NCBI GenBank assembly: GCA_903862935.1
Contig: CAIOZY010000049.1
Location: 1 to 41,038 of the forward strand
Source: an uncultured Opitutaceae bacterium
Lineage (GTDB): Bacteria > Verrucomicrobiota > Verrucomicrobiia > Opitutales > Opitutaceae
Direction of reading: 5' to 3'
DNA length: 41,038 bases
The position numbers and the translations under genes are program-made. The stretch's first letter is position 1. Each line of letters begins with the position of its first letter. The notes under the pieces were generated by a model. That model was given only the letters and a program-made list of their open reading frames with translations, searched no databases and had not been told where the DNA came from. This document shows positions 1 to 41,038 of this stretch, in pieces.

Positions 1-71
1 TCGCCGGTTCCAACGCCGTCTCCACGCGCCACCACGATCCGGCGGCGCAGATCCTGACTCAAGGGTCTCAT
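1..71 (-). pseudogene. IS630-type transposase, 5' end only (runs off the window)
   Basis: An ATG at 71 on the minus strand opens a frame beginning MRPLSQDLRRRIV, which then leaves the window. This looks like the helix-turn-helix start of IS630-family transposases, whose first residues usually have the form M-[KR]-P-[YL]-S-x-D-L-R-x-R-[IV]. Only 23 residues are visible, so I cannot say whether the transposase is complete outside the window. The bases upstream to about 238 contain no gene and may include the terminal repeat, but the second end is not visible. The family call rests on a short N-terminal match. Confidence 0.55.
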
Positions 72-238
72 GGACCCCTCTTATCGACGAGGAGCGTCCC
101 CCAGTCAACGTATACCGCTATCTAAATCGAAAATGCTCTAGAACAAACTGCTTGGCGAAAAAAACTCCTCATAACCCCACCGGGGCTTTCCTAGATAGGC
201 CAGAGGATCGAGGCCTATCCTAGCTACGGAAATCAGTG

Positions 239-766
239 CTATTTTTCGGACCTCGGCGCCAACCGCGGCACTGGAGCGATAAGCACGCCAATCGCTGCTG
301 TTTTCGATCCCGATATTTGCAGCGTATAGCTAACCCCCGACCGCAGTCGGAAAACGACGTATTTGTGGAGCTCTGATTTCGCGTTCTCCTCAAAGCTATC
401 TTCTCGGATCTCCTTGGCGGTAGCAGTCTCGACAACATCGATCCAGACCGACGCTCCGGCAAATACGCGGTACAGCCCTTCCGCGGGGACCATGAAGGAC
501 GGTAAGCCGCCTAAGGAGTCCGGGTTGGGAACTCGCCGAGGCTTCACCAGAAACTTGAGCTCCGCGTTTGGCCGAAGATCGAGGTCGACGCGCACACTTA
601 GCGGTAGTTCACCTCGAAAATGGGGAAGATCGATGGCAACCGGGGTTGCACGCCAGGTCGCGAGTTCGGTTTGTAAATCCTGCTTCCAACCCCCGGATTC
701 GATTTGGGCGAGAACGCCGCCAGCAAGCGCGCTCGTAACACAAATAAGGAGTAGGGCGCGCAACAT
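239..766 (-). CDS. Small exported protein of unknown function
   Basis: This is a 175-residue protein that I do not recognise. From the ATG at 766 it begins MLRALLLICVTSALAGGVLAQ, a clear signal peptide with a likely cleavage after VLA. A longer frame starts at a TTG at 811 but would put charged residues ahead of the signal, so I prefer 766. The mature part is mostly predicted beta strand, rich in Val, Leu and Arg, with no cysteines after the signal and no recognised motif. It probably acts in the periplasm or outside the cell. It lies downstream of the two-component operon on the same strand, separated by about 290 bases, so shared transcription is possible but not shown. Confidence 0.6.
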   Translation of the reverse strand: MLRALLLICVTSALAGGVLAQIESGGWKQDLQTELATWRATPVAIDLPHFRGELPLSVRVDLDLRPNAELKFLVKPRRVPNPDSLGGLPSFMVPAEGLYRVFAGASVWIDVVETATAKEIREDSFEENAKSELHKYVVFRLRSGVSYTLQISGSKTAAIGVLIAPVPRLAPRSEK

Positions 767-1057
767 TTTCACGGCGGTCGTCAATCTCGATGCATGGAGA
801 AGCCTCAGCAAGCCGGACTTTTCCCCTTAAAGTAACGTTCTCTCAGGTGGGTTTCTGTTGAAGGATGGTGGAGCATTTCAGCCAATCTCATTGGCCATCA
901 GATCAACTGAAGTGTCTCACGCAGCCATTGCTGGAAGCCTATAATACCCCGAGCAAAGATGGGCCAAAAGCGTTTGGATGGTACAGCCACGCTCGCCGCG
1001 CTTGGGTCTGTAGCCGTTCAATCCCCGAGTTATTGGCCGCTCGCCGATATAACGGTG

Positions 1058-2227
1058 TCAGTCGGACTTGCAGAAGAGGTTCTTAGCTACCTGATCCCAC
1101 AGGTCGTCCTTCACTGTCTCAAGCACGCCGATGCGCAGAGTATTGTCCGCGACATCTCCCGGGCGATCCGATTTGGTCACATCGCGCATCAAGCTAGAAA
1201 ACCGGCCAATGTCTTCTTGGAATAGGGCCACGGCCGCACTGCCGATCTTGAGGGTCGCAATCTCGGTACTGAGGTTGTCTGCGGCAATCTCACAGACCCA
1301 CCGGTTGTGATATGGGCTCACACCCGCCCCCTGTTTCATTTCGGGCAAACCGCGGTTGACCCGCACCACCCGACCGCTGACGGGAGCAGAGAACTGAATT
1401 TGCCGTGAACCCTGGCGGACCGCAAACAACGGCTGTCCTGCCCTTAGCACAACATCCGGCTTCGGCATTTCGTAGGCGTCAATGCGGCCAATCAGATTTT
1501 TCGCAAAATCATCTAAGCCAACCCTGACTGCACCGCCCTCCGATAAACTGGCCCAACAATGGCCTTTAGAAATCCACACACCGCCCGGAATGAAAAACTC
1601 GCCCGTGGGCACGGAGCCTACCTCGGTACCCTGCGTGATATGGACCCTCGGCTGCAACCGCCTTCCAATCTGATCTTGCCGCTTGATCAGGGCCTTTCGC
1701 ACAAACGCTCGCAGTTCATCCTCGGTGAAAGGCTTCTGCACGTAGTCCATCGCTCCGGATTTCATGCATTCCACCGCTGTCTCGACGGTCGCATAACCCG
1801 TGATGATGACCACGTCGACGTCGGGGCGCATGTGTTTGGCTGACTTGGCCAACTCGACGCCGTCCATTGCTGGCATTCGCAAGTCGGTGAAAACAAAATC
1901 ATAGGGGCGCGTCTGGATGAGCCCCAGCGCCTCCTGGCCGGTCTGCACGGTGTCGACCGAGTAACCGTCCAACACTAAAATCTTACGGAAACTGTCCAAG
2001 ATGATTTCCTCGTCATCAACGCAGAGGATGCGGGCCACGGGATTACTAACCTCAACTCTTTTGAGTGTCCGGGCCTCGGTCGAGAAATCGAGTCGCAGGC
2101 TCACAGATAGTGCCTGCTCGCGCTCCCGGAGTCGGCGTTGCACACGGACTCGCTCGAGAATTTTGCGCACCGCCAGGTCGACGGCGAACGCGATGATGGC
2201 AAAAACAATAAGGATGCCGATGATCAT
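1058..2227 (-). CDS. Membrane-anchored response regulator with REC and GcvH-like domains
   Basis: This 389-residue protein starts at the ATG at 2227, which overlaps the stop of the upstream regulator as ATGA and follows a purine-rich AGAAGAAA stretch. The frame stays open further upstream, but that start would overlap the neighbour by about 200 bases. Residues 1-20 form a transmembrane helix, then a basic coiled stretch, then a receiver domain at about 66-182 with acidic pocket D71-D72, phospho-acceptor D115 (FTDLRMP), T143 and K165 (QKPF). Residues about 215-320 resemble glycine-cleavage H protein: HCWASL, VRVGLDDFAKNLIG and SAPVSGRVVRVN. The lysine that carries lipoate in true GcvH is absent. 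There is no DNA-binding domain, so output is probably by protein contact at the membrane. A membrane-tethered receiver is unusual. It is probably co-transcribed with the kinase. Confidence 0.85.
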   Translation of the reverse strand: MIIGILIVFAIIAFAVDLAVRKILERVRVQRRLREREQALSVSLRLDFSTEARTLKRVEVSNPVARILCVDDEEIILDSFRKILVLDGYSVDTVQTGQEALGLIQTRPYDFVFTDLRMPAMDGVELAKSAKHMRPDVDVVIITGYATVETAVECMKSGAMDYVQKPFTEDELRAFVRKALIKRQDQIGRRLQPRVHITQGTEVGSVPTGEFFIPGGVWISKGHCWASLSEGGAVRVGLDDFAKNLIGRIDAYEMPKPDVVLRAGQPLFAVRQGSRQIQFSAPVSGRVVRVNRGLPEMKQGAGVSPYHNRWVCEIAADNLSTEIATLKIGSAAVALFQEDIGRFSSLMRDVTKSDRPGDVADNTLRIGVLETVKDDLWDQVAKNLFCKSD

Positions 2228-3042
2228 GATATTTCTTCTTTCTGCTGCACTTGCCTTCGATCGGATGGATCTGACGGTGAGGTCAGGCACCTGAAGCTGT
2301 ATTCCAAATCGGAGGGCAAAATCCGGTATAACCAGCCGCCTCCGAACGGATCTGTTTCTATCGCGGAAATATTCGTGGCTGCCTCGCCGTGAGCCTGGAG
2401 TATTTGCCCACTCACCGGGCACATGATACTGTGAGCAAGGCCGTCGGTTGACGTCATCGTCGCGCAGCTAGTCCCCTGCACTAGGTTGGTTCCGACCGGA
2501 GCGAGTTCGACGCTCCGCAGACCGTTCATCGTCTTAATGAAAAGGTCGTCGACGCCGATAAGTACCGTGCCCTCCGGCTTTGACGCGGCCCAGCTTACCC
2601 GGCCAAGGCTATGGAAATTTGCAACATGAGGTACCTTTGCCGTTAACGCCTCCGGGTTCTCCTCCAATAGGGAGTTATAATTGAGCGCCCGTCGAATGAC
2701 AGCTATCAGCTCATCCGCTGTAAACGGTTTGGCGATATAGTCGAAGGCCCCGCATTGAAGGGATCGGATGGCATTCTCCCCGGTGGAGTATCCGGAAGCG
2801 AGAACGACGGGCGTTCGGTTGCCCCGACGGCGGAACTCCGCCAGAAACCCGAAGCCGTTCAGATCCTCCATCATGATGTCGCAAAGGATCAATCGGTAGG
2901 CATGCCTCTCGAGCTGCTTCAGACCGGCCATGCCACCGGTCGCCGTGTCAACGGCCAGTCCTTCACCGCGGCAAATCCGCTCTATCCCCTGCAGCACCAC
3001 GGGCTCGTCATCGATCACAAGGATGTCGTGGGTGGAGCTCAT
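2224..3042 (-). CDS. Response regulator with REC and GcvH-like domains
   Basis: This 272-residue cytoplasmic protein overlaps both neighbours by four bases (ATGA at each junction), so the three genes are almost certainly translationally coupled. Residues 1-120 are a receiver domain with D11-D12, phospho-acceptor D55 (LILCDIMM), S83 and K105 (IAKPF). The rest resembles GcvH: FHSLGRVSW, TVLIGVDDLFIKTMNGL and IMCPVSGQILQAHGE, ending with the typical PFGGGWLYRI. As in its partner there is no lysine at the lipoyl position, so lipoylation is unlikely. No DNA-binding domain is present. REC-GcvH proteins next to histidine kinases are known from anaerobic and metal-respiring bacteria. The ligand of the GcvH-like part is not known to me. 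Confidence 0.88.
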   Translation of the reverse strand: MSSTHDILVIDDEPVVLQGIERICRGEGLAVDTATGGMAGLKQLERHAYRLILCDIMMEDLNGFGFLAEFRRRGNRTPVVLASGYSTGENAIRSLQCGAFDYIAKPFTADELIAVIRRALNYNSLLEENPEALTAKVPHVANFHSLGRVSWAASKPEGTVLIGVDDLFIKTMNGLRSVELAPVGTNLVQGTSCATMTSTDGLAHSIMCPVSGQILQAHGEAATNISAIETDPFGGGWLYRILPSDLEYSFRCLTSPSDPSDRRQVQQKEEIS

Positions 3043-4901
3043 GGTTTGACGGGGATTCTAATGGTAAACGTGGTGCCCTTGCCCACCAGGCTCTCCACCT
3101 TAATAGAGCCGTTGTGACTGTCGATGATGCCCCACACTACCGAGAGCCCGAGGCCAGTTCCCTTGGCCCCTTTTGTGGAATAAAAGGGCTCGTAAATCTT
3201 CAGCATCTCCTCGGCTGAGATGCCGCACCCGGTATCCCGGACCTGGATCTCGATAAACTCCCTGTTTCCGGCCGCATCGATGTCCGCACACCGTTGCCAG
3301 CCGCATTTCTTCCTCGTGCAGGTCTCTAACACTCCATGCGGAGGGGCCTCAAATGCAAGGACCGGGGAGCCGCATTGCGGGCAGGTTCGGCCCTCGCTGA
3401 CAAGGCTGGTCGAGCACTCTGGACAAACAAACTGCACCCTTTTCTGGTCGTCGCTGGCGAACCCGTGGCGGTGCGCGGCACTCCCATACATCGGATCGAT
3501 ATGGATAAAACCCTCCTGGCCTTCGCAGCGCGCCTTGATTCGGATCGAGGGTTTGCCCTCGAACCGCATCTCGCCGTCAATCAGGTTGTGCCTCTTAGGA
3601 CAAACCGCCTGCTTGATCTGAACAACGCCAACCGGTGAGAGACTGACCGCCGACGAGCGCAGTGCGATTGTGCCACCCTCCGGACCGATGGCGTCCGCTG
3701 CGTTGACAAGCAGGTTCATGAACACCTGCTCCATCTGATTGGCATCCATGACCGGGCGCGGAAGGTTGGGCTGAAGGTCCTTCGTGATAACAATCCGGCT
3801 CAGCGAAAGCTGACGCTCCACAACCGAGCTGGCTCGCAGGATCGCTTCGTTGATGTCGGACTCCCGCTTCGTTGGAACGGTCTGGCGGGCAAAATCGAGC
3901 AGGCTCTTTACAATATCCCGGCAGCGAATGGTCTCGCGCACAATGATCTTGAGATCCTCTTGCTCGTCGGGAGTGCGCGCTCGTTTGAGCATCATGCTGC
4001 TGTAGGTCAGCACGCCGGTCAGGGGGTTGTTGATCTCGTGGGCGACGCCCGCCGCGAGCCGGCCCAGCGAAGCCAGCTTGTCGGACTGCACAAGTTGCAG
4101 GCGGGCCTCCGAGATTTTTCGCGTCATATGGTTGAAAGACCGCGCGAGCAGGCCGAGTTCATCCCGCCGGGTTTCGTCAATGGCCGCTGTGAAGTCGCCT
4201 CCAGCCACCCGCTGGGTTGCTGCAACAAGCTGTTTGACCGGAACACTTACCCAGCGACGCACAAAGAAGGCGGTAATTAGGCTCAGTGCAAGGACAGCGC
4301 TGGCGGCAAAAACGACAATTTCAATCCGGCCGACACGTAGGTCTGCGTCGACCGCTGCCAGCGGCATGACAACGTCGAAGACCCCGAGGACTGTCCTCGA
4401 TTTCGGATGGGCGTGACAGTCCGCCGTCCAGCACGACGGCTTGTTGTAGATCGGCGTGATGACGCCGAGCGCACGGCTGCTATCGTTTGGACGCCGGAAG
4501 ACGCGGGTTCGCGCTCTCATTTCGAGGCGTTCGAGCGGTGGATCTACCTCATGGCAACGGCTGCAGCTCTCGGCCTTGGAGTTAACCGTCTTTCCAATTT
4601 CACTGACGTCAGATGAGTAAGTGATCTTACCCGCCTTGTTCATGATCCGGATCCGTTCGATGCTGTCCTCCTCACCGAGACGCTTGATGATTTCGTGAAT
4701 GCGGCTGGGCTCGTTCAGCAGCATGTCATACTCGGTGCTCGACTTTACGGTTTGGCTGACCTGGATCGCGTGCCGCTCAACCTCTGCTAGGAGACTGTCC
4801 TCGTGCGACCGAATGTTTACGTAGGCGAAAGTGCTGACGATCAGCACCACGGTAAGGCCCACCGCGGTCGTCAGCTTGCGCCCTACGGTCTTGCGTATCA
4901 T
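3039..4901 (-). CDS. Haem-motif sensor histidine kinase with a zinc-ribbon-like insert in its ATPase domain
   Basis: This 620-residue membrane kinase is the first gene of the operon. A transmembrane helix at about 11-28 and another at about 193-214 enclose a periplasmic loop with CSRCH at 113-117, a c-type haem motif, and CWTADCH at 157-163, a wider variant. HAMP follows at about 215-268, then HisKA with the H-box at H288 (VAHEINNPLTG), the N-box near N396-N400 and G-boxes DTGCGI (556-561) and KGTGLGLS (580-587). Between the N-box and first G-box lies an insert of about 115 residues (430-545) with nine cysteines, including CPEC at 493-496 and CPQC at 507-510, as in zinc ribbons. The likely job is to sense redox state or a haem ligand and phosphorylate one or both downstream receivers. 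The signal itself is not visible. Confidence 0.9.
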   Translation of the reverse strand: MIRKTVGRKLTTAVGLTVVLIVSTFAYVNIRSHEDSLLAEVERHAIQVSQTVKSSTEYDMLLNEPSRIHEIIKRLGEEDSIERIRIMNKAGKITYSSDVSEIGKTVNSKAESCSRCHEVDPPLERLEMRARTRVFRRPNDSSRALGVITPIYNKPSCWTADCHAHPKSRTVLGVFDVVMPLAAVDADLRVGRIEIVVFAASAVLALSLITAFFVRRWVSVPVKQLVAATQRVAGGDFTAAIDETRRDELGLLARSFNHMTRKISEARLQLVQSDKLASLGRLAAGVAHEINNPLTGVLTYSSMMLKRARTPDEQEDLKIIVRETIRCRDIVKSLLDFARQTVPTKRESDINEAILRASSVVERQLSLSRIVITKDLQPNLPRPVMDANQMEQVFMNLLVNAADAIGPEGGTIALRSSAVSLSPVGVVQIKQAVCPKRHNLIDGEMRFEGKPSIRIKARCEGQEGFIHIDPMYGSAAHRHGFASDDQKRVQFVCPECSTSLVSEGRTCPQCGSPVLAFEAPPHGVLETCTRKKCGWQRCADIDAAGNREFIEIQVRDTGCGISAEEMLKIYEPFYSTKGAKGTGLGLSVVWGIIDSHNGSIKVESLVGKGTTFTIRIPVKP

Positions 4902-5480
4902 TAGGACCCCTCTTCGACTCTCGCCGCGTCAACAGGCCCGTGGAGAAATTTACTGGCCAGAATTGCCGTTTGGCGCGGAATAGAACGTAGGGCTTCCCCG
5001 CGAGGCAGAAAGCAGCGCCATCCACCCCTCTTTTCGACGGGATGTATCTCACCAAGTGGCAAGGCGCGCGGCACAGGTGCATTTTAGCTGCGTTCACCAG
5101 CAAGGTCTGTGCGTTGTTTGGCCAATCTAACGCGGAAATTGTGCGTGCCTTGCGATTGCGGTTGAACGCCTTTGCAGGGGCGTTGTCGGGTCACAACAGG
5201 GTAAGGAGAGAACTGCGGACATGCTCAACTCGTTTGATGCGAGCCCGGTGCGAGAGGAGCGCCATCCCCGAAGTTACACCGCCGGTTGACGTTTGAGAAA
5301 GACATCATTGCCCCCAGACAACGAATTGGTGCAGAGATCTGCCAAAACCGATCAGACATTTTGTCGGGACCGAAGGTCTCCCCACCGCAATATCGGGGCC
5401 CACTCAAAAACATAATTTAACTATATATAGTTAGGCGCTGGAAGCCTGTAGAAAACGATCCTTGCCCATGCTGGCGGGCC
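4902..5480. other. Gene-free stretch upstream of the kinase operon
   Basis: I see no supportable coding region here. The promoter of the kinase operon must lie at its left edge, but I cannot place it with confidence. The only notable element is a perfect 16-bp AT-rich palindrome, TAACTATATATAGTTA, at 5418-5433. It stands out against the GC-rich surroundings and could be a regulator site. Confidence 0.4.
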
Positions 5481-5735
5481 TCATCTTCTGTCAAAGATGG
5501 CCGCGAACTCATCAGCGATGGATTTGTTACTCGGTGTCAGGTTCTTCGCCGCATTGATCTGGGCGTCCGTGTAGGGCTCGGGTTTGCCCGCGAGCACCGC
5601 ATCGAAGTTCGCCCCAAACATGGCCTCCTTGGGCAGCGGTTTCCCGTCAGCCCCGAGCGGCACCGTCGGCGCAACGCTTGGGTTGCCGAGAAGGTCGGGA
5701 AGTAGGCCGCGCCTTCTGGGTCGGTGTGACTTTTT
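5481..5735 (-). pseudogene. Degraded C-terminal coding fragment, family unknown
   Basis: An open frame runs from a stop at about 5736 to the stop at 5481. Its last 70 or so residues have the composition of a real protein C-terminus, with LLPDLLGNPSVAP, then GKPLPKEAMFG, and the end KSIADEFAAIFDRR. No plausible start with a ribosome-binding site exists. The nearest is a GTG at 5663, which would give 60 residues. I read it as the 3' remnant of a deleted chromosomal gene, but a short genuine gene cannot be excluded. I do not recognise the family. Confidence 0.35.
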
Positions 5736-6020
5736 TTAGCGCGAGGAAGGGGTGCTACGTCCAACACACCCTGAACTGGGAGTGTCCAAGTCGCATATAT
5801 ATTGCATTTGACGGGCAGTTAAGTGATTGCCCGCAGCGATGATGGCCGAGCCATCCCGGCACCAATATTGGGCACCTTTAGGGCGTAGAGGGCGGGAGTG
5901 CAGCACAGGTTCGGCGTTTCCGCTCGCGTGCTTTGGACATCCCTGCACAACGGTGGGCTGTGCGCAAAAGTGTGAGCAAAATGACCGTTTTGGCCCCTAA
6001 CTTGAGGATTCTCAGAGTGA
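5736..6020. other. No gene seen, left edge of the integrated element
   Basis: Several overlapping minus-strand frames are open here but none has protein-like composition or a recognisable motif. The stretch runs into the tRNA-derived repeat at 6021. It probably represents the chromosomal sequence that originally lay downstream of tRNA-Glu. Confidence 0.4.
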
Positions 6021-6045
6021 TGGCGTCCCCACGGGGATTCGAACC
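6021..6045. repeat. Attachment-site repeat (distal att copy)
   Basis: These 25 bases, beginning TGGCGTCCCC, are identical to 35243-35267, the 3' end of tRNA-Glu. The match stops sharply at 6046 (A instead of C) and at 6020. No other part of a tRNA is present here, so it is not a tRNA gene. It marks the far end of the integrated element. Confidence 0.88.
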
Positions 6046-6388
6046 ACCTCTTGCCCAACAACGGAAAAGCTTCGCTGAGCGTGCTTTGAGTTGTATATGA
6101 GGGACTTGGAACGGGAAGTAAAGTGCAGCAAGATGCAGTAAAGACAACTCAAAAACAAGTTTTCTGGCAAATCCGTGGCATTTGCCGAACGGGATGTGTG
6201 CCGCTGCATCGCCTCGCAGCGTTCGAAACCGTGACTCGCGCGCGGTCCACCAGCACATGCAACCGGCCCGAGTGACGGCCGCGGCCAATCCGGCCGCGCT
6301 CGTCCAGGACAACGGCGAGCTTGCGGCCGAGTTTGCCGAGGAGGGACGCCGAGCTTGCAGCGGGAGAGGTTGCGGATAACGTGGTGCC
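6046..6388. other. No gene seen between the att site and the toxin-antitoxin pair
   Basis: The open frames here are antisense to each other and lack protein-like features. The promoter of the toxin-antitoxin pair should lie at the right edge. I see no clear palindrome to act as its operator. Confidence 0.35.
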
Positions 6389-6619
6389 ATGAGCAGCCAG
6401 ATGCAGCGCATCACCTTCAACCCGAATCAATGCGGCGGACGGCCGTGCATCCGGGGCATGCGCATCCGCGTGAAGGACGTGCTCGACATGCTGGCCGGAG
6501 GCGCGACTGAGGCGGAAATCCTTGAAAGCTATCCGTACCTTGAGCGCGAGGATATCCAGGCCAGCCTGGAATATGCCGCGGCCCAGGTTGATCACGCGGT
6601 CCTATCGCTGGCCAAGTGA
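6389..6619 (+). CDS. DUF433-family antitoxin
   Basis: This 76-residue protein matches the DUF433 pattern: ITFNPNQCGGRPCIRGMRIRVKDVLDMLAGGATEAEILESYPYL and then a short helix. Family members are small winged-helix-like proteins that pair with PIN-like toxins and usually repress their own operon. The stop overlaps the start of the downstream gene as GTGA, so the two are translationally coupled. The order antitoxin then toxin fits the known two-gene arrangement. It is the first cargo gene inside the element's left end, where it could stabilise the element against loss. Confidence 0.85.
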   Translation: MSSQMQRITFNPNQCGGRPCIRGMRIRVKDVLDMLAGGATEAEILESYPYLEREDIQASLEYAAAQVDHAVLSLAK

Positions 6620-6951
6620 AGTTTTTGGTCGACGCCCAACTGCCCCCGGCGTTGGCCGGCTGGCTGCGCGAGGCCGGGCATGAGGCCGTCCACGTCGAGG
6701 ACGTCGGGTTGCGCGAGGCCGACGATGGGCCGATTTGGGAGCAAGCCTCGCAGACGGCGGCGGCGATCCTCACCAAGGACGAGGACTTTGCCGCGCGCGC
6801 GGCCCGTGCCACCAAGGACGAGCCGCCGGTGATCGTGTGGCTGCGCGTCGGCAACACGACCAACCCGGTGCTGCGGGCCTGGTTCGAGTTGAGGCTGCCG
6901 GGCATCCTGGAACTCGTCAAACAGGGCCATCGCCTGGTGGAAGTGGTCTGA
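6616..6951 (+). CDS. DUF5615-family PIN-like toxin
   Basis: This 111-residue protein starts at a GTG at 6616 inside the stop region of the DUF433 gene. It begins MKFLVDAQLPPALAGWL and carries AVHVEDVGL, then AILTKDEDFA, then PPVIVWLRVGNTT. This is the DUF5615 (PIN-like, Mut7-C-related) signature with acidic residues D6, D50-E52 (KDED) and others at the expected sites for metal-dependent RNA cleavage. Length is typical for the family (105-120). Together with the upstream DUF433 gene it forms a VapBC-like addiction pair. RNase activity is inferred from family, and the target is unknown. Confidence 0.85.
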   Translation: MKFLVDAQLPPALAGWLREAGHEAVHVEDVGLREADDGPIWEQASQTAAAILTKDEDFAARAARATKDEPPVIVWLRVGNTTNPVLRAWFELRLPGILELVKQGHRLVEVV

Positions 6952-7392
6952 GACCCGGAGTCAGGTTGAAAAACCTGTGAGTTCGGAATCTCACCGGCCC
7001 GGTTTCCGATCCGCAAGCTTGCCAGCTGCTCGTTCATGGCCCATGGCTCGTGTCGACACAGCTTGGGTAGTCGCATCCCTACTTCAGTTCCCTCAGGCTC
7101 ATCGCGGATGAAAGAGGCCGCGGGTTCCTCCGGGTTGACCAAGGACAAGTGCCACGAGGCGGGCAAGGCATTGGGATGTTCAGTCAGACGTAGGTGATCT
7201 TCGCTCCCGAAACAATAGAGGGTTCGTAGCCGAGAAGCTGCCCAACGCGTTTTCTATCTGGCATGCTGACAAGCGCCGTGCTTTGGTTGGCCTGTGAGGT
7301 TCACTCCCGTCCAGTCTCCGTCCGAGGGCTGCCCGAGGTTCAAATCCGAAAAGGGTCGGCAGCGGCTAACGTCCGGGCTGGCGCCCGCGGCT
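6952..7392. other. No supportable gene (440 bases)
   Basis: A minus-strand frame across about 6960-7240 has a somewhat protein-like middle (EEPAASFIRDEPEGTEVG) but no start with a ribosome-binding site and no recognised family. It reads on into sequence antisense to the toxin gene. I treat it as a possible decayed fragment, not a gene. Confidence 0.3.
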
Positions 7393-9666
7393 CTAAAACT
7401 CGTCGCACGCCACCTGTTCGGCCGAGACCCCCGCCTGCGCCAGCATCTTTGACGCCGCCTGAACCATCGCCGGCGGTCCGCAAAGATAGTACTCGATTTC
7501 CCCGGCGTTCGGATTGCTCTTGAGGTAGTCTTCGAAAAGCACGTCGTGGACATGGCCAACATGGCCCGACCAACGGTCTGTGGGCAACGGCTGGGACAAT
7601 GCCGGGTGGAATATGAAGTTGGGGAATGCCCGCGCCAATCCTTCGAAGTAATCGGCGTAGAAGAGTTCCTGCCGCGACCGCGCGCCGTACCAGAAACTCA
7701 CCTTGCGCTTGGTCGCCTGAGTCTCAAAGAGGTGTGAGATGTGGGAGCGGAGCGGAGCCATGCCGGACCCGGCTCCGACGTACACGATCTCCGCATTCCC
7801 TGACTTGATGTGGAAGTTGCCGAATGGTCCGGCCGCAGTCACCCGGTCCCCCGGCTTCAGCCGGTGCATGTAGGCTGAGCCTGCCCCGGCCGGACAATCC
7901 TGCCCCTGCGGGGGCGTGGCGATCCGGACGTTGAATCGCAGAACCTTGTCCACTGTAGGATTCGCCGCGATCGAGTAGTTGCGCCGGATCGGCATCGGGC
8001 CTTCGGACCGAAAATTGAATACGTGCTGCGCCTTCCATACCGAGGCATACGGTTCGCGCACGACGATCTTGTCGAAGGCGATTTCCCCATAGGCCGGAAT
8101 CTCGAACTGCAGGTACTGTCCAGGCAGGTAGGTGGGTAGCGTGGATCCCTCGTCGGCCTCGAGCACGAGTTCCTTGATGAAGGTGGCCACGTTCTCATTG
8201 CTTACGACCCGGAATTTGAATGCCGGGCGGTTCCCATTTCCGTTGTTGGCAGAGTGGAGATCCAGGAAGATCTTCCCATCGTACTCCTTCGCGCGATAGG
8301 CGCGAAGCGCGATGCAGGCGGGCGGCCGCTGAGGCGAGCCGTCGCGAATGTCGAAGCGCCCATTGTGCTTCGGGCACTCGATCAGCTTGCCTTTGACTAG
8401 CCCTTCCGCGAGGTGCGTGTTCCCGTGGGTGCACGTGCCGTCCGTCGCATGGAGCTCTCCCTCTTCAGTGCGATAGATCGCATAAGTCTTCTGGTCGTGG
8501 TCGAAGCGAATCACGTCCTCCTTCTGAAGAAACGAACTCGCCCCGACTTCGACCCAGCCGTCGACCGGTTTTCCCTTTGCTTGGAAGATTTGAACGGTCG
8601 GCGGTGCGTCGGCCCTGACCGTCGGTGTGGGTAGCCGGCGGCGAACAAAGTAACCCGGATCCCTGACCTGACGCAGCACGGTTGGCACGATCTCCCGCCA
8701 TGCGTCCAAGAGGCCGTCGTACGCCGGCGGGCAGTCGTCCTTGATCAGCTCGTGCAGGCGCGGCAGGTTGTGGTACGGCACCAATGGGAACATGTGGTGC
8801 TCGACATGGTAATTCATGTTCCAGTACAGGAACCGATTCATCGGATCCATGTATAAGGTCCGGCAGTTTAGCCGGTGGTCGAGGACGTTCTCCGCCAGTC
8901 CGGCGTGCTGCGTCACCCCGTAGAATTGTATCAGCCAGGAACCGTAGACGGTGGGAAGCCCCACGTACATTAGCGGCAGGAGGCTGTGGGTGGCTACCGC
9001 AATTCCCCCGACGGTCGCGTAGATCAGCAGGTAGATGCGCGCACGGACGAATATGGCGGGATATTCGGACTCGGGTACGTACGTCTTTTCCTCGGAATTG
9101 AGGCGACCCAGACTGTGAAGGACAACATTCCGGAAGAAGGTGCGGACCTGCACCACGCCGAAGATTTTCGCGAGCATCCGGGACAGATTCGGCGGCCGAG
9201 GCACGGCGATCTCGGGATCGCGTCCAACAATGATCGTGTCGCTATGGTGCCGCGTGTGGCTCCATCTCCATGGGACGGATTCCCGCATTACCATGAATGA
9301 AGCGACCTCGTACAAAGCGTTATTGAGCCAATCCGTCCGGAACGCTGTTCCGTGCGAGGACTCGTGCCATCGGGCATCCGAGGTCGACGCATATAGCGCT
9401 CCGTAGATGGCGAAGGGGATAATCGCCCACCAACTGCCCCAGAGCCGCGCGCCGAGGACGGCGCAGTCAATGATCAGACCAAACCAGATCGCCGTATCTC
9501 GCAACGCCGGACCGTCTTTCCTCACAAGCAATTCGCGCAGGGTCTGGCGCGACACAGGAGACTGGTACCAAGTCGCTTCCGCCAAGCCTTTGGCGATCGC
9601 CAGCTCCGTGTCCTTACCCACGAGACTGTAGTCGCTCAGCTGAATCGATGTATAAAGAGACTTCAT
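7393..9666 (-). CDS. Fused desaturase-type oxygenase, Rieske ferredoxin and NqrF-like reductase (MocD-MocE-MocF fusion)
   Basis: This 757-residue protein joins three modules. Residues 1-340 are a membrane di-iron desaturase/hydroxylase with histidine boxes HESSH (101-105), HTRHH (137-141) and HVEHH (287-291) and hydrophobic helices around 58-95 and 208-250. Residues about 355-470 are a Rieske [2Fe-2S] ferredoxin with C412-x-H414 and C431-P-K-H434. Residues about 480-757 are a ferredoxin reductase with FAD motif RNYS (562-565), NAD motif GAGSGMAP (631-638) and CGPPAM near the end, closest in look to NqrF. In rhizopine catabolism MocD, MocE and MocF are separate oxygenase, ferredoxin and reductase proteins that demethylate a methoxy-sugar. 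Here one chain could pass electrons from NADH to the di-iron site. The substrate is unknown. It lies near an AraC regulator, URO-D-like enzymes, an MFS permease and a TonB receptor. Confidence 0.88.
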   Translation of the reverse strand: MKSLYTSIQLSDYSLVGKDTELAIAKGLAEATWYQSPVSRQTLRELLVRKDGPALRDTAIWFGLIIDCAVLGARLWGSWWAIIPFAIYGALYASTSDARWHESSHGTAFRTDWLNNALYEVASFMVMRESVPWRWSHTRHHSDTIIVGRDPEIAVPRPPNLSRMLAKIFGVVQVRTFFRNVVLHSLGRLNSEEKTYVPESEYPAIFVRARIYLLIYATVGGIAVATHSLLPLMYVGLPTVYGSWLIQFYGVTQHAGLAENVLDHRLNCRTLYMDPMNRFLYWNMNYHVEHHMFPLVPYHNLPRLHELIKDDCPPAYDGLLDAWREIVPTVLRQVRDPGYFVRRRLPTPTVRADAPPTVQIFQAKGKPVDGWVEVGASSFLQKEDVIRFDHDQKTYAIYRTEEGELHATDGTCTHGNTHLAEGLVKGKLIECPKHNGRFDIRDGSPQRPPACIALRAYRAKEYDGKIFLDLHSANNGNGNRPAFKFRVVSNENVATFIKELVLEADEGSTLPTYLPGQYLQFEIPAYGEIAFDKIVVREPYASVWKAQHVFNFRSEGPMPIRRNYSIAANPTVDKVLRFNVRIATPPQGQDCPAGAGSAYMHRLKPGDRVTAAGPFGNFHIKSGNAEIVYVGAGSGMAPLRSHISHLFETQATKRKVSFWYGARSRQELFYADYFEGLARAFPNFIFHPALSQPLPTDRWSGHVGHVHDVLFEDYLKSNPNAGEIEYYLCGPPAMVQAASKMLAQAGVSAEQVACDEF

Positions 9667-10157
9667 ACGCTACGGTGTAAACATTACATGGTAGTGTGCG
9701 AGTCTCGTGCACCTCGAACAAGAGCTGTCGGCTCGCACCTTTCAGCACGTGATGCAAAGTGCTTGAGGCCCCGGAAGGGGCCGGCGGAAGATGCTGCGAT
9801 TCGTGAAGGCGGCGCCTAACTGCCAACGCTGGCCAAGCGGCGCTCGAAGGACTCCGATCAAGTCCTCCAAACCGTCCAGATCGTACAAAATCCGCGGCAG
9901 TGGGGCGTCAATCTTAGGAAGCGCCCAGCCTTCGCAAGTGCTGTTGTGTCAACACGCTTTGCGGGTCAACCTTCGTAAAAACTTCTCCGAATGATGGTTG
10001 CTTTAGTAACGGGTCGATCATACGTCGGCGGGCTGCGCGAATTCGGGCTGGCGGAGTGGAACCCTGATTGCATTATGGGTCGGTTGCTGCCCCGTGTCCT
10101 TCCGTTCGGCCGCCTCGTTCTGCCCCCTGTGGGGCGATTCAGCTCTTCGAGCCTCCC
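9667..10157. other. Intergenic region upstream of the oxygenase fusion (490 bases)
   Basis: I see no supportable gene. The oxygenase promoter should lie just right of 9666. The right half runs into transposon-derived sequence belonging to the IS3 remnant. Confidence 0.35.
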
Positions 10158-10436
10158 TCAAAGTCGGTCTGGATGGTTATATGATGTTGATACGACTGAC
10201 GCTGGTTGTCCATCCCTCCCGGAGGAAAGGCCCGGCTCGGCGGGCCTGACCGCAGCTAGGAATGGAGATAAGTTCGACGCGTAGACTGCGGGGCTCCTGT
10301 AGCCGAGCTTACTGTGTGGTCGACCCTGGTTGTAATGAACCCGGAAGTCCTCGATGACGACTCTGGCCTCGGTTAGGCTCCAGAGCTGTTCACTATTGAG
10401 GCATTCATCGCGGAAAGCGCGTCTGGCATTATTGCC
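10158..10436 (-). pseudogene. IS3-family transposase remnant (C-terminal part)
   Basis: The minus-strand frame contains FRDECLNSEQLWSLTEAR, then VIEDFRVHYNQGRPHSKLGY, the C-terminal signature of the IS3-family DDE integrase core with the final catalytic glutamate in RDE. The upstream part of orfB and all of orfA are missing. Homology starts abruptly at about 10436 and the frame beyond that is not transposase-like. It separates the oxygenase gene from the cupin gene and may mark a rearrangement that placed them together. Confidence 0.75.
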
Positions 10437-10474
10437 AGCCGGCCCAAAACGGTGAGCTTTCTCGCATGGGCACG

Positions 10475-10909
10475 CTAGCCAATGCGGGCCGGGAGTACGC
10501 TCGCGAAATCCCAACCCAGCTCCCGACAAACAGTTCGAATATGCTGTTCATATGTCGGCTCGTCTTTGGGACGGCCGCCCGAGAAACAGTCGACCGCCAG
10601 ATAACGGAAGACCGTATCCTCCATGGCACTGGCCGAGTGCAACGTAGAAGTCGGAATACGCACCACATCGCCTGGTTTCACAGGGTATTCCTGCCGTTCC
10701 TTTCCGATTCTAAAAACACCTCGCCCCTCGATGACATAGAATATTTGTTCCATATCGTCGTGCTTGTGCAATGGCGAGGTCTGGCCTGGTCGAAGCACCG
10801 TGATAAATACTTCCGCCGAAAGCGACTCGGAGCGGTCCATCACAAGGTCGTTGGCGTGCGTAGGAAAAACGTAACGCGGAGGATTCTCTGTAGGGAAGAC
10901 GAATTTCAT
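10475..10909 (-). CDS. Cupin-domain protein
   Basis: This 144-residue single-domain cupin starts at the ATG at 10909 (MKFVFPTENPPRYVFP). The frame is open further upstream, but that part has no family resemblance. The two cupin motifs are visible: PLHKHDDMEQIFYVIEGRG with metal ligands H, H and E, and PGDVVRIPTSTLHSA with the last histidine. Cupins of this size bind a metal and often act on small metabolites or sense them. The function here is not deducible. It lies on the same strand as the oxygenase fusion, separated by an IS3 remnant, and divergent from the AraC regulator, so the AraC protein may control it. Confidence 0.8.
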   Translation of the reverse strand: MKFVFPTENPPRYVFPTHANDLVMDRSESLSAEVFITVLRPGQTSPLHKHDDMEQIFYVIEGRGVFRIGKERQEYPVKPGDVVRIPTSTLHSASAMEDTVFRYLAVDCFSGGRPKDEPTYEQHIRTVCRELGWDFASVLPARIG

Positions 10910-11002
10910 GGGATATCGAGAGCTAAGTGAACTTAGATCATTGGCGGCATTAAGTACGCCTGTGGTTTTGGGAACAGTGACATTGAAGCCAATGTGCAAG
11001 CG

Positions 11003-11152
11003 ATGAGACGCTGGGCGAGAACTTTGGACCCGCAATTCAACGCATCCGACTGCTTCTGCTTGGTGCGCGCACTGATGCCGAACCCGACCAAGCCGCTGCC
11101 TCGGGGGGATAGCCTTCGCGGTTGCTGTTGCCAAATCGGCGCACCGCCCTAA
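11003..11152 (+). repeat. Dispersed repeat with a short conserved reading frame, copy A
   Basis: A 49-codon frame begins MRRWARTLDPQFNASDCFCLVRAL. A second copy at 18745-18870 begins MTRWARVFDPQFPALDRFCLARSL, with 16 of 24 residues the same. The DNA matches well around TGGGCGAG and GACCCGCA. The tails differ. It lies in the gap between cupin and AraC genes. It could be a small dispersed element, a remnant of a longer gene or a conserved micropeptide. I do not know the family. Confidence 0.5.
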
Positions 11153-11161
11153 CCTGTTGGG

Positions 11162-12085
11162 ATGCCCGAAGCGTTGCGACCCGATTACATGCAGCTTCCT
11201 CCGCGTGACCGGGCCTATTGGCGTGCGCCGGACCGGACAGAATTGCCGCTGCTATATTTGGCATGGGGTTCGCGTCAGTTTGGAAGTGATCCGATTTTCC
11301 CGGCTTTACATCCGGGATGGGTTTATGTCGTCGTGGAAAGCGGCTCGCCTAGTCTTGTGTGCAACCGACGATCTGAGCCGATCAAGAGCCCGTGTGTTCT
11401 TATCTTTCGGCCGGATATATTAATTGGCTGGAATGACAACTTGCAGCGTGTCACCCGGTTCTTAATCTGGATGTGGCGGCATCCCGTTACCACCGATATC
11501 GCCACGCTTGGGGCGAATGTATTCCGTTATTATTCACTGGCTCATTCCGATCTCAAGCTCCTCCAATTGTTGCACGCAGACTGTCGACGAGAAACCCAAC
11601 TCCTGGATCGGCATAGTGTAAATGCGCTTAACGGGCTCCAGCGCACGCTTGAGGCGCGATTGGCTAGAATTTCGGAATCGAATTCTTCGTTATCGCCGAA
11701 ACAGAATTTAAATCGCGCCCAAATGTGGCTGAAGCAGCACCTCGACTGCCATCGGCCTTTATCGCGGCTCGCCGACTATCTCGCGCTATCACAGTCCTCA
11801 GTGCAGCGACTCTTCCGCCAACACGCCGGGAAGACAGTGAGGCAAATTATCAATGAGGGCCGGCTGCGGGAAGCCCAATGGATGCTCACCAAAAAAGGCA
11901 TGTCCATCAAGGAGGTGGCTTTTCGTCTCGGTTATCGCCACGCGCATGATTTTAGCCGCGCATTCCTGAGGAGTAGCGGCGTTATGCCTTCGGCGGTGCA
12001 GGGCAGTCTGAGCGCGAGCAGCCCGAGTGAAACGAAAGATCGACGATCGGGTTCGTTGTCGTCCTCAAGATTATCGACATTATGA
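11162..12085 (+). CDS. AraC-family transcriptional regulator
   Basis: This 307-residue protein has a variable N-terminal sensing region (about 1-165) and a C-terminal AraC/XylS double helix-turn-helix at about 185-275: LSRLADYLALSQSSVQRLFRQHAGKT, then MSIKEVAFRLGYRHAHDFSRAFLRSSGVMPS. The last part is the family signature. The N-terminal half has no clear cupin motif. It is transcribed away from the cupin gene and toward the MFS gene, with which it overlaps by six bases tail to tail. It likely controls the neighbouring uptake and catabolism genes in response to their substrate, by analogy with sugar-linked AraC regulators. The effector is unknown. Confidence 0.9.
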   Translation: MPEALRPDYMQLPPRDRAYWRAPDRTELPLLYLAWGSRQFGSDPIFPALHPGWVYVVVESGSPSLVCNRRSEPIKSPCVLIFRPDILIGWNDNLQRVTRFLIWMWRHPVTTDIATLGANVFRYYSLAHSDLKLLQLLHADCRRETQLLDRHSVNALNGLQRTLEARLARISESNSSLSPKQNLNRAQMWLKQHLDCHRPLSRLADYLALSQSSVQRLFRQHAGKTVRQIINEGRLREAQWMLTKKGMSIKEVAFRLGYRHAHDFSRAFLRSSGVMPSAVQGSLSASSPSETKDRRSGSLSSSRLSTL

Positions 12086-13411
12086 GATGGCGGCCCGCGG
12101 TTCGCGGCGATCTGTTCGATCGCAGTCTCTGGCCAGCGGAGTGTACCGTGGAGACAGCAAGTGCATTACGACCAAGGCCGCCACATAGCTTACTGCGGCG
12201 ATTTCAAAAAGTTGAAGATAGCTTCCCGACCGTTCCAAGACAGAGCCTGCGTACTCTGCAAAAGCCATCGCGGTGACCGCGCTTGCTGTTCCGCCGACCC
12301 CAACGACGGATGCGACCGCGCTCATAGGAAAAAGGTCCGAGACAATAGTAAACAAGTTTGCCGCCCACCCCATGTGGCCCGCCGCGGCTAGGCCGATCAG
12401 CCATACTGCGCTGTCGGCATTCCTGACAAATGGCACGTAAAATACCGGCACGGTGCAACAGGCGCAGAGAGCTAGCGTCAGCTTTCGCGCGACATTAAGA
12501 GAGAGTCCCTTCCTCATGAGCAAGGATGCCACCCAGCCGCCGCCAATGCTTCCTACCGCTGCGAGCGCATAAATGGTCACCATCGGTCGGCCGACTTCGC
12601 TTAGGCGCACGCCAAAACGATAGTCCAGGAATTTCGGCGTCCAGTAGAGATAAAACCAAAATATCGGGGCCGAAAGCGCCCAACCGACGATGCAGACCCA
12701 ACTTTGCCGATAACCAAGTATTCCCGTCCATTTGATGGTCACATCCTTCGGCGTTGGTTTCCCCGCATGACCTTCCGGACCTCCAGCCGCCGTCGTTCGA
12801 CCCGGGTTGCTTTTCCGGTAAAGCATCTGCCAAAACAGCAGCCAAATGAAGCCGGATGCCCCGAGCGCCAGGAAACAACTCTGCCAGCCGTATCTAATCG
12901 CGAGCCAGGGCACGATAAGGGGAGCCAGGATGCCGCCGGCGTTGCAGCCGGAGTTGAAAAGGCCGGTGGCAAATGCCCTTTCCTCCTTCGGGAACCATTC
13001 GGCGATCGCCTTTATCGAAGCCGGGAATGTGCAGCCTTCGCCTAGTCCCATTGCAAAGCGGGCAAATCCAAAACCCAACACACTGCGCGCCAAGGCGTGG
13101 GCGCTCGCTGCCATGCTCCAGATCACGCCCGCCAGGGAATAGCCAAATTTCGTCCCATAGACGTCAATCAATTTTCCAAATCCCATGTAACCAATCGCAT
13201 ACGCCGCTTGAAATGCGGTCACAATATGTCCGTACTCCCGTTCGCTCCACCCGATCTTTCTTTGGAGTGTGGGTGCCAAGAGAGATAGTATCTGGCGATC
13301 GGAATAGTTTATCAAGGTGGCGGCAAAGAGCAGACCGCAAACAACCCATCGATAGGCGCTGGTTGGACGATTGGCCGCTCCGCCAAATGAGGATTCACGC
13401 ATCGACGGCAT
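12080..13411 (-). CDS. MFS permease of the anion:cation symporter (hexuronate ExuT-like) type
   Basis: This 443-residue inner-membrane protein has about twelve transmembrane segments. The N-terminal signature ATLINYSDRQILSLLAPTLQRKIGWSEREYG and the segment FARFAMGLGEGCTFPASIKAIAEWFPKEERAFATGLFNSG are typical of the ACS family, which moves organic anions such as hexuronates with protons or sodium. It is preceded on the same strand by two URO-D-like genes (80-base gap), suggesting one operon in which it imports a compound that has crossed the outer membrane through the nearby TonB receptor. The start at 13411 gives the usual short cytoplasmic tail. A second ATG lies nine bases further in. Substrate is inferred only broadly as a small organic anion. 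Confidence 0.88.
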   Translation of the reverse strand: MPSMRESSFGGAANRPTSAYRWVVCGLLFAATLINYSDRQILSLLAPTLQRKIGWSEREYGHIVTAFQAAYAIGYMGFGKLIDVYGTKFGYSLAGVIWSMAASAHALARSVLGFGFARFAMGLGEGCTFPASIKAIAEWFPKEERAFATGLFNSGCNAGGILAPLIVPWLAIRYGWQSCFLALGASGFIWLLFWQMLYRKSNPGRTTAAGGPEGHAGKPTPKDVTIKWTGILGYRQSWVCIVGWALSAPIFWFYLYWTPKFLDYRFGVRLSEVGRPMVTIYALAAVGSIGGGWVASLLMRKGLSLNVARKLTLALCACCTVPVFYVPFVRNADSAVWLIGLAAAGHMGWAANLFTIVSDLFPMSAVASVVGVGGTASAVTAMAFAEYAGSVLERSGSYLQLFEIAAVSYVAALVVMHLLSPRYTPLARDCDRTDRREPRAAIS

Positions 13412-13491
13412 AGATCACGTCTCCGTTCTCATCAAACCGCGCCTACTTGAGGTCTGTGCGTTCGACATCCGGCAAGCTAGAAAAAGTCGGG

Positions 13492-14664
13492 TCATCCATT
13501 TCGAAACTCCACCCAGGCGTCGCGAAACCATTCGATTACGGACCAAGGGGTCTGAGTGGAGGTGTTGCAGCTCGCAGACAGCATGAAACGATGCCGATAC
13601 GGCTCCAGCCGGGAAAACAGCTCCTCAACGTAGCGCAGCACTTGATCGCGGGTCTTGAACCCTTCGGTCTCGATCGGGGTAATGCCGCCGGTGATGATAA
13701 GCCTCCCGTTGCCCAGCTGCATGGCCTCGTCGAGCTGCAAATCACCCAAAGGTGGATAGGCCACCCCTTCCAGGCCGTCGACCCCCAGCGAGGCGATCAG
13801 GGGCAGCACGGCCCGCTGGCGGCCGCAGGCGTGGATGAAGAAGACGGCACCCGCGGCCCGGCACAGCGCGGCCGCCCGCTCGTAGAAGCTCGCCGAGCAG
13901 CGCTCGAGGTAGCGGGGCGAGTGGAAGGCGGAGTCGAGGTTGTCCATCGCGGTCATGGCGGCCACCCCGCTGCCGAGCATCTGGCGCACCAGATCAAGCT
14001 GCGCCTCCTCGTGGACCCTCATCCAAGCGGCGCAGCGCTCGGGGTGGTCTTCGAGCAGGTAGACGGCGCTGTCGGCACCGGCGGCCAGGTGCAGCATCTT
14101 GAGGGGGCTGAATAGTTCGCCCGCGTTGACCAGGCCGTCGTTGCCCACCTCGCGCTGCCAGCGCTCGAACCGCTCGGAGACGAAGCGCCAGCGCCGAGCC
14201 GCCACGAGTGCCTCGAAGGCGTCGGCCTCCCGGTCGAAGTCCTCCAGGAGGAACTTTTCCTGCACCAGCGTCGAGCCCGTGAAGACGAATCGCAGCCGTT
14301 CAGTCAATGTGCCGGCGCGGGTGCGATAGGTCCTCTCCGTAACGATGTCGCGGCCCTCAGTGCGGCGTACGACTTCGAGCTCGATGCCGTCCAGGACCTC
14401 GTCGGCCAGTCCTCCAAACCAGCACTGGGTGGGATCGCAGTACACGTTGCGGCTAAATACGTCGAGCCCGAGATAGCGGATGAGGTCTAATTGCGAACTG
14501 CACGTGCGCAATTGAGCAGGCAGCAAGCCGTGGTCGCGGTGATGGGTGAACCATTGCCAGTAGTTCGGCGCATAGACAAAACGGCCCGGTCGGTCGCGGC
14601 GCAGAATGTGGGTGACAAGCTCGCGTCGCGTGGCCCCGTCTTTAGTCGTGGCAGATCCGCTCAT
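13492..14664 (-). CDS. Uroporphyrinogen decarboxylase-like protein (methyltransferase-type), first copy
   Basis: This 390-residue protein starts at the ATG at 14664 (MSGSATTKDGATRREL). The frame is open 150 bases upstream, but that part is not family-like. It has the URO-D/MtaA/CmuA barrel layout: DRPGRFVYAPNYWQWF near the N-terminus, FIHACGRQ in the second half and MLSASCNTST near the end. The H-x-C plus distant C pattern matches the zinc ligands of MtaA-type methylcobalamin methyltransferases, so a methyl-transfer or related demethylation role is possible. Decarboxylation of uroporphyrinogen is unlikely given the context. The gene looks richer in G+C than its neighbours, which may point to separate acquisition. 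It lies between a second URO-D-like gene and the MFS permease. Confidence 0.8.
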   Translation of the reverse strand: MSGSATTKDGATRRELVTHILRRDRPGRFVYAPNYWQWFTHHRDHGLLPAQLRTCSSQLDLIRYLGLDVFSRNVYCDPTQCWFGGLADEVLDGIELEVVRRTEGRDIVTERTYRTRAGTLTERLRFVFTGSTLVQEKFLLEDFDREADAFEALVAARRWRFVSERFERWQREVGNDGLVNAGELFSPLKMLHLAAGADSAVYLLEDHPERCAAWMRVHEEAQLDLVRQMLGSGVAAMTAMDNLDSAFHSPRYLERCSASFYERAAALCRAAGAVFFIHACGRQRAVLPLIASLGVDGLEGVAYPPLGDLQLDEAMQLGNGRLIITGGITPIETEGFKTRDQVLRYVEELFSRLEPYRHRFMLSASCNTSTQTPWSVIEWFRDAWVEFRNG

Positions 14665-14911
14665 GAAAACTTTATGAGGCGGGCAAAACATGCAGCCGGA
14701 AGATCGATCCCGGCGCGGCTTCCATCTGTTTCCCGCCGTGGCCCACTTCTTCGTCGCGCCGTGTCGCCTTCGCGCCAAGAACCTTCCGGTCTGACCCAGG
14801 AATGGGTCTTGCAAAAAATCTGGCCGTGGTTGCCAAGATCAAATGGGTCCTGTCCGCTCTGTGGCATTAAGTTCGATGGGACGTTTAACGACATCATCTA
14901 ACGAAGTAATG

Positions 14912-16072
14912 CTAGTAACGCCCAGCCTCTTTGGCCGCTTCAATCATCGCAACGACGTTTTCTCGCGGTGTTGGCTTCTCGAGATAATCTGAGGTGGAGA
15001 AAATGTACCGCCCGCCGGGTTTGCCGATTTGCACGATCTCCGTGGTTTTCTTGGCAACCTCCTGCGGCGTAGCGACCTTTAGAAAGTCCACTTGATCGAG
15101 GTTACCGAGCAGGCAGATGGAATCTCCGAGTGCCGCCTTGGCTTCGATTAGCCGGTTGTCGCCACGTGGCGGCTCGCTCACTGTTTCCCAGACGGTCATG
15201 CCCAAGTCACGATAATTGTCGTACAGCGACTTCGCGTTGCCGCAGTTATGATAGATGCTGAACTTGCCACCTGCGTGAATGGCATCAATAACCCGCTTTT
15301 CATAGGATTGTACAAATCTGCTGAAGAAGTTTGGCCCAGTGGTGGTCCCGCCCGCCATGTGCCCCTGAATGCCTACGCAATCGATCGCCGTTTCCCCGAG
15401 TGCTGTGCAGTAATCCGACATCGCGACCGCAATGGCATCCATCAAAGCGCGGTATCCTGATTCATCCTCGTAGGGTGCGGTGTAGAGGTTGTCTAGGCCG
15501 CGCAAGTCAGCGCAGAAGTTGAACACCCCGGCAAAACCCCACGGCGCAAGCACGCCCTGTTCTCCAATTATGGCTCGCCAACACGCGGCAATATCTCGCA
15601 TCTCGCTGCGATCCTGATCGTCCAAAGCGGGCAGATATTTCAGGAATGCGTCGATATCGTCGGTATCTGCCAGCAAGGGGCGGGTGACCATGAATCGCAC
15701 TCCCGCCGTCGCTGCGCCGCTCTCGGGACCAGTCTCCTCCTGCACCATCGTACGACTGGGCGTAACGATCTCTAGTTTTCGCGTAAGCATGCCGTTGCTG
15801 TGCCACTGAGTCTTTTGTAACTTCCAATTCGGGTACTCCCGGCGGAAGAAATGCGGCTGCTGCAACGCGCAATGTTTGGCCATCAAGTCGAAGTCGAGCT
15901 CAGTCGCCATTTCAACCGCGTCAATAACACGGTCTACCTTGGGCTTTTGCGGATAATAGAAGGATAGATATTCCTCCTGCACAAATGGCGCTACCGGCAC
16001 ACGGTCGGCTTGCTGGCCCCGCATGGTTATCAAGAGTCGTTCGCGTGAGGTCATGCTGTAATTTGCTCTCAT
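14912..16072 (-). CDS. Uroporphyrinogen decarboxylase-like protein, second copy
   Basis: This 386-residue protein starts at 16072 or, closer to the family norm, at an internal ATG at 16054 (MTSRERLLITMRGQQADRVPVAP). It has the URO-D family N-terminus, a central WGFAGVFNFCADLRG, and YHNCGNAKSLYD as the H-x-C-G motif. The C-terminal site where MtaA-type enzymes have a zinc-binding cysteine reads IFSTSDYLEKPTP here, so one ligand is replaced. It may use other ligands or a different chemistry. It shares only the general fold signature with the downstream copy, so the two are not recent duplicates. It is probably the first catabolic gene of the operon after the TonB receptor gene, from which it is separated by about 220 bases. 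Confidence 0.8.
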   Translation of the reverse strand: MRANYSMTSRERLLITMRGQQADRVPVAPFVQEEYLSFYYPQKPKVDRVIDAVEMATELDFDLMAKHCALQQPHFFRREYPNWKLQKTQWHSNGMLTRKLEIVTPSRTMVQEETGPESGAATAGVRFMVTRPLLADTDDIDAFLKYLPALDDQDRSEMRDIAACWRAIIGEQGVLAPWGFAGVFNFCADLRGLDNLYTAPYEDESGYRALMDAIAVAMSDYCTALGETAIDCVGIQGHMAGGTTTGPNFFSRFVQSYEKRVIDAIHAGGKFSIYHNCGNAKSLYDNYRDLGMTVWETVSEPPRGDNRLIEAKAALGDSICLLGNLDQVDFLKVATPQEVAKKTTEIVQIGKPGGRYIFSTSDYLEKPTPRENVVAMIEAAKEAGRY

Positions 16073-16293
16073 CTCAGCTCAAAGTGCCGCCACTCCCCTA
16101 TCAATAATTAGATATCGTATTATCATGAAAGAAGACATTGTCTGCGCCTGAGCCCGACAGTTTACGAGGAGATGTTCTTCTTCAGATAGCTATCACGCAC
16201 GAATGAAGCAGATCACATTATTACCCAGATGGCGTCGTTTTGATCCGCTTGGAGAACAAAGCGTTTTGAGCAAACGGCCGGACGGATACGCGT

Positions 16294-18651
16294 TCAAAAA
16301 TCAAACTTAGTGGCGAGTCGGATCCCGATGCTGGGATAGGAGGCCAGCGACGAGCGGCTCGACGCTTGCCACCAAAATCTTTGATTCAAGGCATTATCCA
16401 CGTTCAAGCTGAAACTATAGTGGTGGAATTTGTATCCGGCCCCGGCGTTGATCACGTTAAAGGCTGCGACATAAAAGCCGACTTGCTCCGGGACGCCAAG
16501 GGAGGTGAATCCGTTGACGTTCTCACCCGCGACGTCGCCTTGATGGATCAAGCCGGCAAATACATTGGCATTCTTCAGCGGACCCTCAGCAAATCGGTAG
16601 TTGAGCAATAGCGATGCCATGTTGTCGGGGATGTTGCGCCTTCGTCGGCCAACGAAGTCTCGAAGCTTCTGATCCGTGTAGCTCATGATCACCGATAAGT
16701 TCTTGGTGATGCCGCCGTCGACATTGACCTCGTAACCGTGATTCACCAGGTTCGCATAGAGCAGTGGAATGGTGGATTGGCCAAGATTGTAGAGTGGGTT
16801 CGTGGACGAAACGTTGCTTTCCGAAAGCTGAAAGTGGTCGACCGAAACGGCAAGGCGGTTATCGAAGAAATTGCACTTCACGCCGAACTCATATTGTTTT
16901 CCGGCGTTCCAAAGCGGCGTACTGTCAGCGACGCTAGCGTTAGTCGAGAATGAGGAATAGACAGAGACATTAGGCAGCACCTTGCAGAGGATTCCAGCCA
17001 TATAAGAATCGTGCCAAGGTTGTACTGAGGGCATTAATGAGTTTCGAGTATCGGAGAAAGTATGATCACTGTTAGGGGCGCCCGAGCCCATTAGCCCGAT
17101 ACCGGGCAGGTAGTAACTGTTAATTGAATAGTCGTTCACGTGGGCCCAGGTGCGCGATGCGCCCGCCGTCAGGAACAGGTGATCGTTCAATAGACCAACG
17201 CGGAGATAGCCGTACGTCTGACCGATCCATCCCGTTTCCGGGAGCTCCGTGCCGAGCGTGTTGAATTGTGATATCGGCGGCCGCGGCACAGGGTAATAAC
17301 CCACCGCAAGATTGGCGGGGGGCAGTGTCTTATCAAAGATGATGAAGTTCATCGGGACCCTCCCCCGCTGATATTGGATCCCGAGCACCGGTTGGATGGA
17401 AACACCTCCGACTTTAAAGTTGCCAGCATAGTCGTTTTGGACCTGAATTTCCCGGGCCGTTGAGTGGGCGTATGCCCCGAAGACCGGCAGGGCAGCCGGA
17501 TTGATCGAAGCCACTGAAGTTTCTTTACCGCTGGCCGGGTCCCACGACTCCGGCAGAGAGGGGGCGGGATAACCATACACGGCGGTCATCTGATCGCAAT
17601 AGAGTTGGGCAGCGAACCGCATATTGACCCGTTCACTCAAGGCCGCTGTCAGTTCAGCTTCTGCTGTATTGTCTCGAATAGTGCGATAGCTCCAACTTGC
17701 GTCACCGTTCCAGCCGTTGTACTGAAATCCCGGTTGAGGTGTCTGGGAAACGGTTGCTCCACCGACCGTGTCGGGTGTGTATATTTCCTCACCATTGAGA
17801 TTGCATAGCATGGCAGCCCCTCCAAACATGGTCTGCTGGCCGAAATATTTGACCATAAGTTGGGCCTTGTCCGAAAACTTATAGGTGAACTCGGCCGCCC
17901 CGGAGAAGATAATGTAGGATCCAGGCATAGAGGTGTGGGCATCCTGGTAGGCGCCAATGAGTCGATAGGCCATGTGCCTGCCATCTCCGATAGGGCCGGT
18001 CGTATCGATTGTGTACTTGTTGGCGTCTCGATTGCCGACTTCCGCCGAAATGTTAGTCCTTTGCTGGAAGAGCGGGGACTTGCTGATGAGATTAACCGTG
18101 CCGCCGGGTGAACCGTTCGGGGAAAGGATCGTATCAGGACCCATGATTAGTTCGACGTGATCGGTGAACACCGGATCGACATTGGCGTCGCCCCCTGTCG
18201 CCATTGGGAAGATAAAACCCGAAAAGCTGTCGAGCGTCCGGTTCATACTTTCGAACCCGCGGAAGGTCATGCGGTCCTGGATTCCCGCCGTGCCCGAACC
18301 GCGACCCGAGCTAATGCCGGCAAAATATTGTGCGACATCAAAGAGGGTGTCCGGGGCGAGGTCCTGGATTAACGCCGGAGTGATGACGTTGACCGTCATC
18401 GGAGTATCGATAATCTTGCTCGCAATGCGCGAAGCGGACATCGCATCGGACGCTTGATACTGATTAGCCGCGGAGCCCGTGACGCCAAATGCTGGCAGCA
18501 CGACGATGCCCCCGGCAACGGCAGAGGAAGACGCGGGGGCCTGATCGACCGGCAGGCTCGTTTGACCATTGCCGGATAAAGCTGCAGTGAGGGCAAAGGT
18601 CACGCCGATCAGAAACTGCATTGTCGAGAGTGATCGAGGTTTCTTGTTCAT
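16294..18651 (-). CDS. TonB-dependent outer-membrane receptor
   Basis: This 785-residue protein begins with a signal peptide (TMQFLIGVTFALTAALSGNGQ). It continues with a plug domain at about 75-200 (DTPMTVNVITPALIQDL, DRMTFRGFESMNRTLDSF, ELIMGPDTILSPNGSPGGTVNLISK) and a C-terminal 22-strand barrel. The last residues are IRLATKFDF, ending in the aromatic residue needed for outer-membrane insertion. Such receptors import siderophores, vitamins or oligosaccharides using energy from TonB. The VLPAFGVTGSAANQY segment just after the signal is common in Opitutaceae receptors in my recollection. The substrate is unknown, but its place upstream of the URO-D-like and MFS genes on the same strand suggests uptake of the compound they process. 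Confidence 0.93.
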   Translation of the reverse strand: MNKKPRSLSTMQFLIGVTFALTAALSGNGQTSLPVDQAPASSSAVAGGIVVLPAFGVTGSAANQYQASDAMSASRIASKIIDTPMTVNVITPALIQDLAPDTLFDVAQYFAGISSGRGSGTAGIQDRMTFRGFESMNRTLDSFSGFIFPMATGGDANVDPVFTDHVELIMGPDTILSPNGSPGGTVNLISKSPLFQQRTNISAEVGNRDANKYTIDTTGPIGDGRHMAYRLIGAYQDAHTSMPGSYIIFSGAAEFTYKFSDKAQLMVKYFGQQTMFGGAAMLCNLNGEEIYTPDTVGGATVSQTPQPGFQYNGWNGDASWSYRTIRDNTAEAELTAALSERVNMRFAAQLYCDQMTAVYGYPAPSLPESWDPASGKETSVASINPAALPVFGAYAHSTAREIQVQNDYAGNFKVGGVSIQPVLGIQYQRGRVPMNFIIFDKTLPPANLAVGYYPVPRPPISQFNTLGTELPETGWIGQTYGYLRVGLLNDHLFLTAGASRTWAHVNDYSINSYYLPGIGLMGSGAPNSDHTFSDTRNSLMPSVQPWHDSYMAGILCKVLPNVSVYSSFSTNASVADSTPLWNAGKQYEFGVKCNFFDNRLAVSVDHFQLSESNVSSTNPLYNLGQSTIPLLYANLVNHGYEVNVDGGITKNLSVIMSYTDQKLRDFVGRRRRNIPDNMASLLLNYRFAEGPLKNANVFAGLIHQGDVAGENVNGFTSLGVPEQVGFYVAAFNVINAGAGYKFHHYSFSLNVDNALNQRFWWQASSRSSLASYPSIGIRLATKFDF

Positions 18652-18744
18652 GGTGTCTTGAGTTTTGACTGTTAATCTTTTCCAAGAGCGGCCGGAATAG
18701 TGCTAGGGGGGTTCTTTCCGTCCAATAAGGAAACTATTTTTCGA

Positions 18745-18870
18745 ATGACTCGTTGGGCGAGGGTTTTTGACCCGCAGTTTCCTGCTCTTGACCGTTTTTG
18801 CTTGGCACGTAGTCTTCGCCGGATGCAAGTCGTTAAAGCCGCACTGCATGCCGGTCGAATATTCCCTTAA
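18745..18870 (+). repeat. Dispersed repeat with a short conserved reading frame, copy B
   Basis: A 41-codon frame starts MTRWARVFDPQFPALDRFCLARSL. It matches the frame at 11003-11152 at protein level and in the DNA around TGGGCGAG and GACCCGCA. A third short similarity, CTTCGACCCGCAGCTCAA, occurs near 19165, where the GHKL ATPase gene breaks off. The repeats may have mediated rearrangement here. Confidence 0.5.
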
Positions 18871-19141
18871 GGTGGAGCGGCTGAAGGCAAAGACCGCCGC
18901 CGCGAAGCAGCAACTATCCGACCCCAAGGACCGTCAGCGGCACAAGCGAGAGTTGGAGAGAATACGCAAGGAGCACGAGCGCGAGACGAAGAAGGCTGCA
19001 ACCAACGAAGCCAAGTCCACCCAAGGTAGGGTCGCTTTGCTCGACGCCAAGGGAGAGTGGATCGGATGGATCGAGACTCAAGCCAACGGCAACGTGAACG
19101 TGTACGATGCTCGCGGGCCCATCCTTCGGAGTGGACGCAGG
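18848..19141 (+). pseudogene. Charged coiled-coil protein with a beta-repeat tail, probably truncated
   Basis: From the ATG at 18848 the frame reads a highly charged helix (KVERLKAKTAAAKQQL, KRELERIRKEHERETKKA) and then GRVALLDAKGEWIGWIETQANGNVNVYDARG. The second part has the short beta-strand rhythm of four-fold beta-flower-type repeats. After about 19141 the frame runs on into sequence antisense to the GHKL gene, so the natural end appears lost. No ribosome-binding site is evident, and an alternative start at 18767 would add a lipobox-like LTVFAWHVVFAGC. I consider it a remnant and the family call is tentative. Confidence 0.35.
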
Positions 19142-19169
19142 TCCAGACCTTTGACGCGCGACCTTCGAC

Positions 19170-19945
19170 CCGCAGCTCAAGCTCACCGATCGAGTCCACC
19201 GGAGGAGAAATTCCGGGCTCAACTCGTCCAACTGCTGCACCGCCTCGTTATACGCACGCGGGGTGTGGAAAGGCATCCCCACCGCCGTGTCGAATCCTTC
19301 CCTTCGCAACGACTGACACTCGGCCGCGATGCTGCGAAGTCTGTCGTCCTCCGGCCAATCGTGATTCGGCCAGTCCTCAACCCACTGCGGAAAGGCCAAC
19401 CGGGGCACGATCAGGTCGCCGGCCATGGCACGTTCGTCGGCAACCCGCCGGGCGAGTTCGTCGTTCTCCTGCTCAAGACTGCCCACGATCTCCGCTGCGT
19501 ATTCGGGAACGAAGGCGACGCCCAGCTCCCCGCTGGAGATCAGCGGTGAATGCGTCCAGTTCAGGATCGAGCGGAAACCAAGCCCCTTGTCGCCGATCAC
19601 CACCGCCTCGCGCTGGCGCTTGGGGCTCAAATTGGCCGTCTGCAACGACTGCACACCTCGCTTGTCGAAGGGCAGGCCCGTGTTGCCCATCACCAGTCCG
19701 TGTGGGGTGACGACAATGCGGACCTTCCCTCTAACGCCCAACGCGCGTGCGGCATCGGCCGCATTCTGGAGGAGCTCCAGAATCTCCCGTCCGTGATAAT
19801 CTCGCGTGATCTCCCGCTCGCGGCGATACTCGGCGATCAAACGTTCCGGGCTGAGGCGATAAACCTCGCGCAGACGGCGTTCCGCATCCCCGAGCCATTC
19901 GGTCCAGTTCGAGGCTGAAAACGGATGTGCTGCGACTTCTGTCAT
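19170..19945 (-). pseudogene. Sacsin-like GHKL ATPase, C-terminally truncated
   Basis: The ATG at 19945 lies six bases after the upstream gene's stop. The first 260 residues have the HSP90/sacsin-type GHKL fold: EITRDYHGREILELLQNAADAAR (N-box, Mg-binding Asn), then HGLVMGNTGLPFDKRGVQSL (D box), and VIGDKGLGFRSILNW (G-box). Full-length family members run to more than 1,000 residues and are found in restriction and defence islands. Here family-like sequence stops at about 19170-19190, after QLDELSPEFLLRWT, and the frame continues into unrelated repeat sequence. The gene is therefore broken and probably inactive. It belongs to the same operon as the two genes upstream. Confidence 0.75.
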
Positions 19946-19950
19946 GACGT

Positions 19951-20772
19951 TCAGAAGAGCTCCCGCTGGCGTTCGTGGGGGATGGGCAGCACCCCGATGA
20001 TGACCCAGGGGTTCGGCCCCACGAAATGAAACTGCTGGGTGGTGCCGAGGTAGAAGTGCAGGTCGGTTTGAAGAAACTGGTCCTCGTATTTCAGCCGCAC
20101 TTTTTCCAGCGCGGTGGGTTCGTCGTTGCCGTGTCGCCTCATGCAGGTCCAAAACAGTGCGCCAATCTCCCAATCGAGGATCTGCAGCTTCGACTTCCTG
20201 CCGTCCGCATCTTCGAATTCGTAGGAGAAGCTGTAGGGCAGCTTGGGGATGACTTGGAAGGTCTCGCGCCACGCCTTTTCCGCGAACAACTCGCCCTGAT
20301 CTGCCTGATTGCGCATCTCCGCCAGCTTGGCCGGGTCCCATTCCCGCTCTTCCTCCTCCCAGAGAAAGCGCGTGATTCGGGCGGGCTTGAACACCGCCAG
20401 CGACAGGCGGTTGGCCTTGGCACCGTCGATCAAGGGTTGCAGGCGGGTGTGGACTTCGCATTTCCCGAGCAACAGGCGCCGCCGCTCGCGCCAGTCGTCC
20501 GCCGTGTCGAGGTGCGCCACCGGCACGAGCTGATGCACATCGGCGGGATGCTGCGACTCGGGGCGGGGGTCCTTCGGGTGCCGCACGAGGTCGCACTCGA
20601 TCCAATCGTATTTCCGATACTGCTCCACTTCATCGAGCCGCCGGAAGGGCACGGGGTAAATCCGCACCCACGAGCCATCCTCGCGCACGCCCGCCGTGCA
20701 GACCGTCTCGCCGTATTTCCGGGACAGCGTCGGGTAGGTCTTTACCGTGATGAGGACGCGTTCCCTGGGCAT
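19951..20772 (-). CDS. Conserved-looking protein of unknown function, in the defence island
   Basis: This 273-residue protein starts at the ATG at 20772 (MPRERVLITVKTYPTLSRKYGE). The longer frame upstream lies within the DUF488 gene. It reads as soluble, with TVCTAGVREDGSWVRIYPVPFRR near the N-terminus, many charged residues in the middle and FVGPNPWVIIGVLPIPH at the end. I recall similar proteins beside DUF488 genes but cannot name a family or reaction. It is 24 bases downstream of the DUF488 gene and six bases upstream of the GHKL ATPase gene, so the three form a compact unit. The context suggests nucleic-acid or nucleotide-linked defence. Confidence 0.75.
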   Translation of the reverse strand: MPRERVLITVKTYPTLSRKYGETVCTAGVREDGSWVRIYPVPFRRLDEVEQYRKYDWIECDLVRHPKDPRPESQHPADVHQLVPVAHLDTADDWRERRRLLLGKCEVHTRLQPLIDGAKANRLSLAVFKPARITRFLWEEEEREWDPAKLAEMRNQADQGELFAEKAWRETFQVIPKLPYSFSYEFEDADGRKSKLQILDWEIGALFWTCMRRHGNDEPTALEKVRLKYEDQFLQTDLHFYLGTTQQFHFVGPNPWVIIGVLPIPHERQRELF

Positions 20773-20795
20773 GGCGCAGGGGTGAATCCTCACCC

Positions 20796-21692
20796 TTACA
20801 GATGCACCGCCACCAGGCAGCCGCACGCCGCATGTTCCAACGCCTCGGCCACGCAATGCCGATGGCACTGGTGCGGCAGTTTTTCGAAACACGTCAGCGC
20901 CACCCGTTCGCCGGCCTCGATCCAGCCGCGAATCTTCGCCAGCGCCGCCGTCTGCTTCGGCAGGCTCTCGCGCTCATACACCGCGAACAGCGCGTCGTAA
21001 TCCGCCTGCGTGTGCAGCTCCCGGCGCTCCTCCGAGGCGATGCCCAGCTCCGGCAGATGCTCATAGCGGATACCCACGCCCTCGCAGGCCTTGCTCAGCG
21101 TGCTTTTGGAAAAGCCGTATTTACGACTCAGCGGGTTTCGACGCACGTCGCACAGCAGCGTCACCCCGTCGCACAGCAGGCGGTTCAGGTAGTTTTCCAG
21201 CGTGCTGCCCTCGTAGCCGATCGTGCAAAGGCCGGGTCGCGCCGCAGCGGGTCGTGCTGCCTCGATCGCCCTCAGGGCCGGCTGGTCGCCGGCCAGCACG
21301 CGATCCGACATCTCGCTACGAATGGCGTAAAACGGATGCCGCCGATACGCCTCCGCCACGAGCGCGTCGCCGCGCAGGCTCGCGTGGTTTCGGGCAAAGC
21401 GATCCATGCCCAGGCGGATGCGGCCATCCACCTTCGCGCGCACCTTGCCCGCCGGCGTCAGCTTCCACGCCCGCTCCTCGTCCGCCAGCAGGCCCTGCTC
21501 TATCAACCGGCGCTTGTCGGCATAGGAGGTGAAGGAAAAGCCGCCGAACCGGTAGGGCACAAACTCGTAAGTCGGCGTCGCCTCCGCTTCGCGGCAGTAA
21601 AGGAAAAGCAGCTTCTGGAAATCCAGACCACCGACCTCGCCGCCGAGGGTGTCCAGCAGGGCGAGCAGATTTTTCTGGCGTTCGAAAAGCAT
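20796..21692 (-). CDS. HTH plus DUF488 protein
   Basis: This 298-residue protein has two parts. Residues about 1-130 look like a winged-helix domain of the kind seen ahead of DUF488 (LLALLDTLGGEVGGLDFQKLLFLY, then FGGFSFTSYADKRRLIEQGLL). Residues about 150-298 are DUF488: LCTIGYEGSTLENYLNRLL, LLCDVRRNPLSRKYGFSKSTL and the terminal motif CFEKLPHQCHRHCVAEAL, whose C-x-E and C-H-R residues are conserved in the family. DUF488 biochemistry is unclear. It occurs often near restriction genes. The gene follows hsdS by 23 bases and is followed by two genes of the same unit. Shadow frames on the plus strand are not coding. Confidence 0.85.
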   Translation of the reverse strand: MLFERQKNLLALLDTLGGEVGGLDFQKLLFLYCREAEATPTYEFVPYRFGGFSFTSYADKRRLIEQGLLADEERAWKLTPAGKVRAKVDGRIRLGMDRFARNHASLRGDALVAEAYRRHPFYAIRSEMSDRVLAGDQPALRAIEAARPAAARPGLCTIGYEGSTLENYLNRLLCDGVTLLCDVRRNPLSRKYGFSKSTLSKACEGVGIRYEHLPELGIASEERRELHTQADYDALFAVYERESLPKQTAALAKIRGWIEAGERVALTCFEKLPHQCHRHCVAEALEHAACGCLVAVHL

Positions 21693-21715
21693 GGGGCAGG
21701 GTAAAGGTTCCGCGT

Positions 21716-22732
21716 TCAGACTTCAATCTCCCCGTTCATCAGCCGCGGCAGCAGCAGGTCGCGGGCGGTGCGGAGTTTTTGGTTTATCTCATCCAGTTTA
21801 TCGAGCTGTTGGTGAATCGGTGAAACGGTATCAAGAAACAGCCGAAGGACGCCTTTTGATGGGACAAGAAGCGGGCGGCTATAGGCGAAGTCGCAATTCA
21901 AGCCAGGCACCGCAACGTCGGTGCTGATGAAGTGCATGTGCTTGAGCGCATAGTAGAGGTAAAGGTCGCTTTCCTCTGCGGTGATGAAATAGACCGTGTC
22001 GATGGCGTAGAAATCCTTGCTCGACCAAAACACGCTCCCAACGTTGCCCTTCCGCCCCAGGATTATTCCGGGGCCTTTGGCGAGGGCTGCGTCATGACTC
22101 CCAATAATCCCGCTTGAGCCATAGACCGGAAACGCTCCTTCAACTCGGGTATCAGCCTTGAGTGCTTTGCCGTAGTTCAACGTCACACGCTGACCAACTG
22201 GCACGCGCTCCCACCCTTGCGGGAGGCCGTGGGTGATGGGGGTGTGTTCGTGGCCGGGGAAGCGGAGGCGGACGAACCATTCCTCATACAGCAAGCGCGC
22301 CGCCTTTTCCAACAGCCCCATCCGCCGCCGGTTGTTCTCCATCTGCTCGTCGTAAGCGGAGAGGACCGAGGCTATCGCCTGCTGCTGTTCGCGAGATTTT
22401 GGGACGAGAAACTGAATGCCCTCGAACTTCGACTTGCTGACAATCGGTGTAACGGCTCCGCCTCCCAAGCCCTTCACGACATCGAGGTTGTGACAAAGCA
22501 GGTAATAAATGAACTTCGGATCGGAATCTATTTTGGCGATCACCGAATTGATTTGCTGGTTTGTCAGGCACTCTGACGGTGCAAGTGCACACTTTCCAAT
22601 GGTTGCCCCAATGCACGTGAACATCACTGCGTCAGCCGGAATGAACTGATTGGGTAGAGCTGCTTTTGCCGAGTCTGTGACTGTGCGCTCTGTGGTTCGG
22701 CAATAGTAGTGGTTGGCTGTGCATGTTGCTGG
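21716..22732 (-). pseudogene. hsdS: Type I restriction specificity subunit HsdS, N-terminally truncated
   Basis: The frame carries the second part of target-recognition domain 1 (LPNQFIPADAVMFTCIGATIGK), the first conserved helix (FLVPKSREQQQAIASVLSAYDEQMENNRRRMGLLEKAARLLYEEWF), a complete second recognition domain and the final helix (TARDLLLPRLMNGEIEV). The beginning of domain 1 is absent. The reading frame runs back only to a TGA at 22733-22735, which is also the stop of the pRiA4b-like gene. The first in-frame start, a GTG at 22627, would make a 303-residue protein without most of domain 1. Without a full HsdM and with no HsdR in sight, the restriction system cannot be active. Confidence 0.8.
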
Positions 22733-23392
22733 TCACTCGTGGAAGGTGTCCCGGTCTATGAGCACCTTGCGCAGTTGAGCCTCGGTCACGCGCGGCCATT
22801 TCAGTTTTCGCAGCCAGAGATTGGTTTTCTCCACGTCGAAGGCTGCGGCGTCGAACGGGCGGCCCAGCCATTCCTTCATGCTTTTGTGCTCCGGGTGTTT
22901 CCGGTTTTTGAGAATCTTGAGCAGGTTGTCGTAGCCCCCAACGCCGCCGCAATCCTCCGGCGGACAGGCGCGGGCACCATCAAGGCAGAGCGCGTGCGAG
23001 GAAGGGGCCGTGTCCGGCAGAATTTTCTCCACCGTGATCTCGTGTTCCCAGGAATCGCCAAAGTCGTATTCATAACCGAAGGCGTCCTGCTCGCGCGGAG
23101 CGATTTGCCGGAGAGTGAACTTGCGCTCTTCGAAAATTTTCTGGTCATCCTCAAACTCAGCAAAGTGATGGCGCGTGTCCGAGTAGCAGGCCTCGCCCAC
23201 CTTGAATTGATGCAGATGGCTGTTGGTCCAGCCAATCGCGACCTGAAGGACGGCATGCAGCCAGTCGAGCCTGGCGTCGCCGGAAACTTGCAGCCGCCGC
23301 CAAACGGGCGGCCCGCTGTCGAGCAGGACGACCTTCAACTGGTAGATCTGGGCGTTGCCTCCCCTGGCAGCGGTTTCAATGGCGGAGATCAC
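22733..23392 (-). CDS. Plasmid pRiA4b ORF-3-like protein
   Basis: From a GTG at 23392 this 219-residue protein reads AQIYQLKVVLLDSGPPVWRR, then WLHAVLQVAIGWTNSHLHQF, FGYEYDFGDSWEHEITVEKI and CPPEDCGGVGGYDNLL. These are the hallmarks of the pRiA4b ORF-3 (IS1096 TnpR-like) family, which is common on plasmids and integrative elements. Its function is not established. No ATG exists in frame near the family start. It sits between the hsdM remnant (stop at 23397) and the hsdS remnant, exactly where the rest of hsdM and the start of hsdS should be. Insertion with deletion is the simplest reading. Confidence 0.75.
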   Translation of the reverse strand: MISAIETAARGGNAQIYQLKVVLLDSGPPVWRRLQVSGDARLDWLHAVLQVAIGWTNSHLHQFKVGEACYSDTRHHFAEFEDDQKIFEERKFTLRQIAPREQDAFGYEYDFGDSWEHEITVEKILPDTAPSSHALCLDGARACPPEDCGGVGGYDNLLKILKNRKHPEHKSMKEWLGRPFDAAAFDVEKTNLWLRKLKWPRVTEAQLRKVLIDRDTFHE

Positions 23393-23396
23393 GCGC

Positions 23397-23624
23397 TTAA
23401 CGGAGACGGATTTGACCCAGCACGTCGAACTCGGCTTTCGATTTAGCGCGCCGGGCGGCGAAGCGGACTTCGGCGAACCGCAGGAAGATGAGGTCGAGGA
23501 CAGGCGCGGAGTATTCCTGGGACTTGAGGCCGGAGTGTGCGCGGAATTGGTAGCCGCAATCCCAGAGGCGCATTTCGAGCGTAGCTGCGTGAGTGGCTTT
23601 CTCGGAGGGGGTGATCCACTGCAT
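23397..23624 (-). pseudogene. hsdM: Type I methyltransferase HsdM, N-terminal remnant
   Basis: The frame starts at the ATG at 23624 and ends after 75 residues at 23397. LEMRLWDCGYQFRAHSGLKSQEYSAPVLDLIFLRFAEVRF corresponds to the helical N-terminus of HsdM, where LW, the helix and the [VD]LxLIFL[KR] motif are conserved. The catalytic methyltransferase domain (NPPF and the SAM site) is missing. About 400 residues have been replaced by the pRiA4b-like gene. The fragment cannot be active alone. Confidence 0.7.
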
Positions 23625-23939
23625 AGGCAGTCAGCAAAGCGAATCCCCCACGCGCGCGCGAGGGTTTTCCCGCTCACTTGGGACATCGCCGCGCTCTTTC
23701 GAGCGCGGTTCGATCAAAGGGATCTGTGTAGTGGCCGACCAGCCATGCGTATTTCTCAATAGATCTAATTGGGGTCAAATCGACTTTCATTTGCCCCCTA
23801 TCCGGCGCCGAATTGCTGCTGTAAGATTTCCGGCGTGCTAGGGAATGTTTTCAGTGCGCTCCGGAAAACCCAATAACCCATGTATGAAAAGACAAACTCG
23901 TTAATTACGTCGTTCGACGAGGAATGCCCGGTAACTGCG
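23625..23939. other. Gap between the hsdM remnant and the group II intron
   Basis: No coding region is supported. The stretch 23900-23925 contains an inverted repeat (CTCG ... CGAG around ACGTCGTTCGACG) just upstream of the intron. Class C group II introns insert after such hairpins. The hsdM promoter should lie at the left edge. Confidence 0.35.
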
Positions 23940-25765
23940 TTCCCGTGAGGGGGCGTGGAGAGCAACCGAGAGCAAGGCAGGTAGCCCGCATCGAAAGAGA
24001 ACCCCGTCTAATGAGCCTCGAAAACCCTCAAATCGTGGAGCCGAGCTGCTTGAAACCAAGCGAAGGCTGTCAGGGCTGGGCCATGGTAAACCCTGTGGAA
24101 AACGGGAGAGACCTAAACGACGGCTTGTCCAGTCATCGCCACGACGTGGTCTGCGGGGGCGGGATGCCTGATAAGGTTGGGGTGTTAACGGAGGAGATCT
24201 GTCCGGGTGGGCGGCGACGCTCAACGACGGGTGCGAGCGGCAAAACCGTGAGTCCCGTTCGGCTCGAACAGAAGTCGGAGCGGCCCATAGTAGGGAAGAA
24301 GCGGCTAACCACCGTGGACCGAAGGGGCCGCGCTTAGTCAACGCGAACCGCGAAGCAAGGGACCGGTGATGATTCCCCCCTGGGAAGTACCCACACCAAA
24401 CAAGGTTCAGGCGCTTCAACGGACGCTTAACCGCAAGGCGAAGGGAGATCCTCGCTGGCGGGCATGGACCCTGTGGGGTGATCTGTGCCGCCGGGATGTG
24501 CTGGAAACGGCGCTGACGGCGGTTCTGACCAACGCGGGTGCGGCTGGCGTGGATCGGGTCACAACGGAAACGGCGAAAGCCGATTTGGTGGCCTTCCTCG
24601 ACGGTCTGCAAACTGAGTTGAAGGCTCGGAGCTATCGGCCCAGTCCGGTGCTGCGGGTCTGGATTCCCAAAGCTGACGGGAGACTGCGGCCATTGGGAAT
24701 CCCGACGGTGAAAGATCGTGTAGTGCAAACGGCGCTGGTGATCCTGCTTGGGCCGATCTTCGAAGCGGACTTTAGCGAGTACAGCTTCGGATACCGACCT
24801 GGACGCAGTGCGCATCAGGCGCTTGATGCGATCAAGGAAGCAATCTGGCAGGGTAAGACTGAAGTCGTGGACGCTGATCTCAGCGGCTACTTCGACACGA
24901 TTCCCCATGCTGAATTGCTCCGGCTGGTGGCCCGGCGCGTGAGTGACGGAGCCATCCTTCGGCTGGTAAAACTCTTCCTGAAAGCTCCGATCGTAGAGGA
25001 GAAAGAAGGCAAGAGAGCAGTCTGGCCGAATCAAAGCGGCACGCCGCAAGGGGGCGTGATCTCGCCCCTGTTGGCCAACCTGTATCTCAACCGGTTGGAC
25101 CATCAAGTGAATGATAATCCTGGACTGAATGCCCGCATGGTGCGCTACGCTGATGACCTCGTGCTGCTGTGCCGGCCCGGAAATGGGTCGGAATACTATC
25201 AGCGGCTCAAGGCCTATCTGGAACGACATGGACTTGCGCTCAACGAAGCGAAAAGTCGGTTGGTCGACGTGCACCAGGAGAGCGTTCGGTTCCTTGGGTT
25301 TGACGTTCGCTGGCGGCACAGTCGCTTCTCGGGCCGGGGATATGTTCATGTCGAACCCAGTCGGAAGGCTCAACAGCGGCTGCGAGACGTCGTGCGCCAG
25401 GAACTCAATCACTGGACACGCTGGCGCAGTTGCACGGAAACCGTCCGGCGGGTCAATCGCATCGTTCAGGGTTGGTCGAATTACTATCACTACGGGAACT
25501 GCGCGAAGGTTTTCTACCGCCATCAAGACTGGCTGCGGGAACGTTTTCGCACCTGGCTGTGGTCGAAGTATGATCGGAACCTGGGCCGCTACAGCTTCTT
25601 CACCCGAGAACGTCTGCATGGACAGTATCACCTCTGGGCCTTGCCCCGAACCGCGAAATGGACCCGATAGCCAATGCGGCGAATGACTTCGGAGAGCCGG
25701 ATGCGGGAAATCCGCCTGTCCGGTTCGATGAGGGGAGGTGCCTTCAATGGCGCTTCCTACTCTAC
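23940..25765 (+). mobile_element. Group II intron with its reverse transcriptase
   Basis: The structured RNA occupies the 5' part (about 23940-24365, domains I-IV) and encloses the maturase gene. Domain V is recognisable at 25694-25726 (GAGCCGGATGCGGGAA ... CCGGTTC), followed by a domain VI hairpin at about 25729-25765. Its stem pairs GGAGGTGCC with GGCGCTTCC, and it ends CCTACTCTAC. The 3' boundary at about 25765 is fairly secure. The 5' boundary is approximate: a GTGAG at 23946 resembles the GUGYG start, but I cannot verify it. Both RNA ends and an intact ORF suggest the intron could be functional. Confidence 0.75.
24369..25670 (+). CDS. ltrA: Group II intron reverse transcriptase/maturase
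   Basis: This protein of about 433 residues starts at the ATG at 24369, which directly follows an in-frame GTG. It has the reverse-transcriptase blocks in order: RVWIPKADGRLRPLGIPTVKDRVVQ, YSFGYRPGRSAHQAL, VVDADLSGYFDTIPH, GTPQGGVISPLLANLYL, and the catalytic YADD (ARMVRYADDLVLL). A maturase (X) domain follows with LNEAKSRLVDVHQESVRFLGF and GWSNYYHYGNC. There is no C-terminal HNH endonuclease, as in class C-like and related lineages. The protein should help splice the intron RNA and copy it into DNA. A long minus-strand frame over the same region is antisense and not coding. Confidence 0.93.
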   Translation: MIPPWEVPTPNKVQALQRTLNRKAKGDPRWRAWTLWGDLCRRDVLETALTAVLTNAGAAGVDRVTTETAKADLVAFLDGLQTELKARSYRPSPVLRVWIPKADGRLRPLGIPTVKDRVVQTALVILLGPIFEADFSEYSFGYRPGRSAHQALDAIKEAIWQGKTEVVDADLSGYFDTIPHAELLRLVARRVSDGAILRLVKLFLKAPIVEEKEGKRAVWPNQSGTPQGGVISPLLANLYLNRLDHQVNDNPGLNARMVRYADDLVLLCRPGNGSEYYQRLKAYLERHGLALNEAKSRLVDVHQESVRFLGFDVRWRHSRFSGRGYVHVEPSRKAQQRLRDVVRQELNHWTRWRSCTETVRRVNRIVQGWSNYYHYGNCAKVFYRHQDWLRERFRTWLWSKYDRNLGRYSFFTRERLHGQYHLWALPRTAKWTR

Positions 25766-25835
25766 AACCGGTTGATTGAGGCAGCACTTGCCATGAAGGT
25801 TAGAAATCGAAAGATCTCGCGTCGGGAACGCCGCT

Positions 25836-26111
25836 ATGGCCGAGCATCAAACCGACCTGAGATTGGACGTAGGCTACGAGCCCGCCCCTGCGGTGGGATC
25901 GGAGTTGCGCGACGAGATCGCAGCGGCCTGGGGATTGCCGCTGGGTCAGCGGGTAGAGGTGAGTTTGCAGAACGAGCGCTGCACGCTGCGTGGGATCCTG
26001 GAATTGCAGAGTGCGCCGGACTATCCCTGGGACGGACGGCAAGCGCTGAAACTGGCGGTCGCGGGATTCGTCTTCAGCAGCCGGGAAATGGAACGCTGGA
26101 CGGTGCTTTAG
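25836..26111 (+). CDS. Small hypothetical protein
   Basis: This 91-residue protein is not recognised. It starts at an ATG at 25836 and has a regular soluble composition: AAWGLPLGQRVEVSLQNERCTLRGILELQSAPDYPWDGRQALKLAVAGFVFSSREMERW. The acidic N-terminus and central strands suggest a small beta-rich fold. Similar short proteins occur in Verrucomicrobia by my recollection, but I cannot name a family. The gene lies between the 3' end of the group II intron and an IS5-type transposase that begins eight bases after its stop, so it may have been separated from its original neighbours. Confidence 0.5.
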   Translation: MAEHQTDLRLDVGYEPAPAVGSELRDEIAAAWGLPLGQRVEVSLQNERCTLRGILELQSAPDYPWDGRQALKLAVAGFVFSSREMERWTVL

Positions 26112-26118
26112 GAGCGGC

Positions 26119-26778
26119 TCAAAGCTCGTGGTTGAGCCAGTCGAGCACGGCGGCAAAGCAAACGAAGCCGTGAAATGTGACCGCAAGTTTTTCGTAACGG
26201 GTCGCGATGCGGCGGTGGCGCTTGATCCGGCTGAAGAAGTTCTCGACCACATGGCGGTGCCGGTACAATCGGCGACTGAAGTAGATCGGCGTGCGCCGCC
26301 GACGGCGGGGCGGGATGCAGGTAAAGGCGCCCGAACTGGCGAGGTGCCGGCGAAACTCGTTCGCATCAAAGCCCCGGTCCGCGACCGCCCAACTTCCCTC
26401 CAAATGCGCCTGGATCGGCGCACAAGCACGAAGATCATGCTGCTGGCCTGGCGCAAGATTGAGGCCAATGGCCCGCCCGATCCCGTCGACCACGGCGGCG
26501 AGCTTGGTATTGAGGCCGCCCTTGGTGCGTCCCATCGCCTGCGTCGTCTGGCCGCCAATCGTGTTCGCGGCGTCGCGGTGCACTTTGATGTGCGAGCAGT
26601 CGATACACCGGATAGCTCCGACTGCATCTCGGCTGATCGCCTCGAGCATCCGGGGCCAAAGGCCCGACGCGCACCAGCGACGGAATCGCGTATAAACCGA
26701 ACTCCAGGGCCCGAAGCAGGCTGGCAGATCACGCCACGGGACTCCAGTTCGCAGGGCATACCAGATGGCAGTGACCAT
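26119..26778 (-). CDS. IS5-family transposase, N-terminus out of frame
   Basis: The 219-residue frame has the IS5 DDE core: WYALRTGVPWRDLPACFGPWSSVYTRFRRW, then CIDCSHIKVHRDA (first D), AVADRGFDANEF (second D) and VVENFFSRIKRHRRIATRYEK (E). The natural N-terminus lies upstream in another frame. An ATG at about 26916 opens a frame reading HRLELLDPLWLRL, which resembles IS5 starts, but it stops after a run of seven A residues on the minus strand (T run at 26864-26870). IS5 relatives of the IS427 group use programmed frameshifting at A runs. The frame joined by a -1 slip is not the transposase frame here, so I think this copy is mutated. The catalytic core itself looks intact. Confidence 0.8.
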   Translation of the reverse strand: MVTAIWYALRTGVPWRDLPACFGPWSSVYTRFRRWCASGLWPRMLEAISRDAVGAIRCIDCSHIKVHRDAANTIGGQTTQAMGRTKGGLNTKLAAVVDGIGRAIGLNLAPGQQHDLRACAPIQAHLEGSWAVADRGFDANEFRRHLASSGAFTCIPPRRRRRTPIYFSRRLYRHRHVVENFFSRIKRHRRIATRYEKLAVTFHGFVCFAAVLDWLNHEL

Positions 26779-27074
26779 AAGCCGATCGTCCTTCGGAGGC
26801 CGGCCGCCACGGTTACGAGTATACCCGCCTGCCAGGCGCGAGTTTTGCGCCTCGTTATCTTAATTTTTTTAGCCGGAGCCAAAGTGGATCCAGCAGTTCC
26901 AACCGATGCGTAAGTATCATGGGTCATCCTATGAAACTCGTTCTACTTACATGTTCCATGAGGTTTGAAGACATTCCCTAAAGAAAAACTACGATAACTC
27001 AGGCGATAATTTGCGGTGGTCTCTCGCTGCACCAACCCGCTGACCGCCGGGGCAGCAGCATCTACTATGCCATT

Positions 27075-27112
27075 AAATAGGAGAGAATGGGGCATCCATT
27101 CTCTCCCTATTT
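27075..27112. promoter_or_regulatory. Long inverted repeat upstream of the mobilisation operon
   Basis: Sixteen bases at 27075-27090 (AAATAGGAGAGAATGG) pair with 27096-27112 around a five-base loop (GGCAT), with a single G bulge in the right arm. It ends 30 bases before the start of the 27143 gene. It could be an operator for one of the small operon proteins, a site bound as a dimer, or a terminator for transcription entering from the left. No T run follows, so a terminator is less likely. Confidence 0.6.
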
Positions 27113-27142
27113 CGGCACCGCTGATCGCGCTATCCTGAGCGC

Positions 27143-27613
27143 ATGAAAGACACGCGCATGGCGAAAACAAATTCCAATCTCAATCCTTCCTCCGACCCCG
27201 CACGGCTCGGCGTAGCGGAGCCCGATTTTTCGGGTTTTGATTCCGCCGCCGATATCGTTCGTGATGCGGCGAAGTGGGGTCTGCTCTATGATCTCCGGAA
27301 TCTGCTTTGCGGGAACTGCAAGAAAGACGATGGCGACAAGTTTCGGATCGCGCGCGACATCGGGTACGAGCTTGCCGGGGCGAAGAACCGCGATTTTGCC
27401 GTCGATCTGTTCATCCACGTAACCGGGATCGCGGAATTCGGGCCGGCCAGTCTGAGGGAATACGGGCGCAAGCACGGCTGCACTCACGAATGGTTCCGCC
27501 GGGAAGCGGAAAAAATGAGAAAACGGCTCGATTTGCCCCATCTGCCCTCACAGCGGCCTGAAGAGGTTCGGGCTGTGTATCGCCTGGTCAACCGACGCAA
27601 CGATGCTCCCTGA
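27143..27613 (+). CDS. Small protein of the mobilisation operon, unknown function
   Basis: This 156-residue protein begins MKDTRMAKTNSNLNPSSDP. A second ATG at 27158 is also possible. It contains a LLYDLRNLLCGNCKKDDGDKFRIARDIGYELAG segment and is helical, basic near the end and without membrane segments. I do not recognise a family. It overlaps the next gene by 11 bases, which implies coupled translation. It is the first gene of a four-gene run that ends with a ParA-like ATPase and a one-TM protein. A role in DNA binding or control of the operon is possible but not shown. Confidence 0.6.
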   Translation: MKDTRMAKTNSNLNPSSDPARLGVAEPDFSGFDSAADIVRDAAKWGLLYDLRNLLCGNCKKDDGDKFRIARDIGYELAGAKNRDFAVDLFIHVTGIAEFGPASLREYGRKHGCTHEWFRREAEKMRKRLDLPHLPSQRPEEVRAVYRLVNRRNDAP

Positions 27614-28295
27614 ACTCGACAACCTTTTGTCGGCATTGCCGCGGGAGCACATCGAGGAGGCTTCGCGACTCGGGCTGGTGCTCAAACCGGGCTTGAACCT
27701 CTATAATTGGTCGAAGCTCGTGGCGCATCTTGTCCAGATGACCGGCCGCGCCAGCCGAAATCGGGATACATTGACCGCCTGGCTCGGGGACTTGCTGGCG
27801 TTCGGCGGCGGCAGGTATCGCGGCCAAATCGCCGAGTATGCGAAGGCGGCAGGGCTCGACCCGGGGACGCTGCGCGCGGCAAAGCTCGTTTGCTCGCGGA
27901 TTCCTCTGTTGAGTCGTCACAACACTTTGTCCTGGTCGCATCACTGCGAGGTAGGAAAGGCGTTCAAGGTGCCGGCTGAGATCGAATCCTGGCTAAGCCT
28001 CGCTGAGCGGGAGGGTTTATCTGTCCGCGAATTGCGAAAACGCATCCGGCAGCACCTTGCCGGCCCGACTGCGCCCGATAGCGGCCCAGCGGCAGCCGGC
28101 GTGGTAGCTCCGTTCGCGCTATTGAGAGAACTGCGGGCGGTGGGTCGATTTGTGCAGAATCACTCCGAGGTCTGGCAGGAGTGGTCGCCGACTACGTGCG
28201 AACTGGCGCTTTCGGAGATGCAACCGATTGCAGATTTCCTTAAGGAGATGAAGGCCCGCACGGCTGGCCGGCCGAGCCTGCCGATGGCCGGTTGA
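27603..28295 (+). CDS. Mobilisation-operon protein, probable DNA-binding
   Basis: This 230-residue protein starts inside the end of the previous gene. It has ALPREHIEEASRLGLVLKPGLNLYNWSKLVAHLVQ, then LLSRHNTLSWSHHCEVGKAF and WLSLAEREGLSVRELRKRIRQHL. The last two segments resemble the helical LSWSH and S-V-R-E-L-R patterns of ParB-like or KorB-type plasmid proteins. I cannot identify a full ParB domain (no GxRRxxA motif). It may act together with the ParA-like ATPase two genes on, with an intergenic gap of about 60 bases. Function beyond that is inference. Confidence 0.65.
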   Translation: MLPELDNLLSALPREHIEEASRLGLVLKPGLNLYNWSKLVAHLVQMTGRASRNRDTLTAWLGDLLAFGGGRYRGQIAEYAKAAGLDPGTLRAAKLVCSRIPLLSRHNTLSWSHHCEVGKAFKVPAEIESWLSLAEREGLSVRELRKRIRQHLAGPTAPDSGPAAAGVVAPFALLRELRAVGRFVQNHSEVWQEWSPTTCELALSEMQPIADFLKEMKARTAGRPSLPMAG

Positions 28296-28356
28296 CACCG
28301 CTCCTATGGCAATGAGGTGCAATACCTCGCAACCATTAACCAAAGGATCACCACCC

Positions 28357-29181
28357 ATGAAAATCTCCATCCATCATCGTCTCATAGTCTCCCTGCAAGC
28401 CCGCGGAAACGTGGGCAAAAGCACAGCACTCGGCGCCCTCGGGGGTTGGCTCGAACAGCACGCCGTCGAATGGCGCGGCTTCGATCTCGACCCCGATCAC
28501 CAAAGTTTTGCCCGCTTGTTCCCTGAAATGGTTACGTTGACACCGCTTGGCGATGAACCGGAGGGCGATTGGATCAAGCTGCTTCGAACATGCGCGAGCC
28601 AGCCGGTCACGCTCGTCGATCCCCGCGCGCATCTGAGCGGAGTGCTCATTCGTGGTTTCGAGATGATCCGGTTTCCCGAATCGTTTGGCTCAACCGGGGG
28701 TCGGGTGACTGTTCTCCTGTTTCCGGCGGACGACCTGGAAGTCATGACCGACTTGGACGAGACGGTCAGCCAGCTCGGCGGCGCCGTGGACTATGTTGTT
28801 GTCAAGAATCGGGCGCGAGCGCCGCGAACGCGGATGTTCGACGGATCGGAACTTGAGGCCGAACTGCAATCTCTGGGCGCCGAAGTGCTGGAAATCCCCG
28901 CCCTCCTTTCCTTGGCCCGCAACCACCTCGCGGCGCTCGAAGCCGACTTGGGCCGGGGAGTCTCCCATGTCGAGGCCGTCGTGAACGGCGACCTGGCGCT
29001 CGATCCGCTCGTCCGCATGGTCATTGAGGATTGGACGAAGGTGCTTTTTCGGCGATTCGACCGGATTGCGGCAAAGCTTTTGCCAACGGATCTAGCCGGC
29101 GGAATAGGCCCGGAGCCGATGGCACCGGCAACAAGCATACCCATCCGCCGCGGTGCCAAGATCAACCGGAGCAATCTTTGA
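28357..29181 (+). CDS. ParA/MinD-like ATPase (TraL-like) of the mobilisation module
   Basis: From the ATG at 28357, preceded by AAAGGATCACC, this 274-residue protein reads SLQARGNVGKSTALGALGGWL, a P-loop of the ParA/SIMIBI class in which the usual KGGVGKS is changed to RGNVGKS, so the signature lysine of deviant Walker A is not kept at the standard site. TLVDPRAHLSG looks like the second Walker motif. Proteins of this type in plasmid mobilisation regions (TraL-like) position the relaxosome or stabilise the element. The stop abuts the next start (TGAATG). A longer frame from 28306 exists but lacks the ribosome-binding site. ATPase activity is likely but not certain given the changed motif. Confidence 0.8.
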   Translation: MKISIHHRLIVSLQARGNVGKSTALGALGGWLEQHAVEWRGFDLDPDHQSFARLFPEMVTLTPLGDEPEGDWIKLLRTCASQPVTLVDPRAHLSGVLIRGFEMIRFPESFGSTGGRVTVLLFPADDLEVMTDLDETVSQLGGAVDYVVVKNRARAPRTRMFDGSELEAELQSLGAEVLEIPALLSLARNHLAALEADLGRGVSHVEAVVNGDLALDPLVRMVIEDWTKVLFRRFDRIAAKLLPTDLAGGIGPEPMAPATSIPIRRGAKINRSNL

Positions 29182-29871
29182 ATGCCAGCGAGCAATCCAG
29201 AATCCTATTTGGAGCAGTGCATCGCCGCACTCCCGCCCGAAAAGCGGGAGGCCGCGCGCCGGGCCTTCGCGGACATTTCCGAGATCGGCGATGATTCGTA
29301 TTTGAGCAAGCTGTTGGCCGTCTTTGAGGCGAATAACGCCTATGCGAAAAGAATTCCCAAGGAACTGACTGAGGCCGGCGGCAAGCTCGTCCGCGAGATG
29401 ACGGAACTCGCGAGCAAAGCGGTCCTGGACCAGGATCAGGCCGAGGCCCGCCGAGACGCATGTTTGAGGAAATTCTTCGCCGAGCAAATCTCGGCCCTTG
29501 GCCAGTCGCTGGGGATTGAGAAGATCGCGGCAGAGATTAAGCGCCAGGGCGCGGTTTTGAATCGCTTGGAACGGCCGCTGGCTGAGGAGAAGGAGGAAAG
29601 CGGCGCAGTCACCTCTTTCCTCATGGCACTCGCGTTCGTGGCGGGCGCCGCCCTGACAGGCTGGGCCTTATGGGATGCCTGCCAGGATGGGCGGCAGGCG
29701 AAGTCCTTTGTTGACCGGCTCGCCGATGCCGGGATCCGGATGCAGATCGAGAAAATAGGGACCGGCAACCGGCTCGTAGTTGCCGGCCCGGTTTTAAAGG
29801 GCGGCGCATGGCGGAAGGGCGACGATGGAATGCTCAACGGAGTCGAGATTGATTTTAGCGAACCGAAGTGA
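29182..29871 (+). CDS. One-transmembrane protein of the mobilisation module
   Basis: This 229-residue protein starts directly at the stop of the ATPase gene. An acidic helical N-terminal part (LEQCIAALPPEKREAARRAFADI) is followed by coiled-coil-like helices to about residue 140. One hydrophobic helix follows at about 145-166 (FLMALAFVAGAALTGWALW), then a C-terminal domain of about 60 residues (RLADAGIRMQIEKIGTGNRLVVAGP). The arrangement resembles TraM/TraK-type membrane proteins encoded beside relaxases in mobilisable elements, but I see no specific family motif. It may couple the ParA-like ATPase or the relaxosome to the membrane. Its last bases are 12 from the end of the opposite-strand HTH gene. 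Confidence 0.7.
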   Translation: MPASNPESYLEQCIAALPPEKREAARRAFADISEIGDDSYLSKLLAVFEANNAYAKRIPKELTEAGGKLVREMTELASKAVLDQDQAEARRDACLRKFFAEQISALGQSLGIEKIAAEIKRQGAVLNRLERPLAEEKEESGAVTSFLMALAFVAGAALTGWALWDACQDGRQAKSFVDRLADAGIRMQIEKIGTGNRLVVAGPVLKGGAWRKGDDGMLNGVEIDFSEPK

Positions 29872-29882
29872 ATTCGGACGCC

Positions 29883-30185
29883 TCACACATCCAGATGAAA
29901 TCGCCGCCTGCGTGGAGCCAAACTTGGCTCGCCCGGCTCCGGCTCTCGGGACATGGGCAACGGCTCTTTTGGGGGCCGTCGAGCCCGGACTCTGACAAAG
30001 TCGTTGATCGTGCTCGACCCGGTCGCCACGCCAAACCGCTCTCGGAGGGCTACAGCGATCTGTCGGTACGTCCAGCGCCGCTGGCGGAGCCCGCGGATCA
30101 GGTCCGCATATGGCTCAAGCTTGCTTTGGGCCGGCCGGTTATCGGCCTTTGTGAGAAAATCTGTAATCTGGTCATCGAGGTTCAT
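29883..30185 (-). CDS. Small HTH protein, divergent from the relaxase gene
   Basis: This 100-residue protein reads KLEPYADLIRGLRQRRWTYRQIAVALRERFGVATGSSTINDFVRVRAR, a helix-turn-helix of the kind found in small proteins beside relaxase genes in many plasmids and islands. The C-terminal 30 residues are Pro- and Arg-rich. It is transcribed away from the relaxase, and the region between the two starts holds a phased array of TCCGG/CCGGA sites at 30208-30337. The simplest model is that this protein binds that array, repressing its own and the relaxase gene or helping form the relaxosome. It reads as a genuine gene from ATG at 30185 and is not a shadow of the opposite strand. Confidence 0.75.
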   Translation of the reverse strand: MNLDDQITDFLTKADNRPAQSKLEPYADLIRGLRQRRWTYRQIAVALRERFGVATGSSTINDFVRVRARRPPKEPLPMSREPEPGEPSLAPRRRRFHLDV

Positions 30186-30207
30186 GTCCGTGTCGCGGCG
30201 TCAACCG

Positions 30208-30337
30208 TCCGGCATTGTCCGGGCCTGTCCGGCAAATATCCGGGGATTTCCGGGGGTGTCCGGTGTGCGACTGTTCCAGGGGCCGGATGGGCCCGGACAA
30301 GCCCGGACAGCGTTCGGCTCTGTCCGGGCTTGTCCGG
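30208..30337. promoter_or_regulatory. Phased TCCGG/CCGGA array with a perfect 18-bp hairpin; candidate oriT/operator
   Basis: TCCGG starts at 30208, 30218, 30228, 30239, 30249 and 30259, spaced one helical turn apart. CCGGA starts at 30283, 30293 and 30303, and TCCGG again at 30323 and 30333. The second group forms a perfect 18-bp inverted repeat, arms 30293-30310 and 30320-30337, with a nine-base loop. The array lies between the divergent HTH gene and the MobF relaxase gene. Origins of transfer and relaxase-gene operators have this kind of layout. The nic site is not identifiable by eye. Confidence 0.65.
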
Positions 30338-30525
30338 CGGTGCGAAATCGCCGCACGACATATTGCGTCTCGCATCATAACATTGAATACTGCCAAAATT
30401 GGCGATGTAACTCCGAAGGCTCGTGAGCGGAAGGCGCCGTATGGCGCGGTATCGGGAACAGCGGCTATCACTCCGCCTCGGTCTAGAAATGCCTGAGCCG
30501 CATTGTTGACGATGTGCCAAACAGC

Positions 30526-33348
30526 ATGTTCACAATGGCAAAAATCAAAGACGGCAGGACGTACCTCAACCAGCATCTCACGGCGAATGACTATTACTGC
30601 GAGAAGGAAACCGTGATCGGCCAATGGGTCGGCCGCGGTGCAGAGCGGTTGGGCCTTCGTGGGGAGATACGCTCGGGGGACGCCGCGTTCGAGGCTCTGA
30701 GGAAGAACCGCCATCCGGCTGGGTCGGAAAAGCTGACACCGCGCGACAGCGAGAACCGGGTAAAATTCCTCGACTTTCAGTGCAGCACCCAGAAGTCGGT
30801 CTCGATCATGGCGGTCACGCTGGGGGACACCCGGCTCCTCGCGGCCCATGACGCCGCTGCCGCCGTTGCGTTCGGCGAGTTGGAGAAATTCGCGGCACGG
30901 CAGGCGAATACCCTCGCACAGCGGGCCAATCACCGAACCTCTAACGTTGTGGCTGCGGTTTTCCGCCACTCGGCTTCGCGAGCCCTTGATCCCCAGGTCC
31001 ATACGCACTTCGTCACGGCCAACGCGACATGGGACTTGTCCTCGAAATCCTGGCGGGCATTGACGGAGTTCGAGATGGTGTCCGCGATCCGGTACGCCGG
31101 GAAGGTCTATCAAAACGAAATGGCGCGGTCCTGTCGGGCGCTTGGCTATGAAATCGTCCAAGTCCGCGATGGCCGAGGGATGATTACCGGGTTCGAGCTG
31201 GCGGGGGTGTCCGGCAGCATCCGGGAGCGCTTTTCCAAGCGCCGGGCCGAGGTTGAGGCCGGGATAGCCGAATTCCGCGAAATAAGCGGCCGTGAGCCCA
31301 CGGCCTCTGAAATTCACTCGATCACAACGAATAGCCGCGAGTCGAAGTTGGCCGAAACGACCACCCCTGCGGTCCTGGCCGCGCAGCGGGCGCAACTGTC
31401 GCCCGTCGAATGGAACGATCTGGAAGCACTGAAAGCGCAGGCTATCGCCCGCGCCGGCCGGCAAATCGCCATGTCGGGCAGCGAACGCGAGAGCCTGGCG
31501 GTCGCGGTAACTCACCTTTACGAGCGGCGTTCCGTAGTCGCCGGACACGAAATCCTGGCTGAAGCATTGAACCAGAACCTGGGCCGGATTGAGTTGCGTC
31601 AGCTTCACGCCAAGGCCAACGAATCGGGGCTCGTCGGCCTGACGGACGAGCCCTGGGTTAACCGGCGCTTCGCGACCCTTGAGGGCTTGGCCCTGGAAAA
31701 GTGGGCGGTCGACTTTGTTGACCGGACTCAAGGGCAGCTTCAGCCGTTGGGCGGCGGTGAAATCCAACTCTCAACGTACTTGAGTGCGGAGCAGCGCGAG
31801 GCCGCTACGGCGGTCCTGGCATCGCGGGATCAGGTTGTCTGTCTTCGCGGTGCGGCGGGCGTCGGAAAATCGACGGTTTTGAAGGAAATCTATCAGGGTT
31901 TGGCAAAAATCGGGGTTCCGGTCTTCTGCTGCGCCCCGACAAGCTCGGCCGCCGATACCCTGCGCAAAGACGGATTGGAAGCCACGACACTGAGCGGATT
32001 CCTCAAAAACGCTGCTCGCGGCGAACCGGATCGGATGCGCGGCGCTGTCCTGATCTGCGATGAGGGGGGGCTCAGTTCCAACCGCCAGGGCGCGGAACTC
32101 CTCGCCATTGCCGAGCGGTATTCAGCCAGGGTGCTCTTTCTTGGCGACAGCCGGCAACATGCCGCCGTCGAAGCCGGCGACTTTCTGCGGGTTCTGGAGG
32201 CCCATTCCAAGCTGCACCGAGTCGAACTGACGGCCATCCGGCGCCAACAGGACAAAGCCTACCGCCTCGCCGTGCGTTGCCTCGCAGCCGGCGCGGCACG
32301 GGTCGGTCTCGAACGCCTCGATGCCCTCGGCTGGGTGAAGGAGGGCCGTGTTGGCTACCTGCGCGATGCCGTGGGGGATTTTATGCGTTTGTCCGATGAC
32401 GGTCGGAAGCTCGATCGGGTTCTGGCGGTCACGCCGACCTGGGCGGAACATGCGGCGTTCACCTCGGAATTGCGGACCCAACTCAAAGCCAGGGGCGTCC
32501 TCGGCCCCGGAGAAAGCGTCATCGCACATGAGCCCCTGAAGTGGACCCTGGCCCAGGTCCGAGATGCTCGGAATTATGAGGTCGGAATGATCGCCACCTT
32601 CAACCGTGCGTCGAACGGGTTCCATGCCGGGCAGTTTGCCGAGGTCCTGCGAGTCACGGGCGGAAGCGTTTTCGTCCAAAGGGCGGCAGGGGAACAGCGG
32701 TTGCCGCTCCGAGGCGGTGCCTTTTCTGTCGCCCAGGCGCGCCAATTGGAGGTCGCGGCCGGAGACCGGCTGCTCGTCCGCGCCAACGACCGGAACGCCG
32801 GGGTTCTCAACGGAGAAGTTGTGACCGTTGAGCGAATTGACGCCGGGGTGATTCAGACGGCGGATGGACGGGCAATCGACACTCGGCAGTTCCGCCAATT
32901 TTCCCACGGGTTTGCCGTCACAAGTCATGCTGCACAGAGCAAGACGGTCGAGCATGTCGTCGTGGCGGCCGAGCGGTTGAACGCGAAGGCAGCTTACGTC
33001 GCTTGTTCGCGTGGCAAGGTCTCCTGCGTCGTGCATACGCCTGACAAGACCGCATTACTGGACAGGCTGCCGGACGGAAACCGGGAGGCGGCGCTCGATC
33101 TCCTCGAATCTGATCGTTCGTTGGCGAAGCACGTCCTGAATCGCAGCCAGGCTTGGGCTCAGTCCCTCCGGGGTGGACTGTTGGGATTGCCGGAAGCCGT
33201 TCGCTGCGCGACGGCTCGGGTTCTTCATGGGAAGAATGGCTATGACGCCAGGGTCAGACATGAGAAGCCCGCACGGTATCGGGTGGATTTGCAGGTTTAT
33301 CACTCGATTGGTGTCTCTTCCGATCACGGTCCCTCGCAGCACCTATAA
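30526..33348 (+). CDS. MobF-family relaxase/helicase (TrwC/TraI-like)
   Basis: This 940-residue protein starts at the ATG at 30526 (MFTMAKIKDGRTYL). A GTG 12 bases upstream is less likely, because MobF relaxases begin just before the first strand. The catalytic tyrosines are in NDYYCE at 23-24. The three metal-binding histidines are H148 (AAVFRHSA) and H159/H161 (PQVHTHFV). The helicase half has Walker A GAAGVGKST (442-450), Walker B LICDEGG and later RecD-type motifs FAVTSHAAQSKT and AYVACSR. The protein should nick the element's oriT, stay attached to the DNA end and unwind it for transfer. Length fits the shorter plasmid members. No transfer channel genes accompany it, so it needs a helper. 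Confidence 0.92.
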   Translation: MFTMAKIKDGRTYLNQHLTANDYYCEKETVIGQWVGRGAERLGLRGEIRSGDAAFEALRKNRHPAGSEKLTPRDSENRVKFLDFQCSTQKSVSIMAVTLGDTRLLAAHDAAAAVAFGELEKFAARQANTLAQRANHRTSNVVAAVFRHSASRALDPQVHTHFVTANATWDLSSKSWRALTEFEMVSAIRYAGKVYQNEMARSCRALGYEIVQVRDGRGMITGFELAGVSGSIRERFSKRRAEVEAGIAEFREISGREPTASEIHSITTNSRESKLAETTTPAVLAAQRAQLSPVEWNDLEALKAQAIARAGRQIAMSGSERESLAVAVTHLYERRSVVAGHEILAEALNQNLGRIELRQLHAKANESGLVGLTDEPWVNRRFATLEGLALEKWAVDFVDRTQGQLQPLGGGEIQLSTYLSAEQREAATAVLASRDQVVCLRGAAGVGKSTVLKEIYQGLAKIGVPVFCCAPTSSAADTLRKDGLEATTLSGFLKNAARGEPDRMRGAVLICDEGGLSSNRQGAELLAIAERYSARVLFLGDSRQHAAVEAGDFLRVLEAHSKLHRVELTAIRRQQDKAYRLAVRCLAAGAARVGLERLDALGWVKEGRVGYLRDAVGDFMRLSDDGRKLDRVLAVTPTWAEHAAFTSELRTQLKARGVLGPGESVIAHEPLKWTLAQVRDARNYEVGMIATFNRASNGFHAGQFAEVLRVTGGSVFVQRAAGEQRLPLRGGAFSVAQARQLEVAAGDRLLVRANDRNAGVLNGEVVTVERIDAGVIQTADGRAIDTRQFRQFSHGFAVTSHAAQSKTVEHVVVAAERLNAKAAYVACSRGKVSCVVHTPDKTALLDRLPDGNREAALDLLESDRSLAKHVLNRSQAWAQSLRGGLLGLPEAVRCATARVLHGKNGYDARVRHEKPARYRVDLQVYHSIGVSSDHGPSQHL

Positions 33349-33355
33349 AATGCAA

Positions 33356-33387
33356 ACGCCGCGCGGGTAACAAAACCGGCGCGGCGT
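33356..33387 (+). terminator. Stem-loop after the relaxase gene
   Basis: ACGCCGCGC at 33356-33364 pairs perfectly with GCGCGGCGT at 33379-33387 around a 14-base loop. It lies eight bases after the relaxase stop. There is no clear T run, so it may act as a bidirectional or Rho-assisted terminator between the relaxase and the convergent minus-strand genes. Confidence 0.55.
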
Positions 33388-33407
33388 GGATGTGGCGGGG
33401 CGGTCGG

Positions 33408-33635
33408 TCATCCGCGTGCCGGAACTTTCAGTTTCGTTCGGATGTGCAATTCGACTTCATTCCGGTCGAAGAACACGAAATGACCGACCTTGTGATAGGG
33501 AATCCGGCGCAGCTTTGTCCAATTGCGAAGCGTCCGGATTGAAGGCTCCCGCCCTGCGGGGAATATCCCGCAAAGACGGAGGCCGACGATGTCTGTGAGC
33601 TGACTGTTTGTGATGGGCGATAATGGTGTTTCCAT
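33408..33635 (-). CDS. Excisionase-like HTH protein
   Basis: This 75-residue protein reads LTDIVGLRLCGIFPAGREPSIRTLRNWTKLRRIPYHKVGHFVFFDRNEVELHIRTKLKV, the MerR-like winged helix of excisionase/AlpA-type proteins. Such proteins bind next to att sites and set the direction of site-specific recombination, or activate the integrase gene. It lies on the same strand as the integrase and downstream of it, two genes away. It is therefore a good candidate for the element's recombination directionality factor, though it could also be a general regulator. Confidence 0.75.
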   Translation of the reverse strand: METPLSPITNSQLTDIVGLRLCGIFPAGREPSIRTLRNWTKLRRIPYHKVGHFVFFDRNEVELHIRTKLKVPARG

Positions 33636-33699
33636 GCCCCTGGTTGCACGTCAACCGCAGGCAAGTGAGAAAGTCTATCACCTTGATTGGCGGTGGGTT

Positions 33700-33894
33700 T
33701 CATCGGGAGGTGAGCGCGAGCGGCGGCGGCACACCGACAAGTTGGGGACGTTTGAAAAACGCTTTCTCGGACCGAGAGAATCCGCTCACGATGCAGGTAA
33801 CCGCAACAAGCTCCCAGCCCTGCCGGCCGAGGGCGGTGAGTTGGGTTGGCATGGGATCATTAAGAACGTAATATTCCCAAGTGGTGACATTCAT
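33700..33894 (-). CDS. DUF4177-like small protein
   Basis: This 64-residue protein reads TTWEYYVLNDPMPTQLTALGRQGWELVAVTCIVSGFSRSEKAFFKRP, which matches the WEY ... LN..G..GWELV.V ... FKRP pattern of DUF4177. These small beta-rich proteins have no known activity and are frequent on mobile elements. It lies between the excisionase-like and integrase genes on the same strand. Confidence 0.65.
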   Translation of the reverse strand: MNVTTWEYYVLNDPMPTQLTALGRQGWELVAVTCIVSGFSRSEKAFFKRPQLVGVPPPLALTSR

Positions 33895-33949
33895 GGTTTA
33901 AAGGGGGTTATGGCGTTTCCATGCGCTCCAGGGTGATTTGAGGGGCAGG

Positions 33950-35170
33950 TTAGGCCGCTGAGGCCAGCGACGTGACGGCTTTTGCAGCGGCAGCCGCTTT
34001 CGCTGTGGCGACGGCAGCGTGTTTGGGCAGGATGCCGAAAAACTTCTCGCCTTCCTCGGCACTTTTCAGGTCGAGGTAGTGCCGGCGAATAATGCTCTCG
34101 GAATTGCCCGCTTGGATAGCCGCCTCGCCGATGGAGCGGTATTTGGCGACGAACATCGAAATGTAGGTTCGCCGCAGGACATCGTGGGCCAGCCCGAACC
34201 TTTGGGAAATGCGGTGCCTGCGTTTGTGACCGTCCGCCGGTATCAGGCGAATCTCATCAAGGGGGTACGCCCGAAGCCAAGCCGCCAGGTTTGGGTGGAT
34301 GGTGATCTTGCGCGGCTCACGAACCTTCGATACCTCGGAGGAAATCGAGATTAGGCCTGTTTCCAATTTTACGTCTGCGGGCTTGAGCCGGGTGATTTCC
34401 CCGTTTGGCACGCCGGGACGAATGCCAGCAAAGAGGCAAAGCGCGAAGTAAGGCACCCACCGCCCACCCTCGAAGCCTTCCATGTCCTCCATGAATTTCG
34501 CCGCCTGCGCAGCAGTCATCGTTTCGGGAGACCCACGTTTGCGGCGAATCCGATGATGCGGCACCCTGACAATCGGATTCTCCACGATCCATCCGCGATG
34601 GAAGGCAAACTTGAGGAAGGTTGAAAGGATGCCGCGCCGATTGTTGTAGGTCTTGAGCGCCGGCAATCCCAGTTCCAGGTAGGCCACGAGAGTGGGCACG
34701 GTCAGCTCGGCCACGGCTATGCCTGGAAAATGGCTTTGCAGCCGCTTCAAGTCACAGCGAATCCGCTCGATCTGTGGGACCGAAAGCTGGCCTTGGGCGA
34801 ATTCACGCTCCTTCGAGGCGACGTATTCCGCGACAGCATCGGCGAGCCGTTTCTGCCGTTCCGGCTCCCGATAGTTTGCCAGGGCGAGATCGACGTAGAA
34901 CGACAGAGACTGCCTGTGACCGGCGAGCCGCTGGAACACAGCTTCCGCCTCGTGCATTTGCTCATCGGTAAGCCGCGTGACCGTTGGACGCATGCCGGCC
35001 TTGTGTTGGAGGCTCCCGATGTCGAAAACCTGGCGCTGGGCTTCCGCTTCCGCACGAGTCGGGAAGTTCTTGCGGATGCGCTTGCCGTCGAGCCAGCCCG
35101 AGAGGCGGAAAACGAGTCCCCCGGAGGGATTCGTGAACTGTGATATGACGAACGAAGTGTTTTGATTCAT
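33950..35170 (-). CDS. Tyrosine-recombinase integrase
   Basis: This 406-residue protein has an N-terminal arm-binding region, a core-binding domain (about 105-205: RLADAVAEYVASKEREFAQGQLS) and the catalytic domain with R251 (FAGIRPG), K282 (SSEVSKVREPRK), H329/R333 (HDVLRRTY) and nucleophile Y365 (SIIRRHYLD). The usual HxLRHT motif reads HDVLRRT, with Arg in the second His position, as occurs in some integrases. The start codon lies 72 bases from the tRNA-Glu 3' end, which forms the right att site. It should catalyse integration and, with the excisionase-like protein, excision. The C-terminal 25 residues are Ala-rich low complexity. Confidence 0.92.
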   Translation of the reverse strand: MNQNTSFVISQFTNPSGGLVFRLSGWLDGKRIRKNFPTRAEAEAQRQVFDIGSLQHKAGMRPTVTRLTDEQMHEAEAVFQRLAGHRQSLSFYVDLALANYREPERQKRLADAVAEYVASKEREFAQGQLSVPQIERIRCDLKRLQSHFPGIAVAELTVPTLVAYLELGLPALKTYNNRRGILSTFLKFAFHRGWIVENPIVRVPHHRIRRKRGSPETMTAAQAAKFMEDMEGFEGGRWVPYFALCLFAGIRPGVPNGEITRLKPADVKLETGLISISSEVSKVREPRKITIHPNLAAWLRAYPLDEIRLIPADGHKRRHRISQRFGLAHDVLRRTYISMFVAKYRSIGEAAIQAGNSESIIRRHYLDLKSAEEGEKFFGILPKHAAVATAKAAAAAKAVTSLASAA

Positions 35171-35242
35171 GCCCGATTTGCCACGTCAACTGGCAAATCT
35201 GTCGTCGGGCTGAGGGCGGTCGTTGATTGCCAGCTACTTAGC

Positions 35243-35267
35243 TGGCGTCCCCACGGGGATTCGAACC
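35243..35267. repeat. Attachment-site repeat (tRNA copy)
   Basis: This is the 3' 25 bases of tRNA-Glu, identical to 6021-6045 and in the same orientation. Recombination between the two copies would excise a circle of about 29.2 kb and leave one intact tRNA. Confidence 0.88.
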
Positions 35268-35320
35268 CCGGTTCTCACCGTGAAAGGGTGGTGTCCTGGG
35301 CCGGGCTAGACGATGGGGAC
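35243..35320 (-). tRNA. tRNA-Glu(UUC)
   Basis: The minus strand folds as a 78-base tRNA with encoded CCA. The acceptor stem is GTCCCCA pairing with TGGGGAC, followed by GCCA. The anticodon loop is CTTTCAC with anticodon TTC, and the T arm is CGGGGTTCGAATCCCCG. This is the glutamate UUC isoacceptor. Its last 25 bases are repeated at 6021-6045, so it is the integration target of the element, and the gene is kept intact at this end. Confidence 0.96.
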
Positions 35321-35464
35321 CCTTTAGCGAAGCCGGGCAAGCTACCTGCTGGCCGGATTCGCGCAAGGCTGAAATCTTCCCCTCGGTTCTCGTCGCAGCA
35401 CCGGTTCATGCATTTTTTCCTAGCTTGTTTGGGCAAAATTCCATGGGGTTACGGCGCTCCGACC

Positions 35465-36382
35465 ATGAACTTCGACTCGATCGCCTCATCGCTCCCGAAG
35501 GCCGCTGTCACTTCAATTGATGGCCTGCCCTACCCACGGATTGCTTCGGGCAAGGTTCGTGAAATCTTCGACCTGGGGGATGCGCTGCTGCTCGTCGCGA
35601 GCGACCGCCTCTCGGCTTTCGACGTGATCCTTCCCGATGGGATCCCCGGAAAGGGGATCATCCTCACCCAGATGAGCCTTTGGTGGTTCGAGCAGACCCA
35701 AAGCCTCATCCAAAACCACATTCTTCCGGACCAGGCCGCCCAGTTCTCCCGCAGAAACCTCAACGACCCGGACCTGAGGCTTCGCAGCATGATCGTCCGG
35801 AAGTTAAAGCCCCTTTCGATCGAGTGCGTTGTCCGCGGGTACCTCGCGGGCAGCGGGTGGCTCTCCTATCAGAAGAGCGAAACGGTGTGCGGCCTGCGTC
35901 TCCCGCCGGGACTCAGGCAGGCCGACCGGCTCCCGGAGCCCATCTTCACTCCGACAACGAAGGCCCCCAAGGGCCACCATGACGAGCCCATCAATGACGC
36001 AGCCGGGGAAGCCGCAGTCGGGGAAAGGCTCTACCGCAGCGTCAAGGAGGCGAGCCTCGCCCTCTTTCGCTTCGGCCACGACCGGGCTAAGCGCTCCGGG
36101 ATGATTCTCGCCGACACCAAGTTTGAGTTCGGCACCGACCCGTCCGGGAACCTCTTCCTCATCGACGAGGTTCTCACCCCCGACTCCTCGCGCTACTGGC
36201 CGGCCGATCAGTACTCCCCGGGCCGCTCGCCCCCGAGCTACGACAAGCAGTTTGTGCGCGACCACCTCCTAACCCTGACCTGGGACCAGCGCCCGCCGGC
36301 ACCGCGGCTCCCCCCGGAGGTTGTCGCGCGGACCCGGGATAAGTACCTGTCAGCCCTTAAGGCACTACTGCAGGATCGATGA
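35465..36382 (+). CDS. purC: Phosphoribosylaminoimidazole-succinocarboxamide (SAICAR) synthase
   Basis: From the ATG at 35465 (MNFDSIASSLPK) this 305-residue protein joins aspartate to CAIR with ATP in purine synthesis. It shows the signature GKVREIFDLGDALLLVASDRLSAFDVILPDGIPGKG, then RSMIVRKLKPLSIECVVRGYLAGSGWLSYQKS and ILADTKFEFGTDPSGNLFLIDEVLTPDSSRYW. The length fits the longer, roughly 300-residue PurC class. The open frame extends upstream through the tRNA gene and is not coding there. It overlaps the end of cinA by 18 bases tail to tail. This is housekeeping DNA of the right chromosomal flank. Confidence 0.96.
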   Translation: MNFDSIASSLPKAAVTSIDGLPYPRIASGKVREIFDLGDALLLVASDRLSAFDVILPDGIPGKGIILTQMSLWWFEQTQSLIQNHILPDQAAQFSRRNLNDPDLRLRSMIVRKLKPLSIECVVRGYLAGSGWLSYQKSETVCGLRLPPGLRQADRLPEPIFTPTTKAPKGHHDEPINDAAGEAAVGERLYRSVKEASLALFRFGHDRAKRSGMILADTKFEFGTDPSGNLFLIDEVLTPDSSRYWPADQYSPGRSPPSYDKQFVRDHLLTLTWDQRPPAPRLPPEVVARTRDKYLSALKALLQDR

Positions 36383-37687
36383 GCGAGCGGGAGCGTCCGC
36401 CCCGTGCGCAGCCCGGACCAGTTCCCGGCGCAGCCAGTCGAGGGCCGCGTTGATCGCGCGTTGCCTGATCGTCCTTCTCGGGCCGGGGTAGCTTAGTTTG
36501 CGCGACCAGACCCCGTGGGGGGCATGGAGGGCCACATAGATCGTCCCCACCGGATTCTCGTTCGCTCCGCCACAGGGGCCCGCAAAGCCGGTGATCGCCA
36601 CCGCGTAATCGGCCCCGAGTTTTTCCGCGGCACCGGTCGCCATGGCGACGGCACCCTCAGCGCTCACCGATCCGTGCTGCAGGAGCAGGCACTCCGGAAT
36701 GTCCAGAAACTGCATCTTGGCGTCGTTTGTGCAGCAGACACAGCCTCCCGCGAAGAATTTCGCCGCACCGCACACATCAGTGAAGGCCTGGGCGAGGAGC
36801 CCACCGGTCGCTGTCTCGGCGACCGCTACCGTCTTCTCCTGCGCCCTCAAGAGATCGGCGCACACCTTGCCGAGCGTGTCGTGCCCGTAGCATACGAAGT
36901 CCTCCTTCAGGAGCTTTACACACTCGGAGGCAATCTGCTCGATCCGGGCAAAGGGAATTCGGCCGCTCGGGGAGCTCAGCCTGCAGTCGACATGCCCGGC
37001 ATGGGCGCAGAAGGCTATGCTCAGGGCGTCTCCGTGGGGGTCGAGGATTGGCTGGAGTTTGGTCTCGAGCATCGACTCTCCCACCCCGGCCGTTCGGATC
37101 TGAACGTAGGACTCCTTCTCCAAGAGGAGCCCGAGGGCCGCGAGGCGCGGGACGACCTGGTCGACAAACATCGGTTGCATCTCGTTCGGGGGCCCCGGGA
37201 GCATGCAGACCGCCTTGCTGTCCTTGTGGACCCACAGGCCCGGGGCGGTGCCGTTAGCATTTGGCATGACCTCCCCGTGGTCGAATCGATAGGCCTGCTT
37301 CAGGTTATTGGGCGTCATCTTCCGCCCAAAGAGCTCAAAGCGCTGCGCGATCGCCTTCTCAATGCCCGGGTCAAAGACAAGCTTCAGGCCAAGGACCTCG
37401 GCCACGGCCTCCCTGGTCCGGTCATCGCACGTGGGGCCGAGACCCCCGGTCATGATGATCACGTCGGCTGCTTCGAGGCTTTCGCGCACCTGCCGAGCTA
37501 TGGCATCGGCTTCGTCTGTGACGGTGACGTTGCGCCGAAGCATGGCTCCACGGCGCCCCAGTTCAGACCCGATGAAGGACAGGTGGCTGTTCGCCGTGAG
37601 GCCTAGCAGCAGCTCGTCGCCGAGGGTCAGCAACTCGTAGCGGACCTGGGAGACGGGCGTCGACTTGCGGGGTTCGGTCTGGGGCAT
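36365..37687 (-). CDS. cinA: CinA-family protein (MoCF-like domain plus NMN amidase-type domain)
   Basis: The ATG at 37687 gives 440 residues. A TTG two codons upstream is the alternative. The N-terminal half is a MoCF_biosynth domain (LTLGDELLLGLTANSHLSFIGSELGRRG, IIMTGGLGPTCDDRTREAVAEVLG), linked to ADP-ribose pyrophosphatase activity in characterised CinA. The C-terminal half is the PncC/NMN-deamidase domain (AETATGGLLAQAFTDVCGAAKFFAGG ... TNDAK, ITGFAGPCGG ... PVGTIYVAL). In typical PncC/CinA the first motif is AESCTGG. Here the serine is Thr and the Cys is Ala, so the deamidase activity may differ. It acts in the NAD salvage and nucleotide clean-up pathway. It is convergent with purC and divergent from uvrC. 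Confidence 0.92.
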   Translation of the reverse strand: MPQTEPRKSTPVSQVRYELLTLGDELLLGLTANSHLSFIGSELGRRGAMLRRNVTVTDEADAIARQVRESLEAADVIIMTGGLGPTCDDRTREAVAEVLGLKLVFDPGIEKAIAQRFELFGRKMTPNNLKQAYRFDHGEVMPNANGTAPGLWVHKDSKAVCMLPGPPNEMQPMFVDQVVPRLAALGLLLEKESYVQIRTAGVGESMLETKLQPILDPHGDALSIAFCAHAGHVDCRLSSPSGRIPFARIEQIASECVKLLKEDFVCYGHDTLGKVCADLLRAQEKTVAVAETATGGLLAQAFTDVCGAAKFFAGGCVCCTNDAKMQFLDIPECLLLQHGSVSAEGAVAMATGAAEKLGADYAVAITGFAGPCGGANENPVGTIYVALHAPHGVWSRKLSYPGPRRTIRQRAINAALDWLRRELVRAAHGADAPARSSILQ

Positions 37688-37790
37688 GCTCAAATGACGA
37701 GAGGCCCGAATCTAGGCGCTTTTTCAAAAAACACCACACACCAGATTAGGATTCCTCAGGCCCGGCCGCTGGGCCTAGGCTCTGAAAGCC

Positions 37791-39263
37791 ATGGCCGAAA
37801 CGCCCTCTCTCAAGGAAAAAGTGCGCCGGCTACCCGACGGGCCCGGTGTTTACCTGATGAAGGACCGGCTAGGGCGGATCATCTATGTTGGAAAGGCCCG
37901 CAGCCTGAAGAAGCGGGTCTCGACCTATTTCCAAAAATCGCGCTCCCGGGCGTCTCACCCCAAGATCCGGGCCCTTATCGACCTGATCGCCGACTTCGAC
38001 ATCCTCGAGGTGCGTTCCGAGCCGGAGGCCCTGATCCTGGAGGGCAAGCTCATCAAGCAGTGGCGTCCGCGCTACAACACGGACTTCACCGACGACAAGC
38101 GCTTCCTATTGGTCCGGGTCGACCCCGCGGAGGAGTTGCCGCGGTTCCGGCTCACCCGGATCCGGGCCGACGAGCGTTCGCGTTACTTCGGGCCCTTCGC
38201 TCACAGCGGGCTCCTGCGCAAGACCCTTGCCCAAATGCGGCGCAAGTTTGGCATCTTGCTCGCCGATGCCGCCCCAAAACGGCAACCCGACGGAACCTGG
38301 CAGCTCTACGACGACGTGCGTCGCGATCTCTACGGCTTTCCCAACGCCGTCCGGGCAGAAGACTACCGCCGGCGCGTCGACGAGGCCTGCGGCTTTCTTG
38401 AGGGAAAGTCCCGCGAGTGGCTCGAGTCCCTCAACTCCGAGATGGCACAGGCAGCCGAGGCCCGGCAGTTCGAGAAGGCCGCGGGCCTGAGGGACCTAGT
38501 CTTCGCGCTCCGGGAGACTCTCGCCAAGACCCGGCGCTTTGAGCGCACGGACCCAACCGCCCCCAGTGCGGATGAGACCGCGCTGCGGCTCCTTGGAGAA
38601 ACCCTGGGGCTGGCCGGGCCTCCCATGGCAATGGAGTGCTTCGACATATCCCACATCTCGGGAACCTATGTCGTGGCTTCGATGGTTCGCTTTGCCGCGG
38701 GCCGCCCGGACCGGGACCAATACCGTCGCTTCCAGATCAAGAGCTTCGTCGGAAACGACGACTTCCGGGCGATGGAGGAGGTTGTGGGGCGCAGATACCG
38801 CCGTATGGACGCCGAAGGAAAGCCCTTTCCCGACCTCGTGGTGATCGACGGAGGGCACGGCCAGGTGGGCTCGGCCCTCAAGGCGTTCATAGCCCTAGAC
38901 CTCCAGCCCCCTCCCTTGGTCGGGCTGGCAAAACGGGAGGAGACAATCGTATTTTCCGACGAGCGCCCTCCGCTCAAGCTGCCCCTCTCCCACCCAGGGC
39001 TGCAGCTCCTCCAGCGTCTGCGGGACGAGGCACACCGCTTCGCGAATACGTACAACGCCGACCTGAGGTCCCGAAAAATCCGGGAGTCGGTCCTGGACGA
39101 CATGGTGGGGCTGGGCCCGGTCCGCCGCGCCGCACTCCTCGAGCGCTTCGGGAGCATCGAAAAGCTCCGGGCCGCGACCGAGAGCGAAATTCGCGAGGTA
39201 ACCGGTTTCGGCCCAAGATTGGCTTCCGAGTTGCGCGCCTTCCTTCGCCGCGGCCAGTTTTAG
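37791..39263 (+). CDS. uvrC: UvrC, short form, nucleotide excision repair endonuclease
   Basis: This 490-residue protein has the GIY-YIG nuclease (GVYLMKDRLGRIIYVGKARSLKKRV), the UVR helix (LNSEMAQAAEARQFEKAAGLRD), the RNase H-like nuclease (ECFDISHISGTYVVASMV, LVVIDGGHGQVGSALKAF) and the C-terminal helix-hairpin-helix pair (DDMVGLGPVRRAALLERFGSI, VTGFGPRLASELRAFL). It is about 100 residues shorter than E. coli UvrC. The cysteine cluster usually found after the GIY-YIG domain, which holds an iron-sulphur cluster, is not present: residues 150-195 contain no cysteine. It cuts both sides of a DNA lesion with UvrAB. The ATG at 37791 lies in a 100-base divergent gap with cinA. Confidence 0.94.
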   Translation: MAETPSLKEKVRRLPDGPGVYLMKDRLGRIIYVGKARSLKKRVSTYFQKSRSRASHPKIRALIDLIADFDILEVRSEPEALILEGKLIKQWRPRYNTDFTDDKRFLLVRVDPAEELPRFRLTRIRADERSRYFGPFAHSGLLRKTLAQMRRKFGILLADAAPKRQPDGTWQLYDDVRRDLYGFPNAVRAEDYRRRVDEACGFLEGKSREWLESLNSEMAQAAEARQFEKAAGLRDLVFALRETLAKTRRFERTDPTAPSADETALRLLGETLGLAGPPMAMECFDISHISGTYVVASMVRFAAGRPDRDQYRRFQIKSFVGNDDFRAMEEVVGRRYRRMDAEGKPFPDLVVIDGGHGQVGSALKAFIALDLQPPPLVGLAKREETIVFSDERPPLKLPLSHPGLQLLQRLRDEAHRFANTYNADLRSRKIRESVLDDMVGLGPVRRAALLERFGSIEKLRAATESEIREVTGFGPRLASELRAFLRRGQF

Positions 39264-39312
39264 CCAGTTGCCAGGCCGGACTCCGGGCCCAAGATTCGCG
39301 CCGGTCTCCTCC

Positions 39313-40890
39313 ATGATTTCCCTCATTCGACGCCTCTCCGCATATTTTCCCGTCCTTATTCTCAGCCTGGCCGCTATCGCCCGGGCCGATATAAGCCTCG
39401 CTCCAGTCTTCACTGATCACGCGGTCCTGCAGCGCGACAAGCCTGTCCCCGTGTGGGGGCGGGCGAAGCCGGGAGACACTGTGACCGTCGGCTTCCACGG
39501 GCAGAAAGTTTCCGCCGTCGCCGACAAAGAGGGCCGGTGGACAGCCATTCTATCCCCATTGGAGGCGACCCTGTCAGGCTCCGACCTGGTGGTCTCGACC
39601 TTAAGAAAAGACTTCATCGCCCTTCACGACGTTGTCGTGGGCGAGGTCTGGCTGTGCTCGGGCCAGTCCAACATGGAATTCTCGGTCAACCCAGCGGCAA
39701 GTGACGGTTTGCGCGTCCAAAACTCAGCGTCCGAGGCGGCCGCGGCGCGCTGGCCCCTCATCCGGCAGTTCACCGTCACCAAGCGCGCCTCCGCCGAGCC
39801 CGTGGACTCGGCCCAGGGCTCCTGGGTCCCCTGCGCGCCGGAGACGGTGGGAAATTTCACGGCGGTCGGTTACTTCTTCGCCCGCGACATTTTCCGCCAT
39901 TTGGGGATCCCTGTCGGGATCATCAAGAGCGCTTGGGGTGGAACCCCGGTTGAAAGCTGGATGAGCGCGCCCTCACTCGCCGCGGATCCGACATTCGCTG
40001 TCTCCCTCGAGCGCTGGAAGAGGAGCCTGGCCGACTATCCTCGGGCCAAACCCGCTTTCGACTCCTCCCTGGCCGAGTGGAAGAAGGGGCTCGACGCGGC
40101 CCATGCGGCGGGGGCCAGCGCAGAGGCGGCGTACAAAAAAAACCATCTCCAGCCCTCCGTCCCGCACGGGTCCGGTCCCGACGATCCCTGGGTCCCATCG
40201 GGCCTTTTCAATGGCATGATCAGTCCGGTCATACCTTACGCCCTTCGGGGGTTCCTCTGGTACCAGGGCGAGTCCAATGCCGACCACGCGTCCGAATATC
40301 ACCGGCTCTTCGCCGCGATGATCACTGATTGGCGCGCGCGTTTTGGCCAAGGGGACATTCCTTTCTACTGGGTTCAGCTTGCCAGTTTCCGGTATCCACG
40401 CGACGCAACCGGGATGTCCTGGGCCTACTTGCGCGAGGCGCAGTCACAGACCCTGGGCCTTCCCTCAACGGGCCAGGCCGTGACGATCGACACCGGGGAT
40501 CCGGATGACATCCACCCGAAAAATAAGCAGGAGGTCGGTCGGCGCCTGGCGCTGATCGCGCGTGCGAATGTCTACGGGCTGGCGGGGGACTTCTCGGGGC
40601 CGGTGTTCCTGAGTGCCACCCCGGAGGGTGCGGCGATGAGGGTCCGCTTCAGGCACGCCGACGACGCCCTGACGGCAGCGGGAAAGCCGCTTCAGTCGTT
40701 CGAACTCGCCGGGGCGGACCGGCGCTTCCATCCAGCGAGCGCCGCGATTTCCGGGCACTCCATCCTGGTCCGATCGGCGGAGGTGCCCTCCCCTGTCGCG
40801 GTCCGCTACGCTTGGTCCAACGCGCCCGAGGCGAACCTCTTCAACGGAGCCGGCCTTCCGGCCGCCCCGTTTCGCAGCGACTCGTGGTAG
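39313..40890 (+). CDS. Secreted sialate O-acetylesterase-like protein (SGNH/GDSL)
   Basis: From the ATG at 39313 this 525-residue protein begins with a signal peptide ending near ALIARADISLAP (ISLIRRLSAYFPVLILSLAAIARA). It contains GQSNMEF, with the nucleophile serine of the block I motif, a VQLASFRYPRDATGMSWAYLREAQ segment and the late catalytic Asp-His in DTGDPDDIHPKNKQEVGRRLAL. Family enzymes remove acetyl groups from sialic acids or other plant and host glycans. The open frame starts earlier, at 39268, but that part is not signal-like. The gene follows uvrC closely. It is likely a housekeeping or glycan-use gene of the chromosome. Confidence 0.9.
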   Translation: MISLIRRLSAYFPVLILSLAAIARADISLAPVFTDHAVLQRDKPVPVWGRAKPGDTVTVGFHGQKVSAVADKEGRWTAILSPLEATLSGSDLVVSTLRKDFIALHDVVVGEVWLCSGQSNMEFSVNPAASDGLRVQNSASEAAAARWPLIRQFTVTKRASAEPVDSAQGSWVPCAPETVGNFTAVGYFFARDIFRHLGIPVGIIKSAWGGTPVESWMSAPSLAADPTFAVSLERWKRSLADYPRAKPAFDSSLAEWKKGLDAAHAAGASAEAAYKKNHLQPSVPHGSGPDDPWVPSGLFNGMISPVIPYALRGFLWYQGESNADHASEYHRLFAAMITDWRARFGQGDIPFYWVQLASFRYPRDATGMSWAYLREAQSQTLGLPSTGQAVTIDTGDPDDIHPKNKQEVGRRLALIARANVYGLAGDFSGPVFLSATPEGAAMRVRFRHADDALTAAGKPLQSFELAGADRRFHPASAAISGHSILVRSAEVPSPVAVRYAWSNAPEANLFNGAGLPAAPFRSDSW

Positions 40891-41033
40891 GCCCCCTTTA
40901 GACATTATAGCTGCGCGACGGGCCGCTAAATAACAGTGTGCTTGTCCCCGTTCACGCGGGCTACCTCACGGGCGTGGGGCCTATCCGCATGGATGTGGAG
41001 TTAACCAGTGATCCAATACCCGAGGGCAAGCAC

Positions 41034-41038
41034 ATGAA
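41034..41038 (+). CDS. Possible start of the next gene (cut by the window end)
   Basis: An ATG at 41034 is preceded by GAGGG at 41022-41026, a plausible ribosome-binding site at good spacing. Only five bases are visible, so nothing about the product can be said. The 140 bases between 40890 and here contain no gene. Confidence 0.25.

Follow-up and report, generated by a model that had tools for sequence, protein, structure and literature searches.

In rhizobia, the MocD, MocE and MocF proteins together demethylate rhizopine. The corresponding genes are, in the text available from two sources, required for or involved in the catabolism of rhizopine (3-O-methyl-scyllo-inosamine), which is the methyl ether of an inositol amine (PMC10107442, PMC3538637). 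Excerpts of two further papers describe P450 O-demethylases that act on 6-O-methyl-D-galactose in marine bacteria (PMC8360166, PMC10033563). A ferredoxin-ferredoxin reductase-AlkB fusion (ferr_ferrR_AlkB) has been expressed and is active, and has also been misannotated, according to the accessible part of PMC8918992; a ferredoxin-reductase-AlkB fusion is also named in a legend of PMC10113152. The literature searched yielded no description of an oxygenase-Rieske-NqrF-type fusion, and no papers that combine methylated sugars, Verrucomicrobia and an oxygenase. Here we analyse a stretch of 41,038 nucleotides (the window) from an uncultured Opitutaceae bacterium of the Verrucomicrobiota (assembly GCA_903862935.1, contig CAIOZY010000049.1), in which a MocD-like oxygenase, a MocE-like Rieske domain and an NqrF-type reductase are encoded by a single gene.

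Results

Domain order and conservation of the fused chain

The 757-residue chain that the original prediction placed at 7393-9666 was found at those coordinates as an intact frame on the minus strand, which opens with an ATG at 9666 and whose stop codon ends at 7393 (Table 1). Pfam assigned FA_desaturase to residues 78-316 (E 4.4e-36), Rieske to 371-457 (2.9e-16), FAD_binding_6 to 558-619 (2e-5) and NAD_binding_1 to 630-739 (3e-16), giving the order oxygenase, Rieske, reductase. Structure prediction, which had been suggested as a check on that order, agreed with it: the AlphaFold2 model of the whole chain, based on the 81 aligned fused proteins, contained all three domains (mean pLDDT 78), and the mutual placement of these domains is uncertain (pTM 0.55). 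The oxygenase part alone (residues 1-355, 63 relatives) reached a pLDDT of 88 and a pTM of 0.84. The first-linker segment, 337-371, spans 31-41 residues across the 81 fused proteins.

Table 1. Features of the fused gene and of its surroundings in the window.
Feature	Residues	Position	Strand	Basis
Whole fused gene, 757 aa		7393..9666	-	ORF and 80 full-length relatives
Membrane diiron oxygenase domain (FA_desaturase)	78-316	8719..9435	-	Pfam, invariant His, MocD clade, model pLDDT 88
His boxes of oxygenase domain	101-105, 137-141, 287-291			
First linker	338-370	8557..8655	-	length and sequence vary among relatives
Rieske [2Fe-2S] domain, MocE-like	371-457	8296..8556	-	Pfam, TIGR02377, invariant ligands
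NqrF-type FAD/NADH reductase module	484-757	7396..8217	-	TIGR01941, PDB NqrF by sequence and fold
DUF5615/PIN-like small protein, converging on fused gene		6616-6951	+	Pfam
Cupin gene, upstream of fused gene		10475..11134	-	Pfam Cupin_2
AraC-family regulator, divergent		11162..12085	+	Pfam HTH_18
MFS transporter		12080..13411	-	Pfam MFS_1
UroD/MtaA-like gene		13492..14814	-	Pfam URO-D 5.2e-9
UroD/MtaA-like gene		14912..16072	-	Pfam URO-D 4e-27
TonB-dependent receptor		16294..18651	-	Pfam Plug; TIGR01783 127 bits, under its cut-off

Eighty relatives could be aligned along the full chain at 58-71% identity and, because they align over its whole length, the fusion is neither a product of chance nor of a frameshift, which contradicts the suspicion that a sequencing error had created it. 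With three domains in one frame and 80 end-to-end relatives, the single-chain oxygenase-ferredoxin-reductase arrangement is natural. Ligand conservation, counted column by column on the alignment of the 81 fused proteins, bore out the earlier description of the His boxes, Rieske ligands and FAD/NAD motifs as intact. All 81 sequences share the eight histidines of the three boxes (H101, H105, H137, H140, H141, H287, H290 and H291), H254, the Rieske ligands C412, H414, C431 and H434 (C-x-H, C-x2-H), R562 and S565 of the FAD motif, G631, G633 and G635, and C729; Y564 is retained in 79 and E756 in 75. Against three near relatives, third codon positions had changed in 0.52-0.60 of codons and second positions in 0.15-0.18, a pattern resembling that of a protein under purifying selection.

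Kinship of the three modules

A tree of 108 oxygenase domains separated 104 MocD-type rows (83 fused, 13 proteobacterial split, 7 Verrucomicrobial split and 1 two-domain) from 4 desaturase-like paralogues, with a support of 84 on the root branch of a tree made by a quick method, without bootstrap and with long outgroup branches; L103, whose match fell in two frames, and L137, a second entry of the L033 gene, were left out. The oxygenase domain is 52-56% identical to proteobacterial MocD-like proteins, and the DesB lipid-desaturase model gave the fused chain 39 bits against a cut-off of 500. The domain profile matched AlkB (8f6t) weakly (E 0.0091 over 100 positions). That structure was absent from the Foldseek listing for the oxygenase domain alone, in which the two matches under E 0.001 were chains of the Chlamydomonas Ycf2-FtsHi complex (TM 0.54-0.59, 13-14% identity); we would not take the lack of a known diiron enzyme from this list as a new fold. 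The Rieske domain is 44-56% identical to MocE-like proteins, and the MocE model TIGR02377 covered it from position 2 to 100 of 101 with 110.9 bits, below the curated cut-off of 136.15.

The reductase is of a different kind. TIGR01941, the NqrF equivalog model, matched the last 274 residues with 299.8 bits against a cut-off of 295, through its C-terminal part only, the match beginning at model position 131 of 405. The module also matched NqrF chains in the PDB by sequence (E 8.4e-79), is 42-50% identical to NqrF of Verrucomicrobiota and, as modelled, superposed on the NqrF FAD domain with Z 40.4 and 1.2 A over 278 residues, in a whole-chain fold comparison that in effect covered residues 446-757. 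The plant-type ferredoxin motif is present in 19 of 19 NqrF and in none of the 81 fused proteins, whereas the Rieske motif occurs in none of the 19 and in all 81. In a reductase tree that took in 49 of the 81 fused proteins, a branch with support 100 separated the 19 NqrF rows from the fused rows and a very distant outgroup; the great length of the outgroup branch makes the rooting uncertain. By sequence and fold, the reductase is the FAD/NADH half of NqrF, with a Rieske domain in place of the ferredoxin that NqrF itself carries.

The designation 'MocD-MocE-MocF-type' in the original prediction thus holds for the MocD-like oxygenase, as placed by the tree, and for the MocE-like ferredoxin; it fails for the reductase, which is NqrF-type. 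A MocF identity was rejected, as the Pyr_redox_2 and Reductase_C domains of three proteobacterial MocF proteins were not found in the fused chain. Of 14 proteobacterial loci with split mocDE, 11 have an adjacent MocF-like gene; the other three (L142, L143 and L148) are 3-4 kb long and may end too soon. None of the eight Verrucomicrobial split or two-domain loci has a MocF-like gene alongside, and the 81 fused loci gave one weak match (27%, L071). Fisher values for these MocF counts were calculated once the counts were known, and on related loci. In the host genome, which is 95.55% complete, no NqrB match was found; apart from the fused gene, the search for NqrF-like genes gave only a 30% match to a different reductase.

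Distribution and origin of the fusion

A search for the same fusion elsewhere, as had been proposed, found it in dozens of genomes, which makes it a conserved family rather than an isolated case, the opposite of an outcome in which relatives always keep the parts separate. Separate parts do occur, in Proteobacteria and in some Verrucomicrobiota. At least one near-full-length fusion was present in 41 of 200 genomes of the host's family (45 genes) and in 27 of 387 in a sample of the phylum in which two candidates were scored per genome (31 genes), the host being included in both counts. A species-level genome collection held 461 stretches encoding a relative; the best 80 of these span the query from residue 1-13 to 757 and, by their titles, come mostly from Verrucomicrobiota, with others from Planctomycetota, Chloroflexota, Acidobacteriota, Kiritimatiellae and Lentisphaerae and from a single MAG of the Betaproteobacteria. 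Beyond the Verrucomicrobiota the fusion is sporadic. With the seed genome of each search included, it was found in 1 of 349 genomes in the phylum of L033 (Betaproteobacteria), where 27 genomes have a MocD-like match of at least 45% and no fusion, in 2 of 246 in that of L036 (Planctomycetota), in 1 of 251 in that of L041 (Chloroflexota) and in 2 of 247 in that of L068 (Acidobacteria). One more genome of the last has a match broken at residues 501-506 inside a single open frame of 836. Among 72,556 plasmid records, none covered 80% of the query in one place.

In the oxygenase tree all 83 fused rows and the two-domain row form a single clade (SH-aLRT 100). Its sister comprises five split MocD of Verrucomicrobiota (union support 96); neither group includes the remaining two split Verrucomicrobial rows or the proteobacterial MocD. 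This branching fits a history in which the fusion arose once, in or near the Verrucomicrobiota, and then spread to other phyla, with possible loss in some lineages. The two-domain protein (L112:7661-9112, 483 residues), an oxygenase plus Rieske chain without a reductase, is nested deep inside the fused clade, so that its reductase was most likely lost secondarily. Elsewhere, L113:7469-8295 is a broken reductase-module stretch, 52-57% identical to the fused one and probably a gene remnant, with no oxygenase domain within the 14 kb read. In a distant second family, represented by L135 and L136 (genomes G406 and G279), a single open frame encodes an oxygenase (38-39% identity) together with a Rieske domain but no reductase.

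Gene neighbourhoods

Neighbours of the fused gene were compared within 2.5 kb (81 loci), at 2.5-6.5 kb (73 loci) and farther away (65 loci), on genes called by a longest-ORF script that missed some and made false calls of others. Mutarotase (aldose 1-epimerase) genes were found in 24 of 81 loci in the near zone, leaving 57 without one, in 0 of 73 in the middle zone and in 1 of 65 beyond. TIM1-type barrels (10, 0 and 0 loci), Gfo/Idh/MocA dehydrogenases (7, 0 and 0) and aldo-keto reductases (4, 0 and 0) followed the same order of zones, sulfatases (6, 2 and 1) and AraC (5, 1 and 1, and 5, 4 and 0) were only loosely tied to the near zone, and RhaT (3, 1 and 2) showed no tie to it; because the loci are related, these counts are not independent. 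The mutarotases close to 24 of the 81 genes make the demethylation of methoxy sugars or polyols, which the original prediction had put forward, a sensible guess. Counted over the 25 commonest of 73 Pfam families, 103 directly adjacent same-strand genes included 17 Aldose_epim, 9 AP_endonuc_2, 5 UroD, 5 MFS_1, 4 Aldo_ket_red, 2 RhaT and 2 L-rhamnose mutarotase. A control of 100 distant genes (25 commonest of 105 families) held at most one each of Aldose_epim, AP_endonuc_2, UroD and Aldo_ket_red, with 2 MFS_1 and 1 RhaT. Split mocDE operons on two plasmids likewise have TIM barrels and Gfo/Idh or inositol dehydrogenase genes nearby; a third plasmid cluster has no such genes within 8 kb.

UroD-type genes occur in 10 of the 81 loci, the window included. 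In three Chloroflexota loci (L041, L045 and L052) a gene for a 212-residue corrinoid protein, UroD-type genes and the fused oxygenase lie in one same-strand run; that of L041 also holds a DUF1638 gene. In another locus a cytochrome P450 gene (L022:4878-6137) lies 3.9 kb upstream of the fused oxygenase, in a same-strand run that also includes a sugar ABC transporter.

In the window itself, the surroundings of the fused gene contain neither a mutarotase nor a TIM barrel or Gfo/Idh gene. Between the fused gene and the cupin gene lies an ORF (10158-10529, minus strand) that by eye resembles an IS3-type integrase remnant. A comparison at E 1e-8 gave no relative of the window's cupin gene or TonB gene in the vicinity of other fused genes. 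Its AraC gene has relatives of 30-36% identity in six other loci, which adjoin the fused gene in L074, L080 and L093, and its MFS gene has relatives of 46% identity near the fused gene in L058 and L101. The protein closest to the window's fused chain is that of L058, with 74% identity in the oxygenase domain. At this locus an MFS and a UroD gene lie immediately upstream of the fused gene and a TIM barrel gene follows it, so that the MFS/UroD link is common to the branch of L058 and the window; the UroD gene of L058 is 66% identical to that at 14912-16072. The sole solved relative of the protein encoded at 14912-16072 is the methylcobalamin:CoM methyltransferase 4ay7 (E 2.6e-5). Five B12-binding_2 matches lie elsewhere in the host genome; one of these proteins, a corrinoid protein 44% identical to that of L045, adjoins a TonB receptor 49% identical to the window's (L156:5642-9832, host contig C25).

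Discussion

We consider it fairly probable that the fused chain is a membrane-bound diiron monooxygenase, self-sufficient and dependent on NADH, whose role in a sugar-catabolic cluster is to O-demethylate a methylated sugar or polyol. The evidence for this reading comprises the three modules and their order, the intact ligands, the single clade and the sugar-catabolic neighbours of many relatives; cofactor occupancy, electron path, reaction and substrate are what we infer. Electrons would run in the reverse of the chain order (oxygenase, Rieske, FAD, NADH). NADH would reduce the FAD in the C-terminal NqrF-type module, from which single electrons would pass to the Rieske [2Fe-2S] domain and on to the His-ligated diiron site of the membrane domain. 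The variable first linker would suit a Rieske domain that swings between the FAD and the membrane part. The reduced diiron site would activate O2 and hydroxylate the methoxy carbon, the product would break into formaldehyde and the free sugar, and the latter would be passed to mutarotase, isomerases and dehydrogenases.

It might be objected that the fusion is a sequencing or assembly artefact that joins neighbouring genes, as the host assembly is a draft of 62 contigs and split relatives exist. We give this practically no credence, however, as the same chain is found in 80 further records, including the complete genome CP011265.1 and the isolates NZ_BMXI01000006.1 and NZ_JAENIL010000034.1, and split proteobacterial operons are accompanied by a reductase of a different superfamily. 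It is just as hard to believe that the chain is NqrF, part of the Na+-translocating NADH:quinone reductase. The TIGR01941 score above cut-off points that way, and because of it automatic annotation may name the chain a Na+-NQR subunit, an annotation trap in which an NCBIfam equivalog model would call an oxygenase a sodium-pump component. The match, however, begins only at model position 131 and leaves out the plant-type ferredoxin, in place of which the chain has an oxygenase and a Rieske domain, both intact. The absent plant-type ferredoxin and the lack of an NqrB match in the 95.55% complete host genome rule out NqrF as a name for the whole protein.

A further possibility, which we regard as unlikely but well worth weighing, is that the same self-sufficient oxygenase catalyses another reaction, such as hydroxylation of a non-methoxy sugar or polyol, demethylation of a methoxy-aromatic, or hydroxylation or desaturation of a lipid. 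The Pfam family is, indeed, FA_desaturase, the window neighbours (TonB receptor, MFS, two UroD, cupin and AraC) name no sugar, and most loci have no mutarotase nearby. In contrast, the nearest relatives of the oxygenase are MocD and not lipid desaturases, sugar genes are locally enriched, and the DesB score of 39 bits falls far short of its cut-off. We also entertain, as a rather improbable idea, a two-way module for methoxy-sugar demethylation in which, with O2, the fused chain would yield formaldehyde and, without O2, a UroD-type methyltransferase and a corrinoid protein would take the same methyl group; it is suggested by the three Chloroflexota loci that hold all three kinds of gene in one run, and by the window's two UroD-type genes together with a corrinoid gene elsewhere in the host genome.

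The fused family opens a testable route to the question of how methylated sugars may be used by Verrucomicrobiota. Because a multicomponent membrane oxygenase in one-piece form works without partner proteins and can be produced from a single gene, it is useful for mechanism and biocatalysis. We regard the enzymatic interest claimed in the original prediction as moderate: the family is conserved and directly testable, but an AlkB precedent exists and the substrate is putative. In the available text of a review of AlkB partners, which cites a 2001 paper, no ferredoxin-fused desaturase had been found (PMC8918992); the fused family would be one, if a Rieske protein counts as a ferredoxin. The reductase swap is of interest too, since an NADH module related to that of a sodium pump is combined with a Rieske carrier that replaces its own ferredoxin.

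MocD-MocE-MocF resembles the fused chain in the kinds of oxygenase and Rieske protein, in a gene order that equals the order of the fused domains, and in the TIM barrels and Gfo/Idh genes near two of three plasmid clusters, as beside some fused genes. It consists, however, of three proteins with a Pyr_redox_2 plus Reductase_C reductase, whereas the fused family has one chain with an NqrF-type reductase. NqrF shares the C-terminal FAD/NADH module and the order membrane part, [2Fe-2S], FAD, NADH, but has an N-terminal anchor and a plant-type ferredoxin where the fused chain has a diiron oxygenase and a Rieske domain. The P450 O-demethylases, as the excerpted papers present them, oxygenate a sugar methoxy group to give formaldehyde and the free sugar, the reaction that we propose for the fused chain too; they are, however, haem enzymes with separate partners, of an unrelated sequence class. 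Another three-domain, self-sufficient membrane diiron oxygenase is ferr_ferrR_AlkB which, in the accessible description, carries its partners at the N-terminus of an AlkB enzyme, whereas those of the fused chain are C-terminal Rieske and NqrF parts joined to a MocD-type oxygenase. The AlkB three-domain fusion is a published precedent, from which the fused family differs in oxygenase, iron-sulphur domain, reductase and order.
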